64,000 nucleotides of DNA from Sinorhizobium meliloti (GTDB taxonomy: Bacteria > Pseudomonadota > Alphaproteobacteria > Rhizobiales > Rhizobiaceae), in assembly GCF_035610345.1 (NCBI RefSeq), contig NZ_CP141213.1, positions 868,001 through 932,000 of the forward strand. The letters run 5' to 3'. The notes under the pieces were generated by a model. That model was not told the origin of the DNA, did no database searches, and saw nothing but the letters and a program-made list of their open reading frames with translations. Positions 1 through 64,000 of this stretch are shown piece by piece (position 1 is the stretch's first letter; each line of letters begins with the position of its first letter). The position numbers and the translations under genes were made by a program.

Positions 1-1
1 C

Positions 2-700
2 GTGAGCTTCGACGTTCGCGCCGGCGAGATCCTCGGCATCGGCGGCTTGCTCGGCGCGGGGCGCACGGAAATCCTGGAGACAATTTTTGCATCGAATGAA
101 GGCCTTCGCGGCGGTGATATCCGGCTGGACGGCATCGCCGTCGATATCCGCTCGCCACGCGATGCTCGCCGCCTCGGTTTTGCTCTGGTGACGGAGGACC
201 GCAAGGCGAAGGGGCTGCATCTTCACGAATCGATCAGAGACAATGTGGCCCTGCCGCTTGTTGGAAGGCTCGCCCGATTCGGGCTGCGCTCCTTCGAAGG
301 CGAGCGTGCGCTCGCAAAAGGGGCAGTCGATGCGCTCGGCGTGCGCTGCGCGAGCACCGACCAGGCGGCCGGAACCCTGTCCGGCGGCAACCAGCAGAAG
401 GTCGTCATCGGCAAGTGGCTGGCGACCGGTCCGCGTGTCCTTCTTCTCGACGAGCCGACGCGCGGCATCGACGTCGGTGCGAAGCGCGAGATCTACGATC
501 TCATCTTCAAGCTCGCCGGCGACGGGCTGGCGATCGTGGTGGTCAGTTCCGAACTGCCGGAGCTTTTGCTCCTCGCCGACCGCATTCTGGTGATGGCCGA
601 GGGACGGCAGACCGGGCTCGTCTCCCGGGAGGAGGCGAGCGAGGAGCGCATCATGCAGCTCGCCGCCCCGCGGAGCGCACGCGGAAGGGCGGTTGCATGA
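2..700 (+). CDS. Sugar ABC transporter ATP-binding protein, C-terminal part (partial)
   Basis: The window opens inside this gene, so only the second nucleotide-binding domain of an RbsA/MglA-type double ATPase is present. The domain starts with the degenerate Walker A typical of the second half (GGLLGAGRTE). It carries the signature LSGGNQQK and the Walker B region LLLDEPTRGID, followed by the switch region VVVSSELPE. It would energise uptake of a pentose, polyol or sugar acid from the periplasm. The stop overlaps the permease start (ATGA at 697-700), so the two genes are translationally coupled. The family is certain; the substrate is inferred only from the catabolic genes that follow. Confidence 0.93.
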   Translation: MSFDVRAGEILGIGGLLGAGRTEILETIFASNEGLRGGDIRLDGIAVDIRSPRDARRLGFALVTEDRKAKGLHLHESIRDNVALPLVGRLARFGLRSFEGERALAKGAVDALGVRCASTDQAAGTLSGGNQQKVVIGKWLATGPRVLLLDEPTRGIDVGAKREIYDLIFKLAGDGLAIVVVSSELPELLLLADRILVMAEGRQTGLVSREEASEERIMQLAAPRSARGRAVA

Positions 701-2019
701 ATTTCCTGAGGGCTCTCTCCCGTACGAAACTCTATTGGGGGCTGATCGCCATCTTCCTGATCGGAGTCCTGTCCTCGCCGGTAACGTCGTCGGGCAGAAA
801 CATCTTTCTCTCCTCCGGCAATCTCCTCGACGTGTTGCGGCAGGTATCGACCACCGGGCTGATCGCCACCGGCATGACGGCCGTCATTCTGACCGGCGGC
901 ATAGACCTTTCGGTCGGCTCGCTGATGGCGATCTGTACCGTCGTCTGCGCAATGCTCCTGACCGTTCCGGGGGACACGGCCGCCCTCTATCTGGGGCTGC
1001 CGTCCGTCGGGCTTGCCGTTCTGGTCGGCGGTGCGGCGGCAGTACGCTTCGTCTTCCTGAATATCGAGAAATCACGTGCGGGCGTGACACATGTCCGCGA
1101 CATCCGGCTTGACCGGACCCGCGGTACCGTTCTGCCCGCCGCAGCCGGCGCCGTTCTCTGTGCCCTGGTTCTAAGTTTCCTCTTGCCTCAGATGCAGACG
1201 AAATTCGGCGTGCTCGGCGTTCTGCTCGTGGCGCCGGCGGTCGGACTCATGTTCGGCGCGGTCAACGGCGCGATCATCGTGGTGGGACGATTGCAGCCCT
1301 TCATCGTCACGCTTGCCATGATGGTCACGGCGCTCGGCATCGCCCGGCTCACCGCCGGGCAGAACAACGCCGTTCTGCCGGTCTATACCGGCAGCAATGC
1401 GACCGCCGATTTCGATATGCTGCGGCAGCTCGTCTTCGGCATCGTGCCGATGCCCGGCATATTCTTCATCGTCGCGATTCTTCTCTATGGCGCGGTGCTG
1501 CGGTTCACCCCCTTCGGCCGCTATGTCTATGCGATCGGCGGAAACGAGGAGGCGGCGCGCCTTTCCGGCATCAATGCGGGCCGGGTGAAGATCGTCACCT
1601 ATGCGGTATCGGGTCTTCTCGCGGGCATCGCCGCGGTCCTCTATGTGGCGCAGTACCGGCAGGGCAAGCCGGACGCCGGCGCGGGCCTCGAACTGGATGC
1701 GATCGCGGCAGTGGTCATCGGCGGGACGAGCCTGATGGGAGGGCGCGGGAGCCTTGCCGGGACGTTCTGCGGCGTCCTGATCTTCGGCCTGCTCTCCAAT
1801 ATCCTGCAGCTCCACAACATCAATTCCAATCTTCAGCTGGTGCTGAAGGGCGTGATCATCATCGGCACGGTGCTCGTTCAGGAGCGCAATGCCTACGACC
1901 TTCTCGCGCAATTGCGGCTGCCGGGCGCAAGCCGGCGCCCGACTCAAGGAGATACGTCCGCCGAGGAGCGGACGTCGGGAGAGACGTTATCCATGACAAT
2001 GGGAGGAAAGAAGAAATGA
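697..2019 (+). CDS. Sugar ABC transporter permease (RbsC/XylH type)
   Basis: About 440 residues, with the many membrane segments and the GGIDLSVGS and GGTSLMGGRGS motifs of the RbsC family. It is longer than a typical RbsC of roughly 320 residues. An extra stretch of about 60-75 residues after the third membrane segment (around residues 110-165) includes a charged loop and another hydrophobic helix, as in the larger XylH-like permeases, and there is a basic tail. The ATG at 697 is chosen because it overlaps the ATPase stop; an upstream in-frame opening inside the ATPase gene is not used. It overlaps the binding-protein gene by ATGA at 2016-2019, so the three form one operon. Confidence 0.92.
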   Translation: MNFLRALSRTKLYWGLIAIFLIGVLSSPVTSSGRNIFLSSGNLLDVLRQVSTTGLIATGMTAVILTGGIDLSVGSLMAICTVVCAMLLTVPGDTAALYLGLPSVGLAVLVGGAAAVRFVFLNIEKSRAGVTHVRDIRLDRTRGTVLPAAAGAVLCALVLSFLLPQMQTKFGVLGVLLVAPAVGLMFGAVNGAIIVVGRLQPFIVTLAMMVTALGIARLTAGQNNAVLPVYTGSNATADFDMLRQLVFGIVPMPGIFFIVAILLYGAVLRFTPFGRYVYAIGGNEEAARLSGINAGRVKIVTYAVSGLLAGIAAVLYVAQYRQGKPDAGAGLELDAIAAVVIGGTSLMGGRGSLAGTFCGVLIFGLLSNILQLHNINSNLQLVLKGVIIIGTVLVQERNAYDLLAQLRLPGASRRPTQGDTSAEERTSGETLSMTMGGKKK

Positions 2020-2984
2020 AACGCCGTGACATCATCAAACTGACGGCGGTCGCCGCCGTTCTCGCCGCGACGACCGTGCTCATGCCGGCGCACGACGCCC
2101 TGGCTCAGGACAAGAAGTTTCGCATCGGCTTCAGCCAGGCGACGACGATCGAACCGTGGCGTGCGCAGTTCAACAAGGACATCATCGCCGAGGCGGCAAA
2201 GCATCCGGACGTCGAACTGATCATAACCGACGGTGAGGACAGGACGGAAAAGCAGGTGGCCGACGTCGAGAACCTCATTCGCCAGGAGGTGGATGCCTTG
2301 CTCGTGTCGCCGAAAGAGTCCGCAGGGCTCACCGGCGTGGTGCAGCAGGCGATCGATGCCAAGATCCCGGTCTTCGTTCTCGACCGCAACGTCGAGACCG
2401 ACCAGTACACCCAGTTCGTCGGCGGCGACAACAAACTGATCGGCCGCGCGGCCGGCGAATATGCGGTCGAGCTTCTCGGCGGAAAGGGCAAGGCTCAGGG
2501 CAATATCGTCGAGATATGGGGCGGCATGGGCACCCAGCCGGCGCACGACCGCCACGACGGCTTCCACGAGTTCACCGACAAGGAGCCCGGCATCAAGAAC
2601 CTGCTCGATCAGCAATCCGGCGACTGGAAGCAGGACCAGGCCTACAACATCATGGCGACGGCGCTGCGCAACAACGAGAAGATCGATCTCGTATACGGCC
2701 ACAACGATCCGATGGCCTATGGCGCCTATCTGGCGGCGAAGGACGCAGGTCGTGAGAAGGAAATGAAGTTCATCGGCATCGACGCGCTCCCGAACGAAGG
2801 CGTGACCTGGGTCAACAACGGCGAACTCACCGCGACCTTCCTCTATGCGACGCCGGGAGCAGAGGGTCTGCGCCAGGCGGTGAAGTTCCTGAAGGGGGAA
2901 AAGGTCGAAAAGACCGTCACGCTCGACACGATGAAGGTGACCAAGGAAAACGCCGCGCAGATCCTGAAGGACAACGGCCTGTAA
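2016..2984 (+). CDS. Periplasmic sugar-binding protein of ABC importer
   Basis: 322 residues. A Sec signal peptide (hydrophobic stretch residues 8-22, cleavage probably after DALAQ) precedes a type 1 periplasmic-binding fold (RbsB/LacI-like) from KKFRIGFSQ onward. The segment VDALLVSPKES and the later hinge region VYGHNDPMAYGAY match ribose/xylose-binding relatives. A purine-rich Shine-Dalgarno sequence (gggaggaaag, 2001-2010) supports the start. It is the third gene of the importer operon. The convergent otnK gene lies 116 bp downstream beyond a GC-rich hairpin. The ligand is probably a four-carbon acid sugar or polyol, by context only. Confidence 0.93.
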   Translation: MKRRDIIKLTAVAAVLAATTVLMPAHDALAQDKKFRIGFSQATTIEPWRAQFNKDIIAEAAKHPDVELIITDGEDRTEKQVADVENLIRQEVDALLVSPKESAGLTGVVQQAIDAKIPVFVLDRNVETDQYTQFVGGDNKLIGRAAGEYAVELLGGKGKAQGNIVEIWGGMGTQPAHDRHDGFHEFTDKEPGIKNLLDQQSGDWKQDQAYNIMATALRNNEKIDLVYGHNDPMAYGAYLAAKDAGREKEMKFIGIDALPNEGVTWVNNGELTATFLYATPGAEGLRQAVKFLKGEKVEKTVTLDTMKVTKENAAQILKDNGL

Positions 2985-3062
2985 GAGCCGTCGCGCGGAC
3001 GCGCTGCGGCAAACGCAAAGTCTGCATGCTCATCTCGGTCCGATTTGAGGAAGCGTGCAGCG

Positions 3063-3093
3063 GGCGGGCGGCGGACGAGGGGGACCGCCCGCC
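3063..3093. terminator. Hairpin between convergent operons
   Basis: A 9-bp perfect stem (GGCGGGCGG at 3063-3071 with CCGCCCGCC at 3085-3093) and a 13-nt loop, followed by ttccctctc. It sits between the binding-protein stop and the convergent otnK stop, so it may serve both strands. The T-run is poor. Confidence 0.5.
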
Positions 3094-3100
3094 TTCCCTC

Positions 3101-4378
3101 TCACCGCATCATAGACAGCGCCGTGGCGAAGAAATTCTCGCCGCCGAAATTGCCCGATTTCAGCGCCAGCAACATGTCGTTTCCGGCAGTGCCGATCGTC
3201 CTCAGCACGGGGACGCCGGGCGCGATCTCCGGACCGATCAGGAAAGCCGGAATGCCGAGCCTGTCGACGGTCGCGCCGGAGGTCTCTCCGCCGGCGACGA
3301 CGAGGCGTCTCACGCCGCGCTCTACCAGTTCGCCGGCGATCGCGGCGGTCGCCGTTTCGATCGCGTGCCCGGATGCCTCTCGCCCGTAGCGCGCCTGCAG
3401 ACGCGAAACGACCTCGGGCGCGGCACTCGCGGCGATGGCGACGGGGCCTTGAGCAATCCGTTCCCCGGCCCAGGCGACGGCTGCGGAAATCTCGTCCGAT
3501 CCGGCGAGGAGCTTTTCCGTGTCGAGCCGCAGCACCGGCATATGGCGTTCCGCCGCGTCGAGCTGCTTCAGCGTTGCCGCCGAACAGCTGCCTGCGACCA
3601 CCGCGGCAAGACCGCCGACGGGGCGGATGGCGTCGCTTTCCCCGTCGCTTGCCGAAGCGCGGCCGGAGCGCAGAAGCGCGCGAGCGAGGCCGAGACCCAG
3701 GCCGGACGCGCCGGTGGAGACGGGCATTTCGAGCGCCGCTTCGCCGAGCGTTTCGAGATCGCGTTCGAAGACGGCATCCGCGATAGCCGCGGCGGCGCCT
3801 TCGGCGCGTAACCGATCGAGCCGTGCCTTTACCGCATCGGCTCCGCGCGTGACGGTCGGCAGGTCGATGAGGCCGGCCTTGCCGCGCGACTGGCGGGTGA
3901 GCACCCGCACCAGATTGGCATCGCGCATCGGGTTGAGCGGGTGGTCTTTCAACGGGCTTTCGTCAAGCGGCTGGCCGTTGACGAAAAGATGGCCGAGATA
4001 GACGGTTCGCCCCGTTTCCGGAAAGGCCGGCGTAACGAGGGCGATGTCGCCGCCCGAGACGCTCAGAAGCGCTTCGGTCACCGGCCCGATATTGCCGAGA
4101 TCCGTCGAATCGAAGGTGGAGCAGATCTTGTAGAGCACATGGGCGGCGCCTCGGCCGCGCAGCCAGCTTTCGGCCGCGAGAGCGGCGGCCACGGCCTCCT
4201 CCGCTGCGACCGACCGGATCTTCAGGGAAACGACCACCGCATCGACGTCGGGCAGGGCGAGCGACGGATCGGGAATGCCGACCGTCTGCACGGTGCGAAG
4301 CCCGTTCTTCGTCAGCGTATTCGCGAGATCGGAGGCGCCCGTGTAGTCGTCGGCGATCGATCCGAGCAGGATTGTCAT
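3101..4378 (-). CDS. otnK: 3-oxo-tetronate 4-kinase (DUF1537 family)
   Basis: 425 residues, the usual size of the two-domain four-carbon acid-sugar kinases. The N-terminal substrate domain begins GSIADDYTGASDLA, and the C-terminal nucleotide domain carries VVAGGETSGATVDRLG. OtnK phosphorylates 3-oxo-tetronate on O4 before decarboxylation by OtnC. The start lies 3 nt after the otnI stop, with a GGAG ribosome site inside the otnI end, so otnI-otnK are one operon. D-erythronate kinases share this family, but the presence of otnI, ltnD, denD and otnC favours OtnK. Confidence 0.88.
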   Translation of the reverse strand: MTILLGSIADDYTGASDLANTLTKNGLRTVQTVGIPDPSLALPDVDAVVVSLKIRSVAAEEAVAAALAAESWLRGRGAAHVLYKICSTFDSTDLGNIGPVTEALLSVSGGDIALVTPAFPETGRTVYLGHLFVNGQPLDESPLKDHPLNPMRDANLVRVLTRQSRGKAGLIDLPTVTRGADAVKARLDRLRAEGAAAAIADAVFERDLETLGEAALEMPVSTGASGLGLGLARALLRSGRASASDGESDAIRPVGGLAAVVAGSCSAATLKQLDAAERHMPVLRLDTEKLLAGSDEISAAVAWAGERIAQGPVAIAASAAPEVVSRLQARYGREASGHAIETATAAIAGELVERGVRRLVVAGGETSGATVDRLGIPAFLIGPEIAPGVPVLRTIGTAGNDMLLALKSGNFGGENFFATALSMMR

Positions 4379-4381
4379 GGG

Positions 4382-5158
4382 TCAGCTCCGTCGAAAGGGT
4401 TTGAACCAGCCGAGGCCGTCCAGCGTCCGGCCGCGCGGGTTATATTCGCAGCCGACGAAGCCGCCATAGCCGAGCCGGTCGATTTCATCAAAGAGGTAGC
4501 GATAGTTCAATTCCTCGCCATCGGGCTCGTGCCGCGAGGGCACGCTGGCGATCTGGATGTGGCCGGTGACCGGCATCAGTTGGCGGAGCGCCATTGCGAC
4601 GTCGCCGTGCAGGATCTGCCGGTGATAGATGTCGAACTGCAGCTTCAGGTTGGGGAGCGCCAGTTCGGCGATGAGCCGCTCGGCGGTCCCGAAATCGTTG
4701 AGGAAATATCCCGGCATGTTGCGCCCGTTGATCGGCTCGACGAGGAGATCGATGCCCTCGTCGGCCAGGCGCCCGGCGGTATAGGCGACCGAGCGGCGGT
4801 AACGGGATGCGGCCTCCGGGTCGCGCGGATCAGCAAGACCAGCCATCAGGTGCAGGCGCTTGGCGCCGGTCGCCGCCGCGTAGTCGAGCGCCTTGTCGAC
4901 ATCCGATTTCAACCCGTCGAAGCGGCTGGGCAGGGCGGCGATTCCGCGCTCGCCGGCTGCCCAATCGCCCGGCGGCAGGTTGAACAGCGCCTGCTCGAGC
5001 CTGTTGCGGGCAAGCCGTTCGGCGATCGCTTCCGGCGGCACCTCGTAGGGAAAAAGGTACTCGACGGCGGCGAACCCGGCGTCGGCCGCCGCGTCGAAGC
5101 GGTCGAGGAACGGCCACTCGGTGAACATCATCGTCAGATTGGCGGCAAAAACGGGCAT
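4382..5158 (-). CDS. otnI: 2-oxo-tetronate isomerase (hydroxypyruvate isomerase family)
   Basis: 258 residues with the TIM-barrel fold of hydroxypyruvate isomerase. Candidate catalytic acids are Glu141 (LLVEPINGRNMPG) and Glu238 (GCEYNPRG), and metal ligands lie around FDIYHRQ. OtnI converts 2-oxo-tetronate, made by DenD or LtnD, to 3-oxo-tetronate, the OtnK substrate. The ATG at 5158 has a good ribosome site (aaggaag). It lies between ltnD (11-bp gap) and otnK (3-bp gap). A true hydroxypyruvate isomerase is the alternative; the neighbours argue against it. Confidence 0.88.
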   Translation of the reverse strand: MPVFAANLTMMFTEWPFLDRFDAAADAGFAAVEYLFPYEVPPEAIAERLARNRLEQALFNLPPGDWAAGERGIAALPSRFDGLKSDVDKALDYAAATGAKRLHLMAGLADPRDPEAASRYRRSVAYTAGRLADEGIDLLVEPINGRNMPGYFLNDFGTAERLIAELALPNLKLQFDIYHRQILHGDVAMALRQLMPVTGHIQIASVPSRHEPDGEELNYRYLFDEIDRLGYGGFVGCEYNPRGRTLDGLGWFKPFRRS

Positions 5159-5169
5159 GCGCGTCTTCC

Positions 5170-6075
5170 TTAGGGGTTATTTGTGCCGGGCAACGTGGCC
5201 CCGGAGAGCTGGGCGTAGAGCCGCGCGAGGGAGGAATCGTCGTCGCGCCCCATGCCTGCGCCCGAGGCTGCAAGATACATCTGCAGTGCGGCCGCCACGA
5301 GCGGCACCGGATAGCGCTCCGCGCGCGCCATATCCTGGACGATGCCGAGGTCCTTCACGAAAATCTCGATGGCGCTCAGCGGGGCGTAATCTCCCGCCAG
5401 CACATGCGGGATGCGGTTCTCGAACATCCAGGAATTGCCGGCCGAGGCGGTGATCACCTCGTATACTTTGTCGAGGTCCAGCCCTTGTTTCGCCGCGAAG
5501 GCGATCGCTTCGCAGGCGGCCGCGATGTGCACGCCGGCGAGAAGCTGGTTGATCATCTTGAAGGCGGCGCCGGTCCCGGCGGTCTCGCCGAGTTCGTAAA
5601 CCTTGGCGGCCATGGCGTCGAGGGCCGGTCGGGCGGCGGCGAAGGCCTGCGGCGATCCCGACGCCATGATCGTCAGTTCGCCCTTCGATGCCTTTGCCGC
5701 GCCACCTGAGATCGGCGCGTCGAGATAGTGAAACCCCAGTCCTTCGAGCCGCTGCGCCAGGTCGCGCGCGATCGCCGGATCCATTGTCGCGGACGATATG
5801 AAGACGGCGCCGGGCTTCATCGCGTCTGCAACGCCGTCCCGGCCGAACAGAACGGCTTCGGTCTGCGCGCCGCTCACGACCACCGAAACGACGATGTCGG
5901 CGCCCGTCACGGCTTCGCCTGGCGTGCCCGCTCCGCGACCGCCTTCGGCGACGAAACGTTCCACTGCGGGCGGGGCAACGTCGTAGCCAAACACGTCGAG
6001 GCCCGCGCTTTTCAACGAGCACGCCATACCGAAGCCCATCGAGCCGAGCCCGAGCACTGCGATCTTCGATGTCAT
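5170..6075 (-). CDS. ltnD: L-threonate dehydrogenase (beta-hydroxyacid dehydrogenase family)
   Basis: 301 residues. The N-terminal Rossmann motif (AVLGLGSMGFGMA), the substrate motif DAPISGGAAKASKGEL and the catalytic lysine segment GAAFKMINQLLAG place it in the 3-hydroxyisobutyrate dehydrogenase superfamily. The family member in four-carbon acid-sugar operons is LtnD, which oxidises L-threonate at C2. The ATG at 6075 is chosen because the Rossmann motif starts there and a GGAGGGAG site precedes it; the longer open frame would run through the operators. It is first in the leftward operon and divergent from the LacI gene. Confidence 0.86.
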   Translation of the reverse strand: MTSKIAVLGLGSMGFGMACSLKSAGLDVFGYDVAPPAVERFVAEGGRGAGTPGEAVTGADIVVSVVVSGAQTEAVLFGRDGVADAMKPGAVFISSATMDPAIARDLAQRLEGLGFHYLDAPISGGAAKASKGELTIMASGSPQAFAAARPALDAMAAKVYELGETAGTGAAFKMINQLLAGVHIAAACEAIAFAAKQGLDLDKVYEVITASAGNSWMFENRIPHVLAGDYAPLSAIEIFVKDLGIVQDMARAERYPVPLVAAALQMYLAASGAGMGRDDDSSLARLYAQLSGATLPGTNNP

Positions 6076-6116
6076 TTCGTCTCCCTCCAGTTGCCGCTCA
6101 CTCGTTCTAGGGATTT

Positions 6117-6132
6117 TTGGCAGCGCTGCCAA
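6117..6132. promoter_or_regulatory. LacI-type operator O1
   Basis: A perfect 16-bp palindrome, TTGGCAGCGCTGCCAA, with the central CG expected of LacI-family operators. It lies 42 bp upstream of the ltnD start and in the divergent gap with the LacI-family gene. Confidence 0.8.
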
Positions 6133-6138
6133 CCAAAA

Positions 6139-6154
6139 TTGGTAGCGCTGCCAA
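6139..6154. promoter_or_regulatory. LacI-type operator O2
   Basis: TTGGTAGCGCTGCCAA, identical to O1 except for one base. Its centre is 22 bp from the centre of O1, two helical turns, so dimers would bind on the same face. It ends 12 bp before the regulator ATG, which predicts autorepression. Confidence 0.8.
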
Positions 6155-6166
6155 AAAAATCCGCCT

Positions 6167-7222
6167 ATGAAGTCGATGAGAGCCGTGAACGGTCTCGTCA
6201 AACTGGACAGGCGCGAAGTGGCGACGGACTTCAAGCAGCAGACACCCGTAACGCTCGCAGAGGTGGCGGAAGCCGCGGGCGTGGGTGAGAGCACGGTTTC
6301 CCGCGTGCTGCGCAATCACGGCTCGTTCTCCGGCAAGGCCCGCGAGCGCGTGTTGGATGCGGTCGAGCGGCTTGGCTACGTGCCGAACCGGATTGCCGGA
6401 ACCTTGGCCTCGGCCGGGTCCCGGCTCGTTGCCTTCGTCATCCCGTCGCTCACCAACATCGTGTTCCCGGACGTGCTGCGGGGTGCAGGCGCCGTTCTGG
6501 AGGAAAATCGCTATCAGGCCGTCTTTTCCGTGACGGACTATGAGCCGGAGCGCGAGGAGGCCCTCGTCGCCGCCATGCTCGCCTGGCGGCCGACGGCGGT
6601 GATGCTTGCCGGATTCGAGCATACGGAGGGCACACTCAAGATGCTGCGGGCGAGCGGCTGTCGCGTCGTCGAACTGCTCGACATCGACGGGAGCGCCATA
6701 GACCTGGCGGTCGGCTTTTCCAATCGTGAGGCGGGTCGGGCGAGCGCCGAATTCCTGTTGAAGCGCGGTTATCGCCGGATCGGCTATGTCGGCCACGATC
6801 TCGACCGCGACACACGCGCCGGCAAACGCTTCGACGGCTTCCGTGAAGCGCTGAACCTGGCCGGCGTCGCCCTTGTGGATCGGGAAATCCGTCCGGGCGC
6901 TTCTTCGGTTGGGAGCGGTCGGGCGGGGCTCGATCAGCTTCTTCGAAGGGCGCCGGGACTCGATGCGGTCTATTTCTCGAACGACGACATGGCGCTCGGC
7001 GGATATTTTCATTGTCTTGCACGCGCCATTTCCGTCCCAACCAGGCTCGCCCTTTTCGGCCATAACGGCCTCGATATCGGCCAGGCCACGCCGCAGCCTC
7101 TGACGACCATTCGCACGCCTCGCGTCGCGACGGGAAAGCTGGCGGCCGAGTTGGTCATCAACGATCACCCGTCTCACATCGCCGATCTTGGATTTGAACT
7201 GATCGAAGGCGATACAGCCTGA
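6167..7222 (+). CDS. LacI/GntR-subfamily transcriptional regulator
   Basis: 351 residues. A LacI helix-turn-helix lies at about residues 28-52 (VTLAEVAEAAGVGESTVSRV), then the hinge YVPNRIAGTLAS and a periplasmic-binding-like effector domain. The sequence around VIPSLTNIVFPDVLRG resembles the gluconate-repressor subgroup, fitting a sugar-acid effector. It is divergent from ltnD across two operators, so it probably represses both sides. Position 6167 has almost no room for a ribosome site after O2, so the ATG at 6176 is possible. otnC follows after 15 bp in the same direction. Confidence 0.9.
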   Translation: MKSMRAVNGLVKLDRREVATDFKQQTPVTLAEVAEAAGVGESTVSRVLRNHGSFSGKARERVLDAVERLGYVPNRIAGTLASAGSRLVAFVIPSLTNIVFPDVLRGAGAVLEENRYQAVFSVTDYEPEREEALVAAMLAWRPTAVMLAGFEHTEGTLKMLRASGCRVVELLDIDGSAIDLAVGFSNREAGRASAEFLLKRGYRRIGYVGHDLDRDTRAGKRFDGFREALNLAGVALVDREIRPGASSVGSGRAGLDQLLRRAPGLDAVYFSNDDMALGGYFHCLARAISVPTRLALFGHNGLDIGQATPQPLTTIRTPRVATGKLAAELVINDHPSHIADLGFELIEGDTA

Positions 7223-7237
7223 ACGAAAGGACCACCA

Positions 7238-7915
7238 ATGTCCGAAACGCGTCTTCGCGAGGAAATCTGCCGCTACGGCCGGTCCCTCTTCGAGCGGGGC
7301 CTGACCCCCGGCTCTTCCGGAAACATATCGATGAGACTCGATGACGGCGGCTGGCTGGTGACGCCCACCAATGCCTCGCTCGGCTTCCTCGATCCAGCGC
7401 GTATTTCGCGCCTCGATGCCGGCGGTCGGCTTGTCTCGGGCGACAAGCCGACCAAGGAGATCCCGCTTCATTCCGCCCTCTACGAGACGCGCGGCAGCGC
7501 CCGCGCCATCGTGCATCTCCATTCGACCCACGCGGTCGCGCTGACGATGCTGCCGGAGATCGATCCGCAAGCGGCCCTTCCGCCGATGACGCCCTATTAC
7601 CTCATGCGGGCCGGGGAGACTGCGCTCGTACCCTATTACCGCCCCGGAGACCCGGCAGTCGCCGATGCGATCCGCGGGCTTGCGGGCAAATATTCCTCCG
7701 TGCTGCTTTCCAATCACGGTCCCGTCGTCGCCGGCGACAGTCTGGAGGCCGCGGTCTTTGCGACGGAGGAACTGGAAGAGACCGCAAAGCTCTACCTGCT
7801 GCTGCGCAACCTCAATCCCCGCTATCTCAGCCCGCAGCAAGTCGCCGATCTTGCCAAAACCTTCAGCCTCGACCTGCCGTCGCTCGGCGACCATGAGGGA
7901 CATGATCACGGATAG
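7238..7915 (+). CDS. otnC: 3-oxo-tetronate 4-phosphate decarboxylase (class II aldolase family)
   Basis: 225 residues of the AraD/FucA class II aldolase fold. Motifs seen are the phosphate-binding PGSSGNIS, the SGDKPTKEIPLH segment with the catalytic Glu, and the zinc pair HLHSTH; a third zinc ligand is probably the His in SNHGPV. OtnC decarboxylates 3-oxo-tetronate 4-phosphate to dihydroxyacetone phosphate and CO2, the last step of the pathway. A ribosome site (gaaagga) precedes the ATG. It sits 15 bp downstream of the LacI gene, separated from the other otn genes but probably under the same repressor. Confidence 0.88.
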   Translation: MSETRLREEICRYGRSLFERGLTPGSSGNISMRLDDGGWLVTPTNASLGFLDPARISRLDAGGRLVSGDKPTKEIPLHSALYETRGSARAIVHLHSTHAVALTMLPEIDPQAALPPMTPYYLMRAGETALVPYYRPGDPAVADAIRGLAGKYSSVLLSNHGPVVAGDSLEAAVFATEELEETAKLYLLLRNLNPRYLSPQQVADLAKTFSLDLPSLGDHEGHDHG

Positions 7916-7959
7916 AGTGCCTCCCTGCGTCTATTCTCAACCGGTCTGGATCCGCATTT

Positions 7960-8100
7960 TGCCCCTCACCCTAGCCCTCTCCCCGCCGGCGGGGAGAGGG
8001 GACCTGCCCTGAAAAATCCTTGGGGCCACTAAGCTGGCCGGCTAGTCCCTTCGCCCCGCTTGCGGGGAGAAGGTGCCGGCAGGCGGATGAGGGGCAGGCC
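7960..8100. repeat. GC-rich intergenic palindromic repeat (RIME-like)
   Basis: Two adjacent inverted structures between otnC and the GntR gene. The left one is a perfect 26-bp palindrome (7975-8000, arms CCCTCTCCCCGCC). The right one (about 8046-8100, ttcgccccgcttgcggggag followed by tgccggcaggcggatgaggg) recurs in inverse orientation at 60318-60372. This is the layout of rhizobial intergenic mosaic elements. No gene is seen in the gap 7916-8251 apart from this repeat and the operator at its right end. Confidence 0.7.
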
Positions 8101-8209
8101 GAGCGTGTCCGGTCCCGCGGCGCCGCACAACGGCGCCGTGCATTATTGGTGCGCTGCCGCAACGAACCTGTCTTGACCGCACCTTCCGATAAGCCCTCTA
8201 TTCGTCATA

Positions 8210-8238
8210 CTGATCTGCTGGACCAACCAGTGGATCAG
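8210..8238. promoter_or_regulatory. Operator-like dyad upstream of GntR regulator
   Basis: A 29-bp inverted repeat of the form CTGATC-N2-CTGG-N5-CCAG-N2-GATCAG, ending 13 bp before the GTG start. A TTGACC box at 8173-8178 with a weak -10 (TCTATT, 8197-8202) lies just upstream, so the dyad would cover the start of transcription and permit autorepression. Confidence 0.6.
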
Positions 8239-8251
8239 TTGGGAGGCCGCG

Positions 8252-9016
8252 GTGAACGGAAGTCCAATCCTCACGCATATGCCGAAAGTCGGGAAGAGCC
8301 TCGAGCGCCGTACCGCGCGCGACCTCATCGCCGACAAGCTTATGGTGCTGGTTGCGACCAACATGCTGAGGCCCGGCGACGTGCTGCCGGGCGAACGCGA
8401 GCTTGCGAGCGTGCTCCATGTGAGCCGCGAGACCGTGCGCGGCGCAATCCAGACGCTGGCGGCGCGCGGTGTGGTCGAGGTGTCGCAAGGAAGCCGAACC
8501 CGCGTCGGGAATGTCGATCTCAGCCATGTCACAGTGACGATCGCTTCACCGAACGCGATCGACAGCTACGATCTCGAGGACGTTCACGCCGCAAGACTCC
8601 ATATCGAGTTGAAGGTGGTCGGCGACGCGGCCGAAAACATCGACGAAGAGGCGCTGCGCAAGCTTGACAGCCTTCTCGATGCGCAGAAGATCTGCGGTGA
8701 CGACGCGATGCGCTTTCTGATCTGCGACCGCGAGTTCCACGTGGCGATCTACCGGGCCTGCGGCAATCCGCTGCTCTCCGATTTTGTCACCGACCTTTAC
8801 ACCTATATGATGGACTACCGGCGCAGCGCCATGTCACGGCCGGGAGCAATCGAAGCGAGCTACAAGGATCACAGCGACATCGTCGCCGCCTTGAGGCGGC
8901 ATGACCGGGCGGCCGTCGTTGCCGCCTTTCACCATCATCTGATCCGGATCTATGAGACGACGAAGGCTCTGCTGGCGGACGAGGAGGCAGACGGAACGAA
9001 CAGAAAGTCAAGCTGA
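8252..9016 (+). CDS. GntR/FadR-family transcriptional regulator
   Basis: 254 residues. The N-terminal winged helix runs through LRPGDVLPGERELASVLHVS and the recognition segment SRETVRGAIQ. The C-terminal all-helical FCD domain contains the likely metal/effector histidines (REFHVAIYRACGN, DHSDIV, FHHHL). The GTG start has GGGAGG 6 nt upstream; an ATG at 8279 is the alternative. The gene lies 43 bp upstream of denD in the same direction and probably controls it in response to a C4 acid sugar. Confidence 0.88.
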   Translation: MNGSPILTHMPKVGKSLERRTARDLIADKLMVLVATNMLRPGDVLPGERELASVLHVSRETVRGAIQTLAARGVVEVSQGSRTRVGNVDLSHVTVTIASPNAIDSYDLEDVHAARLHIELKVVGDAAENIDEEALRKLDSLLDAQKICGDDAMRFLICDREFHVAIYRACGNPLLSDFVTDLYTYMMDYRRSAMSRPGAIEASYKDHSDIVAALRRHDRAAVVAAFHHHLIRIYETTKALLADEEADGTNRKSS

Positions 9017-9059
9017 GCAGGACCGACCGGGTGGCTGAACAGGAGGAGGTTCGCCGAAT

Positions 9060-10043
9060 ATGCATGTAATGGTCATAGGTGCCGCCGGCATGATCGGCCG
9101 GAAGCTGGTCGAAAGGCTGGCCGCGGAGCCCGGATCTCTGGGACGCGAGATCGCCAGCCTGACGTTGGCTGACGTGGCTGAGCCGCCCGTGCCTCCGGCG
9201 CTTTCGTCGCTTGCGACGACGCTTGCCATCGACCTGTCCACCGAGGGCAGCGCAGAGCGCCTGATCGCGTCGCGGCCCGACGTGATCTTCCACCTCGCGG
9301 CGATCGTCTCGGGAGAGGCGGAGGCCGACTTCGACAAAGGCTACCTGGTCAATCTCGACGGCACGCGTGCGCTCTTCGAGGCGATCCGCCGCGAGGGACA
9401 GCGCGAGCGCTACCTCCCGCGCGTCCTCTTCGCCTCCTCTATCGCCGTCTTCGGCCAGCCGTTCCCGGAAAAGATCGGCGACGAGTTCTTCACGACGCCG
9501 CTCACCAGTTACGGGACGCAAAAGGCGATCTGCGAGCTGCTGCTCGCCGATTATACCCGCCGCGGCTTCTTCGACGGTATCGGCATTCGGCTGCCGACCA
9601 TCTGCATACGGCCCGGAAAGCCGAACAAGGCCGCATCCGGCTTCTTCTCCAACATCCTGCGCGAGCCGCTCGTCGGCCAGGAGGCTATCCTGCCCGTGGA
9701 CGAGAATGTCCGGCATTGGTTCGCGAGCCCGCGCTCGGCCGTGGGCTTCTTCATCCATGCGGCGCGAATGGATACCGATATCATCGGACCGCGGCGAAAC
9801 CTCACCATGCCGGGGCTTTCGGCGCTGGTCGGCGAGGAGATCGAGGCGCTCGGCCGCATTGCCGGCCGGAAGGCCGTGGGCCTCATCCGCCGCGAACCGG
9901 ACCCGGTGATCCGCACGATCGTCTCCGGCTGGGCGACCGACTTCGATGCCCGCCGTGCACGAGAACTCGGCTTTACGGCCGAAAGCAATTTCGACGAGAT
10001 CATCCGCATCCATATCGAAGACGAACTCGGAGGAAGGATCTGA
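9060..10043 (+). CDS. denD: D-erythronate dehydrogenase
   Basis: 327 residues, extended SDR (NAD-dependent epimerase/dehydratase) fold. The cofactor motif is GAAGMIG at residues 7-13, the catalytic Ser lies in FASSIAVFG, and the Tyr/Lys pair in SYGTQK. The region [20 protein letters not shown] is typical of DenD-type proteins. DenD oxidises D-erythronate to 2-oxo-D-tetronate, feeding OtnI. A strong aggaggaggt sits 9 bp before the ATG. A nucleoside-diphosphate-sugar epimerase is unlikely given the complete otn gene set nearby. Confidence 0.85.
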
Positions 10044-10044
10044 G

Positions 10045-10698
10045 ATGGCCCAGGCGAAGGGATCGGGCGAGGGCAGGATCGCGCTGGTCACGGGCGGCGG
10101 GACCGTCCGCGCGGTCGTCTGCGACGTCGGCGATCCGGATCAGGTCGCGGCTCTCTTCGCCGCCGTCCGGGCGGAATTCGGCCGGCTGGACCTCCTCGTC
10201 AACAATGCCGGCTCGAACGTGCCGCCCGTGCCCCTCGAAGAGGTGAGCTTCGAACAGTGGAACGGTATCGTCGCGGCGAACCTGACGGGCGCCTTTTTGT
10301 GTACGCAACATGCCTTCCGGCTGATGAAGGCGCAAACGCCGCGGGGCGGCCGGATCATCAACAACGGCTCGATTTCCGCGCAGACGCCGCGGCCCAATTC
10401 GGCGCCCTATACCGCGACCAAGCACGCCATTACCGGCCTCACGAAATCGACGGCGCTCGATGGCCGGATGCACGACATCGCCTGCGGTCAGATCGACATA
10501 GGCAATGCTGCGACCGACATGACGGCGCGGATGAGCACCGGCGTGCTGCAGGCCAATGGCGAGGTTGCGGCGGAGCCGACGATACCGATCGAGCACATCG
10601 CCGAGGCGGTCGTCTACATGGCGAGCCTGCCGCTCTCGGCCAATGTTCTAACGATGACCGTGATGGCGACCAGGATGCCGCTGGTCGGCCGCGGATAA
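10045..10698 (+). pseudogene. Short-chain dehydrogenase with in-frame loss of the cofactor motif
   Basis: 217 codons with an intact frame. The classical SDR core is present: NNAG (LLVNNAGSN), the Ser in [10 protein letters not shown] and YTATK. The first strand runs IALVTGGG straight into [16 protein letters not shown] normal SDR has about 35-40 residues there, holding the rest of TGxxxGxG, helix 1 and strand 2. The gene is therefore short and should not bind NAD(P). I infer an in-frame deletion and a non-functional product; an assembly error in a G-rich stretch is the alternative. The start overlaps the denD stop region (TGAGATG). Confidence 0.7.
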
Positions 10699-10782
10699 AA
10701 AGAGGTTTTCAGCCTGGCGCGATCGCGCAAACGATGAATTTGGCGACCGCAAGGGTAAAGATCAGTTCTGGGAGGAACGCAA

Positions 10783-11850
10783 ATGGCAGGCGTGGATTTT
10801 GTCGATGTTCGGAAGTCCTTCGGTGCTTTCCCTGTCATCAAGGGCGTGAACATCGAGATCGAGGACGGCGAGTTCGTCATTCTCGTCGGCCCTTCCGGTT
10901 GCGGCAAATCCACCTTGCTGCGGATGCTGGCGGGTCTCGAAAACATCACCGCGGGCGAAATTCGCATCGGCAATCAGGTGGTCAACCGATTGCCGCCGAA
11001 GGACCGCGACATCGCCATGGTGTTCCAGAACTATGCGCTCTATCCGCATATGACTGTCGCCGACAACATGGCCTTCTCCCTGATGCTGGCAAGCAGACCC
11101 AAATCCGAAATCGACAAGCGCGTCGGCGTGGCGGTCGAAATCCTCGGCCTTGCGAAGCTGCTGGACCGTTATCCGCGTCAGCTTTCCGGCGGTCAGCGAC
11201 AGCGTGTCGCCATGGGGCGGGCGATCGTGCGCGACCCGCAGGTGTTTCTCTTCGACGAACCGCTTTCCAACCTCGACGCGAAGCTGCGCGTCGCCATGCG
11301 CGCCGAGATCAAGGAATTGCATCAGCGGCTGAAAACCACGACCGTCTACGTGACGCACGACCAGATCGAGGCGATGACCATGGCCGACAAGATCGTCGTC
11401 ATGCATGACGGCATCGTCGAGCAGATCGGCGCACCGCTCGAGCTCTACGACAACCCCGCCAATCTCTTCGTGGCCGGTTTCATCGGCTCGCCTGCGATGA
11501 ACATGCTCAAGGGCCGCCTCGATCCGGACAATCCGAATGCCTTCCTCACCGCCGACGGAACGGCTCTGCCCGTGGCGCAGCCGGCGGCAGCGGCCCAAGG
11601 GCGCGATCTCGTCTACGGTCTCAGGCCCGAATACATGGCGCTCGACCCGAACGGGCTGCCGGCCGAAATCGCGGTGATCGAGCCGACCGGCTATGAGACG
11701 CAGCTGATCGCAAGGCTCGGCGGGCACGATGTGACCTGTGTTTTCCGCGAGAGGGTGAATGCCAAGCCCGGCGAAACGATCCATCTCGCGATCGATGCCG
11801 CGCATGTGCACTTGTTCGACGCCGGAACGGGACGGCGGCTGGTCGGCTGA
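10783..11850 (+). CDS. ABC transporter ATPase (UgpC/MalK type)
   Basis: 355 residues. Walker A GPSGCGKST, Q-loop VFQNYALYPHM, signature LSGGQRQRVAMGRA, Walker B VFLFDEPLSNLDAKLR and switch His in YVTHDQ are all intact. The C-terminal TOBE regulatory domain starts near residue 240. It powers a carbohydrate importer with the binding protein and two permeases that follow. A ggaggaac ribosome site precedes the ATG. It starts 84 bp after the broken SDR gene. Confidence 0.95.
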   Translation: MAGVDFVDVRKSFGAFPVIKGVNIEIEDGEFVILVGPSGCGKSTLLRMLAGLENITAGEIRIGNQVVNRLPPKDRDIAMVFQNYALYPHMTVADNMAFSLMLASRPKSEIDKRVGVAVEILGLAKLLDRYPRQLSGGQRQRVAMGRAIVRDPQVFLFDEPLSNLDAKLRVAMRAEIKELHQRLKTTTVYVTHDQIEAMTMADKIVVMHDGIVEQIGAPLELYDNPANLFVAGFIGSPAMNMLKGRLDPDNPNAFLTADGTALPVAQPAAAAQGRDLVYGLRPEYMALDPNGLPAEIAVIEPTGYETQLIARLGGHDVTCVFRERVNAKPGETIHLAIDAAHVHLFDAGTGRRLVG

Positions 11851-11984
11851 CGTCGCTGACGAAGGGAGGAGCCTTCGTGGCCCATAAAGATGCCAGGCAA
11901 TCGCCGGCATCGCTCAAGCCGCATTCGCCAAGCGGGACGGTGAATGCCGGAGGAAGACGCTCCCGCATTTTGAGGAGGAGTAGC

Positions 11985-13289
11985 ATGCCGATAAAGAGAC
12001 GTGATTTTCTCGCAACCTCCGCCGCACTCGCCGGCGTTGCGGGTCTGGGCATCCGCCCGTCCTTCGCGCAGGCCGAGCCGAGCTACAAGCCGGAGGAGGG
12101 GGCAAGCCTCAGGCTTCTCAGATGGACGCCCTTCGTCAAGGGCGATGAAGACGCCTGGATCGCCAACACCAAGAAGTTCACCGAAGCCACGGGCGTCGAA
12201 GTTCGCATCGACAAGGAAAGCTGGGAGGACATCCGGCCGAAGGCCGCGGTTGCCGCCAATGTCGGCTCCGGTCCGGATATGGTGATGTGCTGGTTCGACG
12301 ACGCACATCAATATCCCGACAAGCTCGTCGACCTGACGGAGCTCGCCGACTATCTCGGCAACAAATATGGAGGATGGTACGACGGCCTGAAGGGGTATGC
12401 GAGCCGCGACGGCCAGTTCATCGCCATGCCGCTGGCCGCGATCGGCAACGCCGTCTGCTACCGCGAGAGCCACATGAAAGCGGCCGGCTTCAGTGAATTC
12501 CCGAAGGACACGGCCGGCTTTCTCGAACTCTGCAAGGCCCTCAAGGCCAAGGGAACCCCGGCCGGTTTCCCCCACGGCAAAGCGGTCGGCGACGGCAACA
12601 ACTACGCCCATTGGCTGCTGTGGAGCCATGGCGGCAAGATGGTCGACGAGAGCGGCAAGGTCACGATCAACAGCCCGGAGACGCTCGCAGCGGTCAACTA
12701 CGCAAAGTCGCTATACGAGACCTTCATCCCGGGCACCGAAAGCTGGCTCGACATCAACAACAACCGCGCCTTCCTTGCGGGCCAGGTATCGCTGACGGCA
12801 AACGGCGTCTCGCTCTACTATGCGGCCAAGAAGGACGCGGCCCTTGCGGAGCTTGCGGCCGACATCCGCACGACCAACTTCCCGGTCGGTCCGGTCGGCC
12901 AGAGCGTCGAACTCCACCAGACGAGCTCGATCCTGCTCTTCAAGCACAGCAAGTATCCCGAGGCCGCCAAGGCCTATCTCAAGTTCATGATGGAAGCCGA
13001 CCAGATGAACGCCTGGATCGAGGGATCGAGCGCCTATTGCTGCCAGCCGCTGAAGGCCTTTGCCGACAACCCGGTCTGGACCTCGGACCCGATCCACGCG
13101 CCCTATGCGCGCGCCTCGGAGACGCTGCGGCCGAACGGCTACGCCGGACCGCTCGGCTATGCCTCGGCAGGCGTAATGGCCGACTACGTCCTGGTCGACA
13201 TGTTCGCCAGTGCGGTCACCGGCCAGGCAACGCCGGAAGACGCCATCATCGAGGCCGAACGGCGGGCGAACCGCTATTATCGCGTCTGA
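11985..13289 (+). CDS. ABC transporter sugar-binding protein (MalE/UgpB type), Tat signal
   Basis: 434 residues of the extracellular solute-binding protein family 1. The N-terminus has a twin-arginine motif (KRRDFLATSAALAG) and a likely cut after SFAQA, suggesting export in folded form. The ATG at 11985 is chosen for its gaggaggag site and because the Tat signal begins there; the longer frame from 11877 adds a non-signal extension. It lies between the ATPase and permease genes of the same operon. The ligand is not evident; a polyol or sugar acid is possible from context. Confidence 0.92.
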   Translation: MPIKRRDFLATSAALAGVAGLGIRPSFAQAEPSYKPEEGASLRLLRWTPFVKGDEDAWIANTKKFTEATGVEVRIDKESWEDIRPKAAVAANVGSGPDMVMCWFDDAHQYPDKLVDLTELADYLGNKYGGWYDGLKGYASRDGQFIAMPLAAIGNAVCYRESHMKAAGFSEFPKDTAGFLELCKALKAKGTPAGFPHGKAVGDGNNYAHWLLWSHGGKMVDESGKVTINSPETLAAVNYAKSLYETFIPGTESWLDINNNRAFLAGQVSLTANGVSLYYAAKKDAALAELAADIRTTNFPVGPVGQSVELHQTSSILLFKHSKYPEAAKAYLKFMMEADQMNAWIEGSSAYCCQPLKAFADNPVWTSDPIHAPYARASETLRPNGYAGPLGYASAGVMADYVLVDMFASAVTGQATPEDAIIEAERRANRYYRV

Positions 13290-13372
13290 CGCGGCCCACG
13301 GGCCGCCTCAAGCCGGCAGCAAACGCTGCCGGCAAATGCCTCGAGATCCGTTCCTCCAGCCGGAGAAGCCCG

Positions 13373-14305
13373 ATGTCCTCCATAACGCCGTCCGGAAAGC
13401 CATCCACCACGGCTTCGCTGATGCAGAACAACAATGTGCTCGGCTTCCTTTTCATGCTGCCGGCAGCCGTCTTTCTGATCTGCTTTCTGACCTATCCGCT
13501 CGGGCTGGGCGTCTGGCTCGGCTTCACCGACACACGCATAGGCCGCGACGGCGTCTTCATCGGGATCGAGAACTACGAGTTCCTGGCCCGGGATTCGGTC
13601 TTCTGGCTCTCGGTCTACAACACGCTGCTCTACACCTTCGTGGCGTCGATCCTGAAATTCGTGCTTGGGCTCTGGCTGGCGCTGCTGCTGAACGAAAACC
13701 TGCCTTTCAAATCCTTCTTCCGCGCGATCGTGCTCCTGCCCTGGGTCGTGCCGACGGTGCTTTCGGCGCTCGCCTTCTGGTGGATCTACGATTCGCAGTT
13801 TTCCATCATCTCCTGGTCGCTGATGCAGCTCGGCATCATCGACGGGCCGATCAACTTCCTGGGCGACCCGAACAACGCGCGCGCTTCCGTCATCGCCGCT
13901 AATGTCTGGCGCGGCATTCCCTTCGTGGCGATCTCGCTTCTGGCCGGCCTGCAGACGATCCCGGCTTCGCTGCAGGAGGCAGCCTCGCTCGACGGCGCCA
14001 CCAGCTGGCAGCGTTTCCGCTATGTAACCCTGCCGATGCTGACCCCGATCATCGCGGTCGTCATGACCTTCTCGGTGCTCTTCACCTTCACCGATTTCCA
14101 GCTGATCTACGTGCTGACCAAGGGCGGGCCGGTCAATGCAACCCACTTGATGGCGACGCTTTCGTTCCAGCGCGGCATTCCGGGCGGGCAGCTCGGGGAG
14201 GGGGCGGCGATCGCCGTCGCCATGATCCCCTTCCTGCTTGCCGCCATCATGTTCAGCTTCTTCGGTCTGCAACGCCGCAAATGGCAGCAGGGCGGCCAGG
14301 ATTGA
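13373..14305 (+). CDS. Sugar ABC transporter permease (MalF type)
   Basis: 310 residues with six predicted membrane segments. The EAA loop that contacts the ATPase is at about residues 200-220 (LQEAASLDGATSWQRFRYVT). The ATG at 13373 has ggagaa 7 nt upstream; a longer open frame runs back through the binding-protein gene and is not used. It forms the inner-membrane channel with the next gene. The next gene begins 13 bp after its stop. Confidence 0.93.
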   Translation: MSSITPSGKPSTTASLMQNNNVLGFLFMLPAAVFLICFLTYPLGLGVWLGFTDTRIGRDGVFIGIENYEFLARDSVFWLSVYNTLLYTFVASILKFVLGLWLALLLNENLPFKSFFRAIVLLPWVVPTVLSALAFWWIYDSQFSIISWSLMQLGIIDGPINFLGDPNNARASVIAANVWRGIPFVAISLLAGLQTIPASLQEAASLDGATSWQRFRYVTLPMLTPIIAVVMTFSVLFTFTDFQLIYVLTKGGPVNATHLMATLSFQRGIPGGQLGEGAAIAVAMIPFLLAAIMFSFFGLQRRKWQQGGQD

Positions 14306-14318
14306 GCGGGAGGACAAA

Positions 14319-15218
14319 ATGAACACGACCACACGAACCGATGACGAGGTCCTCACCGACACGGCCGAGGGCATGAGCTACCTGAACCGCCTGCCGCGGC
14401 GGATCGTCGTGCTTTACCTGCCGATGGCGGTCTTCGTCTTCGTACTGCTCTTCCCCTTCTACTGGATGGCGATCACGGCGGTGAAGCCGAACGCGCAGCT
14501 GACCGACTACAACAATTACAGCCCTTTCTGGGTGGTCCGTCCGACGCTCGACCACATCAAGTATCTGCTCTTCGAGACCTCCTATCCGGGCTGGCTCTGG
14601 AACACGATGCTGGTGGCCGTAGGCTCGACCATCCTGTCGCTGGCCGCATCGGTTTTCGCGGCCTATGCGATCGAGCGGGTGCGCTTCACCGGCGCGCGGC
14701 CCGTCGGGCTGCTGATCTTCCTCGCCTATCTGGTGCCGCCGTCGATCCTGTTCATTCCGCTCGCCTTCATCGTCTTCAAATTCGGCATCTACGATTCCAA
14801 GCTGGCGCTGATCTTCACCTATCCGACGTTCCTCATACCGTTCTGCACATGGCTCCTGATGGGCTATTTCCGCTCGATCCCCTTCGAACTGGAAGAAAGC
14901 GCGCTGGTGGACGGAGCCACGCGCTGGCAGATTCTGGTCAAGATCATCCTGCCGCTCGCCGTGCCGGGCCTGATATCGGCCGGCATCTTCGCCTTCACGC
15001 TCTCGTGGAACGAGTTCATCTACGCGCTGACATTCATCCAGTCTTCCGAAAACAAGACAGTACCGGTCGGCGTGCTGACGGAACTCGTGCGCGGCGACGT
15101 CTTCGAATGGGGCGCACTGATGGCGGGTGCACTCTTCGGTTCGCTGCCCGTGGTCATTCTCTATTCCTTCTTCGTCGATTATTACGTCTCGTCGATGACG
15201 GGAGCGGTGAAGGAGTGA
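14319..15218 (+). CDS. Sugar ABC transporter permease (MalG type)
   Basis: 299 residues. A cytoplasmic N-terminal stretch of about 30 residues precedes six membrane segments, and the EAA loop reads LEESALVDGATRWQILVKI. The ATG at 14319 follows gggagga. It is the last gene of the second importer operon. Its stop is only 7 bp from the convergent DUF6064 stop, leaving no room for a dedicated terminator. Confidence 0.93.
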   Translation: MNTTTRTDDEVLTDTAEGMSYLNRLPRRIVVLYLPMAVFVFVLLFPFYWMAITAVKPNAQLTDYNNYSPFWVVRPTLDHIKYLLFETSYPGWLWNTMLVAVGSTILSLAASVFAAYAIERVRFTGARPVGLLIFLAYLVPPSILFIPLAFIVFKFGIYDSKLALIFTYPTFLIPFCTWLLMGYFRSIPFELEESALVDGATRWQILVKIILPLAVPGLISAGIFAFTLSWNEFIYALTFIQSSENKTVPVGVLTELVRGDVFEWGALMAGALFGSLPVVILYSFFVDYYVSSMTGAVKE

Positions 15219-15225
15219 GCTCCCG

Positions 15226-15882
15226 TCAACGTCTGACGACGAGGAGGACAAATGTCGCGACGATCACCGCGAGTGGCACCCAGGCGCCTGCATCCTCCAT
15301 GGCCAGAAGGGTGAGCGCGCTGAAGACGCACCAGAGGACCGGAATGGGCAGAAGCAGCCACAGCTTCTGCGGCATGAGCGCCAGAAGGGCGCCGAGGGTC
15401 ACGGCAACGGTCGGGTCCGGCATTGCCCCGAAGGTTTCGGCCGAGGCGGGCGCGCGGCCGGCAAGCAGCGGGCCGAAAGGATAGCCGAGCGAGCCGAAGA
15501 CCATCAGGCCGATGCCGCCACGGCGGCGCAGGCTGTTCGCGGGCAATACGCCGCCTTGCGTCCACCGGACCGCGAGAAGCAGCAGACCGGCCTGCAGCAT
15601 GAAGGCCGCCGTCGCATAGGACATCGCCCAGTTTATGGTGGAGTAACGCAGCCAGAGAAATTGCCACGCGCAGAAGAGCCAGGCCAGGGCGAGCGTCGCC
15701 ATGGCCGCGGCGCGGGCGCGCCGTCCGTCCGTCGCAGTGGCGAAAAGGATGGCAAGCGCGCCCGCGACGAAGACCGGCTGAAGCGGCCAGAGTCCCTGAT
15801 TGTAGCGTTCGACAAGGCGGAAATAGACGCGCGGCGAAAACATCAGGAAATCCGCGAGCGTGTAGGTCCCCCAGTCCGACAT
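15226..15882 (-). CDS. DUF6064-type integral membrane protein
   Basis: 218 residues with about six hydrophobic helices. The N-terminus contains FLMFSPRVYFRLVERYNQG, which I associate with the DUF6064 family, of unknown function. Helices follow at roughly 37-52, 62-78, 86-105, 125-145 and 165-215. The ATG at 15882 is preferred over the adjacent GTG at 15885; neither has a clear ribosome site. The aldo/keto reductase ends 37 bp upstream on the same strand, so the two are probably co-transcribed. No role can be assigned. Confidence 0.75.
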   Translation of the reverse strand: MSDWGTYTLADFLMFSPRVYFRLVERYNQGLWPLQPVFVAGALAILFATATDGRRARAAAMATLALAWLFCAWQFLWLRYSTINWAMSYATAAFMLQAGLLLLAVRWTQGGVLPANSLRRRGGIGLMVFGSLGYPFGPLLAGRAPASAETFGAMPDPTVAVTLGALLALMPQKLWLLLPIPVLWCVFSALTLLAMEDAGAWVPLAVIVATFVLLVVRR

Positions 15883-15919
15883 CACGTCAAATCCATATCA
15901 CGTGCGACAGGATCGTGCT

Positions 15920-16834
15920 TCACAGCGCCTCCACATGGGCGGCCATGCGGCGGCGCAGCTTCTCGTCGGGCAGGATGCCTCTCGCAGCCTCCAGGTTCTC
16001 CCGTACATGGTCGACGCGCGTAGTCGCGGGGATTGCGCAGGTGACCGCCGGATGCGAAATGATGAACTTCAGGAGAAACTGCGCCCAGCTGCGGGCGCCG
16101 GTCTCCGCAAGCCAAGCCGGCAACGGTTCGTCTTCGACCTGCCGGATCAGATCGCCCTGTCGGAACGGCCGGTTGACGATCACGGCAATGCCCTTCTCCT
16201 GCGCCAGCGGCAAGATGCGCTCCTCCGCCTCGCGGTCGAGGATATTGTAGGTGACCTGGACGAAATCGATCGGCCGGGTCGCCATGACCTCCTCGATCTC
16301 GCGGTGCCTGCGCCCCTCCGAGGTGGTGATGCCGACATAGCGCAGCCGGCCTGCCGCCTTCATGTCTAAGAGCGCGGGCAGGTGCTCTTCCCAGGAGACG
16401 AGATTGTGAACCTGCATGAGATCGAATTTCTCGACGCCCCAGTATTCCTTCGATGCCTCGATCTGGGCCGCGCCGTCGCCGGGATCCGATATCCAGACCT
16501 TTTCCGCCGAGAAGAGCCGCTTCGGATGTCCGAGCTTACGGAGGCCGTAGCCGATGGTCGGCTGGGAGGATCCGTACATCGGCGAGGAATCGATCATGCG
16601 ACCGCCGCCTTCGAAGAAGGCAGCGATCACGGCGGCACATTCGTCCATCAGGACGGGGTCGTCTCCGACGTTGAAAGTGATCCAGGTGCCGAGGCCGACC
16701 AGCGGCAGCGCTTCTTTGCTCTTCGGTATGACCCGCGTCGTGAGGTCGGCAGCCTGGCCCCACGCCCCCGGCATGAGCGGCAGCGACATACCGATACCTA
16801 GCCCCTGAACGACTGCGCGCCGCGTGAAGGTCAT
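15920..16834 (-). CDS. Exported aldo/keto reductase (Tat signal)
   Basis: 304 residues. A twin-arginine leader (FTRRAVVQGLGIGMSLPL) precedes the aldo/keto reductase barrel. Catalytic Asp and Tyr lie in MIDSSPMYG, Lys in FSAEKVWI and His in LMQVHNLV, so the tetrad appears intact. The cofactor-binding end reads AIPATTRVDHVRENLEAARG. Export of an NADPH enzyme is unusual; a few periplasmic Tat-dependent members of this family are known. Its ATG overlaps the stop of the decayed VOC frame (ATGA), and an aagggag site lies 6 nt upstream. Confidence 0.88.
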   Translation of the reverse strand: MTFTRRAVVQGLGIGMSLPLMPGAWGQAADLTTRVIPKSKEALPLVGLGTWITFNVGDDPVLMDECAAVIAAFFEGGGRMIDSSPMYGSSQPTIGYGLRKLGHPKRLFSAEKVWISDPGDGAAQIEASKEYWGVEKFDLMQVHNLVSWEEHLPALLDMKAAGRLRYVGITTSEGRRHREIEEVMATRPIDFVQVTYNILDREAEERILPLAQEKGIAVIVNRPFRQGDLIRQVEDEPLPAWLAETGARSWAQFLLKFIISHPAVTCAIPATTRVDHVRENLEAARGILPDEKLRRRMAAHVEAL

Positions 16835-17108
16835 CGATCGCTCCCTTCGGCCTGAAGCTCTCGAGCCTGTGGCTCATGGGGCGGGATAATAACCCCTGCG
16901 GCGCTACTCTGCAGCCACGAAGTCGTGAGCGCGGTGCCGTTAAAGACCGGGAAAGGATCGAGAGGACCGGCTTCGAGCGCCGTGAAATTCTGGTCGTCGA
17001 GGCTGAATTCGATCACCGTGACGCTGCCCGGCGGACTGCTGGATGTTTCGGCGGGCGCGGTGGTGCTGCCCGATATGGCGGAATTCCGGATCGTCGATAG
17101 TAGAACGC
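16831..17108 (-). pseudogene. VOC/PhnB-like protein remnant
   Basis: The intact 61-codon tail (16831-17016) reads IEFSLDDQNFTALEAGP, the strand following the active-site region in PhnB-like VOC proteins. Upstream the same frame continues NSAISGST, then PPGSVTVIEF, without a start codon. The expected FYxSIF motif appears as AFYY in another frame near 17095-17105. The usual N-terminal AEEAARFY region and the whole C-terminal half are missing. I read it as a truncated, frameshifted gene whose 3' end now serves as leader for the reductase. Confidence 0.6.
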
Positions 17109-17139
17109 GATGATTGGTAATCTGGGGGGACGAAGCGGA

Positions 17140-17316
17140 CTAGCTCCTATGGGCGTTCCGCGGAATCGCGGAGGGCTCCAGTTCATTGATACCGTCGATG
17201 CGCTGGTCGTTCGCAGGAACGGCCTCGATCTCGAGATTGTGCTTTGCATGGCGCATGTGCTGCCATTCCTTCTCGAGGCGCAGGAATACGTCCGTCGGCA
17301 TGAATTTTCTCTGCAT
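17140..17316 (-). CDS. Small hypothetical protein
   Basis: 58 residues beginning MQRKFMPTDVFLRLEKEW; no family recognised. It is hydrophilic and partly helical, without a signal or membrane segment. Support for it being real is the GGAGGG ribosome site 4 nt before the ATG and the sensible amino-acid composition compared with other frames here. It reads toward the VOC remnant 32 bp away. A second ATG six codons in is possible. The rest of the gap up to 18113 holds repeats and no other credible gene. Confidence 0.45.
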   Translation of the reverse strand: MQRKFMPTDVFLRLEKEWQHMRHAKHNLEIEAVPANDQRIDGINELEPSAIPRNAHRS

Positions 17317-17714
17317 TCGACCCTCCACGCGGCTGCGTCGAAGAACACGCAAGGAACTGCTTTGTTCCCGCGCCATTACGCAAAACGTGAAAATATAGCG
17401 TCCTGGTATGTCTCGAACTGGCCTGACCCGATAGGTGAACCCGCGCTGCTGCTGATCGGTTATGCGGCGGGGTCCACCTATCGTCCCCTCGAAACTGGTG
17501 AGGCCGCCTCCTCAATAGCATTCGGCGGGCGGCCTCAAGGCATACGCCTCAACCCGGATTTCACTCCCGGCGGGCGCTCGCGTCAAGGTTTAGCGTTTAC
17601 TCAATTCGAGTTAGAAAAGATGTATCGGGCGCGTTTGCCTGCCGGGCAAGCCGAATGCGAGACGGCCTAAGTCCTGTTGAGATTCGGTCCACCCGCCGCG
17701 GTTTGTTTGATCGC

Positions 17715-17880
17715 CTCATTCCTGTGCTTGTCACAGGAATGCAGCCAGACCAGGTCCTTGGGCTGAAAGAACGCTTCCCGCGCCGCAGACGCGGCGCTGC
17801 TGGATCCCTGTGACGAGCACAGGGATGAGGGTAGAGAGGGTGCAACCCCTCGGCGCGTTTAGTTGCGTCACAGGCTGATC
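17715..17880. repeat. Intergenic mosaic repeat, copy 1
   Basis: The 115-bp core (17715-17829) is bounded by 26-bp imperfect inverted arms (ctcattcctgtgcttgtcac and its partner at the right end). Inside it carries gccagaccaggtccttgggc. A 50-bp flank (gtgcaacccctcggcgcg...) to about 17880 is also shared with copies at 55990-56190 and 56262-56337. It has no coding capacity. It resembles the palindromic mosaic elements common between genes in Sinorhizobium. Confidence 0.75.
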
Positions 17881-17898
17881 ATTCCCCGCATATTCGCA

Positions 17899-17984
17899 AG
17901 TGAAAGCTGTAGCAGTCGCACATCCCCGGTCCCTCATTCCTGTGCTTGTCACAGGAATCCAGCCAGACCAAGTCCTTGGGCTGA
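17899..17984. repeat. Intergenic mosaic repeat, partial copy 2
   Basis: It contains the flank tgtagcagtcgcacatcccc, the arm ctcattcctgtgcttgtcac and the segment gccagaccaagtccttgggc, then stops. The flank matches, in reverse, the right flank of the copy at 56047-56190. This shows that the modules are mixed independently. Confidence 0.7.
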
Positions 17985-18113
17985 AGTGGCGCGCGGTCGG
18001 TACTCAAGGAATCCAAGCGCATCGCCATGCGTGCCGACAAAGCCGACCCGGGCGTCAACGCGAATATCCATCTCGCAGCAGCCGTCATAAACTCGAAATG
18101 AATCTCAACAGGC

Positions 18114-18236
18114 CTAGATGGTCTGCAACGTCCAGGATGCCGCGCCGGCGATAAGCCCAAGGGCGAGGGCAATGGCGATCGCATATCTCATCATCTTCAT
18201 CCGACGTGTCCGCTCGCCGGTCCAATCGTAGCTCAT
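18114..18236 (-). CDS. Small single-span membrane protein
   Basis: 40 residues, MSYDWTGERTRRMKMMRYAI then a hydrophobic helix (AIALALGLIAGAASWTL). The topology would be a short basic cytoplasmic end and one membrane helix. Two ATGs lie in tandem; the second (18236) is preferred because GGAG is 5 nt upstream of it and almost touches the first. No family is recognised. Its function is unknown, and the longer open frame to 18503 is not supported. Confidence 0.5.
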   Translation of the reverse strand: MSYDWTGERTRRMKMMRYAIAIALALGLIAGAASWTLQTI

Positions 18237-18239
18237 CAT

Positions 18240-18590
18240 GTGCTCCGAGATGTGCAGCTCAAACGTTAAGATTGGACGCTTTTTCTTAACAAAATGGAAA
18301 CTGCGCGGTTCCACGCCTCGAGGCCTGCAATGTGAAAGAACCTGGGTGGCGCGCGGTCCCGTTATCCATCCGTTAAGATTGGATGATTTGTTGATGCATC
18401 CCATTTTAGTAAAATAAGCATAAAAACGTATCAAAGTAAATGTGAATATTATGCGGGAAGGGATGCGGTAATTATTATCGAGGCCAAGAAGACAATTTAC
18501 CATTATTGAAAAAAGCCCCGCTGATTAACTATTCTCGCCGGTATTCAGTCTATATTTAGGGTGTCATTGCGGGCGTGAGAGCGAATAGGC
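18240..18590. promoter_or_regulatory. AT-rich regulatory gap with asnO promoter
   Basis: This 351-bp stretch between the small membrane gene and asnO is much richer in A and T than its surroundings, especially 18370-18560. A promoter-like pair TTGAAA (18506-18511) and TATTCT (18530-18535) with an 18-bp spacer faces asnO. A 13-bp direct repeat CGTTAAGATTGGA occurs at 18264-18276 and 18371-18383. Such AT-rich upstream DNA is a usual target for H-NS-like or Ros/MucR regulators. Confidence 0.5.
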
Positions 18591-20528
18591 ATGTGCGGAC
18601 TCGGCGGGTATCTTGGTTCAATACGGGACGGTAAGCCCCTTCTCGAGAGGATGACGGCCGCGATCGGCCACCGCGGGCCGGACGAGCGTGGGATCTTCAC
18701 CGTGCCGGGTGCGGGCCTCGGTCATGTCCGGCTGTCGATTGTGGGGCTTGGGGACGGCCAGCAGCCGATGTCCGACCCGAGCGGCGAGCTGACGATCGCC
18801 TTCAACGGCGAAATCTTCAACTATGTGGAGTTGCGCGATGACCTGCGCGCCAGGGGCCGCCGTTTCCGCACCTCCAGCGATACGGAGGTGATCCTCCATC
18901 TTTACGAAGAGATGGGCGCGGATTGTCTTTCCCTCCTCAACGGCGACTTCGCCTTTGCGATCTGGGACGCACGCCGGCGCCGGATGGTGCTCGCGCGCGA
19001 CCGCATGGGTGTGCGTCCACTCTTCCACACGTTGAAAGGCGGCACGCTCTATTTCGCATCCGAGGTCAAGGCGCTCCTCGAAGTTCCGGGGGTTTCCGCG
19101 GAGATCGACCCGATCGCGCTCGACCAGATATTCACGCTGTGGGCGCCGATCGCGCCGCGCACACCCTTCCGTGACATCCACGAGCTCGAGCCCGGGCATC
19201 TGATGATCGCCGATCAGAACGGCATCACGACACGGTCCTATTGGCAGCTCGATTATCCGGACCGCGACGAGCGCTCTGCCTACGCGGAGGAAAGCCGCGC
19301 TGCGGACGAACTGCGCGCGCTCCTGACGGACGCGACGCGGATCCGCATGCGGGCCGATGTGCCCGTCGGCGCCTATCTTTCCGGCGGCCTCGATTCGTCC
19401 ATAATCTCGGCGTTGGCGGCTGGGATGACGTCCCAAGGCTTGCGCACCTTCTCCGTCACCTTCGACAGCGCGGAGCATGACGAAAGCGCATTCCAGGAGG
19501 AGATGGCAGCGGCACTCGGAACCGAGCACAGGGCTGTCGCATGCCGCGCCGGCGACATCGCCAGGGACTTTCCCGATGTCATCCGCTTTACGGAGAAGCC
19601 GATCATCCGCACGGCGCCCGCACCGCTCTACAAATTGTCCGGCCTGGTGCGGGAAGCGGGTCTGAAAGTCGTGCTGACGGGCGAGGGCGCCGACGAGGTG
19701 TTCGCCGGTTATGACATCTTCAAGGAAGCGCGCGTTCGCCGCTTCTGCGGCCGGCAGCCCGGCTCGCGCCTCAGGCCGCACCTCTTCCGCAAGCTCTACC
19801 CCTATCTGCCCGGTTTGCAGCAGCAGTCGGCCGAGTATCTCGCCGCCTTTTTCGGCGCCGGCGACGTTGCCCTCGACGACCCGCTCTTTTCGCATCGACC
19901 ACGCCTCAAAGGCACGGCGGCAACCAAGATGTTCTTCTCCTCGGACCTGCGCGCCGAACTCAAGGGTTATGATGCGGCGGAAGAATTGGTCAGCCGGCTC
20001 CCCGCCGCCTTCGGCCGCTGGCATCCGCTGCATCAGGCCCAATATCTCGAAAGCCGCTTCCTGCTGCCCGGATATATTCTCTCGAGCCAGGGCGACCGCA
20101 TGGCGATGGCGCATGGGATCGAGGGCCGTTTCCCGTTCCTCGACCACCGCCTCATCGAATTCGCCGCAAAGCTGCCGCCGGACATGAAACTCAGAGGGCT
20201 CGTCGAGAAGCATATCCTGCGCGAAGCGACGAAAGATCTGCTGCCGCCGGCGATCGGCCGGCGGACGAAGCAGCCCTATCGCGCTCCGGACAGCCACTCC
20301 TTCAGCGGCGCGGGCGAACTCGACTATGTGCGGTCGGCCATGAGCGAGGACGCGGTCGCCGCCGGTGGGCTCTTCAATGCCAAAGCGGTAACGAAACTCT
20401 ACGAGAAATGCCGGTCGCGCCCGGCCTCCGGTTTCCGCGACAACGCGGCCTTCGTCGGCGTCCTCTCGACGCAACTCTGGCTGCAGACATTCACCGGCAC
20501 CAGCCTTCGCAAGGCTGAGGCCGCGTAA
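18591..20528 (+). CDS. asnO: Glutamine-hydrolysing asparagine synthetase-like amidotransferase
   Basis: 645 residues. It starts MCGLGG, so Cys2 becomes the N-terminal nucleophile of the glutaminase domain (to about residue 200). The synthetase domain has the PPi loop SGGLDSS near residue 265 and the adenylating region GEGADEVFAGY. The reaction would activate a carboxylate with ATP and amidate it with glutamine-derived ammonia. AsnO-type proteins often act on substrates other than aspartate. The run of ACP, AMP ligase and NAD-synthetase-like genes 26 bp downstream argues for a dedicated biosynthetic role. Confidence 0.88.
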   Translation: MCGLGGYLGSIRDGKPLLERMTAAIGHRGPDERGIFTVPGAGLGHVRLSIVGLGDGQQPMSDPSGELTIAFNGEIFNYVELRDDLRARGRRFRTSSDTEVILHLYEEMGADCLSLLNGDFAFAIWDARRRRMVLARDRMGVRPLFHTLKGGTLYFASEVKALLEVPGVSAEIDPIALDQIFTLWAPIAPRTPFRDIHELEPGHLMIADQNGITTRSYWQLDYPDRDERSAYAEESRAADELRALLTDATRIRMRADVPVGAYLSGGLDSSIISALAAGMTSQGLRTFSVTFDSAEHDESAFQEEMAAALGTEHRAVACRAGDIARDFPDVIRFTEKPIIRTAPAPLYKLSGLVREAGLKVVLTGEGADEVFAGYDIFKEARVRRFCGRQPGSRLRPHLFRKLYPYLPGLQQQSAEYLAAFFGAGDVALDDPLFSHRPRLKGTAATKMFFSSDLRAELKGYDAAEELVSRLPAAFGRWHPLHQAQYLESRFLLPGYILSSQGDRMAMAHGIEGRFPFLDHRLIEFAAKLPPDMKLRGLVEKHILREATKDLLPPAIGRRTKQPYRAPDSHSFSGAGELDYVRSAMSEDAVAAGGLFNAKAVTKLYEKCRSRPASGFRDNAAFVGVLSTQLWLQTFTGTSLRKAEAA

Positions 20529-20554
20529 AAACCCTTGGAGAAAAGGATAGTGAA

Positions 20555-20821
20555 ATGACCCAAGCGATTAAGGACAAGGTCAAGGCATTCGTCATCGAGA
20601 ACTTTCTCTTCGGCGACAGCGCATACGAACTCGCCGACGACGCTTCGCTGATCGAGAACGACATCATCGATTCGACCGGCGTTCTGGAACTGGTCGCCTT
20701 CATCGAAGACGATTTCGGGATCGTGATGGCCGATGCCGACATCGTCCCGCAAAATCTCGACTCGCTCGCGCGGATTTCGGCGTTCATCGAAGCGAAAGCC
20801 GCCGTGCCGGTCTCGGCGTAA
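20555..20821 (+). CDS. Acyl carrier protein
   Basis: 88 residues, acidic and all-helical, with the phosphopantetheine attachment serine in NDIIDSTGVLEL (about Ser41; most ACPs have DSL here). Its place between an amidotransferase gene and an AMP-ligase gene suggests a discrete carrier protein on which a substrate is held as thioester, not the housekeeping fatty-acid ACP. The aaaaggata site precedes the ATG, 26 bp after asnO and 27 bp before the ligase. Confidence 0.88.
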   Translation: MTQAIKDKVKAFVIENFLFGDSAYELADDASLIENDIIDSTGVLELVAFIEDDFGIVMADADIVPQNLDSLARISAFIEAKAAVPVSA

Positions 20822-20848
20822 GCGGCGAAGGGCGGGGGCATCACGATC

Positions 20849-22396
20849 ATGCGGTTCGAGCAATTCCTCATCAGGAACGCCGCGGCAAACGGGGCAAAGA
20901 CGGCGCTGGTCACCGATCGCCGGCGGCTGGGCTATGCCGAACTCGACGATCTTTCGAGCCGCCTCGCCGCCGCTCTTGCCGAAAGCGGCGTGAAGCGGAA
21001 CGACCGGGTTCTGGTCTTCATGGACAATTGCTGGGAGGCGGCCGTCGCGATCTTCGCGATCCTCAAGGCCGGTGCGACCTTCAGCCCGATCAATGCTTCG
21101 ACCAAGGCGGACAAGCTTGCCTATATCGTCGCCGATTGCGAGGCGGCGGCTATCCTGACGCAGGCCAAGCTGATGCCGGTCGTTGCCGAGGCGCTGGCGC
21201 TTGCTCGGGGCCATGCGCCATTCGTCGCTTCGACCGCGGGTCCGGGGGGGCGCTTCCCGGACGGTGCCGCTTCCTTCGAGGAATGCCTGACGGTTGCGCC
21301 CGCGCCCATCGGCCACGGCGGCATCGACGTCGATCTCGGCATGCTGATCTATACCTCGGGCTCGACGGGCCGTCCCAAGGGCGTGATGATGACGCATCGC
21401 AATATCGATGCGGCTTCGGAGTCGATCACATCCTATCTCCAGAACACGCCTGACGACATCATCCTGAACGTGCTGCCGCTCGCCTTCGACTACGGGCTCT
21501 ATCAGCTGCTGATGGCGATCCGGCTCGGCGCGACGCTCGTACTCGAAAAGTCATTCGCCTTCCCGCAGGCGATCTTCGACCGTATCCGGACCGAAGGGGT
21601 TACCGGCTTCCCGCTGGTGCCGACCATGGCGGCAATGATCCTGCAGATGCGTGACCTCGAACCCGGCTTTCTCCCGAGCCTTCGTTTTCTCTCCAATACC
21701 GCGGCAGCACTGCCGCCGGCGCATATCGCCCGCTTGAGAGAGCTTTTCCCGGGCGCCCGGCTCTATTCCATGTACGGACTGACGGAATGCAAGCGCTGCA
21801 CCTATCTGCCGCCGGAAGAGCTCGACCGGCGGCCGGGTTCCGTCGGGATCGCGATACCGAACACCGAAGCCTTCGTGGTCGATGACGAGGGGAACCGGGT
21901 ACCGCCCGGTGTAGCCGGCGAACTGGTCATTCGCGGCCCGCATGTGATGCAGGGCTACTGGCGCAATGACGCCGCGACCGAGCGCATGCTCCGCCCCGGC
22001 CCCAATCCATGGGAAAAGGTGCTTCACACCGGTGACCTGTTCCGTACCGACGAGGAGGGTTTCCTCTATTTCGTCGGCCGCAAGGACGACATCATCAAGA
22101 CGCGCGGCGAAAAGGTCGCGCCCAAGGAGGTCGAGACCGTGCTGCATGCGCATCCCGGAATTGCCGAGGCCGTGGTCATCGGTGTTCCCGATCCGGTGCT
22201 TGGGGCCGCGATCGGCGCTCTCGTCGTGCTGTCGGACCCGACGCTGACGGAGAAGGACATCATCCGTCATTGCAGCCGCCATCTCGAGGATTTCATGGTG
22301 CCGAAGATCGTCGAATTCCGCACCGAATTGCCGAAGACGGATACAGGAAAAGTCAGCCGCCGCCTTGCGGCCGAAACATTGGAGCCCGCAGAATGA
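20849..22396 (+). CDS. Acyl-CoA synthetase / AMP-dependent ligase
   Basis: 515 residues of the ANL adenylating family. Core motifs are YTSGSTGRPKGVMMTH (A3), MYGLTECKRC (A5), HTGDLFRTDEEGFLYFVGR (A7-A8) and the catalytic lysine near the end (LPKTDTGKVSRR). It would adenylate a carboxylic acid and load it onto the adjacent ACP or CoA. The EC-TYL segment of the substrate pocket is not diagnostic to me. The stop overlaps the next gene by ATGA, so coupling is tight. Confidence 0.9.
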   Translation: MRFEQFLIRNAAANGAKTALVTDRRRLGYAELDDLSSRLAAALAESGVKRNDRVLVFMDNCWEAAVAIFAILKAGATFSPINASTKADKLAYIVADCEAAAILTQAKLMPVVAEALALARGHAPFVASTAGPGGRFPDGAASFEECLTVAPAPIGHGGIDVDLGMLIYTSGSTGRPKGVMMTHRNIDAASESITSYLQNTPDDIILNVLPLAFDYGLYQLLMAIRLGATLVLEKSFAFPQAIFDRIRTEGVTGFPLVPTMAAMILQMRDLEPGFLPSLRFLSNTAAALPPAHIARLRELFPGARLYSMYGLTECKRCTYLPPEELDRRPGSVGIAIPNTEAFVVDDEGNRVPPGVAGELVIRGPHVMQGYWRNDAATERMLRPGPNPWEKVLHTGDLFRTDEEGFLYFVGRKDDIIKTRGEKVAPKEVETVLHAHPGIAEAVVIGVPDPVLGAAIGALVVLSDPTLTEKDIIRHCSRHLEDFMVPKIVEFRTELPKTDTGKVSRRLAAETLEPAE

Positions 22397-23397
22397 ATAT
22401 CCGACCGGACCAGAACAGGCTCGTCTTCTCGGCCGACACGCTGAAAATCGACGAAGCTGCGGAAGCCGAACGTATAGTTGCCGGATTGCGGGCCCAGTTG
22501 CGCAGCCTGCGCAAACGCGGCCTCGTCCTCGGCCTTTCCGGCGGCATCGATTCGAGCGTCTCGGTCGCGCTGGCCGTGCGCGCCGTCGGTGCGAAGAACG
22601 TCTTCTGTCTCTTCATGCCGGAAAACGATTCCGATCCGGAAAGCCTGCACCTCGGCCGGCTGGTCGCCGAGACGTTCGGTGTAGAGGCGGTGGTCGAGGA
22701 CATCGGACCGACGCTCGACGCCATGGGCTGCTATCGGCGGCGTGACGCCTTCATTCGCGAACTCGTCCCCGATTACGGGCCGGGCTGGGCGTCGAAGATC
22801 GTCATCGCCAATGCGCTCGAAGGCGACGGCTACAACATTTCCTCGCTCGTGGTGCAGGACCCCGAGGGGAAGCAGACGAAGCTGCGCATGCCGCCTTCCG
22901 TCTATCTCGGCATCGTCGCCGCGACGAACATGAAGCAGCGCACCCGCAAGCAGATCGAATACTACCATGCCGACCGGCTGAACTTTGCCGTGCTCGGCAC
23001 GCCGAACAGGCTGGAATACGATCAGGGCTTCTTCGTCAAGAACGGCGATGGCGCGGCGGACGTCAAGCCGATCGCTCATCTTTACAAGTCGCAGGTCTAT
23101 GCGCTTGCCGGTTATCTCGGCGTTCCCGAGGAAATCCGGCGCCGGCCGCCGACCACCGACACCTATTCGCTCGAGCAGACGCAGGAAGAGTTCTATTTCT
23201 CGCTGCCTTATGACCGAATGGATCTGTGCCTCTTCGGCCTCAACAACGGGCTCAGCGCCGACGAGGTCGGACGCGCGGCAAATCTAGACGCGGCTCAGGT
23301 CGAGCGCGTCTGGGCGGATATTGCCGCCAAGCGCAAGGCCACGCGCTACCTGCATCTCGGGCCGCAGCTGGTGCAGCCGGTCGAGGAGATCGAGTAA
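22393..23397 (+). CDS. nadE: NAD synthetase-like amide ligase (ammonia-dependent form)
   Basis: 334 residues. The N-type ATP pyrophosphatase loop GLSGGIDSSVSVAL lies near residue 48, with FMPENDSDPES and the later DTYSLEQTQEEFYFSLPYD typical of NadE. There is no CN-hydrolase glutaminase domain, so ammonia would come from another protein, possibly the AsnO-like amidotransferase at the head of the run. Housekeeping NAD synthesis is possible, but the ATGA overlap with the ligase suggests a pathway-specific amidation. Confidence 0.85.
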   Translation: MNIRPDQNRLVFSADTLKIDEAAEAERIVAGLRAQLRSLRKRGLVLGLSGGIDSSVSVALAVRAVGAKNVFCLFMPENDSDPESLHLGRLVAETFGVEAVVEDIGPTLDAMGCYRRRDAFIRELVPDYGPGWASKIVIANALEGDGYNISSLVVQDPEGKQTKLRMPPSVYLGIVAATNMKQRTRKQIEYYHADRLNFAVLGTPNRLEYDQGFFVKNGDGAADVKPIAHLYKSQVYALAGYLGVPEEIRRRPPTTDTYSLEQTQEEFYFSLPYDRMDLCLFGLNNGLSADEVGRAANLDAAQVERVWADIAAKRKATRYLHLGPQLVQPVEEIE

Positions 23398-23401
23398 GAA
23401 T

Positions 23402-23441
23402 CCGATCGCACGCCCCGTCCCTAAACGGGGCGTGCGATCGG
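23402..23441. terminator. Strong bidirectional hairpin
   Basis: A perfect 17-bp stem (23402-23418 with 23425-23441) closed by the 6-nt loop ccctaa. It starts 5 bp after the nadE-like stop and ends 7 bp before the stop of the convergent small gene, so it can end transcripts from both sides. T-runs are weak. Confidence 0.75.
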
Positions 23442-23447
23442 CCGGCT

Positions 23448-23627
23448 TTATTGAGAAGGTGCAGGTGTCGTCGGTGCCGGTGCCGGTTCTGTGGGCGCGG
23501 GCTCCGTCGTCGCCGGGGGAGTCGTTTCGGTCGCCGGGGGCGTTTCAGCCGTCCCTGGCATGAAGAATATGACCGCGAGAATGATAATCGCGAGCACGAT
23601 AATGCCAATGATAACGTTGCGGTTCAT
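23448..23627 (-). CDS. Small membrane protein with Thr/Pro-rich tail
   Basis: 59 residues. One N-terminal membrane helix (VIIGIIVLAIIILAVIFFM) is followed by a low-complexity tail of Thr, Pro, Ala and Glu (PATTEPAPTEPAPAPTTPAP). The tail would lie in the periplasm if the N-terminus is inside. The ATG at 23627 has ggagaa 6 nt upstream; longer open frames upstream lack support. Similar short proteins are common in rhizobia, of unknown function. Confidence 0.72.
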   Translation of the reverse strand: MNRNVIIGIIVLAIIILAVIFFMPGTAETPPATETTPPATTEPAPTEPAPAPTTPAPSQ

Positions 23628-23925
23628 GGTGTTTTCTCCGCTGCTGACGATCATCTTCGATCGACTGCACGACGGCGAGTAGATAAGCGGCCGCCATGCG
23701 TTCAACCGGAGATGCGCCGTTAGCGTAACATGAGTCTCGCCAAGCAATAATAGATGCAGTTGAACGACGTGCCTTGCCGCACGGATGCGCCTTCTCATGG
23801 GAAGACTGTTGTATTCCCGCAACAGGGATGAAGCGCCGATTGCAATTCGAAATTGAGTGCTTGCCGATCGGCCTGTCTCGTGCGAGGATCACCTCATCCG
23901 CAATTCAAATCAGAGGAGGCGTAAG

Positions 23926-24015
23926 ATGAATTCCAATCTCGTGTTTGTGCGCCTCTGTGGCGGAACGGCTATCGTGCCTTCGATGCGACGCGCATCTGGC
24001 TTCAGCCGCTACTGA
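23926..24015 (+). CDS. Very short ORF with strong ribosome site
   Basis: 29 codons beginning MNSNLVFVRLCGGTAIV. It is listed because of an excellent ribosome site (agaggaggcg) 5 nt upstream of the ATG, far better than most in the window. A second frame over the same bases reads NGYRAFDATRIWLQPLL without a start codon. It may be a leader peptide, a small protein or a frameshifted remnant. The rest of 23628-24174 shows no other gene. Confidence 0.35.
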   Translation: MNSNLVFVRLCGGTAIVPSMRRASGFSRY

Positions 24016-24174
24016 TCTGAGGCTCACAAGCCCGCATCTCCGCCATTTGGCGCTTCCCTTTTAACTGACGTGACCGGCTGACGGGACAATTGTTCGCATT
24101 GTTTCGTTCCGCATCCGCACGTCTTCTGATCCTCGAAAGGACCTGGCTGCATCACCGCGCCGGGACGGACAGTC

Positions 24175-24426
24175 ATGCGTGAACCACAAGCAATAGTTGT
24201 CGAACCCCTCGCGGCGGCGGCCGATGAGCTTTACCGTAAATTCGGCGTCTGGAAGACCGCACGGGCACTGATGTCGGCCGCATGGAGGCGCCATCAGGCG
24301 CAAAACCAGATCTCTCACCTGTCGAATCGGATGCGCCGCGATATCGGCCTTCCGGAGGCGGAGGAGGAATTTCCCATCTGGGACATAGACGCCTTCATGG
24401 CGGCCAGGGCAAGGCATCCGGATTGA
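24175..24426 (+). CDS. DUF1127-containing protein
   Basis: 83 residues. The central segment WRRHQAQNQISHLSNRMRRDIGL is the DUF1127 signature (basic helices ending in a DIGL motif), preceded by a helix YRKFGVWKTARALM. Short DUF1127 proteins in alphaproteobacteria have been linked to RNA turnover and phosphate or carbon adaptation; that role is by family, not seen here. The ribosome site is weak (ggacgg). A hairpin follows. Confidence 0.78.
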   Translation: MREPQAIVVEPLAAAADELYRKFGVWKTARALMSAAWRRHQAQNQISHLSNRMRRDIGLPEAEEEFPIWDIDAFMAARARHPD

Positions 24427-24451
24427 TCTGGAGGCAAACCCTGAGAAGTGC

Positions 24452-24490
24452 GGGGGGGGGGGGAGAGGTTCGCAGTCTCTCTCTCCCCCC
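24452..24490 (+). terminator. G-tract hairpin after DUF1127 gene
   Basis: A run of 12 G (24452-24463) followed by agag pairs with ctctcccccc at 24481-24490, giving a 10-bp stem (24458-24467 with 24481-24490) and a 13-nt loop. Homopolymer length is prone to sequencing error. Confidence 0.5.
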
Positions 24491-24692
24491 GATTACGGGG
24501 CAGCGGTCAATTCTTCCCGCATGGGCATCCCGCCTTCGTCAGCCCTGTGCAAGCTCCCCTCTTCACCATGCTGCCTAGAACTGGTCGCCGGTTCCGTCGA
24601 GTCTCATCTTGGACAGACGGTCTCGCGCGTGACGGAAACTTCACGTCGTGCAGGGGCGAAACGGACCGAAGATCAGGCAAAGAAGGAGGCCC

Positions 24693-24713
24693 GGTTAACT
24701 GTTTGTTAACCAT
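24693..24713. promoter_or_regulatory. CtrA-type box upstream of minC
   Basis: The sequence has TTAA at 24695-24698, seven bases, then TTAACCAT at 24706-24713, which fits the full CtrA consensus TTAA-N7-TTAAC. It is also a dyad with arms GGTTAAC/GTTAACC. A further half-site TTAACGAA lies at 24742-24749. The box covers an alternative minC ATG (24712), which favours the start at 24751. The remainder of 24491-24692 shows nothing clear. Confidence 0.65.
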
Positions 24714-24750
24714 GGCTCGCCTACATCTTGGCAACCAAAAATTAACGAAG

Positions 24751-25500
24751 ATGACCAAAGTGCTAACAGACGCTCGCTCGATCCGCATCAAGGGCCGCTC
24801 CTTCCTGGCGCTGGTGCTTTCCCCCGAACTGCCGCTCGACTGGTGGCTTGGCCGGCTCGATGACCTCGCTTCGCGTTCGGCGGGCTTCTTCCTGGGGCGC
24901 CCGGTGGTGCTCGATGTGGCAGATCTCGAGATCGACCGGAAACAGTTGAAGAGCCTGCTCGACGAGCTCGGCCAGCGCAATGTCAGGGTCATGGGGATCG
25001 AAGGCGGACGTCCCTCGCTTTTCGAGCCGGGGATGCCGCCTGCCATGAAGGGCGGCCGGCCGGCTCCCGATTTCGAAGTACCCGAGGCCGATCCGGCCGA
25101 TCCGCCGAAGGCCGGCAAGGGAAAGGCCGCTGCGCCGATTACGTCGGAGGACGTTCAGCCGGTTCGGGCGACGGCATCGATCATCGTCCGGGAACCGGTT
25201 CGGTCCGGACAGTCGGTCATCTTCCCGGAAGGCGACGTGACGGTGGTTGGCTCCGTCGCATCCGGCGCGGAGATCGTCGCAGGAGGTTCAGTCCATATCT
25301 ACGGGACGCTCCGAGGGCGGGCGCTGGCAGGCTCGGTCGGAAACGCGTCTGCGCGCATCTTCTGCCGCCGGCTCGAAGCGGAACTGCTGGCAATCGACGG
25401 CGTCTACAAGACGGCCGAGGACATGGCCCCCAATCTGCGCGGGCAGTCGGTCCAGCTGTGGCTGGAAGGCGATTCGATCATGGCAGAAAGACTGAACTGA
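24751..25500 (+). CDS. minC: Septum-site determining protein MinC
   Basis: 249 residues. The N-terminal domain (about 1-100) inhibits FtsZ polymers. A Pro/Ala-rich linker (100-145) leads to the beta-helical C-terminal domain with GDVTVVGSVASGAEIVAGGS and HIYGTLRGRALAG, which binds MinD. The ATG at 24751 is preferred because the upstream in-frame ATG at 24712 lies inside the CtrA box. minD follows after 92 bp, an unusually wide gap with a 7-bp stem (gagcggg/cccgctc). Confidence 0.93.
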   Translation: MTKVLTDARSIRIKGRSFLALVLSPELPLDWWLGRLDDLASRSAGFFLGRPVVLDVADLEIDRKQLKSLLDELGQRNVRVMGIEGGRPSLFEPGMPPAMKGGRPAPDFEVPEADPADPPKAGKGKAAAPITSEDVQPVRATASIIVREPVRSGQSVIFPEGDVTVVGSVASGAEIVAGGSVHIYGTLRGRALAGSVGNASARIFCRRLEAELLAIDGVYKTAEDMAPNLRGQSVQLWLEGDSIMAERLN

Positions 25501-25592
25501 GCCGGTCGCCGGCTGATTTATAGAATTAGAGCGGGGATGCGGGCGGAAACCGCTCACAGTTTTCCTCCCGCTCTGACAACAGGAGCGGGAAG

Positions 25593-26408
25593 ATGGCGAA
25601 AGTAGTTGTAGTTACATCTGGAAAGGGCGGCGTCGGCAAGACGACGTCAACCGCCGCACTGGGTGCGGCGCTGGCGCAGCGCAACGAGAAAACGGTCGTC
25701 GTCGATTTTGACGTCGGGCTGCGCAATCTCGACCTCGTCATGGGCGCCGAGCGCCGGGTCGTCTACGACCTCGTCAACGTGATCCAGGGCGACGCGAAGC
25801 TGCCGCAGGCGCTGATCCGCGACAAACGGCTCGACACCCTCTTCCTGCTGCCGGCATCGCAGACCCGCGACAAGGACAGCCTGACCCCCGAGGGCGTCGA
25901 GCGGGTGATGGAAGAGCTCAAGAAACACTTCGACTGGATCATTTGCGACAGCCCGGCCGGGATTGAGCGCGGCGCGACGCTCGCGATGCGCCACGCCGAC
26001 CTCGCCGTCATCGTCACCAATCCGGAAGTCTCATCGGTCCGCGACTCCGATCGCATCATCGGCCTGCTCGATGCCAAGACCGAAAGGGCAGAGCGCGGAG
26101 AGCGGGTCGAGAAGCACCTGCTGCTGACGCGCTACGACGCCGTCCGCGCCGAGCGCGGCGACATGCTCAAGGTCGATGACGTTCTCGAGATCCTGTCGAT
26201 CCCGCTCATCGGAATCGTTCCCGAAAGCATGGACGTTCTCAAGGCTTCCAACCTCGGTGCCCCGGTGACGCTCGCCGACAGCAGCAGCGCTCCGGCACGC
26301 GCCTATCTGGATGCCGCGCGCCGCCTTGCGGGGGAAACGGTGCCGATGACCATTCCCGGCGAGAAGCGCGGCTTCCTGGGCAAGATATTCGGACGGAGGG
26401 CAGCATGA
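25593..26408 (+). CDS. minD: Septum-site determining ATPase MinD
   Basis: 271 residues. It has the deviant Walker [10 protein letters not shown] (residues 11-19), [17 protein letters not shown], and [13 protein letters not shown] as Walker B. The C-terminal amphipathic membrane-targeting helix is [13 protein letters not shown]. MinD binds membrane as an ATP dimer, recruits MinC and oscillates under MinE. A ggagcggg site precedes the ATG, and the stop overlaps minE (ATGA). Confidence 0.97.
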
Positions 26409-26668
26409 GCATTTTCCGTTTCTTCAGCAAGCAGACCTCGGCGCCGACGGCGCGCGAGCGCCTGCAGGTGCTGCTGGCGCATGAGCGGGCGTCGGTCGGC
26501 CAGTCGGACCTCGTTGCGGTGCTCCGGGAAGAAATTCTCGCGGTCATCGCCAAGCATGTCCAGGTCGACCGCGACAAGGTCAACGTCACGATGGAACGCG
26601 GCGAGCACGTCACCACGCTCGAAGTCGACATCGAGATACCGATGAAGGCGGGCGTGCGGGCGGCCTGA
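26405..26668 (+). CDS. minE: Cell division topological specificity factor MinE
   Basis: 87 residues. The N-terminal membrane helix and anti-MinCD region ([20 protein letters not shown] then LLAHERA) and the C-terminal dimerisation domain ([20 protein letters not shown]) match MinE. It stimulates MinD ATPase and restricts inhibition to the poles. Its ATG is inside the minD stop. A hairpin 65 bp downstream closes the operon. Confidence 0.96.
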
Positions 26669-26733
26669 GCCGGCCGCAGCGGCACCATGGTCCGGCCAGG
26701 TTGCGCGAATGGCAACCGGATGGATATCCCTTC

Positions 26734-26761
26734 CTGCAGCCTCTCGTCCGGGAGGCTGCAG
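26734..26761 (+). terminator. minCDE terminator hairpin
   Basis: Stem CTGCAGCCTC (26734-26743) with GAGGCTGCAG (26752-26761) and an 8-nt loop, perfect over 10 bp, followed by tacggctttcg. Confidence 0.65.
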
Positions 26762-26793
26762 TACGGCTTTCGCCTGGCCACCGCGCCCCGTCG

Positions 26794-26831
26794 TCGGACT
26801 TTCGTCCGAATCACATCGGACGATCGTCCGA
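26794..26831. promoter_or_regulatory. Tandem TCGGAC-N4-GTCCGA operators upstream of emmA-like gene
   Basis: Two 16-bp inverted repeats, TCGGACTTTCGTCCGA (26794-26809) and TCGGACGATCGTCCGA (26816-26831), have centres exactly 22 bp apart. They lie 217 bp upstream of the glycine-rich protein gene, whose neighbour is a LuxR-type response regulator. A related dyad lies upstream of the second glycine-rich gene. The rest of 26832-27048 shows no gene. Confidence 0.65.
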
Positions 26832-27048
26832 CCGGCAAAAGCGAAACGTCTGAGACACCCCGATTGCAGTTGACGCACCGGTCAGGCCGTGACCAAAGAT
26901 GGCGCAACAGCCGGCGAAAGCGAATGTCGGGCTTTCCCGGTGGACTGTTGTCGGGTCGGCGACGACGCCGACGATCGGTGATAGCGTCAAGGCATTCGCG
27001 AGACCGCGATCAGGCGCATCCCGGTAAAAACTCTTCAGGAGGAGCGTG

Positions 27049-27516
27049 ATGGTCACGCGTCGAAACTTTCTTGCAGCACTGTGCTGGGTTTCGGTCGGCC
27101 TTCCCGTCGCCGTATCGCCTTACAAAATCGCGCTGTCGGGCTCAGGCATCGAACTGGAACCGCAATCCGCTCTCGCCAAGGGCGGTGGTAGCGGCGGCGG
27201 GCGTGGCGGTGGCGGCGGCGGCGGCGGACGAGGCGGTGGCAACGGCGGCGGACGAGGCGGTGGCAATGGCGGTGGAAACGGGGGCGGCGGCGGAAACGGT
27301 AAGGGCGGCGGCAATTCGAATTCCGGCCGGGCAAGCGGAAGAGCAACGACGTCCGTGGAAGGGGGCGGCTCCATCCTGCGCGTACGTCACCGGGACGGCA
27401 TCAGCGAGGTGATCGAAGACGCCCGTTACATCATGAAGGATTCGCGCGGGCGCACTATTGTCAACCGGCGGGCGACGTCGGCCGACCGGAGACGGCTTCT
27501 CTCCTTCATTGACTGA
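27049..27516 (+). CDS. emmA: Exported glycine-rich protein, EmmA-like
   Basis: 155 residues. A signal with an RR motif (TRRNFLAALCWVSVGL) leads to a mature part whose residues about 45-95 are almost only Gly with Arg, Asn and Ser (GGGRGGG, GGNGGG units). A conserved-looking C-terminal domain follows (SILRVRHRDGISEVIEDARY). ATG 27049 has AGGAGG 5 nt upstream. The symbol rests on memory of the S. meliloti emmABC locus, a small exported protein with a two-component pair affecting exopolysaccharide and motility. Its stop overlaps the regulator stop tail to tail by 11 bp. Confidence 0.62.
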   Translation: MVTRRNFLAALCWVSVGLPVAVSPYKIALSGSGIELEPQSALAKGGGSGGGRGGGGGGGGRGGGNGGGRGGGNGGGNGGGGGNGKGGGNSNSGRASGRATTSVEGGGSILRVRHRDGISEVIEDARYIMKDSRGRTIVNRRATSADRRRLLSFID

Positions 27517-28165
27517 CCGGACGCCAGTCGAGCGCGTCGCGCAGCACCATGGCGGCCTCCGTCCGGTTGGCGACGTCGAGCTTCGCCATGATCTGCGTCA
27601 TGTGATGTTTCACCGTTTTCTCGTGCAGATCGAGCTTTCGGGCAATCTGCTTGTTGCTCATTCCCGAGGCGACGAGGTGCAGGACCTCCTGTTCGCGCCG
27701 CGTCAGCTCGGCAACGAGGTTGGATTTGGCCGGTGCGGGATTGGCCAGCTGGCCCGTCAGCAGCTTGGCGGAAAGGGTGGGGGCGACATAGCTCTCGCCT
27801 GAGGCGACGGTGCGAATGACGTCCGCCAGCGCCCTCGCACCGATCCCCTTGAGAATGTAACCCTTCGCGCCTTCCTTGAGAGCTGCAGCGACGTCGTCAT
27901 TCGCCTCGGAAACGGTCAGCATGACGATCTTCTGCGCGGGCGCGACGCTCAGGATCGCCGGAATCGCGTTCAGCCCGCCGCCCGGCATGGAGATGTCGAG
28001 CAGCATCACATCAGGGTTGAAATTTTGCGCGATCGCGATCGCCTCGTCCCGCGACCCGCCTTCGGCAACGACCTCGAACCCGTCGATCTCCGACAGGCTC
28101 CGTGTCACACCCTCCCTGAACAAGGGGTGGTCATCGACCACGGCTACTCGAATTCCCGTCATCAT
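27506..28165 (-). CDS. emmC: NarL/LuxR-family response regulator, EmmC-like
   Basis: 219 residues. The receiver domain has VVDDHPLFREGV, phospho-acceptor Asp57 (VMLLDISMPGG) and Lys in KGYILKGIGA. The C-terminal LuxR helix-turn-helix (LTRREQEVLHLVASGMSNKQ to KTVKHHMTQIMAKL) binds DNA. It overlaps the kinase stop by ATGA, and a ggag site lies 6 nt before the ATG at 28165. The GGAC-N4-GTCC dyads flanking the locus are candidate sites. The symbol is by remembered gene order. Confidence 0.72.
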   Translation of the reverse strand: MMTGIRVAVVDDHPLFREGVTRSLSEIDGFEVVAEGGSRDEAIAIAQNFNPDVMLLDISMPGGGLNAIPAILSVAPAQKIVMLTVSEANDDVAAALKEGAKGYILKGIGARALADVIRTVASGESYVAPTLSAKLLTGQLANPAPAKSNLVAELTRREQEVLHLVASGMSNKQIARKLDLHEKTVKHHMTQIMAKLDVANRTEAAMVLRDALDWRPVSQ

Positions 28166-29634
28166 GCCTGCTCCGTTTCCTCAAAACCGATCGACATCCG
28201 GACAATCGTGCCGGGCGCGTTGGGGTTGATCTCGAATGTTCCGCCGAGGCTCTCGACCCGGCCTTCAAGGCCCGCGAGACCGAGGCTCGTCGGCCGTACG
28301 TCTTTGGGGTCGAAGCCCGGCCCGCCGTCTGCAACCTCGACGGTAACCTTGTCACCCTTCGTACTCTGCGTCACGCGCTGCGCGATGCCGCCGCCGTGAC
28401 GGTAGGCATTGTTAAGCGCTTCCTGCACGAAACGGTATATGCAGATCTTCGCCGATGCCGAAAGGCGCTCGGGCGGGTCGGTCATCGACAACTCCACGGT
28501 GGTTCCCGTTCGTTGTTCATGGGCGTGGACGCAGCGCTCCAGAATTTTCCTCAGGCCGGCGGTCTCTATCTGCGGCAGGACCAGCCCGCTGCACAGCGTT
28601 CTGATCTCGTTCATCGCCTCGTCGAGGCTGCCCTTGATGGCGGCGATCTCACGCTCGCGCAGTTCGGCGGGCGTCGTGGGGCTGACAAGCTTGTTGCTGT
28701 CCAGTCGCAGGGAAGCATAGGCCACGAGTTGCGCCGGCCCGTCATGCAGATCGGCGCCGATCCGCCGCAACAGGGTCTCGTTCAGCGCGGTCGCTCGCTG
28801 GGAGGCCTGGCGCAGGCGCCCGCGCAGTGTCTCGTTCTGCGCAAGCAGCGCCGAAAGCTCGTCGACGCGCTGCGCAAGCGCATGGCGCTGCTTCTCTATC
28901 GTTCTGCTGCCGCGCAGGACGATGGCCGAAAGGGCGATGAAGAAGGCGAGCGTGAAGCCGGCAACGGCGAGCCACGTGTGAAGCCTCGCCCGATTGAGGC
29001 TCTGCTCGAATTCGTCGGCAATCTCGTGGAATTCCGAGACGGCGACCACCTCGCCGGACCAGGGTTGGAGAAGGGGATTGTAGATCTCCAGGAGAGGACT
29101 GCTCGAAAGGCGCTCCGTCTCGCCGTCGGCCTCGTCGAGAGGCATGAAACGAGCGACCATGCCGCCGTCGAATGCCGCCGTCAGCTCCGGACCCAGCTCA
29201 TACTTCTGACCGACCATGGCCTTGTCGCTCGAATAGAGAACCGTGCCGTCGGCACGCCAGAGGCGAAATGAAGCAAGCCGATCACCCAAAGCGCCCTGCC
29301 CAAGCGTTTCGTCAAGCGCCCGTGCCACCGAATCGTCGAGCACCTGCGTCGTTTGCATGTCGGGCAGAAGCGGCGCAATCACGCTATCGACATAGAGCGC
29401 CGTGGTGGCCGCGGAGTTGCGCGTCACGGCGTCCTCTATAAGGCTCGTCACGAAGGCGCCGACGACGAGCATCGCCGCGGCGGCTACAGAGCCACCGATA
29501 ATGAGGAACTGCTTCGCCAGCGGCTGAGAGTTCCACCGTCTGATGAGGGCGTCGACGTGCACGAGAGATCTCACGATGGCCCGCTCAATTCGTCGCCGGC
29601 ACTGCTGCGTTCTTTGCAACCGCCAAATTAGCAT
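28162..29634 (-). CDS. emmB: NarL-type sensor histidine kinase, EmmB-like
   Basis: 490 residues. Two membrane helices (about 44-66 and 222-242) enclose a periplasmic sensor region. The HisKA_3 box follows with the phospho-acceptor His near residue 297 (IGADLHDGPAQLV), then a C-terminal HATPase domain (NAYRHGGG, DGGPGFDP, GLAGLEGRVESLGG). The cognate regulator gene overlaps its end. The start is uncertain: TTG 29652, ATG 29634 and GTG 29574 are all in frame, and none has a strong ribosome site; ATG is chosen. The symbol is by remembered gene order. Confidence 0.75.
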   Translation of the reverse strand: MLIWRLQRTQQCRRRIERAIVRSLVHVDALIRRWNSQPLAKQFLIIGGSVAAAAMLVVGAFVTSLIEDAVTRNSAATTALYVDSVIAPLLPDMQTTQVLDDSVARALDETLGQGALGDRLASFRLWRADGTVLYSSDKAMVGQKYELGPELTAAFDGGMVARFMPLDEADGETERLSSSPLLEIYNPLLQPWSGEVVAVSEFHEIADEFEQSLNRARLHTWLAVAGFTLAFFIALSAIVLRGSRTIEKQRHALAQRVDELSALLAQNETLRGRLRQASQRATALNETLLRRIGADLHDGPAQLVAYASLRLDSNKLVSPTTPAELREREIAAIKGSLDEAMNEIRTLCSGLVLPQIETAGLRKILERCVHAHEQRTGTTVELSMTDPPERLSASAKICIYRFVQEALNNAYRHGGGIAQRVTQSTKGDKVTVEVADGGPGFDPKDVRPTSLGLAGLEGRVESLGGTFEINPNAPGTIVRMSIGFEETEQA

Positions 29635-29691
29635 TTCCGGCCGGCCGGTCAACGCGCGCCATCCCTTACCCCTTGGTCATAGCGCATCTTG

Positions 29692-29726
29692 GGACTTTTG
29701 ACGACCGGGCCCACGGACCTAAGTCC
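29692..29726. promoter_or_regulatory. GGAC-N4-GTCC dyad upstream of second glycine-rich gene
   Basis: A perfect 12-bp dyad GGACCTAAGTCC (29715-29726) is preceded by an imperfect copy GGACTTTTGACG (29692-29703). Their centres are 23 bp apart. It sits between the divergent kinase gene and the glycine-rich gene at 29850 and matches the core of the tandem operators at 26794-26831. Confidence 0.5.
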
Positions 29727-29849
29727 AATCAACCGGCGCATTGGTCCGGCGGCGGTGGAACCCGCACCAGTTGCACGCTATCGCTTAATCAATTGAAGCA
29801 GAAAATCGGCCGCAGCAACAACGGCCGCGACTTTCGATAGGAGGCCCTC

Positions 29850-30608
29850 ATGCCTATTTCCAAATTCGTCGGACGAGGTCTTATTGCGCTGGCGCTCGCA
29901 GGCGCTCCCCTGGCGGGCCTTGCACCCGGCATGTCGGACATCGCATTCGCCAAGGGCGGCAATGGCAACGGTGGCGGCAATGGTGGCGGCGGCAACGGCA
30001 ATGGCGGCGGCAATGGCGGGGGCCACGGCAATGGCGGCGGCCACGGCAAGAGCGGAAGCCACGGCAATAGCGGAAGCCACGCGAAGGCCCGATCCGATTC
30101 GGGCAGATCGGGCGGCGAGCGCGCGGGCACGCCGCGCTTCCTCCAGGACCTGTTCAAGCACGGCAGGAAGTCCGGAAAAGCGGCGCACGGCAAGTCCGGG
30201 AAGTCCGGTAAGGTAGTAAAGGCCAGGGTGACGGAAACGGCTGTCCCGACGCCGAAGCCCAAGAATCCGCAGGCCGAAACGGCAAAGCTGAGCTCGCTCG
30301 GCCGGAACTATCACGCCTACCTGAACTCGAACGATCCGCGAATGGCGGCAATCTCCGCCTATGCGATCGCCTATGCAGAGTTCGAGGCGGAGTTCGGCTC
30401 GGACGTCATCCCGACCGATCCGGCTCTCAGCGATGAAGCGCTGCGCGAGGCGATTGCAAGCTTCACGAATGGCGGCGAAGTGACGGATGCGACACTTGAG
30501 GACGTCAAGGAAACGCTTGGCGTCGGATCGTCCGTCGGGAAGATAGACGATATTCGTGAGCACCTTCTCGACACGACGCCCGATGAGGACGTCGTGATCG
30601 AAGACTGA
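29850..30608 (+). CDS. Exported glycine-rich protein
   Basis: 252 residues. A Sec signal (GLIALALAGAPLAGLAPG, cut near IAFA) is followed by a Gly/Asn/His repeat region (about 35-75, GGNGGG and GGGHGNGG units) and a basic Ser/Lys region. A structured acidic C-terminal half (about 140-252) contains YHAYLNSNDPRMAAISAYA. GGAGG precedes the ATG. It shares the layout of the EmmA-like protein across the kinase/regulator pair, and a related dyad upstream suggests joint control. No family name is known to me for the C-terminal part. Confidence 0.82.
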   Translation: MPISKFVGRGLIALALAGAPLAGLAPGMSDIAFAKGGNGNGGGNGGGGNGNGGGNGGGHGNGGGHGKSGSHGNSGSHAKARSDSGRSGGERAGTPRFLQDLFKHGRKSGKAAHGKSGKSGKVVKARVTETAVPTPKPKNPQAETAKLSSLGRNYHAYLNSNDPRMAAISAYAIAYAEFEAEFGSDVIPTDPALSDEALREAIASFTNGGEVTDATLEDVKETLGVGSSVGKIDDIREHLLDTTPDEDVVIED

Positions 30609-30629
30609 CCGGGCGAGGCGCGTCGCCGG

Positions 30630-31439
30630 ATGGAACATTTGAGAAGATTCGACCGTGTCGTCGGCGCCGTGACCCAAGCGATGCGGGAGGGACGGATAGG
30701 CTTCTCGCTGCAACAGGTCAATGCGGTCGGCGATACGGGCGAGGTGCTCTATTCGGAATGCCTAGGCAGGCTCGTAGAACGTGACGGAGCGGTCAGGACG
30801 AGCGAGGAATTCACGGCTTTTCTCGAAGCGTCGGGACGCGTTGCGTCATTCGATCGATACATGCTCGGTCTCGCATTCGAGTGGCTCGACTGCAATCCGT
30901 CAGGCGTGTTGGGTTGCGATATCTCGGCCGGGAACATTCTCGACGAGAACACTTGGTCGGAACTCTACGATCTGCTTTCGCGAAATCGGGAAATGGCCTC
31001 GCGCCTGGTTCTCGAGATAACGGAGTGCCTGCCGCTGGCCACCCTGCCGATGGCGGCGGAGTTCATTGAAGGCGCGCGCGAACTGGGCTACAGAATCGCC
31101 CTGGACAGTTTCGGAACGGGTCACTCGACGCCGGAATCGCTGTTGTCCATTCCCGTCGACATCGTGAAACTGGACGCATTCTTCATCGGCCGCGGCCAGG
31201 GCGGGGGCAAGGGGTTCCTCCATCATTTGGTGGGGCTCGCTTCCTGCGTTGCGCCGACGGTGGTCGTCGACGGCATCGAGACCTACGGACAGCTCGAAGC
31301 CGTCAAAAAGGCCGGCGCAACGCATGTGCAGGGCTTCCTTCTGTCCGAGCCGACGCTGTACCCGGTCTATTGCGGCCAGCCCGCGCCGCTGCCGGCCGCC
31401 ATACGCAGATCTGCGGGATCGCGGCAGCTGCATTCCTAG
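30630..31439 (+). CDS. Degenerate EAL-domain protein
   Basis: 269 residues spanning one EAL domain with no sensor domain. Catalytic positions are altered: the EAL signature reads SECLGRL, the metal-binding Asn position reads CDISAGN, the DDFGTG motif is DSFGTG, and the usual EGxET is DGIET. ITE and the Lys in VDIVKLD remain. I predict no c-di-GMP phosphodiesterase activity; binding or a protein-interaction role is possible. It begins 21 bp after the glycine-rich gene and is probably co-transcribed. ATG 30630 has a weak site. Confidence 0.82.
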   Translation: MEHLRRFDRVVGAVTQAMREGRIGFSLQQVNAVGDTGEVLYSECLGRLVERDGAVRTSEEFTAFLEASGRVASFDRYMLGLAFEWLDCNPSGVLGCDISAGNILDENTWSELYDLLSRNREMASRLVLEITECLPLATLPMAAEFIEGARELGYRIALDSFGTGHSTPESLLSIPVDIVKLDAFFIGRGQGGGKGFLHHLVGLASCVAPTVVVDGIETYGQLEAVKKAGATHVQGFLLSEPTLYPVYCGQPAPLPAAIRRSAGSRQLHS

Positions 31440-31668
31440 GCACGATGCTTTCAGGTCGGGTCGGCTAGAAGCATAAACGTGATCAAATCCAGGAATAAAG
31501 CGGAATGCGGGCGCAAAACCGCACACACCTCACCCCTCCGGCTGGCGGGCGACCCTCCGCGCGATGCTTGCAGATATCGAACATGTGATTGGCCGTGAGT
31601 TTGGCAATCCAGGCGAGTCGGCTACACGTCTACACGCGACCCCTTTTCTCTCTTCGTACCTGCTTGAG

Positions 31669-32400
31669 ATGTTTAGCAAAATTCAATTACGACGACGCAC
31701 GCTTCTTCTGGGAGCGATTTCCGCAACGGCAGCCGTCGCGGGGTGCTCGACCTCTGCGCCGCAAGCGCAGCGCGCCCCCGTGCCGCGTCTGGTGAGCCGC
31801 CCGATCGGGCTGGCGAGCGATGCCGAACTGGAAGCCAGATATGCTGCCGTCGAAGATGGCGGGCACTTCATTCCGGCAGTCCCCTATAGGGAGATGGATC
31901 CGAAATATTTTCGCCAGCGGGTGCCGGACCCCACCGGCGAACCGGCGGGGACGGTCGTCGTAGACACGCCCGGGCGGTTCCTCTACCTCATCGAGCCTGG
32001 CGGAACGGCGATGCGCTACGGCGTCGGAATTGGGCGCGAGGGCTTCGCCTGGCAGGGCGAAGGGATCATACACTGGCGCCAGCCCTGGCCTCGGTGGAAG
32101 CCTCCGGCCGATATGATCGCCCGCCGTCCGGAACTCGAAAAATACTCCGTCGCAAATGGCGGCATGGCCCCCGGCATAGACAATCCCTTGGGTGCCCGCG
32201 CGCTCTACATCTTCCAGAACGGGCAGGACACGCTGTACCGTCTGCACGGCACGCCGGAATGGAAATCGATCGGCAAGGCAGTTTCGTCAGGGTGCGTTCG
32301 GCTGGTGAACCAGGACGTCATCGATCTTTACAAGCGTGTACCCTATCACGCCCCGATCGTCGTCTATCAAAAGCCTCTCGCCGAGCAGCTTCAGGTCTAG
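31669..32400 (+). CDS. L,D-transpeptidase lipoprotein
   Basis: 243 residues. A basic N-terminus (QLRRRT) and a hydrophobic stretch lead to the lipobox VAGC with lipidated Cys26. The YkuD domain begins GTVVVDTPGRFLYL and has His193 (LHGTPEW) and catalytic Cys209 (SSGCVRL). It would form 3-3 peptidoglycan cross-links or attach proteins at the cell wall. ATG 31669 is chosen so that the lipoprotein signal starts properly; the longer frame to 31564 would bury it. The upstream gap 31440-31668 shows nothing clear. Confidence 0.9.
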   Translation: MFSKIQLRRRTLLLGAISATAAVAGCSTSAPQAQRAPVPRLVSRPIGLASDAELEARYAAVEDGGHFIPAVPYREMDPKYFRQRVPDPTGEPAGTVVVDTPGRFLYLIEPGGTAMRYGVGIGREGFAWQGEGIIHWRQPWPRWKPPADMIARRPELEKYSVANGGMAPGIDNPLGARALYIFQNGQDTLYRLHGTPEWKSIGKAVSSGCVRLVNQDVIDLYKRVPYHAPIVVYQKPLAEQLQV

Positions 32401-32436
32401 GGCTGTTCAGATCCGGCATACCCGCCGCGGTTGTTT

Positions 32437-32537
32437 GATGATTTTAGGCCGACCCGGCCTGAAATCATCGTGATTTAGAGCACTTCGAACGGCGCATTCC
32501 CGGACGCAAGACCACTCTGCGCCTTCTTGGAAGTGCT
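32437..32537. terminator. Hairpins between convergent genes
   Basis: A 14-bp stem with one wobble (32437-32450 with 32456-32469, arms gatgattttaggcc/ggcctgaaatcatc) and a 5-nt loop. It is followed by an inverted pair AGCACTTC (32479-32486) / GAAGTGCT (32530-32537). It lies between the transpeptidase stop and the convergent GNAT-like gene. The preceding bases cccgccgcggttgtttgat recur near 17693, so part may be repeat-derived. Confidence 0.55.
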
Positions 32538-33656
32538 TTAGATCCGGTTGAACGTCCCGCCGATCAGCCGGCTCCAGTGTTCCCCCGCCAGCCCGTTGAT
32601 GAACCCTCGTGCGTGACGGAAAGCGTCGACGAGTTCCTCCTCGCGGGAGTGGACGACGGTCGAGGCGGCATGGACGAAGCCGATACGGCGGCCCATCATG
32701 GCCTCAAGCAGCGCCGGCTGGGTTCGACCGCGCACAGCAGCGGCTCCGCGCGCGGCCGCGTGCTCTATCAGGCAGTCGAGGATCGGCCCGGCCTGTCCCG
32801 GCTGGGCGAGGACCTGGAGAACCCTGGCAGTTCCGCCGGGCTGCAGGTGGTAGAAAAACGCTCCGACGGGCGCACCACTTCGCGTTCTGACGGCCGCAAG
32901 CACCGGCTCGCCGAATTCCGGCTTCTTCTCCGCGTCTTCGAGGATATGGTCTAGCTGGCCCTCGGTCCAGGCCGGCTGCACGGCAAACTGCCTGGTCAAG
33001 GGGGCGAAGAGCTCGGCGAAGCCATGCCGGTCGATGTCGGCGACCTGCAGCGGTCCTTGGGTGGCGGCCTCGGGCACGCCCGACCAGCGCAGCTCGCCGC
33101 GTCGCAACTTGCCGCGATGGCGGCGATCGAATGCATGAGCCAGCGGCCGGAGTGCGCGGGCGGGACCGAACCGGCTCGCGACGAGATCGACGCCGAACGA
33201 TGCCGGCCGGATGACGCGTATCCAGTCGAGGCTGTATTGCGGCAGCACGACTCCCCGCAGCTTCGTCCACATCTGCGTCGAAACTTCGCTCGCCGTTTCG
33301 CTGAAGGAAAGGTCCTGCGGTCCTGCAAGGAACGCTTTCAGCAGCCGCGCGCCGGCCATCGGATCGCTTTCGCGGCCTTCGACCATCAGCGAGCCGCAGA
33401 TGGCGGCGCGCAATGCCCTGCCGCGATACGTCATGGCCAGAGTGTTCGCTCCGACGAAGCCGGAAATCCGGCCGCCATCGTTGCTATACACGAGCGGGCG
33501 GATTTCCGGGTCGTTGCCCGGGGCATCGATATAGAGTTGCCGAAGATATTCGATGAACGCAGGCGACGGCTCCTCCGCGCTGTTGCGGAAGACCTTCTGA
33601 AAGAGCCGCGCGACAGCCGGAATATCCTCGGCTGCGAGCGAACGGATGTCGCTCAT
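32538..33656 (-). CDS. GNAT-like acyltransferase of EPS locus, paralog 1
   Basis: 372 residues. The N-terminal half resembles a GNAT N-acyltransferase (IRSLAAEDIPAVARLFQKVF), and a second GNAT-like half contains VGAFFYHLQPGG. It ends INGLAGEHWSRLIGGTF. The gene at 35914-37062 is clearly its paralog (IGGLASETWSRLL end, matching AxDxPAVxRLF start). It probably acylates a sugar or lipid-linked oligosaccharide. Its start overlaps the methyltransferase stop by 4 bp (ATGA), so the two form one leftward operon. Confidence 0.75.
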   Translation of the reverse strand: MSDIRSLAAEDIPAVARLFQKVFRNSAEEPSPAFIEYLRQLYIDAPGNDPEIRPLVYSNDGGRISGFVGANTLAMTYRGRALRAAICGSLMVEGRESDPMAGARLLKAFLAGPQDLSFSETASEVSTQMWTKLRGVVLPQYSLDWIRVIRPASFGVDLVASRFGPARALRPLAHAFDRRHRGKLRRGELRWSGVPEAATQGPLQVADIDRHGFAELFAPLTRQFAVQPAWTEGQLDHILEDAEKKPEFGEPVLAAVRTRSGAPVGAFFYHLQPGGTARVLQVLAQPGQAGPILDCLIEHAAARGAAAVRGRTQPALLEAMMGRRIGFVHAASTVVHSREEELVDAFRHARGFINGLAGEHWSRLIGGTFNRI

Positions 33657-34387
33657 CTGTCCGCCCCGTCAGCCGCGGCGGCTGCCGCTGCACCGCCCAG
33701 CCTGCGCGCCAGTGCGACTCGCGGCTTTCCGGCCGAGTCCTCGGCGAATGTCACTGCCTCATAGGCCTTCGTCCGGGCGAGAAGCGCCGTGGCCTGGCGA
33801 TCCTGTCCCTCTCCGAACTCGAAGAGAAGCCAGCCGCCCGGCTTGAGGAAGGCGGCGGCTTCGCGGATCAGCCGCTGATGGATGGATATGCCGTAGGGCC
33901 CGCCATCGAACGCCTCCCGCGGCTCGCTTGCGAGAAGATGCGCGCTGTCGCCTTCCAGGCGGGATGTCGAGATATAGGGCGGGTTGCAGACGATCATGTC
34001 GACGGCGCCCGCGAGGTCCTCTCCCGCGAGGGCCGCGAACAGGTCGCCCTGGCGGATGACGACGCGGTCTCCAAGCGAGAGGCGCTCGACATTGCGCCTC
34101 GCAAGCGCGACCGTGCTGTCGGTGAGGTCTGCAGCCCAGACACGCGCGAGCGGTACCTCCGCGGCGATCCCCAGAGCGAGATTTCCGGATCCGCAGCACA
34201 TGTCGATCACGGTCGCCGGTCCGGCGCGCTCGATCAGGATCGCTGCGGCGTTCCGCCCGAGGAGTTCCGTCTCCTCCCTCGGCACAAGCACGTCCGGCGC
34301 CAGTTCGAGGTCGACGCCCATGAATCGTACGAGCCGTGGCGCGCGACCCTCGGTCCGGCCGTCAAGATGATTGTCGCCCTGCAGCAC
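33653..34387 (-). CDS. PrmC/HemK-like SAM-dependent methyltransferase
   Basis: 244 residues. It has motif I VIDMCCGSGNLALG and the NPPY signature (VCNPPYIS) of N5-glutamine or N6-adenine methyltransferases, preceded by VLVPREETELL as in PrmC. The GTG at 34387 is chosen because aaggag lies 6 nt upstream; the frame opens further back to 34483 without a ribosome site. Its place in the EPS locus suggests methylation of a polysaccharide precursor or of a partner protein; the housekeeping release-factor enzyme is less likely here. Confidence 0.78.
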   Translation of the reverse strand: MLQGDNHLDGRTEGRAPRLVRFMGVDLELAPDVLVPREETELLGRNAAAILIERAGPATVIDMCCGSGNLALGIAAEVPLARVWAADLTDSTVALARRNVERLSLGDRVVIRQGDLFAALAGEDLAGAVDMIVCNPPYISTSRLEGDSAHLLASEPREAFDGGPYGISIHQRLIREAAAFLKPGGWLLFEFGEGQDRQATALLARTKAYEAVTFAEDSAGKPRVALARRLGGAAAAAAADGADR

Positions 34388-34424
34388 GAAGGCTCCTTCG
34401 GTTATCGGATGGGATGTCGGTCCG

Positions 34425-34537
34425 GCGCACACTAGCGCGTGCAGGTAAACGGAAGCTGAAATGCAGGGCGTCCGACAACACATGGCGCCACAATGCTTAT
34501 GTTAACCGGCCAATCACTTATCCTCGCTAGTGTGCGC
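34425..34537. promoter_or_regulatory. Long-range dyad in divergent EPS promoter region
   Basis: The 13-mer GCGCACACTAGCG (34425-34437) recurs as its perfect inverse complement CGCTAGTGTGCGC (34525-34537), 100 bp apart. The pair brackets the gap between the leftward methyltransferase operon and the rightward flippase operon. A looped repressor site or divergent operator is plausible. Confidence 0.45.
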
Positions 34538-34606
34538 CTCAATCGGCGAGGGGGGCGTTTCGCAGCCCGGTGCCGGCCTTTAAGTCGATTTGTCAAGGCA
34601 GAACGG

Positions 34607-35917
34607 ATGGTCTCGGAAGGTGTAACGGAACAGCGCGGTGACAGACCATTCCTGCCGATGGTCATGTCCTATCTCGCCTCCGGCGGCAGTCTGGTTCTCG
34701 GTTCTGCGGCGCAACTCCTTACCTTTGCCATCCTTGCCCGCTGGCTCGGCGTCCACGAGTTCAGCGTGTTCGTCGCAATTACTGCGGTCGCCAATATAGC
34801 CGTCCATCTCTGCGGGCTCGGGGCGATGGAATGCCTGGTGCGCCGGGTCGCGCGCGACCGCGCGATCTACCCGCAGATGCTCGGGCACAATGTCATCCTG
34901 ACGGTGGCGAGCGGGGCAGCCCTGGTCCTGCTGGGAGCGGTGGTCCTGCCGTTCTTCTTCACCCTTTCGCCGGACCGCGTGACGAACGTCGCCGTGATCA
35001 CGCTGATGCTCGTCACCAATATCCTGCTGGTCCGGGTCATCGTGCTCACCGAGCAGATATTTATCGCTCACACGGATTTTGCCTCCGCCAACAAGGTCGT
35101 CGTCGGTTTTGCGGCGGCGCGCACGGTTGCGGCGGCACTTGCCTGCATCGCCTTCGGCGTCACCAGCGTCGCATCCTGGGCGGTGTGGCAGTTTCTCTGC
35201 CATGTCCTCGTGGCGCTCATGTGTATGCGGGCAATCCGGGGACTCGGTGCGCCGCGCTACCGCATCGTGCGGGAGGAACTCCCGCAAGGCCTTTACTTCA
35301 GCATTCCCTTCATCCTGCGTGCGCTGCGCCAGAATGCCGACCTGCTTGTCCTGAGCCTCGTCACCACCGCCGAGGTCGTCGCAAGCTACAGTGTCGCTCG
35401 CCGCATGCTGGAGAGCAGCTATCTTTCGGTGGAAGCGCTCAACCGGCTTATCTACCCGGGTTCGGCGAGGGCGACGGCGGCGGGGCTTCACCACGCCCTC
35501 CATCGGGTGCGCCGGGTGCTCGCTGCCGCAATCGTCATCAGCCTGGCTGCGGCCGTCACCGTTTTCGTTCTGGCGCCGGTCCTGCCCTACCTCTTCGGCA
35601 AGGACTATCTCTCGCTGGTCGGCTTCGTCAGAAGCCTCTGCTGGGTCGTGGTGCCGCTCGCGATGTGGTCCGTCGCGGTCGAGGCGCTCGGTGCCTCCGG
35701 CGCACACGCGGCCCGCGCGACCGTCATGGGGCTCGGCAGCATCGCCGGTGCCGGCCTTGCCGCATGGGCAAGCTGGTACGCCCCGCCGATGGGAACTTTC
35801 CTGTCCTTCTACGCAATCGAAATCGCGATGGTCGTCGCCTCCTGGAGCGTGTTCCTGCACTTCGTGCGGCGCGACCGCCGCCAGGCTGCGCTCACTCTTG
35901 GAGCGGGCGCCATATGA
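34607..35917 (+). CDS. Polysaccharide flippase (Wzx-like)
   Basis: 436 residues with about 12-14 hydrophobic helices and the MATE/MVF-like layout of Wzx (SGGSLVLGSAAQLLTFAILA, later YSVARRMLESSYL). It would move undecaprenyl-linked repeat units across the inner membrane. The ATG at 34607 is preferred because the membrane part starts soon after; upstream in-frame ATGs at 34493 onward lie in the dyad region. The stop overlaps the next gene (ATGA at 35914-35917). Confidence 0.85.
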   Translation: MVSEGVTEQRGDRPFLPMVMSYLASGGSLVLGSAAQLLTFAILARWLGVHEFSVFVAITAVANIAVHLCGLGAMECLVRRVARDRAIYPQMLGHNVILTVASGAALVLLGAVVLPFFFTLSPDRVTNVAVITLMLVTNILLVRVIVLTEQIFIAHTDFASANKVVVGFAAARTVAAALACIAFGVTSVASWAVWQFLCHVLVALMCMRAIRGLGAPRYRIVREELPQGLYFSIPFILRALRQNADLLVLSLVTTAEVVASYSVARRMLESSYLSVEALNRLIYPGSARATAAGLHHALHRVRRVLAAAIVISLAAAVTVFVLAPVLPYLFGKDYLSLVGFVRSLCWVVVPLAMWSVAVEALGASGAHAARATVMGLGSIAGAGLAAWASWYAPPMGTFLSFYAIEIAMVVASWSVFLHFVRRDRRQAALTLGAGAI

Positions 35918-37062
35918 CGATGGAGGCGAATGAAATTCGCGTATCCGAGAGCGTGCCGGTCGATGCAGGGCAGCGCCGCGGTACGCGGCCCATGGCGCCC
36001 GACGACGTTCCGGCGGTCGGACGGCTTTTCAACAGGATTTTCCGAAGGCACGATCAGGCATCCGACGATGACCTCGGACGGTATCTGCAGACCGTCTTCT
36101 TCGGCAGCCCTCACTATTCTCCGGAACTCGGCAGCGTCGTGCACGAGAACGGTGCTAACGGCATAGACAGCGCCATACTCTCGGTACCGATGGCGTTTAT
36201 GATCAATGGCCGCCCGACCATGGCCCGCCTTCTCTGTGCCTTCATGGCGGATGGCAAGGCCGGCGCCGTTGGAGCGGCACGTCTTGCGCGCACCATGCGG
36301 GCGGCTCGCCAGGACATGTGCTTCTCCGACAATGCGTCGCCGGTCAGCGCCGACCATTGGGTTGCGGGAGGCGGCATCGTCCTGCCGATCCAGAGCCTCG
36401 AATGGCAGCGCTCGTTTCTGCCGTTGACCGCGGCGGCGATCCTTGCGGGCCGTCACTTCCCAATCGCGCGCTCGCGTGTTCTCGTCGGCGTCCTCAGGCC
36501 GATTGACCGTGCACTGCGCCGGTTGCGGCCCTCCATGCGGCCGAAGGCCGAGGGCGAATGCAGGAGCGAGGCAGCGGGCGTCGAGGAGTTCCTCCAATGC
36601 GCGAGCCCGATGCTGGAACGCTTTGCGATCCGCCCGGCCTGGTCGCCAGCCGAATTCGACTGGCTCGTGCGCGTCGCTTCGATGAACCGCAACCTCGGGA
36701 CGCTCCAGTGCAGGAAAGTCGTTCTGCCGGACGGTCGCACGATTGGCGCCTTTCTTTTCTTCGGCAAGCAAGATGCCGCGGCCACGGTGCTCAATCTCGT
36801 CTGCGAGGAGGGGCGTGAGCGCGACGTCGCCGCGGCGATGTTCGCGCAGCTCGATGCGGAAGGCTATGCCGTGGCGGTCGGCATGGCTCAGCCGTTCCTG
36901 ATGAACGCTATCTCGCGCCAGCGATGGCTGTCATTCCGGCACCGCGGCTACTTCTGCATGGTGACCCGCCATGCGGACCTCAAGGAAGCGGCAGAGCGCA
37001 ACGACATCTATATCGGCGGCCTCGCCTCGGAGACCTGGAGCCGGCTGCTGACGGATTTTTAG
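35914..37062 (+). CDS. GNAT-like acyltransferase of EPS locus, paralog 2
   Basis: 382 residues, paralogous to the protein of 32538-33656. Both share the N-terminal RPMAPDDVPAVGRLFNRIF-like motif, a central basic segment (here RPIDRALRRLRPSMRPK) and the C-terminal GGLASETWSRLL. It overlaps the flippase stop and so belongs to its operon. Probable role: acyl decoration of the polysaccharide repeat. Two divergent copies in one locus may act at different positions or with different acyl groups. Confidence 0.75.
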   Translation: MTMEANEIRVSESVPVDAGQRRGTRPMAPDDVPAVGRLFNRIFRRHDQASDDDLGRYLQTVFFGSPHYSPELGSVVHENGANGIDSAILSVPMAFMINGRPTMARLLCAFMADGKAGAVGAARLARTMRAARQDMCFSDNASPVSADHWVAGGGIVLPIQSLEWQRSFLPLTAAAILAGRHFPIARSRVLVGVLRPIDRALRRLRPSMRPKAEGECRSEAAGVEEFLQCASPMLERFAIRPAWSPAEFDWLVRVASMNRNLGTLQCRKVVLPDGRTIGAFLFFGKQDAAATVLNLVCEEGRERDVAAAMFAQLDAEGYAVAVGMAQPFLMNAISRQRWLSFRHRGYFCMVTRHADLKEAAERNDIYIGGLASETWSRLLTDF

Positions 37063-37075
37063 CCCGGTTGAAATT

Positions 37076-37228
37076 TCAAGGCCGATGATTCCAGGGATTG
37101 ATGATAGTTACACCGGTGTCAGCGAGATCCGCGACATTACGGGTTGCCACGGAGGCGAGCCAGCCTCTACCGCGACGGAGAGGGTGGCTGCCAACAGCTC
37201 CGACGGCACATTGGTATCGAGATAATCA
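37076..37228 (-). pseudogene. VapC/FitB-type toxin remnant
   Basis: Directly after the antitoxin, in the expected position, the reading DYLDTNVPSELLAAT is the PIN-domain start (catalytic Asp in LDTN), shifted by one missing T after the overlapping GTGATT start. A second frame shortly after reads SVATRNVADLADTGVTIINPW, the normal PIN C-terminus. About 80-90 central residues are gone. The toxin is therefore dead through a frameshift and an internal deletion. Confidence 0.7.
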
Positions 37229-37474
37229 CTCGGAGAAATCCGGTGCGTAGCGGATGGGCTCGCGCTGCGGAAGGTCAAGCATGACGCCTGCGAGCGGCGC
37301 CATTCGGATGCGGATTACTGTAGCGAGATTGGCCGGTCGGTTTTCGGTAGTCGAAAGCGCGGCGCGAAGGATGTCCCGCGCTTCGTCCTCCATCGAACGC
37401 CCATGCTCCGCGGCGCGAATGCGCAGGCGCTTCTTGAGCCCGTCATCGAGGTTGCGGATCGTCACGTTCGCCAT
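37226..37474 (-). CDS. FitA/VapB-like antitoxin (orphan)
   Basis: 82 residues. The ribbon-helix-helix start is MANVTIRNLDDGLKKRLRIR, then AAEHGRSMEDEARDILRAAL, as in FitA-like antitoxins. The C-terminal toxin-binding tail is present (PQREPIRYAPDFSE). ATG 37474 has aaggaag upstream. Its toxin partner is a remnant, so it could act as a bare repressor or an anti-addiction module. Confidence 0.85.
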   Translation of the reverse strand: MANVTIRNLDDGLKKRLRIRAAEHGRSMEDEARDILRAALSTTENRPANLATVIRIRMAPLAGVMLDLPQREPIRYAPDFSE

Positions 37475-37640
37475 GCGGCTTCCTTTCTTCATTGATGGCA
37501 ATTTATCGTTGACTGCAGCGGGCGGCAACACGCCTACGAGTGACCCGGAGCGGGCTGCCGACGGATTTTTGGTTGCATGTCTTGCCGGCAATCATTCGCG
37601 GTTATATGAGCGAGGCCTGTTCTGGCGCAGTCGATGGGAA

Positions 37641-38549
37641 ATGACGATGGCACCTGCGGCTTTATTTGATGGCCTGTCAGCGTTCCCGCCCACACCCGCC
37701 GATGTGGGCGGCAAGGTTTCGGAAGAGGCGCTGTCGCGACTGCTCGAGCGTATCCGACTAGCACGCGCGGACTCGATTGGATTGCTCGGCAGCACAGGGG
37801 CTTACGCATTTCTCTCGCGCGGTGAACGGCGACGGGCAGTGGAGATCGCTGTCGAATGCGTGGGAGGCAGAGTTCCCCTCATCGTCGGCGTCGGCGCACT
37901 CAGGACCGACGAGGCTCAGGCGCTCGCGCGCGACGCGAATGAAGCCGGGGCAGATGGACTTCTCCTGGCTCCCGTATCCTACACGCCTCTGACTGAGGAG
38001 GAAGTTTATCAGCATTTCGTTGCCGTTGCCGGCGTTTCCGACTTGCCGCTCTGCATCTACAATAATCCGGGCACGACCAGGTTCGTTTTCAGCGAGGAAC
38101 TGATCACACGGCTCTCGCAGGTGCCGAGTATTGCCGCAGTGAAGATGCCGTTGCCTGCCGACGGAGATTTCGCGGGTGAGATCGCTCGACTGCGTGCGAA
38201 CACGTCTGCAGCTTTTGCTATCGGCTATAGCGGCGATTGGGGCGCAGCAGGTGCGCTCCTGTCCGGTGCTGATGCGTGGTTCAGTGTCGCGGGCGGGCTT
38301 TTGCCCGTGGCTGCAACGAAACTCACTCGGGCGGCGAAAGGGGGCGATCGCGCGGAAGCGCATCGGATCGACACCGCATTTCAACCCTTATGGGCACTGT
38401 TCAAGGAGTTCGGCAGTTTCCGCGTGATGTACGCTATCGGGAGCATCCTCGGACTGTTCCAGGCATTGCCCCCGCGGCCGATTTTGCCGCTTGGACCTCG
38501 TGACAATGTACGGGTAGAAGAAGCTGTTCAGAAACTGATCGACTTTTAA
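37641..38549 (+). CDS. DapA-family (dihydrodipicolinate synthase-like) aldolase/lyase
   Basis: 302 residues of a class I TIM-barrel lyase. Schiff-base Lys168 (IAAVKMPLP) and Tyr140 (LCIYNNPGTT) are present, and the pyruvate-binding loop reads GSTGAY. True DapA has GTTGE there, so a different pyruvate- or keto-acid-dependent aldol or lyase reaction is likely. ATG 37641 or 37647 are alternatives; neither has a strong site. It stands between the antitoxin and the convergent LysE gene, apart from the EPS operons. Confidence 0.82.
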   Translation: MTMAPAALFDGLSAFPPTPADVGGKVSEEALSRLLERIRLARADSIGLLGSTGAYAFLSRGERRRAVEIAVECVGGRVPLIVGVGALRTDEAQALARDANEAGADGLLLAPVSYTPLTEEEVYQHFVAVAGVSDLPLCIYNNPGTTRFVFSEELITRLSQVPSIAAVKMPLPADGDFAGEIARLRANTSAAFAIGYSGDWGAAGALLSGADAWFSVAGGLLPVAATKLTRAAKGGDRAEAHRIDTAFQPLWALFKEFGSFRVMYAIGSILGLFQALPPRPILPLGPRDNVRVEEAVQKLIDF

Positions 38550-38601
38550 GAGTGCTCTTGAGGAATTACGCTTTACCCGGAAGTGCTCCAGCCGGTCCTG
38601 A

Positions 38602-39258
38602 TCATCGGTGAAGGGCGGGCGCGACTGGAGAAAGCAGCAACCGTATGCCAAGCGCGATCATGATGCTGCCCGCAATGCGCTGCTGCCACGCCACAAAGGC
38701 ACTGCTGTGCGACAACCAATTGCTGAATGTGCCTGAGGTGAGGGCCACCGCACCAAGGACCAGCAGCCCGGTGGCTTTCATCGTAACTCCGAGGATGAAG
38801 AATTGCAGGGCCGGCGATCCGGCGGACGGTGCCACGAACTGCGGAAGGATCGCGAGCATAAAGGAAAGCGACGTCGGATTCGTCAGATTGCAGATCACAC
38901 CCTGCCTGAAGAGGGCGAGAAGCGATGGAGACGTGGCGCGGCCCGGCGCTTCGCGCAGGAAGGTCTTACTGCTGGCCGTCAAGAACCGCACCCCGACATA
39001 AATCAGATAGGCCGCTCCGATAAATTGCATGGCCTTGTAGAGGAGCGGCGAGGACGCCACGACCGTGGCAAGGCCCATGGCAAGCAAGGGTATCTGGACG
39101 AAGCCCGCCGCGACGCATCCGATAGCGGTTGCAAGCGCAGCCCGTCGGCCCTGGCCGATGCCGCGGCTGATGACAAGCATCATGTCCGGGCCGACTCCGG
39201 ACAATTGATAGGCAAGCACGGCGCCCAGAAACGCGGCATAGCTGGTCAGGTCGGGCAT
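38602..39258 (-). CDS. LysE/RhtB-family amino-acid exporter
   Basis: 218 residues with six predicted membrane helices. The family signature near the N-terminus is GVGPDMMLVISRGIGQGRRA, followed by GAAYLIYVGVRFL and the NLTNPTSLSFMLA segment. It would export an amino acid or homoserine lactone-like compound. It is convergent with the DapA-like gene (52-bp gap) and divergent from the Wzz-like gene. No adjacent LysG-type regulator is seen. Confidence 0.88.
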   Translation of the reverse strand: MPDLTSYAAFLGAVLAYQLSGVGPDMMLVISRGIGQGRRAALATAIGCVAAGFVQIPLLAMGLATVVASSPLLYKAMQFIGAAYLIYVGVRFLTASSKTFLREAPGRATSPSLLALFRQGVICNLTNPTSLSFMLAILPQFVAPSAGSPALQFFILGVTMKATGLLVLGAVALTSGTFSNWLSHSSAFVAWQQRIAGSIMIALGIRLLLSPVAPALHR

Positions 39259-39409
39259 TCTACAGAAACTATGGAAGCAGGTCGAAGTTCCCCAGCGGAA
39301 ACGAACCAGTGCCCGTAGAGGAGCATTGGCCTGCCCAAAAGGTTACCGTCCGAACAGTTCCGCTTAACCGAATATTCACCCTGCAGGCCCTAAATCCGCA
39401 TGGGGAATT

Positions 39410-39427
39410 GCTTATACGGCAATAAGC
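39410..39427. promoter_or_regulatory. Inverted repeat upstream of Wzz-like gene
   Basis: GCTTAT-N6-ATAAGC about 34 bp before the chosen start of the Wzz-like gene, in the 202-bp divergent gap with LysE. It may be an operator; no promoter was identified with confidence. Confidence 0.3.
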
Positions 39428-39460
39428 ACCTTGGTGGCTCCGAGGGGATGGGGAAAGCGG

Positions 39461-41074
39461 ATGTATCGGCGCAGCGAGCCCGAGGGACTGGGATTACGCC
39501 TGGAAAGGCCACATCAGCGCCTTCGCGCGGGCGGAGGGTCGTTGCTCGACCTCGTGCCCGCGGTAACGGAAGAGGCCGCTCGCGAAGAGGCCCCCGCGGA
39601 GGCAGAGGATGGCACCTCCGCCCGCGTGGTGGATATTCCCGTCCCCGCCCATCAGGCGCGCGCTCTTGAGGAGCAGCCTTCCTCCGTCGCGGATTTCTTC
39701 CCGCAACTCCACCTCCTGGGCAGCATCGGGGTTAATGACCTCATCGCGTGGCTGCGCAACGGCGCCCGCTGGATCGTGCTCGCGCTCGTCCTCTCGGTTG
39801 CCGCCGCCTTTGCCTATGCCGTGGCGGCGACCCCGCGATACACGGTCTATACCGATCTCGTGGTGGACCCTTCCAATCTCAACGTCGTCAGCGACGACGT
39901 CTTTACGACCAATCCTCAGCGCGACGCGCAGTTGCTGGAGGTCGAGAGCAAGCTCCGGATCCTGACCTCGCGCAACGTCCTCCAACGCGTCATCGACGAG
40001 TTGCGGCTTGCGGACGATCCCGAATTCGTCAGGCCGACAATCCTCGACTGGATGAAGACGCTCATTGCGCCGCGGGACGCCAAGGCGGACAAGGAGCTGG
40101 CGGCCATGCGCGCTCTGTCCGAGAGGGTCGAGGCGCGCCGGGAGGAACGTTCCTTCGTCGTGATCCTGAAGGTGTGGAGCGAAGAACCGGCCAAGGCAAT
40201 CGCCCTTTCGGACGCGATCGTCGAGGCATTCGAGGCGGAACTCTTTCAGTCGGCCGCCGAGAGCGCCGGCCGCGTGGCGCAGAACCTGAACGAGCGACTC
40301 GACGAGCTGCGGCGCAACGTCACCGAAGCGGAGAAGAGGGTCGAGGATTTCCGGCGTGAGAACGGCCTGCAATCCACCAATGGCGAGCTCGTCAGCAACC
40401 AGCTTTCGAGTGAGCTCAACACCCAGGTTCTCGACGGTCAGCAGCGTTTCATCCAGGCGGAAACGCGTTACAGGCAGATGAGTGCGGCCGTTGCCGAGGG
40501 CCAGACCGCCAGCGCCTCGGTGTTCGAGTCGGCAAACATGACCAATCTGCGCCAGCAGTATAATGCCTTGCAGCAGCAGATCGGCTCCATGCAGCTCACT
40601 TATGGCGAGCGGCATCCGCGGCTCGTTGCCGCGCGCTCGGAGCGCACGGCGCTGGAAGCGGCGATGAAGGATGAAGCCCGCCGCATTCTGGAGCGCGCGA
40701 AGGCCGACTTCGACCGGGAGCAAAAGGCGCTCGATGCGCTCCGCGGCAAGGCGGATGACGAAAAGTCGAACGTCTTCACCGATAACCAGGCCCAGGTGCA
40801 GCTTCGTGATCTCGAACGCGACGCGCGCAGCAAGGCGGCGATCTACGAAACCCATCTGGCACGCGCGCAGCAGATCACCGAACGCCAGCAGATCGACACC
40901 ACGAATATTCGCGTCATCTCGCGGGCCCTGCCGCCAAACGCGCGAAGCTGGCCCCCGCGTACCTTGATCCTGCTGATCGGCGGCGCCGTTCTGGGTCTCG
41001 CAATCGGCATCGCCGCGGCACTTGCCCTCGGCCTCTGGAAATTCCTTCGCGGCAAGACCCACGTGGCTGCCTGA
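39461..41074 (+). CDS. Polysaccharide chain-length/co-polymerase protein (Wzz-like)
   Basis: 537 residues. A cytoplasmic N-terminal stretch of about 100 residues precedes membrane helix 1 (IVLALVLSVAAAFAYAVAA), a long periplasmic coiled-coil region (NLNERLDELRRNVTEAEKRV and later) and membrane helix 2 (LILLIGGAVLGLAIGIAAAL). The protein ends soon after, so the BY-kinase domain of ExoP/Wzc is absent. It would set chain length with the Wzy-like polymerase. ATG 39461 is chosen; a TTG at 39431 is possible. The polymerase gene starts 12 bp downstream. Confidence 0.87.
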   Translation: MYRRSEPEGLGLRLERPHQRLRAGGGSLLDLVPAVTEEAAREEAPAEAEDGTSARVVDIPVPAHQARALEEQPSSVADFFPQLHLLGSIGVNDLIAWLRNGARWIVLALVLSVAAAFAYAVAATPRYTVYTDLVVDPSNLNVVSDDVFTTNPQRDAQLLEVESKLRILTSRNVLQRVIDELRLADDPEFVRPTILDWMKTLIAPRDAKADKELAAMRALSERVEARREERSFVVILKVWSEEPAKAIALSDAIVEAFEAELFQSAAESAGRVAQNLNERLDELRRNVTEAEKRVEDFRRENGLQSTNGELVSNQLSSELNTQVLDGQQRFIQAETRYRQMSAAVAEGQTASASVFESANMTNLRQQYNALQQQIGSMQLTYGERHPRLVAARSERTALEAAMKDEARRILERAKADFDREQKALDALRGKADDEKSNVFTDNQAQVQLRDLERDARSKAAIYETHLARAQQITERQQIDTTNIRVISRALPPNARSWPPRTLILLIGGAVLGLAIGIAAALALGLWKFLRGKTHVAA

Positions 41075-41086
41075 GGAGCCCGGGAG

Positions 41087-42418
41087 ATGGATCGCGCGGG
41101 CTACGGAGAGGTCGAGCCGACGAATGCGGTAAAGGCGCGTGTCGGTACCGTGCTGTTCATGGCGATCTTCCTGTTCTTCTGGATCTCCATCAATCCATTC
41201 GTGGATCTGACGGGCGAGGCGGTGCTGGACCCTTCCGCCGGCAATTCCAACCGGCTGAACCAGATCATCTCGCTCCTGCTTTTCACCGGAATGCTGGGCT
41301 ACGGCCTGGTCCACCCTTTGCGGCAAACGATACTGCAGCCGCGCGCGCTGCTGGCGATTCTCCTTTCCTGGTTCATCTTTGTTTCGCTGGTGTCGGCGCA
41401 TCCGATGCTCGGCATCAAGGGTGCGATCCTCGCGTTGATGGTTACCGTCAATGCCAGCGTCTACCTGTTGTTGCCCGCTTCGGAACGCCACTTCGCCAAG
41501 ATGCTCGGCATCGGCATCCTCATCATGCTCGCGGTCGCCTACTACGGCATTGTCTTCAAGCCGTTGCTCGCGATCCATCAGGCGTCAGAACTGCGCGAGC
41601 CGATGAATGCCGGCCTGTGGCGCGGCCACTTTCCCCACAAGAACAGCGCCGCGGCTGCCATGGTGATCGCAGCCTTCATCGGCCTTTACGTCATGAACGT
41701 CTGGTCGAGGTTTGCCGGGATCGTCATCGTCGCGCTGTCCTTCGTCTTCCTCGTCAATACCGGGGGTAAGACGTCGACCGCGATGCTGCCGGCCATTCTG
41801 CTGCTCGCGCTCATCTTCGAGAAGGTGCGCTTTCTCCGCCTCCCGATTGCCGTCGGCGGCGTCGGTCTTTTCAATCTCTTCGCGGTGGGCTCCGCCGTCT
41901 TCTCCCCGCTCGGCGAGTTCATCAGCGGGCTCGGCATCGATGCGACCTTTACCAATCGCGCCGATATCTGGCGTTTCGCCTTCGGTGCGCTCGCCGAACA
42001 GCCTCTCACGGGCTATGGCTTCAAGGCCTTCTGGCAGACGGAAGAACTGGTCTATAGCGGCGGCTCGGTCGAGACCTGGGCCGTCGCTGCCGCCAACGGT
42101 CACAATTCCTATCTCGACATTGCCCTGATGACGGGCTTCCCGGGCCTCGCCCTGACCCTGATCTGGATCCTTTTCCTGCCGCTTAGAAAGATCGCCCGCA
42201 TCGCTCCGGAGCGCGAGCATTCGCATCTGACGAGGCTGTTCGTCCGCATATGGCTCTACACGATCTTCAACGCCGGCCTCGAAAGTCTCTTCTTCGAGGG
42301 CGGGAGCCTTCTATGGTTCACATTCATGGTCGCGCTCTATGGACTGTCCTTGCAGTCGAGCGCGGAACTGGCGGCTGCTCCTGCACGCGTTCGTCAGGGG
42401 AGGGTAGCGCATGCTTGA
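41087..42418 (+). CDS. EPS polymerase (ExoQ/Wzy-like, O-antigen ligase family)
   Basis: 443 residues, about ten or eleven membrane helices. The large periplasmic loop region holds GLWRGHFPHKNSAAA and the later GHNSYLDIALMTGFPG, the two conserved segments of the ExoQ/WaaL superfamily. It would join repeat units on the periplasmic face. gaggag precedes the ATG by about 8 nt. The stop overlaps the deacetylase start by 8 bp. Confidence 0.87.
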   Translation: MDRAGYGEVEPTNAVKARVGTVLFMAIFLFFWISINPFVDLTGEAVLDPSAGNSNRLNQIISLLLFTGMLGYGLVHPLRQTILQPRALLAILLSWFIFVSLVSAHPMLGIKGAILALMVTVNASVYLLLPASERHFAKMLGIGILIMLAVAYYGIVFKPLLAIHQASELREPMNAGLWRGHFPHKNSAAAAMVIAAFIGLYVMNVWSRFAGIVIVALSFVFLVNTGGKTSTAMLPAILLLALIFEKVRFLRLPIAVGGVGLFNLFAVGSAVFSPLGEFISGLGIDATFTNRADIWRFAFGALAEQPLTGYGFKAFWQTEELVYSGGSVETWAVAAANGHNSYLDIALMTGFPGLALTLIWILFLPLRKIARIAPEREHSHLTRLFVRIWLYTIFNAGLESLFFEGGSLLWFTFMVALYGLSLQSSAELAAAPARVRQGRVAHA

Positions 42419-43166
42419 GAAGCTGAGCGGGCTCGGTCCGCTCGTCGACAGGCTGGCTAACCGGGCGATCTGGAAGCTGGCGGGAGCCCGGCGCCGGTTG
42501 GAGACGGAGGTTCCGCTCGTCTCCTTCACCTTCGACGATGTTCCTGACAGCGCACTTGGCGCGGGCGCAGCCATCCTCGAGAAGTATGGAGCCCGCGGCA
42601 CCTTCTATATTGCGGGCGGGCTAGCCGGGCAGGTGGAGCCGGATCGAAGGCTGATCACGCCCGAAGGGTGCAGCGAGTTGCTCGCCCGCGGACACGAAAT
42701 CGGCTGCCACACCTTCGCCCACCGAAGATTGCGTGACATTGCCGGCCTTGGCACCGATCTCGACCGCAATGCCGAGTACCTGAAGCAGGTCGGCGTTTCT
42801 CCGGCTGCATCGAATTTTGCCTTCCCCTACAACGCTGCCTGGCCGTTGGCACGGGCCGAGCTCCGCCGCCGCTACCGAACGTGCCGGGCAGGGGGCGAGG
42901 ACATCAACCGCGGTGCCGTCGACCCGATGATGCTCAAGGGCGTCGAGATACGCCAGCCGGAGGATAGGGCGCGCGCGCTGACGCGCTGGATAGACGATGT
43001 CGCCGAGCGTCCCGGCTGGCTGATCTTCTTCACTCACGACATTGCCGCGCAGCCCACGAACTACGGCTGCACACCCGATACCTTCGATCATCTGGTCCGC
43101 TACGCCGCCGAAAAGGGATGCTGCATCCTGCCCGTCGACAGCGCCGCTGACCGGATCGGCTGGTAA
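42411..43166 (+). CDS. Polysaccharide deacetylase (CE4/NodB homology)
   Basis: 251 residues. NodB motif 1 is SFTFDDVPD (Asp42, Asp43) and motif 2 is HEIGCHTFAH with metal ligands His101 and His105; the arginine/aspartate motifs follow (FAFPYNAAW). No signal peptide, so a cytoplasmic action on lipid-linked sugar is possible. It would remove N-acetyl groups from hexosamine in the polymer precursor. It overlaps the polymerase end by 8 bp and is followed by a glycosyltransferase gene after 10 bp. Confidence 0.87.
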   Translation: MLEKLSGLGPLVDRLANRAIWKLAGARRRLETEVPLVSFTFDDVPDSALGAGAAILEKYGARGTFYIAGGLAGQVEPDRRLITPEGCSELLARGHEIGCHTFAHRRLRDIAGLGTDLDRNAEYLKQVGVSPAASNFAFPYNAAWPLARAELRRRYRTCRAGGEDINRGAVDPMMLKGVEIRQPEDRARALTRWIDDVAERPGWLIFFTHDIAAQPTNYGCTPDTFDHLVRYAAEKGCCILPVDSAADRIGW

Positions 43167-43176
43167 GGAGGCTCTG

Positions 43177-44406
43177 GTGACCGGGAAGCGCCTTCTTGCG
43201 ATCAACAACTATTTCTACCGCCGCGGCGGAGCGGAGGCGGTCTTCTTCGACCATATGAGCATGTTCGGCGAGATCGGCTGGGACATTGTTCCCTTCGCCA
43301 TGCAGCATGATCTCAACGACTCCTCGCCCTGGTCGGATTATTTCGTCTCGGAGATAGAATACGGCCGCCGAACCGGTCTCCTGCGGAAGGCCGTCCAGGC
43401 GGCGAGTGTCATCTATTCGCTCGAGGCGCAGCGCAATCTCGGCCGGCTCATAGAACGCGCCCGCCCTTCGGTCGCCCACGCGCACAATGTCTATCATCAC
43501 CTGTCGCCGGCGATCTTCTCGACCCTGAAAGCCGCCGGCATTCCGGTGGTGATGACGGTCCACGACCTGAAGCTCGCCTGCCCCTCCTACAAGATGCTTC
43601 GGGACGGCAGGGTATGCGAGGACTGTCGCGGCGGCAGGGTCTACAATGTCCTGCGTCATCGCTGCGTGAAGGGTTCGGCCCCTCTGAGCGCGGTGGTGCT
43701 CGCGGAAACGGTGCTGCACCGCTTGCTCGGGCTCTACCGCGACAAGGTGGACCGGCTGGTCGTGCCAAGCCGCTTCTATCTGGAAAAGCTCGCCGAATGG
43801 GGCTGGCCGCGCGAGAAGATGGTTCATATCGCCAATTTCGTCGATGTCACGGCTCTTTCCGGTGATTGGCCGGAGGGCGATTATTTCGCCTTTGCCGGCC
43901 GGTTGGCGCCGGAAAAGGGCCTCACGACCCTGATCAAAGCGGCGGCTTTGTCGAACCAGCGGCTGGTCATCGCCGGCACCGGTCCGGAGGAGCAAACACT
44001 TCGCCGCCTCGCGGCCGAGCTCAAGGCGGACGTGACTTTCGCCGGCTATCTCTCGGGCGAGAAGCTGCACAAGTTGATCGGCGAGTCCCGCGCGCTCGTG
44101 CTGCCGTCGGAATGGTACGAAAACGCGCCGATCAGCGTGCTCGAAACCTACGCGCTTCGGCGCCCGGTGATCGGCGCGGCGATCGGCGGCATTCCGGAAA
44201 TGGTCAGGGAAGGCGAGACCGGTCTGCTTGCGGCTCCGGGGGACGCCGGGGACCTCGCCAGAGCCCTGTGCGAAATGGCGGCACTTTCGCCGACGGAACG
44301 CGCCCGCATGGGGGCGGCCGCCCGGTCCTGGGTCGCGAGCGAATTCTCCGCCGCCGCCTACCGCGAGAGGACGCTCGAGCTTTATGGGGCGATCGGCGCG
44401 GCCTGA
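43177..44406 (+). CDS. Glycosyltransferase family 4
   Basis: 409 residues. The N-terminal acceptor domain begins LLAINNYFYRRGGAEAVFFD, and the C-terminal nucleotide-sugar domain has FAGRLAPEKGLTTLI and the EX7E-type segment LVLPSEWYENAPISVLETYA. It is a retaining GT-B enzyme that adds a sugar to the lipid-linked repeat. The GTG start at 43177 has aaggagg 5 nt upstream. A Cys-containing loop CEDCRGG may bind metal, as in some relatives. Confidence 0.9.
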   Translation: MTGKRLLAINNYFYRRGGAEAVFFDHMSMFGEIGWDIVPFAMQHDLNDSSPWSDYFVSEIEYGRRTGLLRKAVQAASVIYSLEAQRNLGRLIERARPSVAHAHNVYHHLSPAIFSTLKAAGIPVVMTVHDLKLACPSYKMLRDGRVCEDCRGGRVYNVLRHRCVKGSAPLSAVVLAETVLHRLLGLYRDKVDRLVVPSRFYLEKLAEWGWPREKMVHIANFVDVTALSGDWPEGDYFAFAGRLAPEKGLTTLIKAAALSNQRLVIAGTGPEEQTLRRLAAELKADVTFAGYLSGEKLHKLIGESRALVLPSEWYENAPISVLETYALRRPVIGAAIGGIPEMVREGETGLLAAPGDAGDLARALCEMAALSPTERARMGAAARSWVASEFSAAAYRERTLELYGAIGAA

Positions 44407-44422
44407 GGCTTCTCCTCCGATC

Positions 44423-44442
44423 CTCATTCCTGTGACGAGCAC
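44423..44442. repeat. Fragment of intergenic mosaic repeat
   Basis: A 20-bp piece ctcattcctgtgacgagcac of the repeat arm seen complete at 17715-17829 and 56047-56162. It lies in the 167-bp gap inside the EPS operon. Confidence 0.5.
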
Positions 44443-44573
44443 ATTCGCAACGCTCGCCCATCACCGTCTGATTTTCGGTCAGACCTCTACGAATCTAATG
44501 ACCGTCTTACCGGGATGGTAAGTCTTCTGCTCGTAAAAGATGCGAATTGGGTTATCGCTGGGGCGCAACAACC

Positions 44574-45803
44574 ATGAGCAGAAGATCGGGGGTTTCCCGA
44601 GATCGACCTTCGGCAGGGCCGGATGCGTCGGCAATGCCGGGCGGGGCAACCGCGAGCATGCCTGCAAGAGCTTATCGTGCACTGCCGATAGAGCGCCGCC
44701 GCGTGATGATGCTCGGGCTTCGTGGCATTCCGAACGTTCAGGGCGGCGTCGAAAAGCACGTGGAGATGCTCGCAGGCAGGCTGGTCGCGCATGGTTGGGA
44801 TGTCGAGGTCGTCGGACGCCGGCGCTATCTTCCGGTTCCCGCGCCGCAATCCTGGAACGGAATTCGCGTCACTCCCCTCTGGTCTCCACGTATGATGGCG
44901 CTCGAGGCCATCGTCCATACCTTCCTCGGTGTATGCTATGCGGCGCTGCGGCGCCCGGATATCCTGCACATCCACGCCGTCGGCCCGGCGCTCCTGGTAC
45001 CGCTCGCCCGGCTGATGCGCCTGAACGTCGTCGTGACCCACCACGGCTACGACTACGACCGACAGAAATGGGGGGCTTTCGCCAGGAGGATGTTGCGAGC
45101 GGGTGAACGCATGGGCATGCGGCTCGCGCAAGGCCGTATCGCAATCTCCAGGGATATCGCCGACACGATGGGCGAACGCTATCGCGTACCGGTGTCTTTG
45201 GTGCCGAATGGCGTCACCGTTTCGCGCCCCAGCGGCGAAACCGGCATTCTCGGCGAATTCCGTCTGTTGCGACGGCGCTATATCCTGCTTGCGGCGCGGC
45301 TTGTTCCGGAGAAGCGGCAGATCGATCTCATCCAGGCATATGCAAAACTTGAAAATAGCGGATTCGATCTCGTGCTTGCGGGCGGTGCGGAATTCGCGGG
45401 CGCCTACGAAGAGGAAGTACGGGCGCTGGCCAGCCGCGTGCCGGGCGTCGTCCTGACGGGGTTCCAGACTGGCGATCGCCTGGCGGAACTCTTCGCCAAT
45501 GCGGCGCTCTTCGTGCTGCCGTCGAGCCATGAAGGCATGCCGATCGCGCTTCTGGAGGCGATGGCCCATGGTCTCCCGGTTCTGGCAAGCGACATCGTTG
45601 CCAACCGGCAACTCGGCCTGCCCGCCGACGATTATTTTCCGCTGGGGAACGTCGACGCGCTTTCGTCTGCCATCGCCAGAAAGATCGCCAATCCCCCCGA
45701 CGAACAAGAGGTGCTCGCGCAGACCGAGCGCGTCGAAACCGTCTATAGCTGGTCGAGCGTGGCACTGAAGACGCTCGACGTCTACCGGGCGGTGACGAAA
45801 TGA
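44574..45803 (+). CDS. Glycosyltransferase family 4
   Basis: 409 residues. The GT-B N-terminal motif is MMLGLRGIPNVQGGVEKHVE, with LHIHAVGPALLVPLARL and VTHHGYDYDRQKWG. The donor domain holds LLAARLVPEKRQIDLI and the segment FVLPSSHEGMPIALLEAMA. The N-terminal 40 residues before the GT domain are rich in Arg/Ser/Pro, and the start is uncertain (ATG 44574 chosen; 44547 and a site near 44704 are options). The stop overlaps the VanZ-like gene by ATGA. Confidence 0.88.
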   Translation: MSRRSGVSRDRPSAGPDASAMPGGATASMPARAYRALPIERRRVMMLGLRGIPNVQGGVEKHVEMLAGRLVAHGWDVEVVGRRRYLPVPAPQSWNGIRVTPLWSPRMMALEAIVHTFLGVCYAALRRPDILHIHAVGPALLVPLARLMRLNVVVTHHGYDYDRQKWGAFARRMLRAGERMGMRLAQGRIAISRDIADTMGERYRVPVSLVPNGVTVSRPSGETGILGEFRLLRRRYILLAARLVPEKRQIDLIQAYAKLENSGFDLVLAGGAEFAGAYEEEVRALASRVPGVVLTGFQTGDRLAELFANAALFVLPSSHEGMPIALLEAMAHGLPVLASDIVANRQLGLPADDYFPLGNVDALSSAIARKIANPPDEQEVLAQTERVETVYSWSSVALKTLDVYRAVTK

Positions 45804-46189
45804 ATGTCAGGCGCATCGCATCGGTACTTGCGTGGCTGCTTCTTGGCGTCATTGCCTATTCGACCCTCTCTCCGCTCGACCTGCGTCCGCACATGGGCAG
45901 CTCGGTGCAGCTTGAACGGTTCGGAGCATTCGGGCTGACGGGTCTCATGTTCGCGATCGCCTATCCCCGGCACGTGCTTGCCGTTCTGGCGGCTATGCTC
46001 GCGGCGGCAATCGGGCTGGAACTCACGCAGATGCTCGCCGCCGACCGCCATGCACGGTTGATCGATCTTTCGGTCAAAATGGCGGGGGCGGGCTGCGGTG
46101 TCGGCGCCGGCTGGCTGCTCGTCCGCCTTTGGCACCGGTTCCAGCCGAAAATCGCGGGCATGAACCAAAGCGCAAACCACCGCGGATAG
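45800..46189 (+). CDS. VanZ-like membrane protein
   Basis: 129 residues with three or four membrane helices. The motif LERFGAFGLTGLMFAIAYPR and the later ELTQMLAADRHARLIDLSVK match VanZ-like proteins of proteobacterial polysaccharide loci. The biochemical role is unknown. It is coupled to the preceding glycosyltransferase by a 4-bp overlap and followed 29 bp later by the GT2 gene. Confidence 0.82.
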   Translation: MNVRRIASVLAWLLLGVIAYSTLSPLDLRPHMGSSVQLERFGAFGLTGLMFAIAYPRHVLAVLAAMLAAAIGLELTQMLAADRHARLIDLSVKMAGAGCGVGAGWLLVRLWHRFQPKIAGMNQSANHRG

Positions 46190-46218
46190 ACCTTCGCCGC
46201 GCGATTTTGGGGGCTCTC

Positions 46219-47262
46219 TTGACCATATCCATCATCATCAAGACATTGAATGAAGAGAAGCGGATTACCGCAACCGTCGAGAGCGCGCTCGCAGCGCTTC
46301 AGGACATGGGCGGCGAGGTCATCATCGCCGACAGCGGCTCCTGCGACCGCACGGTCGAGATCGCCTCGCAGTATCCCGTCATCATCGCCCAGATCGCCCC
46401 GCCCGCGCGACCGAGCTGCGGCATCGGCCCGCAGCTCGGCTTCCAGCATTCCCGCCATGATTACGTCTGTCTCATCGACGGCGACATGCTGCTCGACGCT
46501 GCCTTCCTCAAAGACGCCGTCCGCTTCCTGGCCGACAATCCGGCCATGGCAGGCGTTACCGGACATGTGGAGGAAATGCACATCTCGAACCTCGAATTCG
46601 CGCGCCGCGTCAGCCGCAATGCGCCCGAGAACCGGACGGGTCCGATCGATCGCATGAACGGCGGCGGGCTCTACAGGCGCACAGCCGTCGAGGACGTCGG
46701 CTACCTCTCGGACCGCAACCTGCACGGCTACGAGGAATTCGATCTCGGCATCCGCCTCAGAAGTGCCGGCTGGAGGCTTTACCGGCTCGACCGCCGTTTC
46801 GTCCAGCACTTCGGCCACACGGTCAATTCCTACCGGCTGCTCGTTCGACGCTGGAAGACCAAATATCTCTACGGGATAGGCGAGCTTCTGCGCGCTTCTC
46901 TCGGCAAGCCCTATTTCTTTCAGCTGTTGCGGGAACTGCCGGAGCTGAAACTCTGGGCTCTCGTCTATCTCTGGTGGCTCGCCTGCCTCGGCCTGATCCT
47001 GCTGCTGCCCGATACGCTCATGTCCCTCGCCGCCGTCTGCGCGAGTTTCGCGGCCGCCGTTCTCGCCGTCAGCTTCCGAAAGGGCGGCCTCAGCATGGGC
47101 CTCTATACGGTCGTCGCCTGGTTCTTCCATGCGGCAGCGCTTCCTGTCGGCTTCCTGCGAACCCGGCGGCTGCCTGCCGAACCGATCGAAAGCACGATCC
47201 TCGCAAAGGCCCCTCCCGGGGAGTCCTCTCCCCGTGAACCGGTTCTCGGAAAGACGGCATGA
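46219..47262 (+). CDS. Glycosyltransferase family 2 with C-terminal membrane helices
   Basis: 347 residues. The GT-A domain begins ISIIIKTLNEEKRITATVES and has IADSGSCDRT, the DXD-like metal motif in LIDGDMLL and the acceptor region MNGGGLYRR. Membrane helices near residues 250-270 and 280-320 anchor it. The TTG start at 46219 is chosen: ggggg lies 6-8 nt upstream and the GT fold begins at once; no ATG is placed reasonably. Its stop overlaps the glycosidase start (ATGA). Confidence 0.87.
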   Translation: MTISIIIKTLNEEKRITATVESALAALQDMGGEVIIADSGSCDRTVEIASQYPVIIAQIAPPARPSCGIGPQLGFQHSRHDYVCLIDGDMLLDAAFLKDAVRFLADNPAMAGVTGHVEEMHISNLEFARRVSRNAPENRTGPIDRMNGGGLYRRTAVEDVGYLSDRNLHGYEEFDLGIRLRSAGWRLYRLDRRFVQHFGHTVNSYRLLVRRWKTKYLYGIGELLRASLGKPYFFQLLRELPELKLWALVYLWWLACLGLILLLPDTLMSLAAVCASFAAAVLAVSFRKGGLSMGLYTVVAWFFHAAALPVGFLRTRRLPAEPIESTILAKAPPGESSPREPVLGKTA

Positions 47263-49418
47263 GGAGGCCATCGCTCGCGGCGGCGCTGCTTTGCACGTGG
47301 CTTTCCCCGGCCGCAAGTGCCTCTGAATGGGTGCCGGTTCGCGAGGTCTCGCTCGAAGTCCGCGCCGGCAGTCCGCTCGATTTCTCGTCCTTGCTGCCGA
47401 ACGCTTCGATCGACGCGAACAGCCGCCTCGTTGCAGGTCCGGATGGCCGGCTGGCCTTTGCCAGGGCGCCGGAACAACCGGTCAGAATGTTATGCGCGTC
47501 GCTCGCCTGGAGTCCGGCATCCGGCGGCTTTCCGGACCATGACGGCGCCGAGCGCTACGCCCGCCAGCTTGCGATGCACGGATACAACATCGCCCGGCTC
47601 CATTTCGTCGATGCCAGCCTTATGTTCGGCAGGCAGAAGGATTTCGATTTCGATCCGGAGACGCTGGATCGTGTCCATTACCTGCTGGCGGCGCTGAAGC
47701 GCAACGGCATCTACTGGATCATCGATGGACTTTCGTCTCCGCGCGGCGCCTACGGCGGCCACGACGACCGATGGGACGCAAAAGGCGATCTCAAGCTCCG
47801 GCTGCACCTCGACGAAGAGGCCGTTGCGCACTGGAGCAAGCTGCAGGAGACGTTTCTCGCGAGCGTCAATCCCTATACGGGGACGGCGACCATCCGCGAC
47901 GACGCGCTCGCGCTGGTGATCCTTGCCAATGAAAACGGCATGGAGTTCGACAGCGTCGTGCGTGAGCGGCCCGAAAAGCCCGCCTATGACGAGGCGCTGG
48001 CGGAACCATTCAACCGCTGGCTTTCGGCACGCTACGGCACGACGGAAGCGCTCGCGAGCGCCTGGGGAGATCTCGGTGCCGACGAGCGGGTCGAAACGGC
48101 ATCGGTGAGGCTTCCCGCCAATCGCTACGCAGACGGTCCGCGGATGCGCGATCTCCAGGCCTTCTTCGCCGAGACCGAGCGCGCCTCCGCCGCACGCATG
48201 AGCCAGGTCCTGCGCGATTTGGGCTATCGCGGCCTGATCAGCACCTACAACAATTGGCCGACGGTGCAGACGGCGCTCAGCCGGCGCGATCTCGACGCCG
48301 TGACCATGAACACCTATCACGATTGGGTCGGGGGTTATTCTGCGGGAAGCGCTTTGACGCAGGCAAGTTCGCTTGCAGACGGCGCCAACTACATGCGCAT
48401 GATCGCCGCGGCGCGGTGGCTTGGAAAACCTTTCATCGTCAGCGAATACGACCATCTCTTCTGGAACCGCTATCGCTACGAGGCGGGCCTGACAATGCCG
48501 GCCTACGCTGCACTCCAGGGCTGGGACGTGCTTTGCCGTCACGGCCACGGGCCGATCGCGCTCGCCTATGGCGAACCGTTTCCGCACAAGAAGGCGATGC
48601 TTCCCTATGCGATTGCGCTCGATCCCGTGGCGCGTGCCGGCGAGACGCTCAGCGCACTCGTCTTTCGTCGCGGCGACGTGACGACCTCCGCCATTACGAT
48701 CCCCTTCCCAATTCGCGGCGAGGAGGATCTCGGCGAGGACATGCAGGCCCGCGAGCCGGAGCGACTGACCGATCTGGCGCTGGTCGGGCGCATCGGCCTG
48801 CTGCGGGCAGACCCGACCGGTGGAGAAAGCGGTGTCACGCAACCACGCGACCGGGACGCCCGAACAATCCTTGCCGCACTCCGCGACGAACATATGCTCG
48901 CGACCGAAAATCGCACCGACACCACAAGCGGAGTTTACGAAAGCGATACAGGCCAGGTCCAGCTCGACCGCCGGGCAGGGCAGCTCCGTGTTTCGACGCC
49001 CGCTACGGAAGCTGCAGCCTTCTCCTCTCTGCGTGAACCGATCGATCTCGGTCTCATGCGCATCGGACAGGCGGACGGCAACGGTCTCGTGGCGCTTTCG
49101 GCTATCGACGCTGAAGGCACGCTTTCCGAAAGCCGGCGCCTGCTTTTGATCTTTGCAACAGATGCGCAGAACACCGGCATGGTCTTTCGCGACAGCGAAG
49201 AGAAGGTGATCGAGGATTTCGGCGCGCTGCCGGCGAGAATCCGGAAGGGCTATGTCGATCTCGAACTGGCACGAACCGCTGCCAGATGGAGCGTGTCACC
49301 GGTAGGCCTGGACGGCACCGTCTATCCGCCCGTCGACAGCGGCAGCGGGCGCGTCGCCTTCCGCCTCTCGAACGACACGCCCTATGGGCCCACTCCCTAT
49401 TTTCTCGTGGAGATGTAG
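47259..49418 (+). CDS. Exported glycoside hydrolase-like protein
   Basis: 719 residues. A Sec signal (SLAAALLCTWLSPAASAS) precedes a clan-A type barrel. The likely acid/base Glu is in VILANENGMEF (about residue 228) and the nucleophile Glu in PFIVSEYDHLFWNR (about residue 396). NIARLHFVDAS and YNNWPT are typical of GH5-like cellulase/mannanase relatives. A beta-rich C-terminal part has no known name to me. As the last gene of the EPS operon it may trim or release the polymer in the periplasm or outside. It has a 4-bp overlap with the GT2 gene. Confidence 0.82.
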   Translation: MRRPSLAAALLCTWLSPAASASEWVPVREVSLEVRAGSPLDFSSLLPNASIDANSRLVAGPDGRLAFARAPEQPVRMLCASLAWSPASGGFPDHDGAERYARQLAMHGYNIARLHFVDASLMFGRQKDFDFDPETLDRVHYLLAALKRNGIYWIIDGLSSPRGAYGGHDDRWDAKGDLKLRLHLDEEAVAHWSKLQETFLASVNPYTGTATIRDDALALVILANENGMEFDSVVRERPEKPAYDEALAEPFNRWLSARYGTTEALASAWGDLGADERVETASVRLPANRYADGPRMRDLQAFFAETERASAARMSQVLRDLGYRGLISTYNNWPTVQTALSRRDLDAVTMNTYHDWVGGYSAGSALTQASSLADGANYMRMIAAARWLGKPFIVSEYDHLFWNRYRYEAGLTMPAYAALQGWDVLCRHGHGPIALAYGEPFPHKKAMLPYAIALDPVARAGETLSALVFRRGDVTTSAITIPFPIRGEEDLGEDMQAREPERLTDLALVGRIGLLRADPTGGESGVTQPRDRDARTILAALRDEHMLATENRTDTTSGVYESDTGQVQLDRRAGQLRVSTPATEAAAFSSLREPIDLGLMRIGQADGNGLVALSAIDAEGTLSESRRLLLIFATDAQNTGMVFRDSEEKVIEDFGALPARIRKGYVDLELARTAARWSVSPVGLDGTVYPPVDSGSGRVAFRLSNDTPYGPTPYFLVEM

Positions 49419-49420
49419 GC

Positions 49421-52400
49421 TCAGCCGGCAGCGCCCCGGTCGTGTCCGGCGGGCTGAGCCGGTTCGGCTCCCTCTTGGTTCCTGGCATCTTCTGCCGCAT
49501 CGCCTGCCGTGTGTGACGACAGGCCGGCGAGCTTGTGCCCCCTCTCGCGCAGCCACTGGAATACGACATAGAGCGCCGGAATGATGAAAATTCCGAGGAG
49601 CGATGCGGCGAGCATGCCCCCGGCAACCCCCGTACCGACGGCACGGCGGCTGAGCATGCCGGCGCCCTCGGCCGTGACGAGCGGGATCAGCCCCATGATG
49701 AAGGCGAAGCTGGTCATCATCACCGCACGGAAACGGGTACGCGCGCCCTCCACGGCGGCATCGACGATCGGCACCCCCTTCTCCCGCTGGAACTTGGCGA
49801 ATTCGACGATCAGGATCGCGTTCTTGGACGCGAGTGCGATCAGCACGACGAGGCCGATCTGGGCATAGATGTCGAAGGAGAGCCCTGCCAGCAGCACGGC
49901 GACGAGAGCGCCTGCTACGCCGACGGAGACCGAAAGCAGAACCGGTATGGGGATCGTCCAGCTTTCGTAAAGAGCCACGAGGAAGAGATAGGCGAAGAAC
50001 AGGGCCAGTGCGAGGATCACCGTCGTCTGGCCCGCGGCTTCGAGTTCCTGCAGTGCCGTCCCCGTCCACTCGAAGCTGTAGCCCGGCGGCAGCGTGGCGG
50101 CGGAGACCTGTTCCATTGCGGCCAGCGCCTCACCCGAGGAGACGCCCGGGGCCGGCTGGCCGTTGAGCGTGATGGAGCGGTAATTGTTGTACCGCACGAT
50201 CGATTGCGGCCCGACGATGTAGTCCACGCGCGCGACCGAGGCCACGGGGACCATATGGCCCGCGGCATTGCGTACATGCAGCCGGGAGATGTCGTCGACG
50301 GCATCGCGATCCGCTTCGGCCGCCTGCATGGTGACTTTCCAGCTCCGGCCGAAAAGATTGAAGTCGTTGACGTAATAGGATCCGAGCGTGCCCTGCAGCG
50401 TCGCGAAAAGATCGCTCACAGAGACCCCGAGCGCCTGCAGGCGATCGCGGTCGAGATCCAGATAGAGCTGCGGCGAGCTCGCCGAATAGGTGCTGAATGT
50501 AGGTCCGAGCTGCGGGTTCTGGTTGGCGGCCACCATCAATCCGCCTGCCGTCGCGGCAAGCTCGGCCGGCGATCGGCCCTGGAGGTCAAGCAGCTGATAC
50601 TCGAAGCCGGAGCCGGTGCCGAGACCGATAATGGGCGGCAGGTTGAAGGCGAAAACCTGGGCATTGCGGATTGCCGCACCCTTGGCCATCACCGTGCCGA
50701 TCGCGGCATTGACAGATGCGCTTTCGCTCTGGCGTTCGGCGAAGGGCTTCATGGTCACGATCGCGAACGCGCTGCTGGATTTGGCGATTCCGTCGAGGAA
50801 GCTGTAGCCGGTGACGGTCGTGACGTTCGCCACGCCCTCGATTTCGCCGAGCATTGTTTCGACCTCGCGCACCACGGCGTCGGTCCTGTTGAAGGAGGCA
50901 CCTTCCGGAAGGCGGATTTCGGCAAAGAAGGCGCCTTGATCCTCGCTGGGGAGGAACCCGGTCGGCACGACCCGGAACAGCCAGCCGCTGGCGCCGATCG
51001 CAACGGCAAGGAGGACCAAGCCGATGACGGCCCTGCGCGCAATGCCGCCTGCGACATGCGCATAGCCGTTGCGGGTACGGTCGATACCCCGGGAAATCCA
51101 TCCAAGGACGCCGCGCTTCGGCCCGTGATGGGGCTTCAGGAGGATCGCGCAGAGGGCCGGGCTGAGGGTCAGTGCGTTAATCGCGGAAATGACCATCGAC
51201 ACCGAGACGGCGACGGCGAACTGCTGGAAGAGCTGCCCGCTCAGGCCAGGAATGAATGCCACCGGTACGAACACCGAAAGCAGCACGAGGGTGATGGCGA
51301 CGATCGCCCCGGTGATTTCCCCCATGGCGAGGCGCGCGGCCTGCGCCGCGCTCATGCCGGGGTTTTCCTCCATGACGCGCTCGACGTTTTCCACCACCAC
51401 GATCGCATCGTCGACGACGATGCCGATGGCGAGCACCAGCGCCAGAAGCGAAACCGTGTTCAGCGAAAAGCCCATCGCCAGGATCACGGCGAAGGTGCCG
51501 ACGAGCGCCACCGGAACGGCGATGAGCGGAATCAGTGTTGCGCGCCAATTGCCGAGAAAGAGGAAGACGACGACGATGACGAGTGCGAAGGCTTCGAACA
51601 GGGTGTGCTCGACATTCTCCACGCTCGCCTCGACGAAATCGGACGTGTCGTAGGAGACCGTATAGGTGAGCCCCTCCGGGAAGGCCTGGGCCAGGCGCTC
51701 CATCGCCTGCTGCACGCCCTCCGTGGCGGCGAGCGCATTGGCGCCCGGCGCCTGATAGGTGCCGATCATCGCCACGGGCTTGCCGTTGATGCGGGCGGTG
51801 GAGTCGGAGGTCACAGAACCCAGTTCGACGCGCGCGACGTCGCGGATGCGCACGAAGGACCCGTCCGCCTCTGCCCGAAGCACGACGTCCTCGAACTGGG
51901 CGGGATCGGTGAGCCGGCCCTGCGTCTGTATGTTCAGCTGGAACAGCGGATCGTCGGTCATCGGCTGCGCGCCGATGCGGCCGATCGCCGCCTGGACGTT
52001 CTGGGTCTTCAGGGCGTTGACCACATCCGTCGGCGTCAGCCCCAGATTGGTCAGCCGATCGATGTCGAGGACGATCCGCATCGAATAGTCCTGGGCACCG
52101 AAGAGCGTCGCGTCGCCGACCCCCGGCACGCGCTTGATCGTGTCGAGCACGTTGATCGTGGCGTAGTTCGAGAGGAACAGATTGTCGAACTCGTCATTCT
52201 CGCCGTGGATGGCGATCACCTGCATGAGCGAGGATGACTGCTTCTTGACGCTGACGCCGCTCTGCTTGACTTCGGCCGGCAGCACCGGCTCGGCAAGCGC
52301 GACGCGGTTCTGCACGTTGACGGTGGCGATATCCGGATCGGTGCCGACGGCAAAGGTCACCGTCAGCGAGTAGGTCCCGTCGGCGCCGCTCGTCGATTTC

Positions 52401-52636
52401 ATGTAGAGCATGTTGTCGACGCCGACGACCTTGCTTTCCAACGGCTGAGCGACGGTGGCCTCGACCACGTCGGCGCCTGCGCCGGGATAGCTCGCGGTCA
52501 CGCTGACTTGCGGCGGGACGATATCGGGGAACTGTGCAATCGGCAGCCTCGTCAGGGCGATCAGCCCCGCGAGCGTGAGCACGATGGAAATGACCGCGGC
52601 AAAGCGCGGACGATCGATGAAGATCCCGGAGATCAT
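49421..52636 (-). CDS. RND multidrug efflux transporter (HAE1/AcrB family)
   Basis: 1071 residues, the full length for HAE1 transporters. Twelve membrane helices are arranged as two repeats with large periplasmic loops. The proton-relay aspartates lie in helix 4 ([20 protein letters not shown]) and the Lys in helix 10 ([18 protein letters not shown]). It pumps drugs or lipophilic compounds using proton flow, with the adaptor encoded 3 bp upstream. No outer-membrane TolC gene or TetR/LysR regulator lies beside the pair. The C-terminal tail is long and rich in Ala, Glu and Gly. A 900-codon open frame on the other strand is a shadow. Confidence 0.95.
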
Positions 52637-52639
52637 GGC

Positions 52640-53758
52640 TCAGCCACCCGTCGTGGTTGCGGCGACGGCGTCCACCACGATGCCCGGCCGGACCTTGCCC
52701 ACACCCTCGGTTATGACGTTTTCTCCCTCCTTCAGTCCCTTGGCGACGACGGCCTGGCCGCGGCTGGAGCGGCTGACGTCGACGCGGCGAAGCTCGACCT
52801 TGGAGTTGGCGTCGACCACCATGACAAAGGCGCCCTGCTGGTCGCGCTGGACCGCCTGTTGCGGTACGGCCAGCACGTCCTGCCGATCGGACTGCTCGAG
52901 AACGACCCTGACGAGCGTCCCGTCGAGAAGCGTCCCACGGGGATTGGGAAACTCGGCGCGAACCGTAACGGTGTCGGTCCCTTGCGAGACCGTGCTCGCG
53001 ACGAAGTCTATTGTGCCTTTCTCCGGGTAATCGGTACCGTTCGGAAGCGTGATGCTGACATTGGCGCCGCCGGACATCTCACCCTTTTCGACGCGCTCGC
53101 GGTAGGAGAAATAAAGGGATGTCGCGACGGGAAACTCGACATAGATCGGGTCGAGACGCGTCAGCGTCACGAGCGCTCCGCTGTCCGGCGTGACCAGGGC
53201 GCCGACATCGACGCTGGTCAGGCCGACGACGCCATCGAACGGCGCGAGGATCTTCGTGTAGGAAAGATTGAGCTCGGCATTCTGCTTACTGCCCTTGAGG
53301 CGCAGTATATCGGCCTCGGCCTTTTTCAGTTGCGCATTCGCAGTGTCGAGCGTCGCCTGCGCGACGGTATTGGTGGAGATCAACCGCTGGGCACGGTCAC
53401 GTTCGAGAACGGCGAGGTCCCGTTGAGCCTCCGCTGCCGCGATCGAACCGTCGATCTCCTGCAGCGCGGCGCGATAGGCACCGTCTTCCACCTGGTAAAG
53501 GACTGTTCCCGCCGAGACCTTCTGCCCATCCTCGAAATTGACCTTCTCGAGGAATCCGGACACGCGGGCGCGGATGTCCACCTTTTGAACAGCGACGACC
53601 TTGCCGGTCAGGCCGACGCTTTCGCGCAGGTCCATGACCGCGGCCGGCGCGACGGTAACCGAGGGAGGCGGCTGTTGCGCCTGCGCATTTCCCGCCATGA
53701 CGCTGACGGCGAGCAGTCCGCAAGTCAGACCGGCAGCCAGAATTCTCGAAACACGCAT
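52640..53758 (-). CDS. RND efflux periplasmic adaptor (membrane fusion protein)
   Basis: 372 residues. A Sec signal ends near GNAQAQ. The biotinyl-lipoyl hairpin starts VDIRARVSGFLEKVNFEDGQ, with an alpha-helical coiled coil (AEAQRDLAVLERDRAQRLI to KKAEADILRLKGS) and a beta-barrel domain with APFDGVVGLTSVDVGALV. It links the RND pump to an outer-membrane channel. ggggag precedes the ATG at 53758. The transporter gene follows after 3 bp. Confidence 0.93.
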   Translation of the reverse strand: MRVSRILAAGLTCGLLAVSVMAGNAQAQQPPPSVTVAPAAVMDLRESVGLTGKVVAVQKVDIRARVSGFLEKVNFEDGQKVSAGTVLYQVEDGAYRAALQEIDGSIAAAEAQRDLAVLERDRAQRLISTNTVAQATLDTANAQLKKAEADILRLKGSKQNAELNLSYTKILAPFDGVVGLTSVDVGALVTPDSGALVTLTRLDPIYVEFPVATSLYFSYRERVEKGEMSGGANVSITLPNGTDYPEKGTIDFVASTVSQGTDTVTVRAEFPNPRGTLLDGTLVRVVLEQSDRQDVLAVPQQAVQRDQQGAFVMVVDANSKVELRRVDVSRSSRGQAVVAKGLKEGENVITEGVGKVRPGIVVDAVAATTTGG

Positions 53759-54087
53759 GCAATGCTCCCCTCAAGCGGACCCCGCACGCGTCGCGTGGAT
53801 CACACCAAATATCTCGGCTCAAGCCACCCCTTCACTTCGAGCGGCGCAACTTGAAATTGCTTCTCTTTCTCATGCTAGCGGGGCTGCGGCAAATAGGGAA
53901 GCGGGTTTGTCACTGCAAATCAGGCCGATGGAATACTCCGAGGCCTGTCGACGCCGGCCGCAGGCGTCGCGTCGAACGTCCTGCGGTGCCGCGCCCCTGC
54001 GGCTGCGCAGCCACTTGCTTTCGATTGTAATATGCGATGCTGCAAGGGGTGGGTGCGTCCTGTGTGTGTCCAGCCGGTTCAGGCGGT
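53759..54087. other. Intergenic gap without recognised gene
   Basis: 329 bp between the adaptor start and the metalloprotease stop, both leftward. It must hold the efflux promoter. A small palindrome ggctgcgcagcc lies at about 53999-54011, and an imperfect gacgcc/ggcgtc stem near 53948-53968. No convincing gene, operator or terminator was found. Confidence 0.5.
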
Positions 54088-55620
54088 CTAGAGGACGAAA
54101 TAGCCCTTCTGGAGGGTGACGGCATCATCCAGGTGTATCGCGAAATCCGCCTTCCTGTCGCCGTTCACGTCGCCGTAGATATAGGTGTCGGAGACATCGC
54201 GGACGTAGCGTAGCTCACCCTTCTTGCCGCTGAAGGCGGCGCTTCCGACGAAGCCAAACGCCTGATCGCCGGCGGAGGACGTATTGGCATCGATCGCAGA
54301 GAGATCGATCCTGTCGGACTTTGCCGTAAAATCGAAAATGGTGTCGCGCCCGGACTTTGCCACCGTCGAATCCGAGAGCGCCTTGAAAGTGAAGCTGTCG
54401 CTACCGCTGCCCCCGTTCAGACGATCCGCGCCCGCGGCGGCATAGAGCAGGTCGTTGCCGGATTCCCCGTAGAGCTTGTCGTTGCCTTTTCCGCCGTAGA
54501 TTCTGTCGGAACCGGAGCCGCCATAGAGCGTGTCGTTGCCCGTGTCGCCGTTCAGCCTGTCATTGCCCCCGTAACCCCACAGCACATTGGCTGCCTGGTT
54601 GCCCATGATCGAGTCGCCGGACGAACCTCCCTTGACGTTTTCGATCAGTGAGCGCGCATCGCCATGGTAAAGCAGCGCATTGAAAATGTTGCCGGCGGCA
54701 AAGCCGCCATTCGGGCCGCCGCCGAGCCAGGCCAGCTGGTCGATGCTGAAGGTCGAAGCGCTGCCCGGCCTGAGATCGATCTTGAGGGCGTTGGTATAGG
54801 CGCTCAAATCGTAGGTGTCGTTGCCGCCGCCGTCCCAGATGGTTGCGAAGATGCGGTTCGCGCCGGGCGAAATCCCGGCCCCGCCGTTCACGAAAGTGGT
54901 GCCGCCGCCCGGCGTCCACTTATACACCGTATTGCCGGCATTGGTCGTGAAATCGGCGCCGTACATTTCCTGAAGCGCGGCGATGTCGGCCATCATGAAG
55001 GTCTGCGGCGCGCCGAACTGCTCGTAATAGTAGCCCTCGTCGGCGCCGATATAGCCGCGATAGGTCATGATCGAATATTCGATCGAGTCGTATCGTGCGG
55101 GCGAGGCGCCGTAGACGTCACCTTCATGGCCGTGCTTCAGGCCGAGTGCGTGGCCGAGCTCGTGCAGGAGCGTGTGCCATGCGTAATTGCCCGCAATCGG
55201 CTTGCGGTAGTCGTCCGCCGTGCCGGCATAGGCCGTGCCGAACCAAATGTCGCCGCCGGAGGCATCGAGCGCCGGCAGGTAAGCATAGGCGGTGTCCGGC
55301 AACCACGATTGCGCGAACCGGATCGTCGCGGTGCTGGCGCTTCCCGCCTTGAAGCTGGCATTGGTGAATCCTTCGACCGAAAAGCCGTCATTGGCCGCCG
55401 AACCGTAGGATTGCTCCATGGCGAAAAGCGCTGTTTTCGCCTGTGCCGCCGATATCGAAGTAAACCCATAGTATTTTTCGAACCCGTAGCCGTAGCTTCC
55501 GCGCCATGTCGGGAATGCGTAGGTTATCGTACCGACCCATGCGTCTCCTGTCAGCAACGAATCAACGACGCTGTTTCCGGTTGCTTTGACGAACTTAAGA
55601 GACTTTCCGGCACCGCTCAT
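54088..55620 (-). CDS. RTX serralysin-like metalloprotease (M10)
   Basis: 510 residues. The zinc motif HELGHALGLKH (His153, Glu154, His157, His163) and the Met-turn SIMTYRG (Met185, Tyr187) define a metzincin. C-terminal RTX nonapeptides lie at about residues 330-420 (GYGGNDRLNG, GGSGSDRIYGG, GGKGNDKLYG). The distal domain resembles the serralysin C-terminal domain and ends in hydrophobic FVL. There is no Sec signal, so type I secretion is expected, but no ABC/MFP secretion genes are adjacent. The propeptide is short. Confidence 0.92.
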   Translation of the reverse strand: MSGAGKSLKFVKATGNSVVDSLLTGDAWVGTITYAFPTWRGSYGYGFEKYYGFTSISAAQAKTALFAMEQSYGSAANDGFSVEGFTNASFKAGSASTATIRFAQSWLPDTAYAYLPALDASGGDIWFGTAYAGTADDYRKPIAGNYAWHTLLHELGHALGLKHGHEGDVYGASPARYDSIEYSIMTYRGYIGADEGYYYEQFGAPQTFMMADIAALQEMYGADFTTNAGNTVYKWTPGGGTTFVNGGAGISPGANRIFATIWDGGGNDTYDLSAYTNALKIDLRPGSASTFSIDQLAWLGGGPNGGFAAGNIFNALLYHGDARSLIENVKGGSSGDSIMGNQAANVLWGYGGNDRLNGDTGNDTLYGGSGSDRIYGGKGNDKLYGESGNDLLYAAAGADRLNGGSGSDSFTFKALSDSTVAKSGRDTIFDFTAKSDRIDLSAIDANTSSAGDQAFGFVGSAAFSGKKGELRYVRDVSDTYIYGDVNGDRKADFAIHLDDAVTLQKGYFVL

Positions 55621-55714
55621 TCGAAATTCCCGCTATTGTTGTATTTTCTGATTAGCAATTATCAGAGACATTGGCTACTATTATCGTAGGGATGCCGTAA
55701 AATTGGAGCGGTTC

Positions 55715-55972
55715 GTGACATTTCGCAAAATTGCGCAGTTGCTTGTGCTGGGATTGACGGCAATGTCTCCGGCCATGGCGCAAGGCGCGATGAAGCCAAG
55801 CGGAGCGGAGATGCAGAAGCCACCCGACTACGAGCGGGCCGTGCGATCGGAGTTCGAGGCCGCACGGGCGGAAAATACGGTGGAGGCCTACGAGCGCTTC
55901 ATCCGCCGTCATCCCGGCCATGCGCTCGTCGAGGATGCTCGAAAGGCGATGTTGCGTCTGCAGGCGCGGTGA
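55715..55972 (+). CDS. Small exported helical-repeat protein
   Basis: 85 residues. Signal KIAQLLVLGLTAMSPAMAQ, then one alpha-helical unit of the form FEAARAENTVEAYERFIRRH-PGHALVEDARKAML. Such units recur as tandem repeats in larger proteobacterial proteins. The GTG at 55715 has GGAG 6 nt upstream; the TTG at 55703 is the alternative. It is divergent from the metalloprotease gene (94-bp gap). A serralysin-inhibitor role is possible by position only; known inhibitors are beta-barrels, which this is not. Confidence 0.68.
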   Translation: MTFRKIAQLLVLGLTAMSPAMAQGAMKPSGAEMQKPPDYERAVRSEFEAARAENTVEAYERFIRRHPGHALVEDARKAMLRLQAR

Positions 55973-55989
55973 AGCGGTGCCGCCCGGGC

Positions 55990-56190
55990 GGGGAAGGTCA
56001 ACCTGTGACGCACTGAATCGCGCCGAGGGGCCGCACCCCCTCCGTCCTCATCCCTGTGCCCGTCACAGGGATGAGAGCAGCGCCGGGTCTGCGGCGCGGG
56101 AAGCGTTCTTTCAGCCCAAGGACTTGGTCTGGCTGGATTCCTGTGACAAGCACAGGAATGAGGGACCGGGGATGTGCGGCTACTACATCG
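55990..56190. repeat. Intergenic mosaic repeat, full copy in reverse orientation
   Basis: The core 56047-56162 (116 bp) has inverted arms ctcatccctgtgcccgtcac and cctgtgacaagcacaggaat. The left flank (cgcgccgaggggccgcaccc) matches the right flank of the copy at 17715. The right flank (gggaccggggatgtgcggct) matches the left flank of the partial copy at 17899. Orientation is opposite to that of copy 1. Confidence 0.75.
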
Positions 56191-56261
56191 AAGCGAAACG
56201 GGACGCTGCATACGGGCGTGACCCGGGACCGTCCGCGCCGCCTCGCTATCTTCACGGTTTA

Positions 56262-56337
56262 TGAAAGCGCGCCGAGGGACCGCACCCTCTCTACCCTCAT
56301 TCCTGTGTCCGGGCTAAACATCGAGCACAGGGATGAG
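56262..56337. repeat. Intergenic mosaic repeat, short copy
   Basis: Flank gcgccgagggaccgcaccct, then an arm ctcattcctgtgtcc joined almost directly to gagcacagggatgag, so the internal module is missing. With the copy at 55990-56190 it fills the 410-bp gap 55973-56382, where no gene is seen. Confidence 0.65.
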
Positions 56338-56382
56338 GAAATCAAAAAAAGCGGCGGCGGGTGGCCCGAACCTCGACAGGGC

Positions 56383-57450
56383 TTAGACGGCTTCTTCGCT
56401 CTCTTTTGCCCGCAGCAGCATACCGAACAGGTCGCGCGGGTCATCCGGGTCGGCGATCATGTCGAGGTTCTGATAGAAGTCGGTTCCGGGGAGGCGATCG
56501 CGGACGTAGCGGAGCGCAGAGAAATCCTCGATCGCGAAGCCGACACTGTCGAAGAGGGTGATCTGGCGGGCGTCGCGCCGGCCCTGCGCCTCGCCCGTGA
56601 CGACCTTCCAGAATTCGGTCACGGGAAAATCGGGTGCCATCTGCTGGATTTCGCCCTCGATCCGGGTCTGCGGCGGATATTCGACGAAGACGTCCGAGCG
56701 CTTCAGGATATCGCGATGCAATTCCGTCTTGCCGGGGCAATCGCCGCCGATTGCGTTGATGTGGACGCCGGCGCCGACCATGTTGTCGGTGAGAATCGTG
56801 GCGAACTGCTTGTCGGCCGTACAGGTGGTGACGATCTCGGCGCCTTCGATCGCTTCCTGGGCGGACCTGCAGGACACGATCCTGAGCCCGGAACCGTCGA
56901 GGTTGCGGGCGGCCTTTTCCGTTGCACGCGGGTCGATATCGTAAAGGCGGATGGTGTCGATGCCGCAGACGGCCTTCATCGCCAGCGCCTGGAACTCGGC
57001 CTGCGCGCCGTTGCCGATCATAGCCATGGTGCGTGCATCCTTCGGCGCCAGGTGCCGGGCAGCCATTGCCGAGGTTGCGGCAGTTCTGAGCGCCGTCAGT
57101 ATCGTCATCTCGGTCAGAAGTGCCGGATAGCCCGTCGAAACCTCGGCGAGCAGCCCGAAAGCAGTCACCGTCTGCAGCCCCTCGGCGGTGTTCTTCGGGT
57201 GACCGTTGACATATTTGAAACTGTAGATCCTGCCGTCCGAGGTCGGCATCAGCTCGATCACGCCGTCGCGCGAGTGGCTGGCGACGCGCGGCGTCTTGTC
57301 GAAACTTTCCCAGCGGCGGAAGTCCGCCTCGATGGCGTCCGTGAGTTCCGCCAGAACCGTTTCCACACCGAGGTGATGCACGAGGCGCATCATGTTGTCG
57401 ACGCTGACGAAGGGCACCATGGCCTTGGCTGAAGGAAGCGGGGAGAACAT
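56383..57450 (-). CDS. Ornithine cyclodeaminase family protein
   Basis: 355 residues. The NAD-binding region is MIGNGAQAEFQALAM near residue 140, the substrate region includes NAIGGDCPGKTEL, and the N-terminal helix pair starts FVSVDNMMRLVHHLG. Family members convert L-ornithine to proline and ammonia, using NAD as catalytic cofactor. The full-length C-terminal extension and GGDCPGKTEL favour true ornithine cyclodeaminase over alanine-dehydrogenase-like members. ATG 57450 has aagagg upstream. It is divergent from an Lrp regulator that probably controls it. Confidence 0.88.
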   Translation of the reverse strand: MFSPLPSAKAMVPFVSVDNMMRLVHHLGVETVLAELTDAIEADFRRWESFDKTPRVASHSRDGVIELMPTSDGRIYSFKYVNGHPKNTAEGLQTVTAFGLLAEVSTGYPALLTEMTILTALRTAATSAMAARHLAPKDARTMAMIGNGAQAEFQALAMKAVCGIDTIRLYDIDPRATEKAARNLDGSGLRIVSCRSAQEAIEGAEIVTTCTADKQFATILTDNMVGAGVHINAIGGDCPGKTELHRDILKRSDVFVEYPPQTRIEGEIQQMAPDFPVTEFWKVVTGEAQGRRDARQITLFDSVGFAIEDFSALRYVRDRLPGTDFYQNLDMIADPDDPRDLFGMLLRAKESEEAV

Positions 57451-57525
57451 GGAGATTCCTCTTGGCGGCTTGCTGTACTCCAGGACAGGGTAGCGATTGC
57501 GTGCGCTGGTCGAAAGCGCAAACAT

Positions 57526-57541
57526 GTGCTAATTTCGGCAC
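57526..57541. promoter_or_regulatory. Candidate Lrp/AsnC site
   Basis: GTGC-N8-GCAC with an AT-rich centre (taatttcg) lies midway in the 126-bp divergent gap between the cyclodeaminase and the Lrp-type gene. Lrp/AsnC proteins usually bind such short dyads. Confidence 0.4.
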
Positions 57542-57576
57542 CGAATTGAGCGATTTTTCCAGTCGGATTGTGCAAT

Positions 57577-58038
57577 ATGAGCAGAACAGCGGTTGGCGAT
57601 TCAGTCGTTGCAAAATACACCCCGGATGATCTGGACCGCCGGATCATTGCGCATCTGCGCGCCGACGGCCGGGCATCACTTTCCAAACTTTCCGACGCGC
57701 TGGGCGTGGCGCGTGGCACCGTGCAAAATCGCCTGGATCGCCTGCTGGAGACCGGGACGCTTCTCGGGTTCACGGTGCGCGTCAGGGAAGACTACGACCT
57801 CAACACGGTTCATGCGGTGATGATGATCGAGGTTGTGGGGAAGTCGACGACGCAGGTTGTTCGCAAACTGCGCGGCATGCCCGAGATTTATACGCTGCAC
57901 ACCACCAACGGCAACTGGGATCTGGTCGCCAACATACGGGCAGCTAATCTCTCCGAATTCGACCGGATCCTGCGCGAGGTGCGAATGATCGACGGCGTGG
58001 CCAACAGCGAGACCAGTCTCCTGTTGAGCAGCGTCTGA
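57577..58038 (+). CDS. Lrp/AsnC-family transcriptional regulator
   Basis: 153 residues. Helix-turn-helix LDRRIIAHLRADGRASLSKL to GVARGTVQNRLDRL, then the RAM ligand domain (VHAVMMIEVVGKSTTQVVRK, TTNGNWDLVANIRA). It probably responds to an amino acid, ornithine or arginine being likely, and regulates the divergent cyclodeaminase gene. ATG 57577 is chosen; the frame also has a TTG at 57568. Confidence 0.9.
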   Translation: MSRTAVGDSVVAKYTPDDLDRRIIAHLRADGRASLSKLSDALGVARGTVQNRLDRLLETGTLLGFTVRVREDYDLNTVHAVMMIEVVGKSTTQVVRKLRGMPEIYTLHTTNGNWDLVANIRAANLSEFDRILREVRMIDGVANSETSLLLSSV

Positions 58039-58114
58039 CCGGCAGCTGCCGCGCAGGGGCAGATCGGGACGATTGAAAGCCGGACCCATCCCCGTTAGGT
58101 TGCGCCCGCATTCA

Positions 58115-58735
58115 ATGAAGGTTTTCGTGGGGGTTGGCTTGGCGGGCCGTCGAACTTGTTTTCTGTTGGCCTGTCTTCTGCTGATGCCGGCGGCCGCCCG
58201 GGCGGAATGGCGGGCGGTCGAAAAGACAGAGACTTACGCGATCACCGGTCAGTCCGGGCCGGAGCTCTATGCTTCCATCGGCGAACGAGGACCGCAGGTG
58301 GGCGGCCTCGGGCGCGCGATCGCCCATACGAGCTTCAAGCTCACCTGGAGGCGGAAATATGAGGAGCGAGACGGGGCCTGCGTGCTGGCGTCGGCGCTGC
58401 CGAAGCTCACCATCACCTATACGCTGCCGAAACTTGCCGGAAAGCTGCCCGCCAATATTGAGGCCCACTGGCAGACCTTCATCGCCGGCGTGAGAAAGCA
58501 TGAGCTGGTCCATGGCGACTTCATCAAGGAGATGGTGAGCGCCATCGAGGCAGCCACCGTGGGCCTTACCGTTGCCGACGATCCGCAATGCCGCAAGATC
58601 AAATCCGAAATGACGAAGCGGCTCGGCGAAATCTCCCGCACGCAAAGACAGAAGAGCCGCGACTTCGACAGGGCCGAGCTCAGCGACGGCGGCAATGTTC
58701 ACCAGCTCATCCTCAATCTCGTCAACGGCGGCTGA
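58115..58735 (+). CDS. DUF922-type predicted secreted Zn-dependent protease
   Basis: 206 residues. Signal CFLLACLLLMPAAARA, then a compact domain with the HELVHGDF metal motif (about residues 142-149), typical of DUF922. The first part has WRAVEKTETYAITGQSGPEL and ALPKLTITYTLPKL. Protease activity is predicted by family only. ATG 58115 lacks a clear ribosome site; 58073 is another in-frame ATG. The gap to the next gene (58736-58977) shows nothing clear. Confidence 0.82.
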   Translation: MKVFVGVGLAGRRTCFLLACLLLMPAAARAEWRAVEKTETYAITGQSGPELYASIGERGPQVGGLGRAIAHTSFKLTWRRKYEERDGACVLASALPKLTITYTLPKLAGKLPANIEAHWQTFIAGVRKHELVHGDFIKEMVSAIEAATVGLTVADDPQCRKIKSEMTKRLGEISRTQRQKSRDFDRAELSDGGNVHQLILNLVNGG

Positions 58736-58977
58736 TGCGCGTGGCAAATCCGTTCGAGGCGTCGCGCTTCAGGCTTTGGCCGAAAGGCAACACTTCTGCG
58801 CAAAAGTAAGTTGTTGTCGAGCCTGCCTCCGAATCGTCTCAATGCAACGAAAACGTGAGCCCGCCTGAGTGGCAGGCATAGCGGCACGATAGCTTTCCGT
58901 GCGGCTGACATTACTGAATTTGTTTCGGACGATCGGCCGGGGTTTCTGCCGATCATGAGCCGAAAAGGAGAAGATGC

Positions 58978-59508
58978 ATGAAAAAGACTCTCGCCAAGGC
59001 GTTTTTCGCGGTCACGATCGCGTCTGCCGCCGCGGGCGCCAATGCCGCCGATCTGACCTATCAGGAGCCGGCGCCGCCGCCGGCGGTGCAGGACGCGCGC
59101 GGCGGTGTGAAGATAGGCTATCTGGAATGCGACATCGGCGGCGGCGCCGGCTACGTGCTCGGTTCGTCCAAAGAGGTCGAGTGCGCTTTCCGGTCCCTGG
59201 GCGGCGACGTGATCGAGGATCGCTACACGGGAGAAATTCGCAAACTCGGGATCGACGTGGGTTTCACGATGCGCAGCCGGTTGATCTGGGCCGTGTTCGC
59301 GCCGACGGCAGGCTACCACCATGGTTCTTTGAGCGGTATCTATAAGGGCGCGAGCGCCGAGGCGACGCTCGGTGCGGGTGTGGGCGCCAACGTCCTCGTC
59401 GGCGGCACCTCCGGCTCTATCCACCTCCAGACAGTCAGCGTCACCGGCCAGCTCGGTCTCAATGTCGCGGCCGCGGGCACATCGATGACCCTCAACTCCG
59501 CGAATTGA
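58978..59508 (+). CDS. DUF992 exported protein
   Basis: 176 residues. A Sec signal (LAKAFFAVTIASAAAGANAA) is followed by VKIGYLECDIGGGAGYVLGS and TGEIRKLGIDVGFT, the DUF992 pattern of rhizobial periplasmic proteins. The C-terminal part is Gly/Ala-rich and probably beta-sheet (GAGVGANVLVGGTSGSIHLQ). Function unknown. aaaaggag lies just upstream of the ATG. Its stop overlaps the convergent SURF1 stop by 17 bp. Confidence 0.88.
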   Translation: MKKTLAKAFFAVTIASAAAGANAADLTYQEPAPPPAVQDARGGVKIGYLECDIGGGAGYVLGSSKEVECAFRSLGGDVIEDRYTGEIRKLGIDVGFTMRSRLIWAVFAPTAGYHHGSLSGIYKGASAEATLGAGVGANVLVGGTSGSIHLQTVSVTGQLGLNVAAAGTSMTLNSAN

Positions 59509-60283
59509 TGTCTTGGCCGGCGCGGCCGTTACGCCGCGCCGGGGCCGATCTCCTCGCCGTCCTCCACAAAATCACCAGCATGCCTGCCGTCATGGCCGCG
59601 AGACCGTACCATGTGACGGCATAAACGAGGTGATTGTTCGGGAAGACGACGCGCGTCAGGCCTCCGACGGGAAGCCCGCCGCGATTGGGGACGGCATCCG
59701 CGTCGACGAAGTAGGGCGCGACCTCGGAGAGGCCGCGCGCCGCAGCGATCGCACCCACGTCGCGCGAATACCAACGGTTTTCCCCGGCCTTGTTCGACTG
59801 AAGGAGTGAACCGTTCGGCTCGTCCATGCGCATGAGGCCGATGACCTTCGCCTCGCCCTCGATCTGGCCTTCCCGCCGCGTCGATGCCTCACGCCTCTCC
59901 GTCGGGACGAAGCCGCGGTTTACGAGCACGGTCGTCCCATCGGCCGCCGCAAGCGGCGTCACGACCCAATAGCCGGCACCGCGCTCGGTTGCGGCATAGA
60001 CCAGCGTTTCCTTCTCGTGGAGGAAGCGGCCCTGGAGAGTGACGTGCCGGTATTCGTCTCGCGCGGCGTTGACGTTCGGCCAGTCGCTGCGCGGCGGCAC
60101 AGGCACGGGTGCCGCCTGGACGCGCTCCTCGACCCGGGCGATCAGGTGTAGCTTCCAGGAGAGGCGCTTGAGCTGCCACGTGCCGAGCGCAGAAAAAGCC
60201 GCGAAGAGCAGGAGGCCGAGGATGCTGAGGATCGCAAGCGAGAGCCGGGAGTGCTGTCTTGATGCGGCTTCGACGTCTACCAT
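59492..60283 (-). CDS. SURF1 family cytochrome oxidase assembly protein
   Basis: 263 residues. Two membrane helices (LAILSILGLLLFAAFSALGTW and the C-terminal VTWYGLAAMTAGMLVIL) flank a periplasmic domain with GTWQLKR, WVVTPL and VLVNRGFVP, the SURF1 marks. SURF1 helps insert haem into haem-copper oxidases. It follows cyoD on the same strand after a 104-bp gap that holds a palindromic repeat. ATG 60283 has no clear ribosome site; the frame upstream runs into the repeat. Confidence 0.9.
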   Translation of the reverse strand: MVDVEAASRQHSRLSLAILSILGLLLFAAFSALGTWQLKRLSWKLHLIARVEERVQAAPVPVPPRSDWPNVNAARDEYRHVTLQGRFLHEKETLVYAATERGAGYWVVTPLAAADGTTVLVNRGFVPTERREASTRREGQIEGEAKVIGLMRMDEPNGSLLQSNKAGENRWYSRDVGAIAAARGLSEVAPYFVDADAVPNRGGLPVGGLTRVVFPNNHLVYAVTWYGLAAMTAGMLVILWRTARRSAPARRNGRAGQDINSRS

Positions 60284-60317
60284 TGCAAGCTTGTCTTTGA
60301 ATTCGATCTGCTGGCGC

Positions 60318-60372
60318 CCCTCATCCGCCTGCCGGCGCCTTCTCCCCGCAGGCGGGGAGAAGGTCCGGTGAG
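60318..60372. repeat. GC-rich intergenic palindromic repeat (RIME-like), inverse copy
   Basis: The sequence gcccctcatccgcctgccgg followed by the hairpin ccttctccccgc/gcggggagaagg matches, in reverse complement, the right half of the repeat at 8046-8100. It lies between cyoD and the SURF1 gene and may modulate downstream expression. Confidence 0.7.
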
Positions 60373-60387
60373 GGGCGAAGCTCCGAC

Positions 60388-60789
60388 TCACGGCATGTTC
60401 TTCATCATTTCCGGGCTCATCGGCATCATGTTCGTGTTCAGGTGATGCATGACCCAGAGCGAGCCGGAAAGCGCGATGGCGACGAGAAGGATCGTGAAGA
60501 TCAGCGCCATCATCGTCCAGCCGCCTTCAGAGCGGGTGTTCATGTGCAGGAAGAAGATCATGTGGACGACGATCTGGACGGCGCCGAGAGCCATGATGAT
60601 CGCGGCGGTGAGGACGGCGCTGTCGAGAACGTCGGCCATCACAAGCCAGAAGGGAATCGCGGTCAGGACGACGGAGAGGACGAAGCCGGTCACGTAACTC
60701 TTCAGCGTTCCGTGTCCCGCGTCGTGACCATGGCTGTGGCCATGATGGGCCTCGAAAGCGTCCTCGTGCGAAGGTGCGTGCGTACTCAT
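60388..60789 (-). CDS. cyoD: Cytochrome bo3 quinol oxidase subunit IV
   Basis: 133 residues. The N-terminal 28 residues are rich in His ([12 protein letters not shown]), followed by three membrane helices ([20 protein letters not shown], the helix with [38 protein letters not shown]). Subunit IV stabilises the oxidase. It overlaps cyoC by ATGA. The His-rich start is more marked than in the E. coli protein and could bind metal. Confidence 0.93.
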
Positions 60790-61418
60790 CCGAGAACTCC
60801 CATCAGATAGACGAAGGAAAAGACGCCGATCCAGACGACGTCGAGGAAGTGCCAGAACATCGAAAGGCACATGAGGCGGCGCTTGTTTTCCGGGATCAGC
60901 CCGCGTTTTGCGACTTGCGCCATGAGCACGAACATCCAGACGATGCCGGCGGTCACGTGCAGGCCGTGCGTGCCGACGAGCGTGAAGAAGGAGGACAGGA
61001 AGGCGCTGCGCTGCGGTCCGGCGCCCTCATGGATCAGATGCGCGAATTCGTAGAGCTCGAGCCCGACGAAGGCGATGCCGAAGAGCGCGGTGACTGCCAT
61101 CCAGGCGAGCGTCGCTTTTTTCTCGTAACGTTCCATCGCCAGCATGGCGAAGCCGTAGGTGATCGAGGAAAAAAGCAGCATCGACGTGTTCACCGCGACG
61201 AGCGGCAGGTCGAAGAGATCGGCGGGCGAGGGGCCTGCGGCATAGTTTCGGCCGAGAACCGCATGGGTGGCGAAGAGAACCGCGAAGATCAGGCAGTCGC
61301 TCATCAGATAGAGCCAGAAGCCGAGCATCGTGCTTCCTTCGGGGTGGTGTTCCTCCGTCAGGTAGAAGGTCGGCGCCTCGTCCGCATTAAGCGCGCTTTC
61401 GGTACGGAACTCGGTCAT
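60786..61418 (-). CDS. cyoC: Cytochrome bo3 quinol oxidase subunit III
   Basis: 210 residues with five membrane helices of the COX3 family ([34 protein letters not shown], later [39 protein letters not shown]). It overlaps cyoB (stop at 61415) and cyoD by 4 bp each, so the operon order is cyoA-B-C-D on the minus strand. Confidence 0.95.
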
Positions 61419-63424
61419 GCTTGCACCTCGGCGGCAAGCACTTCTGTGCGCTTGCCCTCTGTGTCGGCGACGACGTTTGCGGGAATGTGGAAGTCGCGGT
61501 CATAGTTGAAGGTGTGACCGACGGCGATCACCACCATGGCGACGAAGGAGAGGATCACCAGCCACCACATGTACCAGACCATGGCGAAGGCGAAGACGAC
61601 GCTGATCGCCCCGAGGATGACGCCTGTGCCGGTGTTCTTCGGCATGTGGATCGGCTTGAAGCCTGCAAGCGGCCGGCTGTGGCCGCGCTTTTTCATGTCC
61701 CACCAGGAGTCCTGATCGTGGACGAGCGGAGTGAAGGCGAAGTTGTAATCCGGCGGTGGCGAGGCGGTCGACCATTCGAGCGTGCGCCCGTCCCAGGGGT
61801 CGCCGGTCGTGTCGCGCAGTTCTTCGCGCCGCACGAAACTGACGACGAGCTGGATCAGCATCGACAGGATACCGAGCGCGATCAGGAAGGCGCCGAAGGC
61901 CGCGATGACGAACCAGATCTGCAGAGAGGGATCCTCGAACTGGCTGACGCGGCGCGTGACCCCCATGAGCCCGAGCACGTAGAGCGGCATGAAGGCGAAG
62001 TAGAAGCCGGTCAGCCAGAACCAGAAGGACATCTTGCCCCAGAACGGATCGAGCCTGAATCCGAAAGCCTTCGGGAACCAGTAGACGACGCCTGCCATCA
62101 GCCCGAAGACGACGCCGCCTATGATGACATTGTGAAAGTGGGCGATGAGGAACAGCGAATTGTGCAGCACGAAATCGGCAGGCGGAACCGCAAGCAGAAC
62201 GCCGGTCATGCCGCCGAGCACGAAGGTCACCATGAAACCGATGGTCCAGAGCATCGGCACCTCGTAGCGGATGCGGCCGCGATACATGGTGAAGAGCCAG
62301 TTGAACATCTTCGCACCGGTCGGGATCGAGATGATCATCGTCGTGATTCCGAAGAACGCGTTGACGCTCGCACCCGAGCCCATGGTGAAGAAGTGGTGCA
62401 GCCAGACGATGTAGGAGAGGATGGTGATGACGACCGTCGCATAGACCATCGAGGCATAGCCGAAGAGCCGCTTGCCGCAGAAGGTCGCGACGACTTCCGA
62501 GAAAATGCCGAAGGCCGGCAGGATGAGGATGTAGACCTCCGGATGGCCCCAGATCCAGATGAGGTTGACATACATCATCGGATTGCCGCCGAGATCGTTG
62601 GTGAAGAAGTTCGTGCCGGCGTACCGATCGAGCGTAAGAAGCGCCAGCGTCGCGGTCAGCACCGGGAAGGTGGCGACGATCAGCACGTTGGTGCAGAGCG
62701 AGGTCCAGGTGAAGACCGGCATCTTCATCATCGTCATCCCGGGGGCGCGCATCTTCACGATGGTGGCGATGAGGTTTATCCCCGACAGCGTCGTTCCGAT
62801 GCCGGCGATCTGCAGGCCCCAGATGTAATAGTCGACCCCGACGCCGGGGCTGTAGTCCGCGCCCGACAGCGGCGGATAGGCAAGCCATCCGGTCCGCGCG
62901 AACTCGCCGACGAAGAGCGAGAGCATGATGATGATCGCGCCGGCCGTCGTCATCCAGAAGCTGAAATTGTTGAGGAAGGGGAAGGAGACGTCGCGCGCGC
63001 CGATCTGCAGCGGCACGACGAAGTTCATCAGCCCCGTCACGAAGGGCATCGCCATGAAGAAGATCATGATGACGCCGTGTGCGGTGAAGACCTGGTCATA
63101 ATGATGCGGCGGCAAGTAGCCTTCCGAGCCGCCGAAGGCCATCGCCTGCTGCAGCCGCATCATGATCGCGTCGGAAAATCCGCGCAGCAGCATCACCAGC
63201 GCGAGGATGATGTACATTATGCCGATCTTCTTGTGGTCGACGCTCGTCAGCCAGTCGCGCCAGAGCGTCCCCCAGAAGCGGTAATAGGTGATGAGCCCGA
63301 TCAGCGCGATGCCGCCGAGCGCGACGGCGAGAAAGGTCACGACGAGGATCGGCTCGTGATAAGGGATCGCGTCGAGGGTAAGCCGGCCGAAGATGAGCTT
63401 CAGAAAATCTGGATCGGAGAACAT
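61415..63424 (-). CDS. cyoB: Cytochrome bo3 quinol oxidase subunit I
   Basis: 669 residues, near the E. coli CyoB size. The low-spin haem His lies in [17 protein letters not shown]; the CuB/cross-linked His-Tyr segment is [17 protein letters not shown]; then [12 protein letters not shown] and [12 protein letters not shown] with the remaining CuB and haem ligands. It reduces oxygen with electrons from ubiquinol and pumps protons. ATG 63424 is chosen since upstream codons lack similarity. cyoA ends 37 bp upstream. The long plus-strand frame here is a shadow. Confidence 0.97.
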
Positions 63425-63461
63425 GGGAAACCTGTTCAATCGTTGGCGCAACGCGCCGTGT

Positions 63462-64000
63462 TCAATGGTTGAGCTGCGGCGGTGCCGGATCGCTCTCATG
63501 GTTCATGCCCGGCATCGAGTGTCCCTCGTGTCCCTCCATGGGCATATCGTGCTGCATCGGCTCCTCTGCGCCGGTGCCCTGCGGCTCGTGCTGGCTGCGC
63601 GCGGGTGTGCCCGTCGCCGGGTGCGTTGCGGCCGGCGCTCCTTCCGCAAGGGAATGCCTGTTGTCGTATTCCAGCTTTTCCCGGTTCTCGGCGCTCTCCT
63701 TGCCGGCGCCCCCCATCATGTCGATGTGCATCATCTCCTCCATGCACATCTTGCCGGGTGCGACGCATAGGTTGAGGATTGCCCGATACAAGCCGTCCTC
63801 GACCGCGGCGTAATAGCGGACCGGCTCCCTTTCGCTCGGCTTTTCGAGCTTCAGATAGGCGTCGCGGTTGAGCGCGGTCCCCTGCGCCTTCACCCGCGCC
63901 ACCCAGTCGTCAAAGCCCTGCCGGTCGAGCCCGTGGAACTTGAAACGCATGTGGGAGAAGCCGTCGCCACTGTAATTGGCCGAGAAGCCTTCATATTCGC
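63462..64000 (-). CDS. cyoA: Cytochrome bo3 quinol oxidase subunit II, C-terminal part (partial)
   Basis: The gene runs off the right edge. The visible part reads [19 protein letters not shown], the periplasmic cupredoxin-like domain of CyoA without CuA ligands, then the COX-ARM segment ([20 protein letters not shown]). It ends in an unusual tail of about 80 residues rich in Met and His ([28 protein letters not shown]). Such a tail resembles copper-binding sequences. First gene of the cyo operon. Confidence 0.93.

Follow-up and report, generated by a model that had tools for sequence, protein, structure and literature searches.

Evenly spaced dyad sites around the emm-like locus of Sinorhizobium meliloti are very probably operators of the response regulator EmmC

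Gene Organization of the Locus

The window analyzed, a stretch of 64,000 nucleotides from Sinorhizobium meliloti (NZ_CP141213.1, positions 868,001 to 932,000), contains a two-component gene pair flanked on either side by a gene for an exported glycine-rich protein; the two flanking genes are unlike, and GGAC-N4-GTCC dyads precede both (table 1). This arrangement had been proposed in an earlier note, and the open reading frames, domains, and coordinates confirmed it. Both flanking reading frames (27049-27516 and 29850-30608) encode a signal-like N-terminus, as judged by eye, and a glycine-rich stretch; the N-terminus of the first also carries TRRNFL, which we take to be a Tat-like motif. Neither glycine-rich protein matched Pfam or NCBIfam at the thresholds used, a fold search with the EmmA model returned no match at E 0.001 or better, and the structure prediction of the second protein had a mean pLDDT of 41.6. 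The regulator matched PF00072 (E 2e-21) and PF00196 (E 9.5e-22), both above cut-off, and thus combines a receiver with a GerE-type helix-turn-helix; its best solved relative is NarL (1a04, E 8.9e-37), and by score it is nearer NarL and VraR than DevR. The kinase, whose GTG start was set by comparison with a 1413-bp annotated S. meliloti gene, matches the NarX, UhpB, and MctS models in its core, but its scores are far below the curated cut-offs. NarL itself recognizes heptamer sites, which are unlike the GGAC-N4-GTCC dyads.

An exported protein gene, a NarL-type regulator gene, and a HisKA_3 kinase gene stand side by side, which is the layout of EmmABC, a S. meliloti system that is also characterized by effects on exopolysaccharide, motility, and stress and is reportedly due to Morris and Gonzalez (2009). 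In the passages available, EmmABC consists of a secreted protein, a kinase, and a response regulator (PMC3233446) and is placed on pSymB (PMC12239276), whereas passages of two reviews call the genes chromosomal. S. meliloti pSymB records aligned across the whole stretch at about 92%, with no emm gene named among the matches listed, and in a pSymB-type record the genes follow the order found here: minCDE, hypothetical, regulator, kinase, hypothetical, EAL, and L,D-transpeptidase. The EAL-domain gene is perhaps on the same transcript as the second glycine-rich gene.

Table 1. Genes, dyad sites, and candidate promoter elements of the emm-like locus (positions in the window)
Feature	Position	Strand	Remark
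Dyad site 1 TCGGACTTTCGTCCGA	26794..26809	.	5' of the first glycine-rich gene; conserved in the genus
Dyad site 2 TCGGACGATCGTCCGA	26816..26831	.	22 bp from dyad site 1
Half site 3 AGCGAAACGTCT	26840..26851	+	22 bp from dyad site 2; absent from the earlier note
TTGACG, conserved, candidate -35 of the first glycine-rich gene	26870..26875	+	18 bp behind half site 3; putative promoter role
First glycine-rich exported protein (EmmA-like)	27049..27516	+	Conserved C-terminal domain, residues about 110-154
NarL/LuxR-type response regulator (EmmC-like)	27506..28165	-	Response_reg and GerE
NarX-type sensor histidine kinase (EmmB-like)	28162..29574	-	HisKA_3
Candidate promoter of the kinase-regulator operon (TTGACC ... 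TAATTT, minus strand)	29625..29652	-	-35 is GGTCAA on the plus strand; -10 placed by eye
Site A GGACTTTTGACG (minus strand: CGTCAAAAGTCC)	29692..29703	-	Outer member of the kinase-directed (leftward) array
Central dyad B GGACCTAAGTCC	29715..29726	.	Belongs to both arrays of the gap
Half site C GCGCATTGGTCC, part of the rightward array	29736..29747	+	21 bp right of dyad B; absent from the earlier note
GTGGAA, weak candidate -35 of the second glycine-rich gene	29755..29760	+	Putative role
Second glycine-rich exported protein	29850..30608	+	Conserved C-terminal region, different from that of the first protein
EAL-domain protein	30630..31439	+	Conserved neighbor behind the second glycine-rich gene

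Conservation of the Dyad Arrays within the Genus

The two TCGGAC-N4-GTCCGA sites described 22 bp apart before the first gene, and the dyad described in the gap between the kinase and the second gene with an imperfect copy 23 bp away (dyad B and site A), were both found in the window. Conservation of tandem sites before emmA and the second gene had been set beforehand as a check, and it held at both places. The 22-bp pair was kept in 24 of the 27 anchored Sinorhizobium/Ensifer loci, 20 of them with zero and 4 with one departure from RGAC-N4-GTCY-N10-RGRC-N4-GTCY, and was lost in three (L043, L046, and L047); the central dyad was kept in 29/29 loci carrying the second gene. Outside the 27 anchored loci are L041, L052, and L058, where emmA is not at the locus and displaced arrays were found elsewhere, L054, where the array was not located, and L064, a 65% paralogue. 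The EmmA-like gene faces the regulator gene in 58/70 loci; in three genomes (G002, G005, and G006), emmA lies about 5-7 kb away from the regulator, and the array is still upstream of emmA.

Across the 33 genus genomes, the three-site pattern with zero mismatches had exactly one match per genome in 24, and its reversed control had none in any. Within the 56-bp array, the core positions were conserved at 0.925 versus 0.70 elsewhere (permutation 0.0002, 24 loci). The RGAC-N4-GTCY core is conserved, whereas the outer TC...GA letters are not conserved beyond the clade of the window.

Position of the Arrays Relative to Promoters and a Hairpin RNA

We consider it highly likely that the dyads are operator sites of the neighboring regulator EmmC, which would bind them and activate its targets; the gene layout, the site positions, their conservation, the co-occurrence and linkage with the regulator gene, and the phased spacing are the observations behind this view. 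The distances from array to promoter-like element were 7-8, 18, 27-30, and 39 bp, which fits one helical face, as for an activator, in a post hoc comparison that covers few independent changes. At the second glycine-rich gene, G[TC]GG stands at the same distance as GTGGAA in 22/29 loci; the GTGGAA of the window itself was placed by eye, the script having stopped at an earlier GCGG. At the kinase, six loci have two GGTCAA copies each, and the conserved copy lies at 28 bp, as in the remaining loci; an 8-bp class of kinase-promoter spacing was dropped for this reason. An assignment of the gap array to the second gene alone was also rejected, since the array reads toward the kinase as well. The central dyad serves arrays pointing both ways, and thus the emmBC operon is probably autoregulated.

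Arrays also stand before other genes and before a hairpin RNA that matches no Rfam family; the predicted regulon is larger than the two glycine-rich genes. An array was upstream of the hairpin RNA in 27/30 copies measured, a count that is not independent for the model copies and their orthologues, since the RNA model was built from ten copies found behind arrays. One further copy (L282), at a locus cut at a contig end, is outside this count, and its coordinates put the array 100 bp upstream. Rfam gave no match on the window, and on the array loci it gave no family at the hairpin, with tRNAs, one ar35 (L093), and sub-threshold matches elsewhere.

The array-promoter distances bear on whether the arrays could instead be repressor sites, through which EmmC or EmmC~P would hold the glycine-rich genes off until a signal arrives. 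The sign of regulation is not fixed by sequence alone, and according to passages of one source (PMC3233446), S. meliloti carrying emm-locus mutations has more succinoglycan, so that some functions are kept low, whether directly or indirectly. However, the sites lie upstream of the candidate -35 elements and off the core promoter, at whole-turn distances, as in an activator layout; in 21/21 RNA promoters that fit the pattern (22 were given), the distance from the end of the array to a downstream TTGC-like -35 is exactly 8 bp; and the promoter-like element of the second gene is weak. We therefore regard repression as unlikely and favor activation by EmmC.

Co-occurrence with the Regulator Gene and Likeness to DosR

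The identity of the reader was addressed outside the genus, where the array sites co-occur with the regulator gene. Sites with at most two mismatches numbered 23 in 82 regulator-positive genomes versus 1 in 210 regulator-negative genomes; all array sites numbered 59 (in 32 genomes) versus 17, and the reversed-pattern control 22 versus 62, with each place counted once for the sites and both strands summed for the control. Of the 59 sites, 27 were within 5 kb of the regulator gene (about 0.15 expected), with linkage in 21 genomes, and in one genome (G272) arrays adjoin both regulator copies. Among named loci, an array was found in 39/51 Rhizobiales regulator loci versus 1/28 loci of distant NarL-type regulators. 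In 50 of the 82 regulator-positive genomes, the search at up to three mismatches found no array, and arrays were missing from 12 of the 51 named loci, which indicates that the site drifts or that the pattern misses the array. A position matrix was trained on 16 sites; 20 loci had been picked for a linked array, and among the other 20, from genomes that have the regulator but for the most part no linked match, 6 scored at least 15; in 2.6 Mb of sequence generated from dinucleotide frequencies, all scores were below 14.

A NarL-family regulator with a comparable site is DosR/DevR of Mycobacterium, whose box TTSGGGACTWWAGTCCCSAA has a GGAC-N4-GTCC core identical to the dyad core here. The inner 12 bp of the DosR regulon box match, but its outer letters were not seen in our sites by eye. 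EKTVK-type helices are common in the NarL family, so that the recognition helix is weak evidence by itself, and VraR carries a helix similar to that of EmmC. In the passages available, the DosR box also has an A/T-rich center, as do the dyads here, and several sites are bound cooperatively, the nearest overlapping the -35 (PMC2275270, PMC3029386); the base-contacting residues include Lys179 and Lys182, and the sensor contains heme (PMC4082495). These two lysines, two of three base contacts, align with conserved lysines in the EmmC recognition helix, whereas the third contact, Asn183, is His in 67/71 EmmC orthologues and never Asn. The DosR system also differs in belonging to another phylum and in serving other genes.

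Linkage and motif similarity are indirect, and 32 of the 59 sites outside the genus were not within 5 kb of a regulator gene, as might be expected if a DNA-binding protein other than EmmC read the arrays. The near absence of close matches from regulator-negative genomes and the linkage in 21 genomes, beside both copies in G272, make this quite improbable. Taken together with the identity of the DosR-box core, they support the LuxR/NarL-type reader suggested in the earlier note, for which EmmC is the candidate.

Genome-Wide Counts of the Dyads

By count alone, single dyads are unremarkable in the window: three GGAC-N4-GTCC were seen versus 1.42 expected, and 17/100 shuffles reached three. It is the tandem arrangement that is unusual, since the entire 6.63-Mb genome has a single place with GGAC-N4-GTCC-N10-GGAC-N4-GTCC and only two with TCGGAC-N4-GTCCGA, both in the window (reversed control of the latter, one place). 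A match of the looser scan inside a long reading frame (G000:C2:309936, L296) was left out of the counts. A further scan gave two additional three-mismatch places (C2:27984 and C2:816341) and one control match.

Duplication may have spread the hairpin-RNA copies, whose likeness extends across promoter plus RNA for about 200 bp; on this view, the dyads might belong to a dispersed repeat or a mobile element of intergenic DNA with no role in regulation. However, little besides the dyads is common to the arrays of the two glycine-rich genes, as judged by eye, the central dyad was never lost from loci carrying the second gene, and the array-promoter distances are phased; we regard this explanation as very improbable. 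Chance palindromes in GC-rich intergenic DNA, for which the unremarkable single-dyad number would speak, are refuted by the conservation of a tandem arrangement unique in the genome and have a negligible probability.

A Proposed EmmC Circuit

We proposed that EmmB, a membrane kinase in whose sequence an extracytoplasmic region was recognized by eye, would phosphorylate EmmC, and that EmmC dimers would occupy adjacent dyads along one DNA face at a spacing of 22 bp, or two helical turns. EmmC bound upstream of sigma-70-type promoters would activate them: those of both glycine-rich genes and, through the shared central gap dyad, of emmBC, as well as those of small genes and the multi-copy hairpin RNA elsewhere in the genome. 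Once exported, EmmA and the second glycine-rich protein would probably act back on the envelope or on EmmB.

The open-access literature searched, a scope outside which the original emmABC paper lies, describes no EmmC binding site or direct target, and the passages on EmmABC found there contain no dyad arrays, second glycine-rich joint target, shared divergent dyad, or wider regulon. In the part available of a S. meliloti start-site study, the three de novo motifs differ from the dyad. New here are the gap dyad common to arrays of both directions and the presence of arrays before other genes and before a hairpin RNA that Rfam does not match. Judging from sequence evidence, the evenly spaced sites before the two exported glycine-rich genes, the other genes, and the new-looking RNA are very probably for EmmC.

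More broadly, EmmBC could be a system for envelope signaling that is widespread among Rhizobiaceae and uses a DosR-like operator code; in Sinorhizobium, a structured RNA present in many copies and transcribed from array-driven promoters may have been recruited to it as a second layer of output, through which its effects on exopolysaccharide and motility could be carried. We offer this tentatively, as a proposal with somewhat less than even prospects. The conserved operator provides a list of candidate direct targets, among them the second glycine-rich gene, emmBC, and the RNA family without Rfam match, and a poorly understood envelope-signaling system would thereby become a defined, testable gene circuit.

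Locus and Gene Order

The window (G000:C2:868001-932000) lies on a 1.82-Mb replicon of a 6.63-Mb genome, and its gene order (minC, minD, minE, an exported glycine-rich protein, regulator, kinase, a second exported glycine-rich protein, an EAL protein, and an L,D-transpeptidase) is that of the annotated S. meliloti ml66 record. From its gene features (secreted protein, sensor, and regulator), this locus is probably emmABC. Positions 26670-30620 matched best to plasmids of Sinorhizobium sp. from Phaseolus (K101, C101, and M103; 99.2% across the full 3951-bp query) and to S. meliloti pSymB-type records (about 92%). The TTG at 29652 in the ORF list is probably too early a kinase start, and the true start probably GTG 29574, because the S. 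meliloti gene is annotated at a length of 1413 bp. A GC-rich inverted repeat (CTGCAGCCTC...GAGGCTGCAG), terminator-like by eye and without a clear T-run, sits 3' of minE, between minCDE and the emmA array. According to PMC3233446, EmmABC consists of a secreted protein, a sensor, and a regulator and has effects on exopolysaccharide, motility, and stress; one source places it on pSymB (PMC12239276), and two reviews term it chromosomal.

Conservation of the Dyads within the Genus

The earlier note claimed that GGAC-N4-GTCC dyads precede both glycine-rich genes, and these were confirmed upstream of the first gene and in the divergent gap between the kinase and the second gene. The count of single dyads in the window was in itself unremarkable; the tandem dyad occurred at one place in the whole genome.

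Sites and genes of the probable emm locus (window positions) and hairpin loci
Feature	Position	Strand
Inverted repeat, 3' of minE	26734-26761	
Dyad 1, first-gene upstream	26794-26809	
Dyad 2, first-gene upstream	26816-26831	
Half site, first-gene upstream	26840-26851	
TTGACG, 3' of half site	26870	
First gene (EmmA-like)	27049-27516	+
Regulator (EmmC-like)	27506-28165	-
Kinase (EmmB-like)	28162-29574	-
Site A, divergent gap	29692-29703	
Dyad B, divergent gap	29715-29726	
Half site C, divergent gap	29736-29747	
Second gene	29850-30608	+
Hairpin loci	L259-L288	
Hairpin, own genome	G000:C1:723881-723943; C1:1246470-1246533	

Thirty of the 31 other genomes of the genus have a regulator orthologue of at least 78% identity; the exception (G008) is 70% complete. 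The 31 regulator loci fetched include a second copy in G003. This regulator-kinase copy (L064, G003:C1:1993688-2004329) is 65% identical; it comes with an EmmA-like gene of its own, and tandem dyads lie close by. Anchoring on the first site gave 27 loci, the window among them; 24 of these retained the 22-bp pair, which was absent from L043, L046, and L047. Twenty of the 24 fitted RGAC-N4-GTCY-N10-RGRC-N4-GTCY with no departure and four with one, and mean identity across the 24 was 0.925 at core positions versus 0.70 over the remainder of the 56-bp stretch (permutation, 0.0002). The three-site pattern matched without mismatch exactly once each in 24 of 33 genomes, and its reversed form in none of the 33. 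Because in G002, G005, and G006 an EmmA-like gene (51-56% identity) lies directly behind a match displaced to ~5-7 kb from the regulator, the array, judged from its placement, travels in these genomes with the emmA-like gene. In the gap, dyad B was present in 29 of 29 loci with the second gene, with site C at +21 in all 29 and site A at 22-24 in 28. Conservation before both genes, which the earlier note had called for, was thus borne out. Two Ensifer aridi-type loci (L037 and L038) retain emmA, regulator, and kinase; they have neither the second gene nor the EAL gene, and no gap array.

Divergent Arrays and Promoter Spacing

Elsewhere, the array takes the form GGACYTWAGTCC-N10-NGNCAAAGGTCY, with a promoter-like element after it. 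In the gap, B and C read as an array toward the second gene, and B and A, on the opposite strand, as one toward the kinase. Since B and A face the kinase, as do strong gap arrays in four relatives outside the genus (L141-L144), emmBC is likely autoregulated through the common dyad B.

The distance from array to candidate -35 was 18 (4 loci, window clade), 28 (9), or 29 bp (11) for the first gene; 27-30 (25 loci) or 39 bp (4 loci, window clade) for the kinase; 7 bp in 22 of 29 for the second gene; and 8 bp in 21 of 21 pattern-fitting hairpin loci (22 given). At 10.5 bp per turn, these classes are in phase on the helix, with a mean resultant length of 0.98. This is suggestive, because the classes were noticed before the test and include few independent changes. 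Such spacing would fit an activator positioned on one face of the helix to contact RNA polymerase.

Co-occurrence and Linkage in the Family

We searched 297 family genomes for the array pattern (up to three mismatches) and, at E 1e-40 or better, for the regulator; with five same-genus genomes excluded, 82 were regulator-positive and 210 regulator-negative. Array sites numbered 59 in 32 of the positive genomes versus 17 in 17 of the negative ones, compared with 22 and 62 for the reversed-pattern control; at up to two mismatches, the counts were 23 and 1. Within 5 kb of a regulator gene lay 27 of the 59 sites (21 genomes), with ~0.15 expected for 5.5-Mb genomes. No site at up to three mismatches was found in 50 of the 82 positive genomes. 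Arrays accompanied 39 of 51 named Rhizobiales regulator loci versus 1 of 28 distant NarL-type regulators. Of 40 family loci fetched, 38 contained the kinase, and in 58 of the 70 genus and family loci examined an EmmA-like gene faced the regulator.

A Probable Larger Regulon and a Hairpin RNA

Further canonical arrays were found in the own genome at C2:565454, C1:724020, C1:1246606, C2:1714588, and C3:605743 (control pattern, 0 matches), and a weaker one at C1:3063613. In eight genomes of the genus, the pattern matched 14 times forward and 16 times in reverse, some places scoring on both strands, versus 0 and 2 for the control. Behind arrays lie a family of 55-69-residue proteins (DDVELALALACE...IIRL..REWL..YGF), directly adjacent in several species (L290, 1751-1918; L092; L095), and, by eye, a small membrane protein (L094/L090) and a penicillin-binding-protein-like ORF (L294).

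A hairpin RNA, either a small RNA or a leader (small ORFs follow some copies), stood behind the array in 10 of 21 inspected loci. Its 14-bp stem retained both-side changes in 7 of 14 pairs (ten sequences; 0 of 500 shuffles reached 7), and most copies carry the loop GTCCCTTCT. A model of the hairpin matched in 31 of 33 genus genomes, and Sinorhizobium genomes carry from one copy to several; in the loci searched against Rfam, the hairpin matched no family. Of 30 loci measured, 27 have the array 97-121 bp upstream of the hairpin; none lies upstream of it in L280 or L287, and L282 is not counted among the 27. Under stricter filters, 292 other family genomes yielded one match (E 9e-4), which may be chance; it lies at G126:C2:215080-215143, and the regulator gene of that genome is ~4 kb away. 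In the Ensifer aridi-type genome G001 (L096/L276), array and hairpin precede a third glycine-rich exported protein of ~77 aa, and a divergent ORF is PqqD/RRE-like by eye.

Regulator and Exported Proteins

The nearest solved relatives of the regulator are NarL, VraR, and DevR/DosR. The DosR motif TTSGGGACTWWAGTCCCSAA (PMC2275270) includes GGAC-TWWA-GTCC; DosR is described as contacting bases through Lys179, Lys182, and Asn183 (PMC4082495) and as occupying several sites cooperatively, the nearest of which overlaps the -35 element (PMC3029386). DevR EKTVKN (178-183) aligns with EmmC EKTVKH in a PDB-derived alignment; the EKT[VI]K core is present in 71 of 71 EmmC orthologues compared, and the third contact position is His in 67. 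This likeness is consistent with EmmC reading the arrays, although not decisive, because EKTVK-type helices are common in the regulator family. The regulator probably reads the arrays.

The EmmA-like proteins have in common a C-terminal domain (VRH.DGISEEIRNGRYIMKDARGRTIVNRRATSAD..RL), modeled as four strands and a helix (pLDDT mostly >90) behind a low-confidence glycine-rich stretch; a fold search with this model returned no close solved fold. The second protein has its own, different conserved C-terminal region. The exported proteins would act on EmmB or the cell surface.

Taken together, comparative evidence well beyond chance supports a regulatory reading, and conservation, co-occurrence, and linkage uphold the proposal that the tandem dyads are regulatory sites. 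A NarL-type regulon with tandem operators is of a known kind; the predicted operator, its shared divergent use, and its RNA output appear to be new relative to the open-access papers searched.
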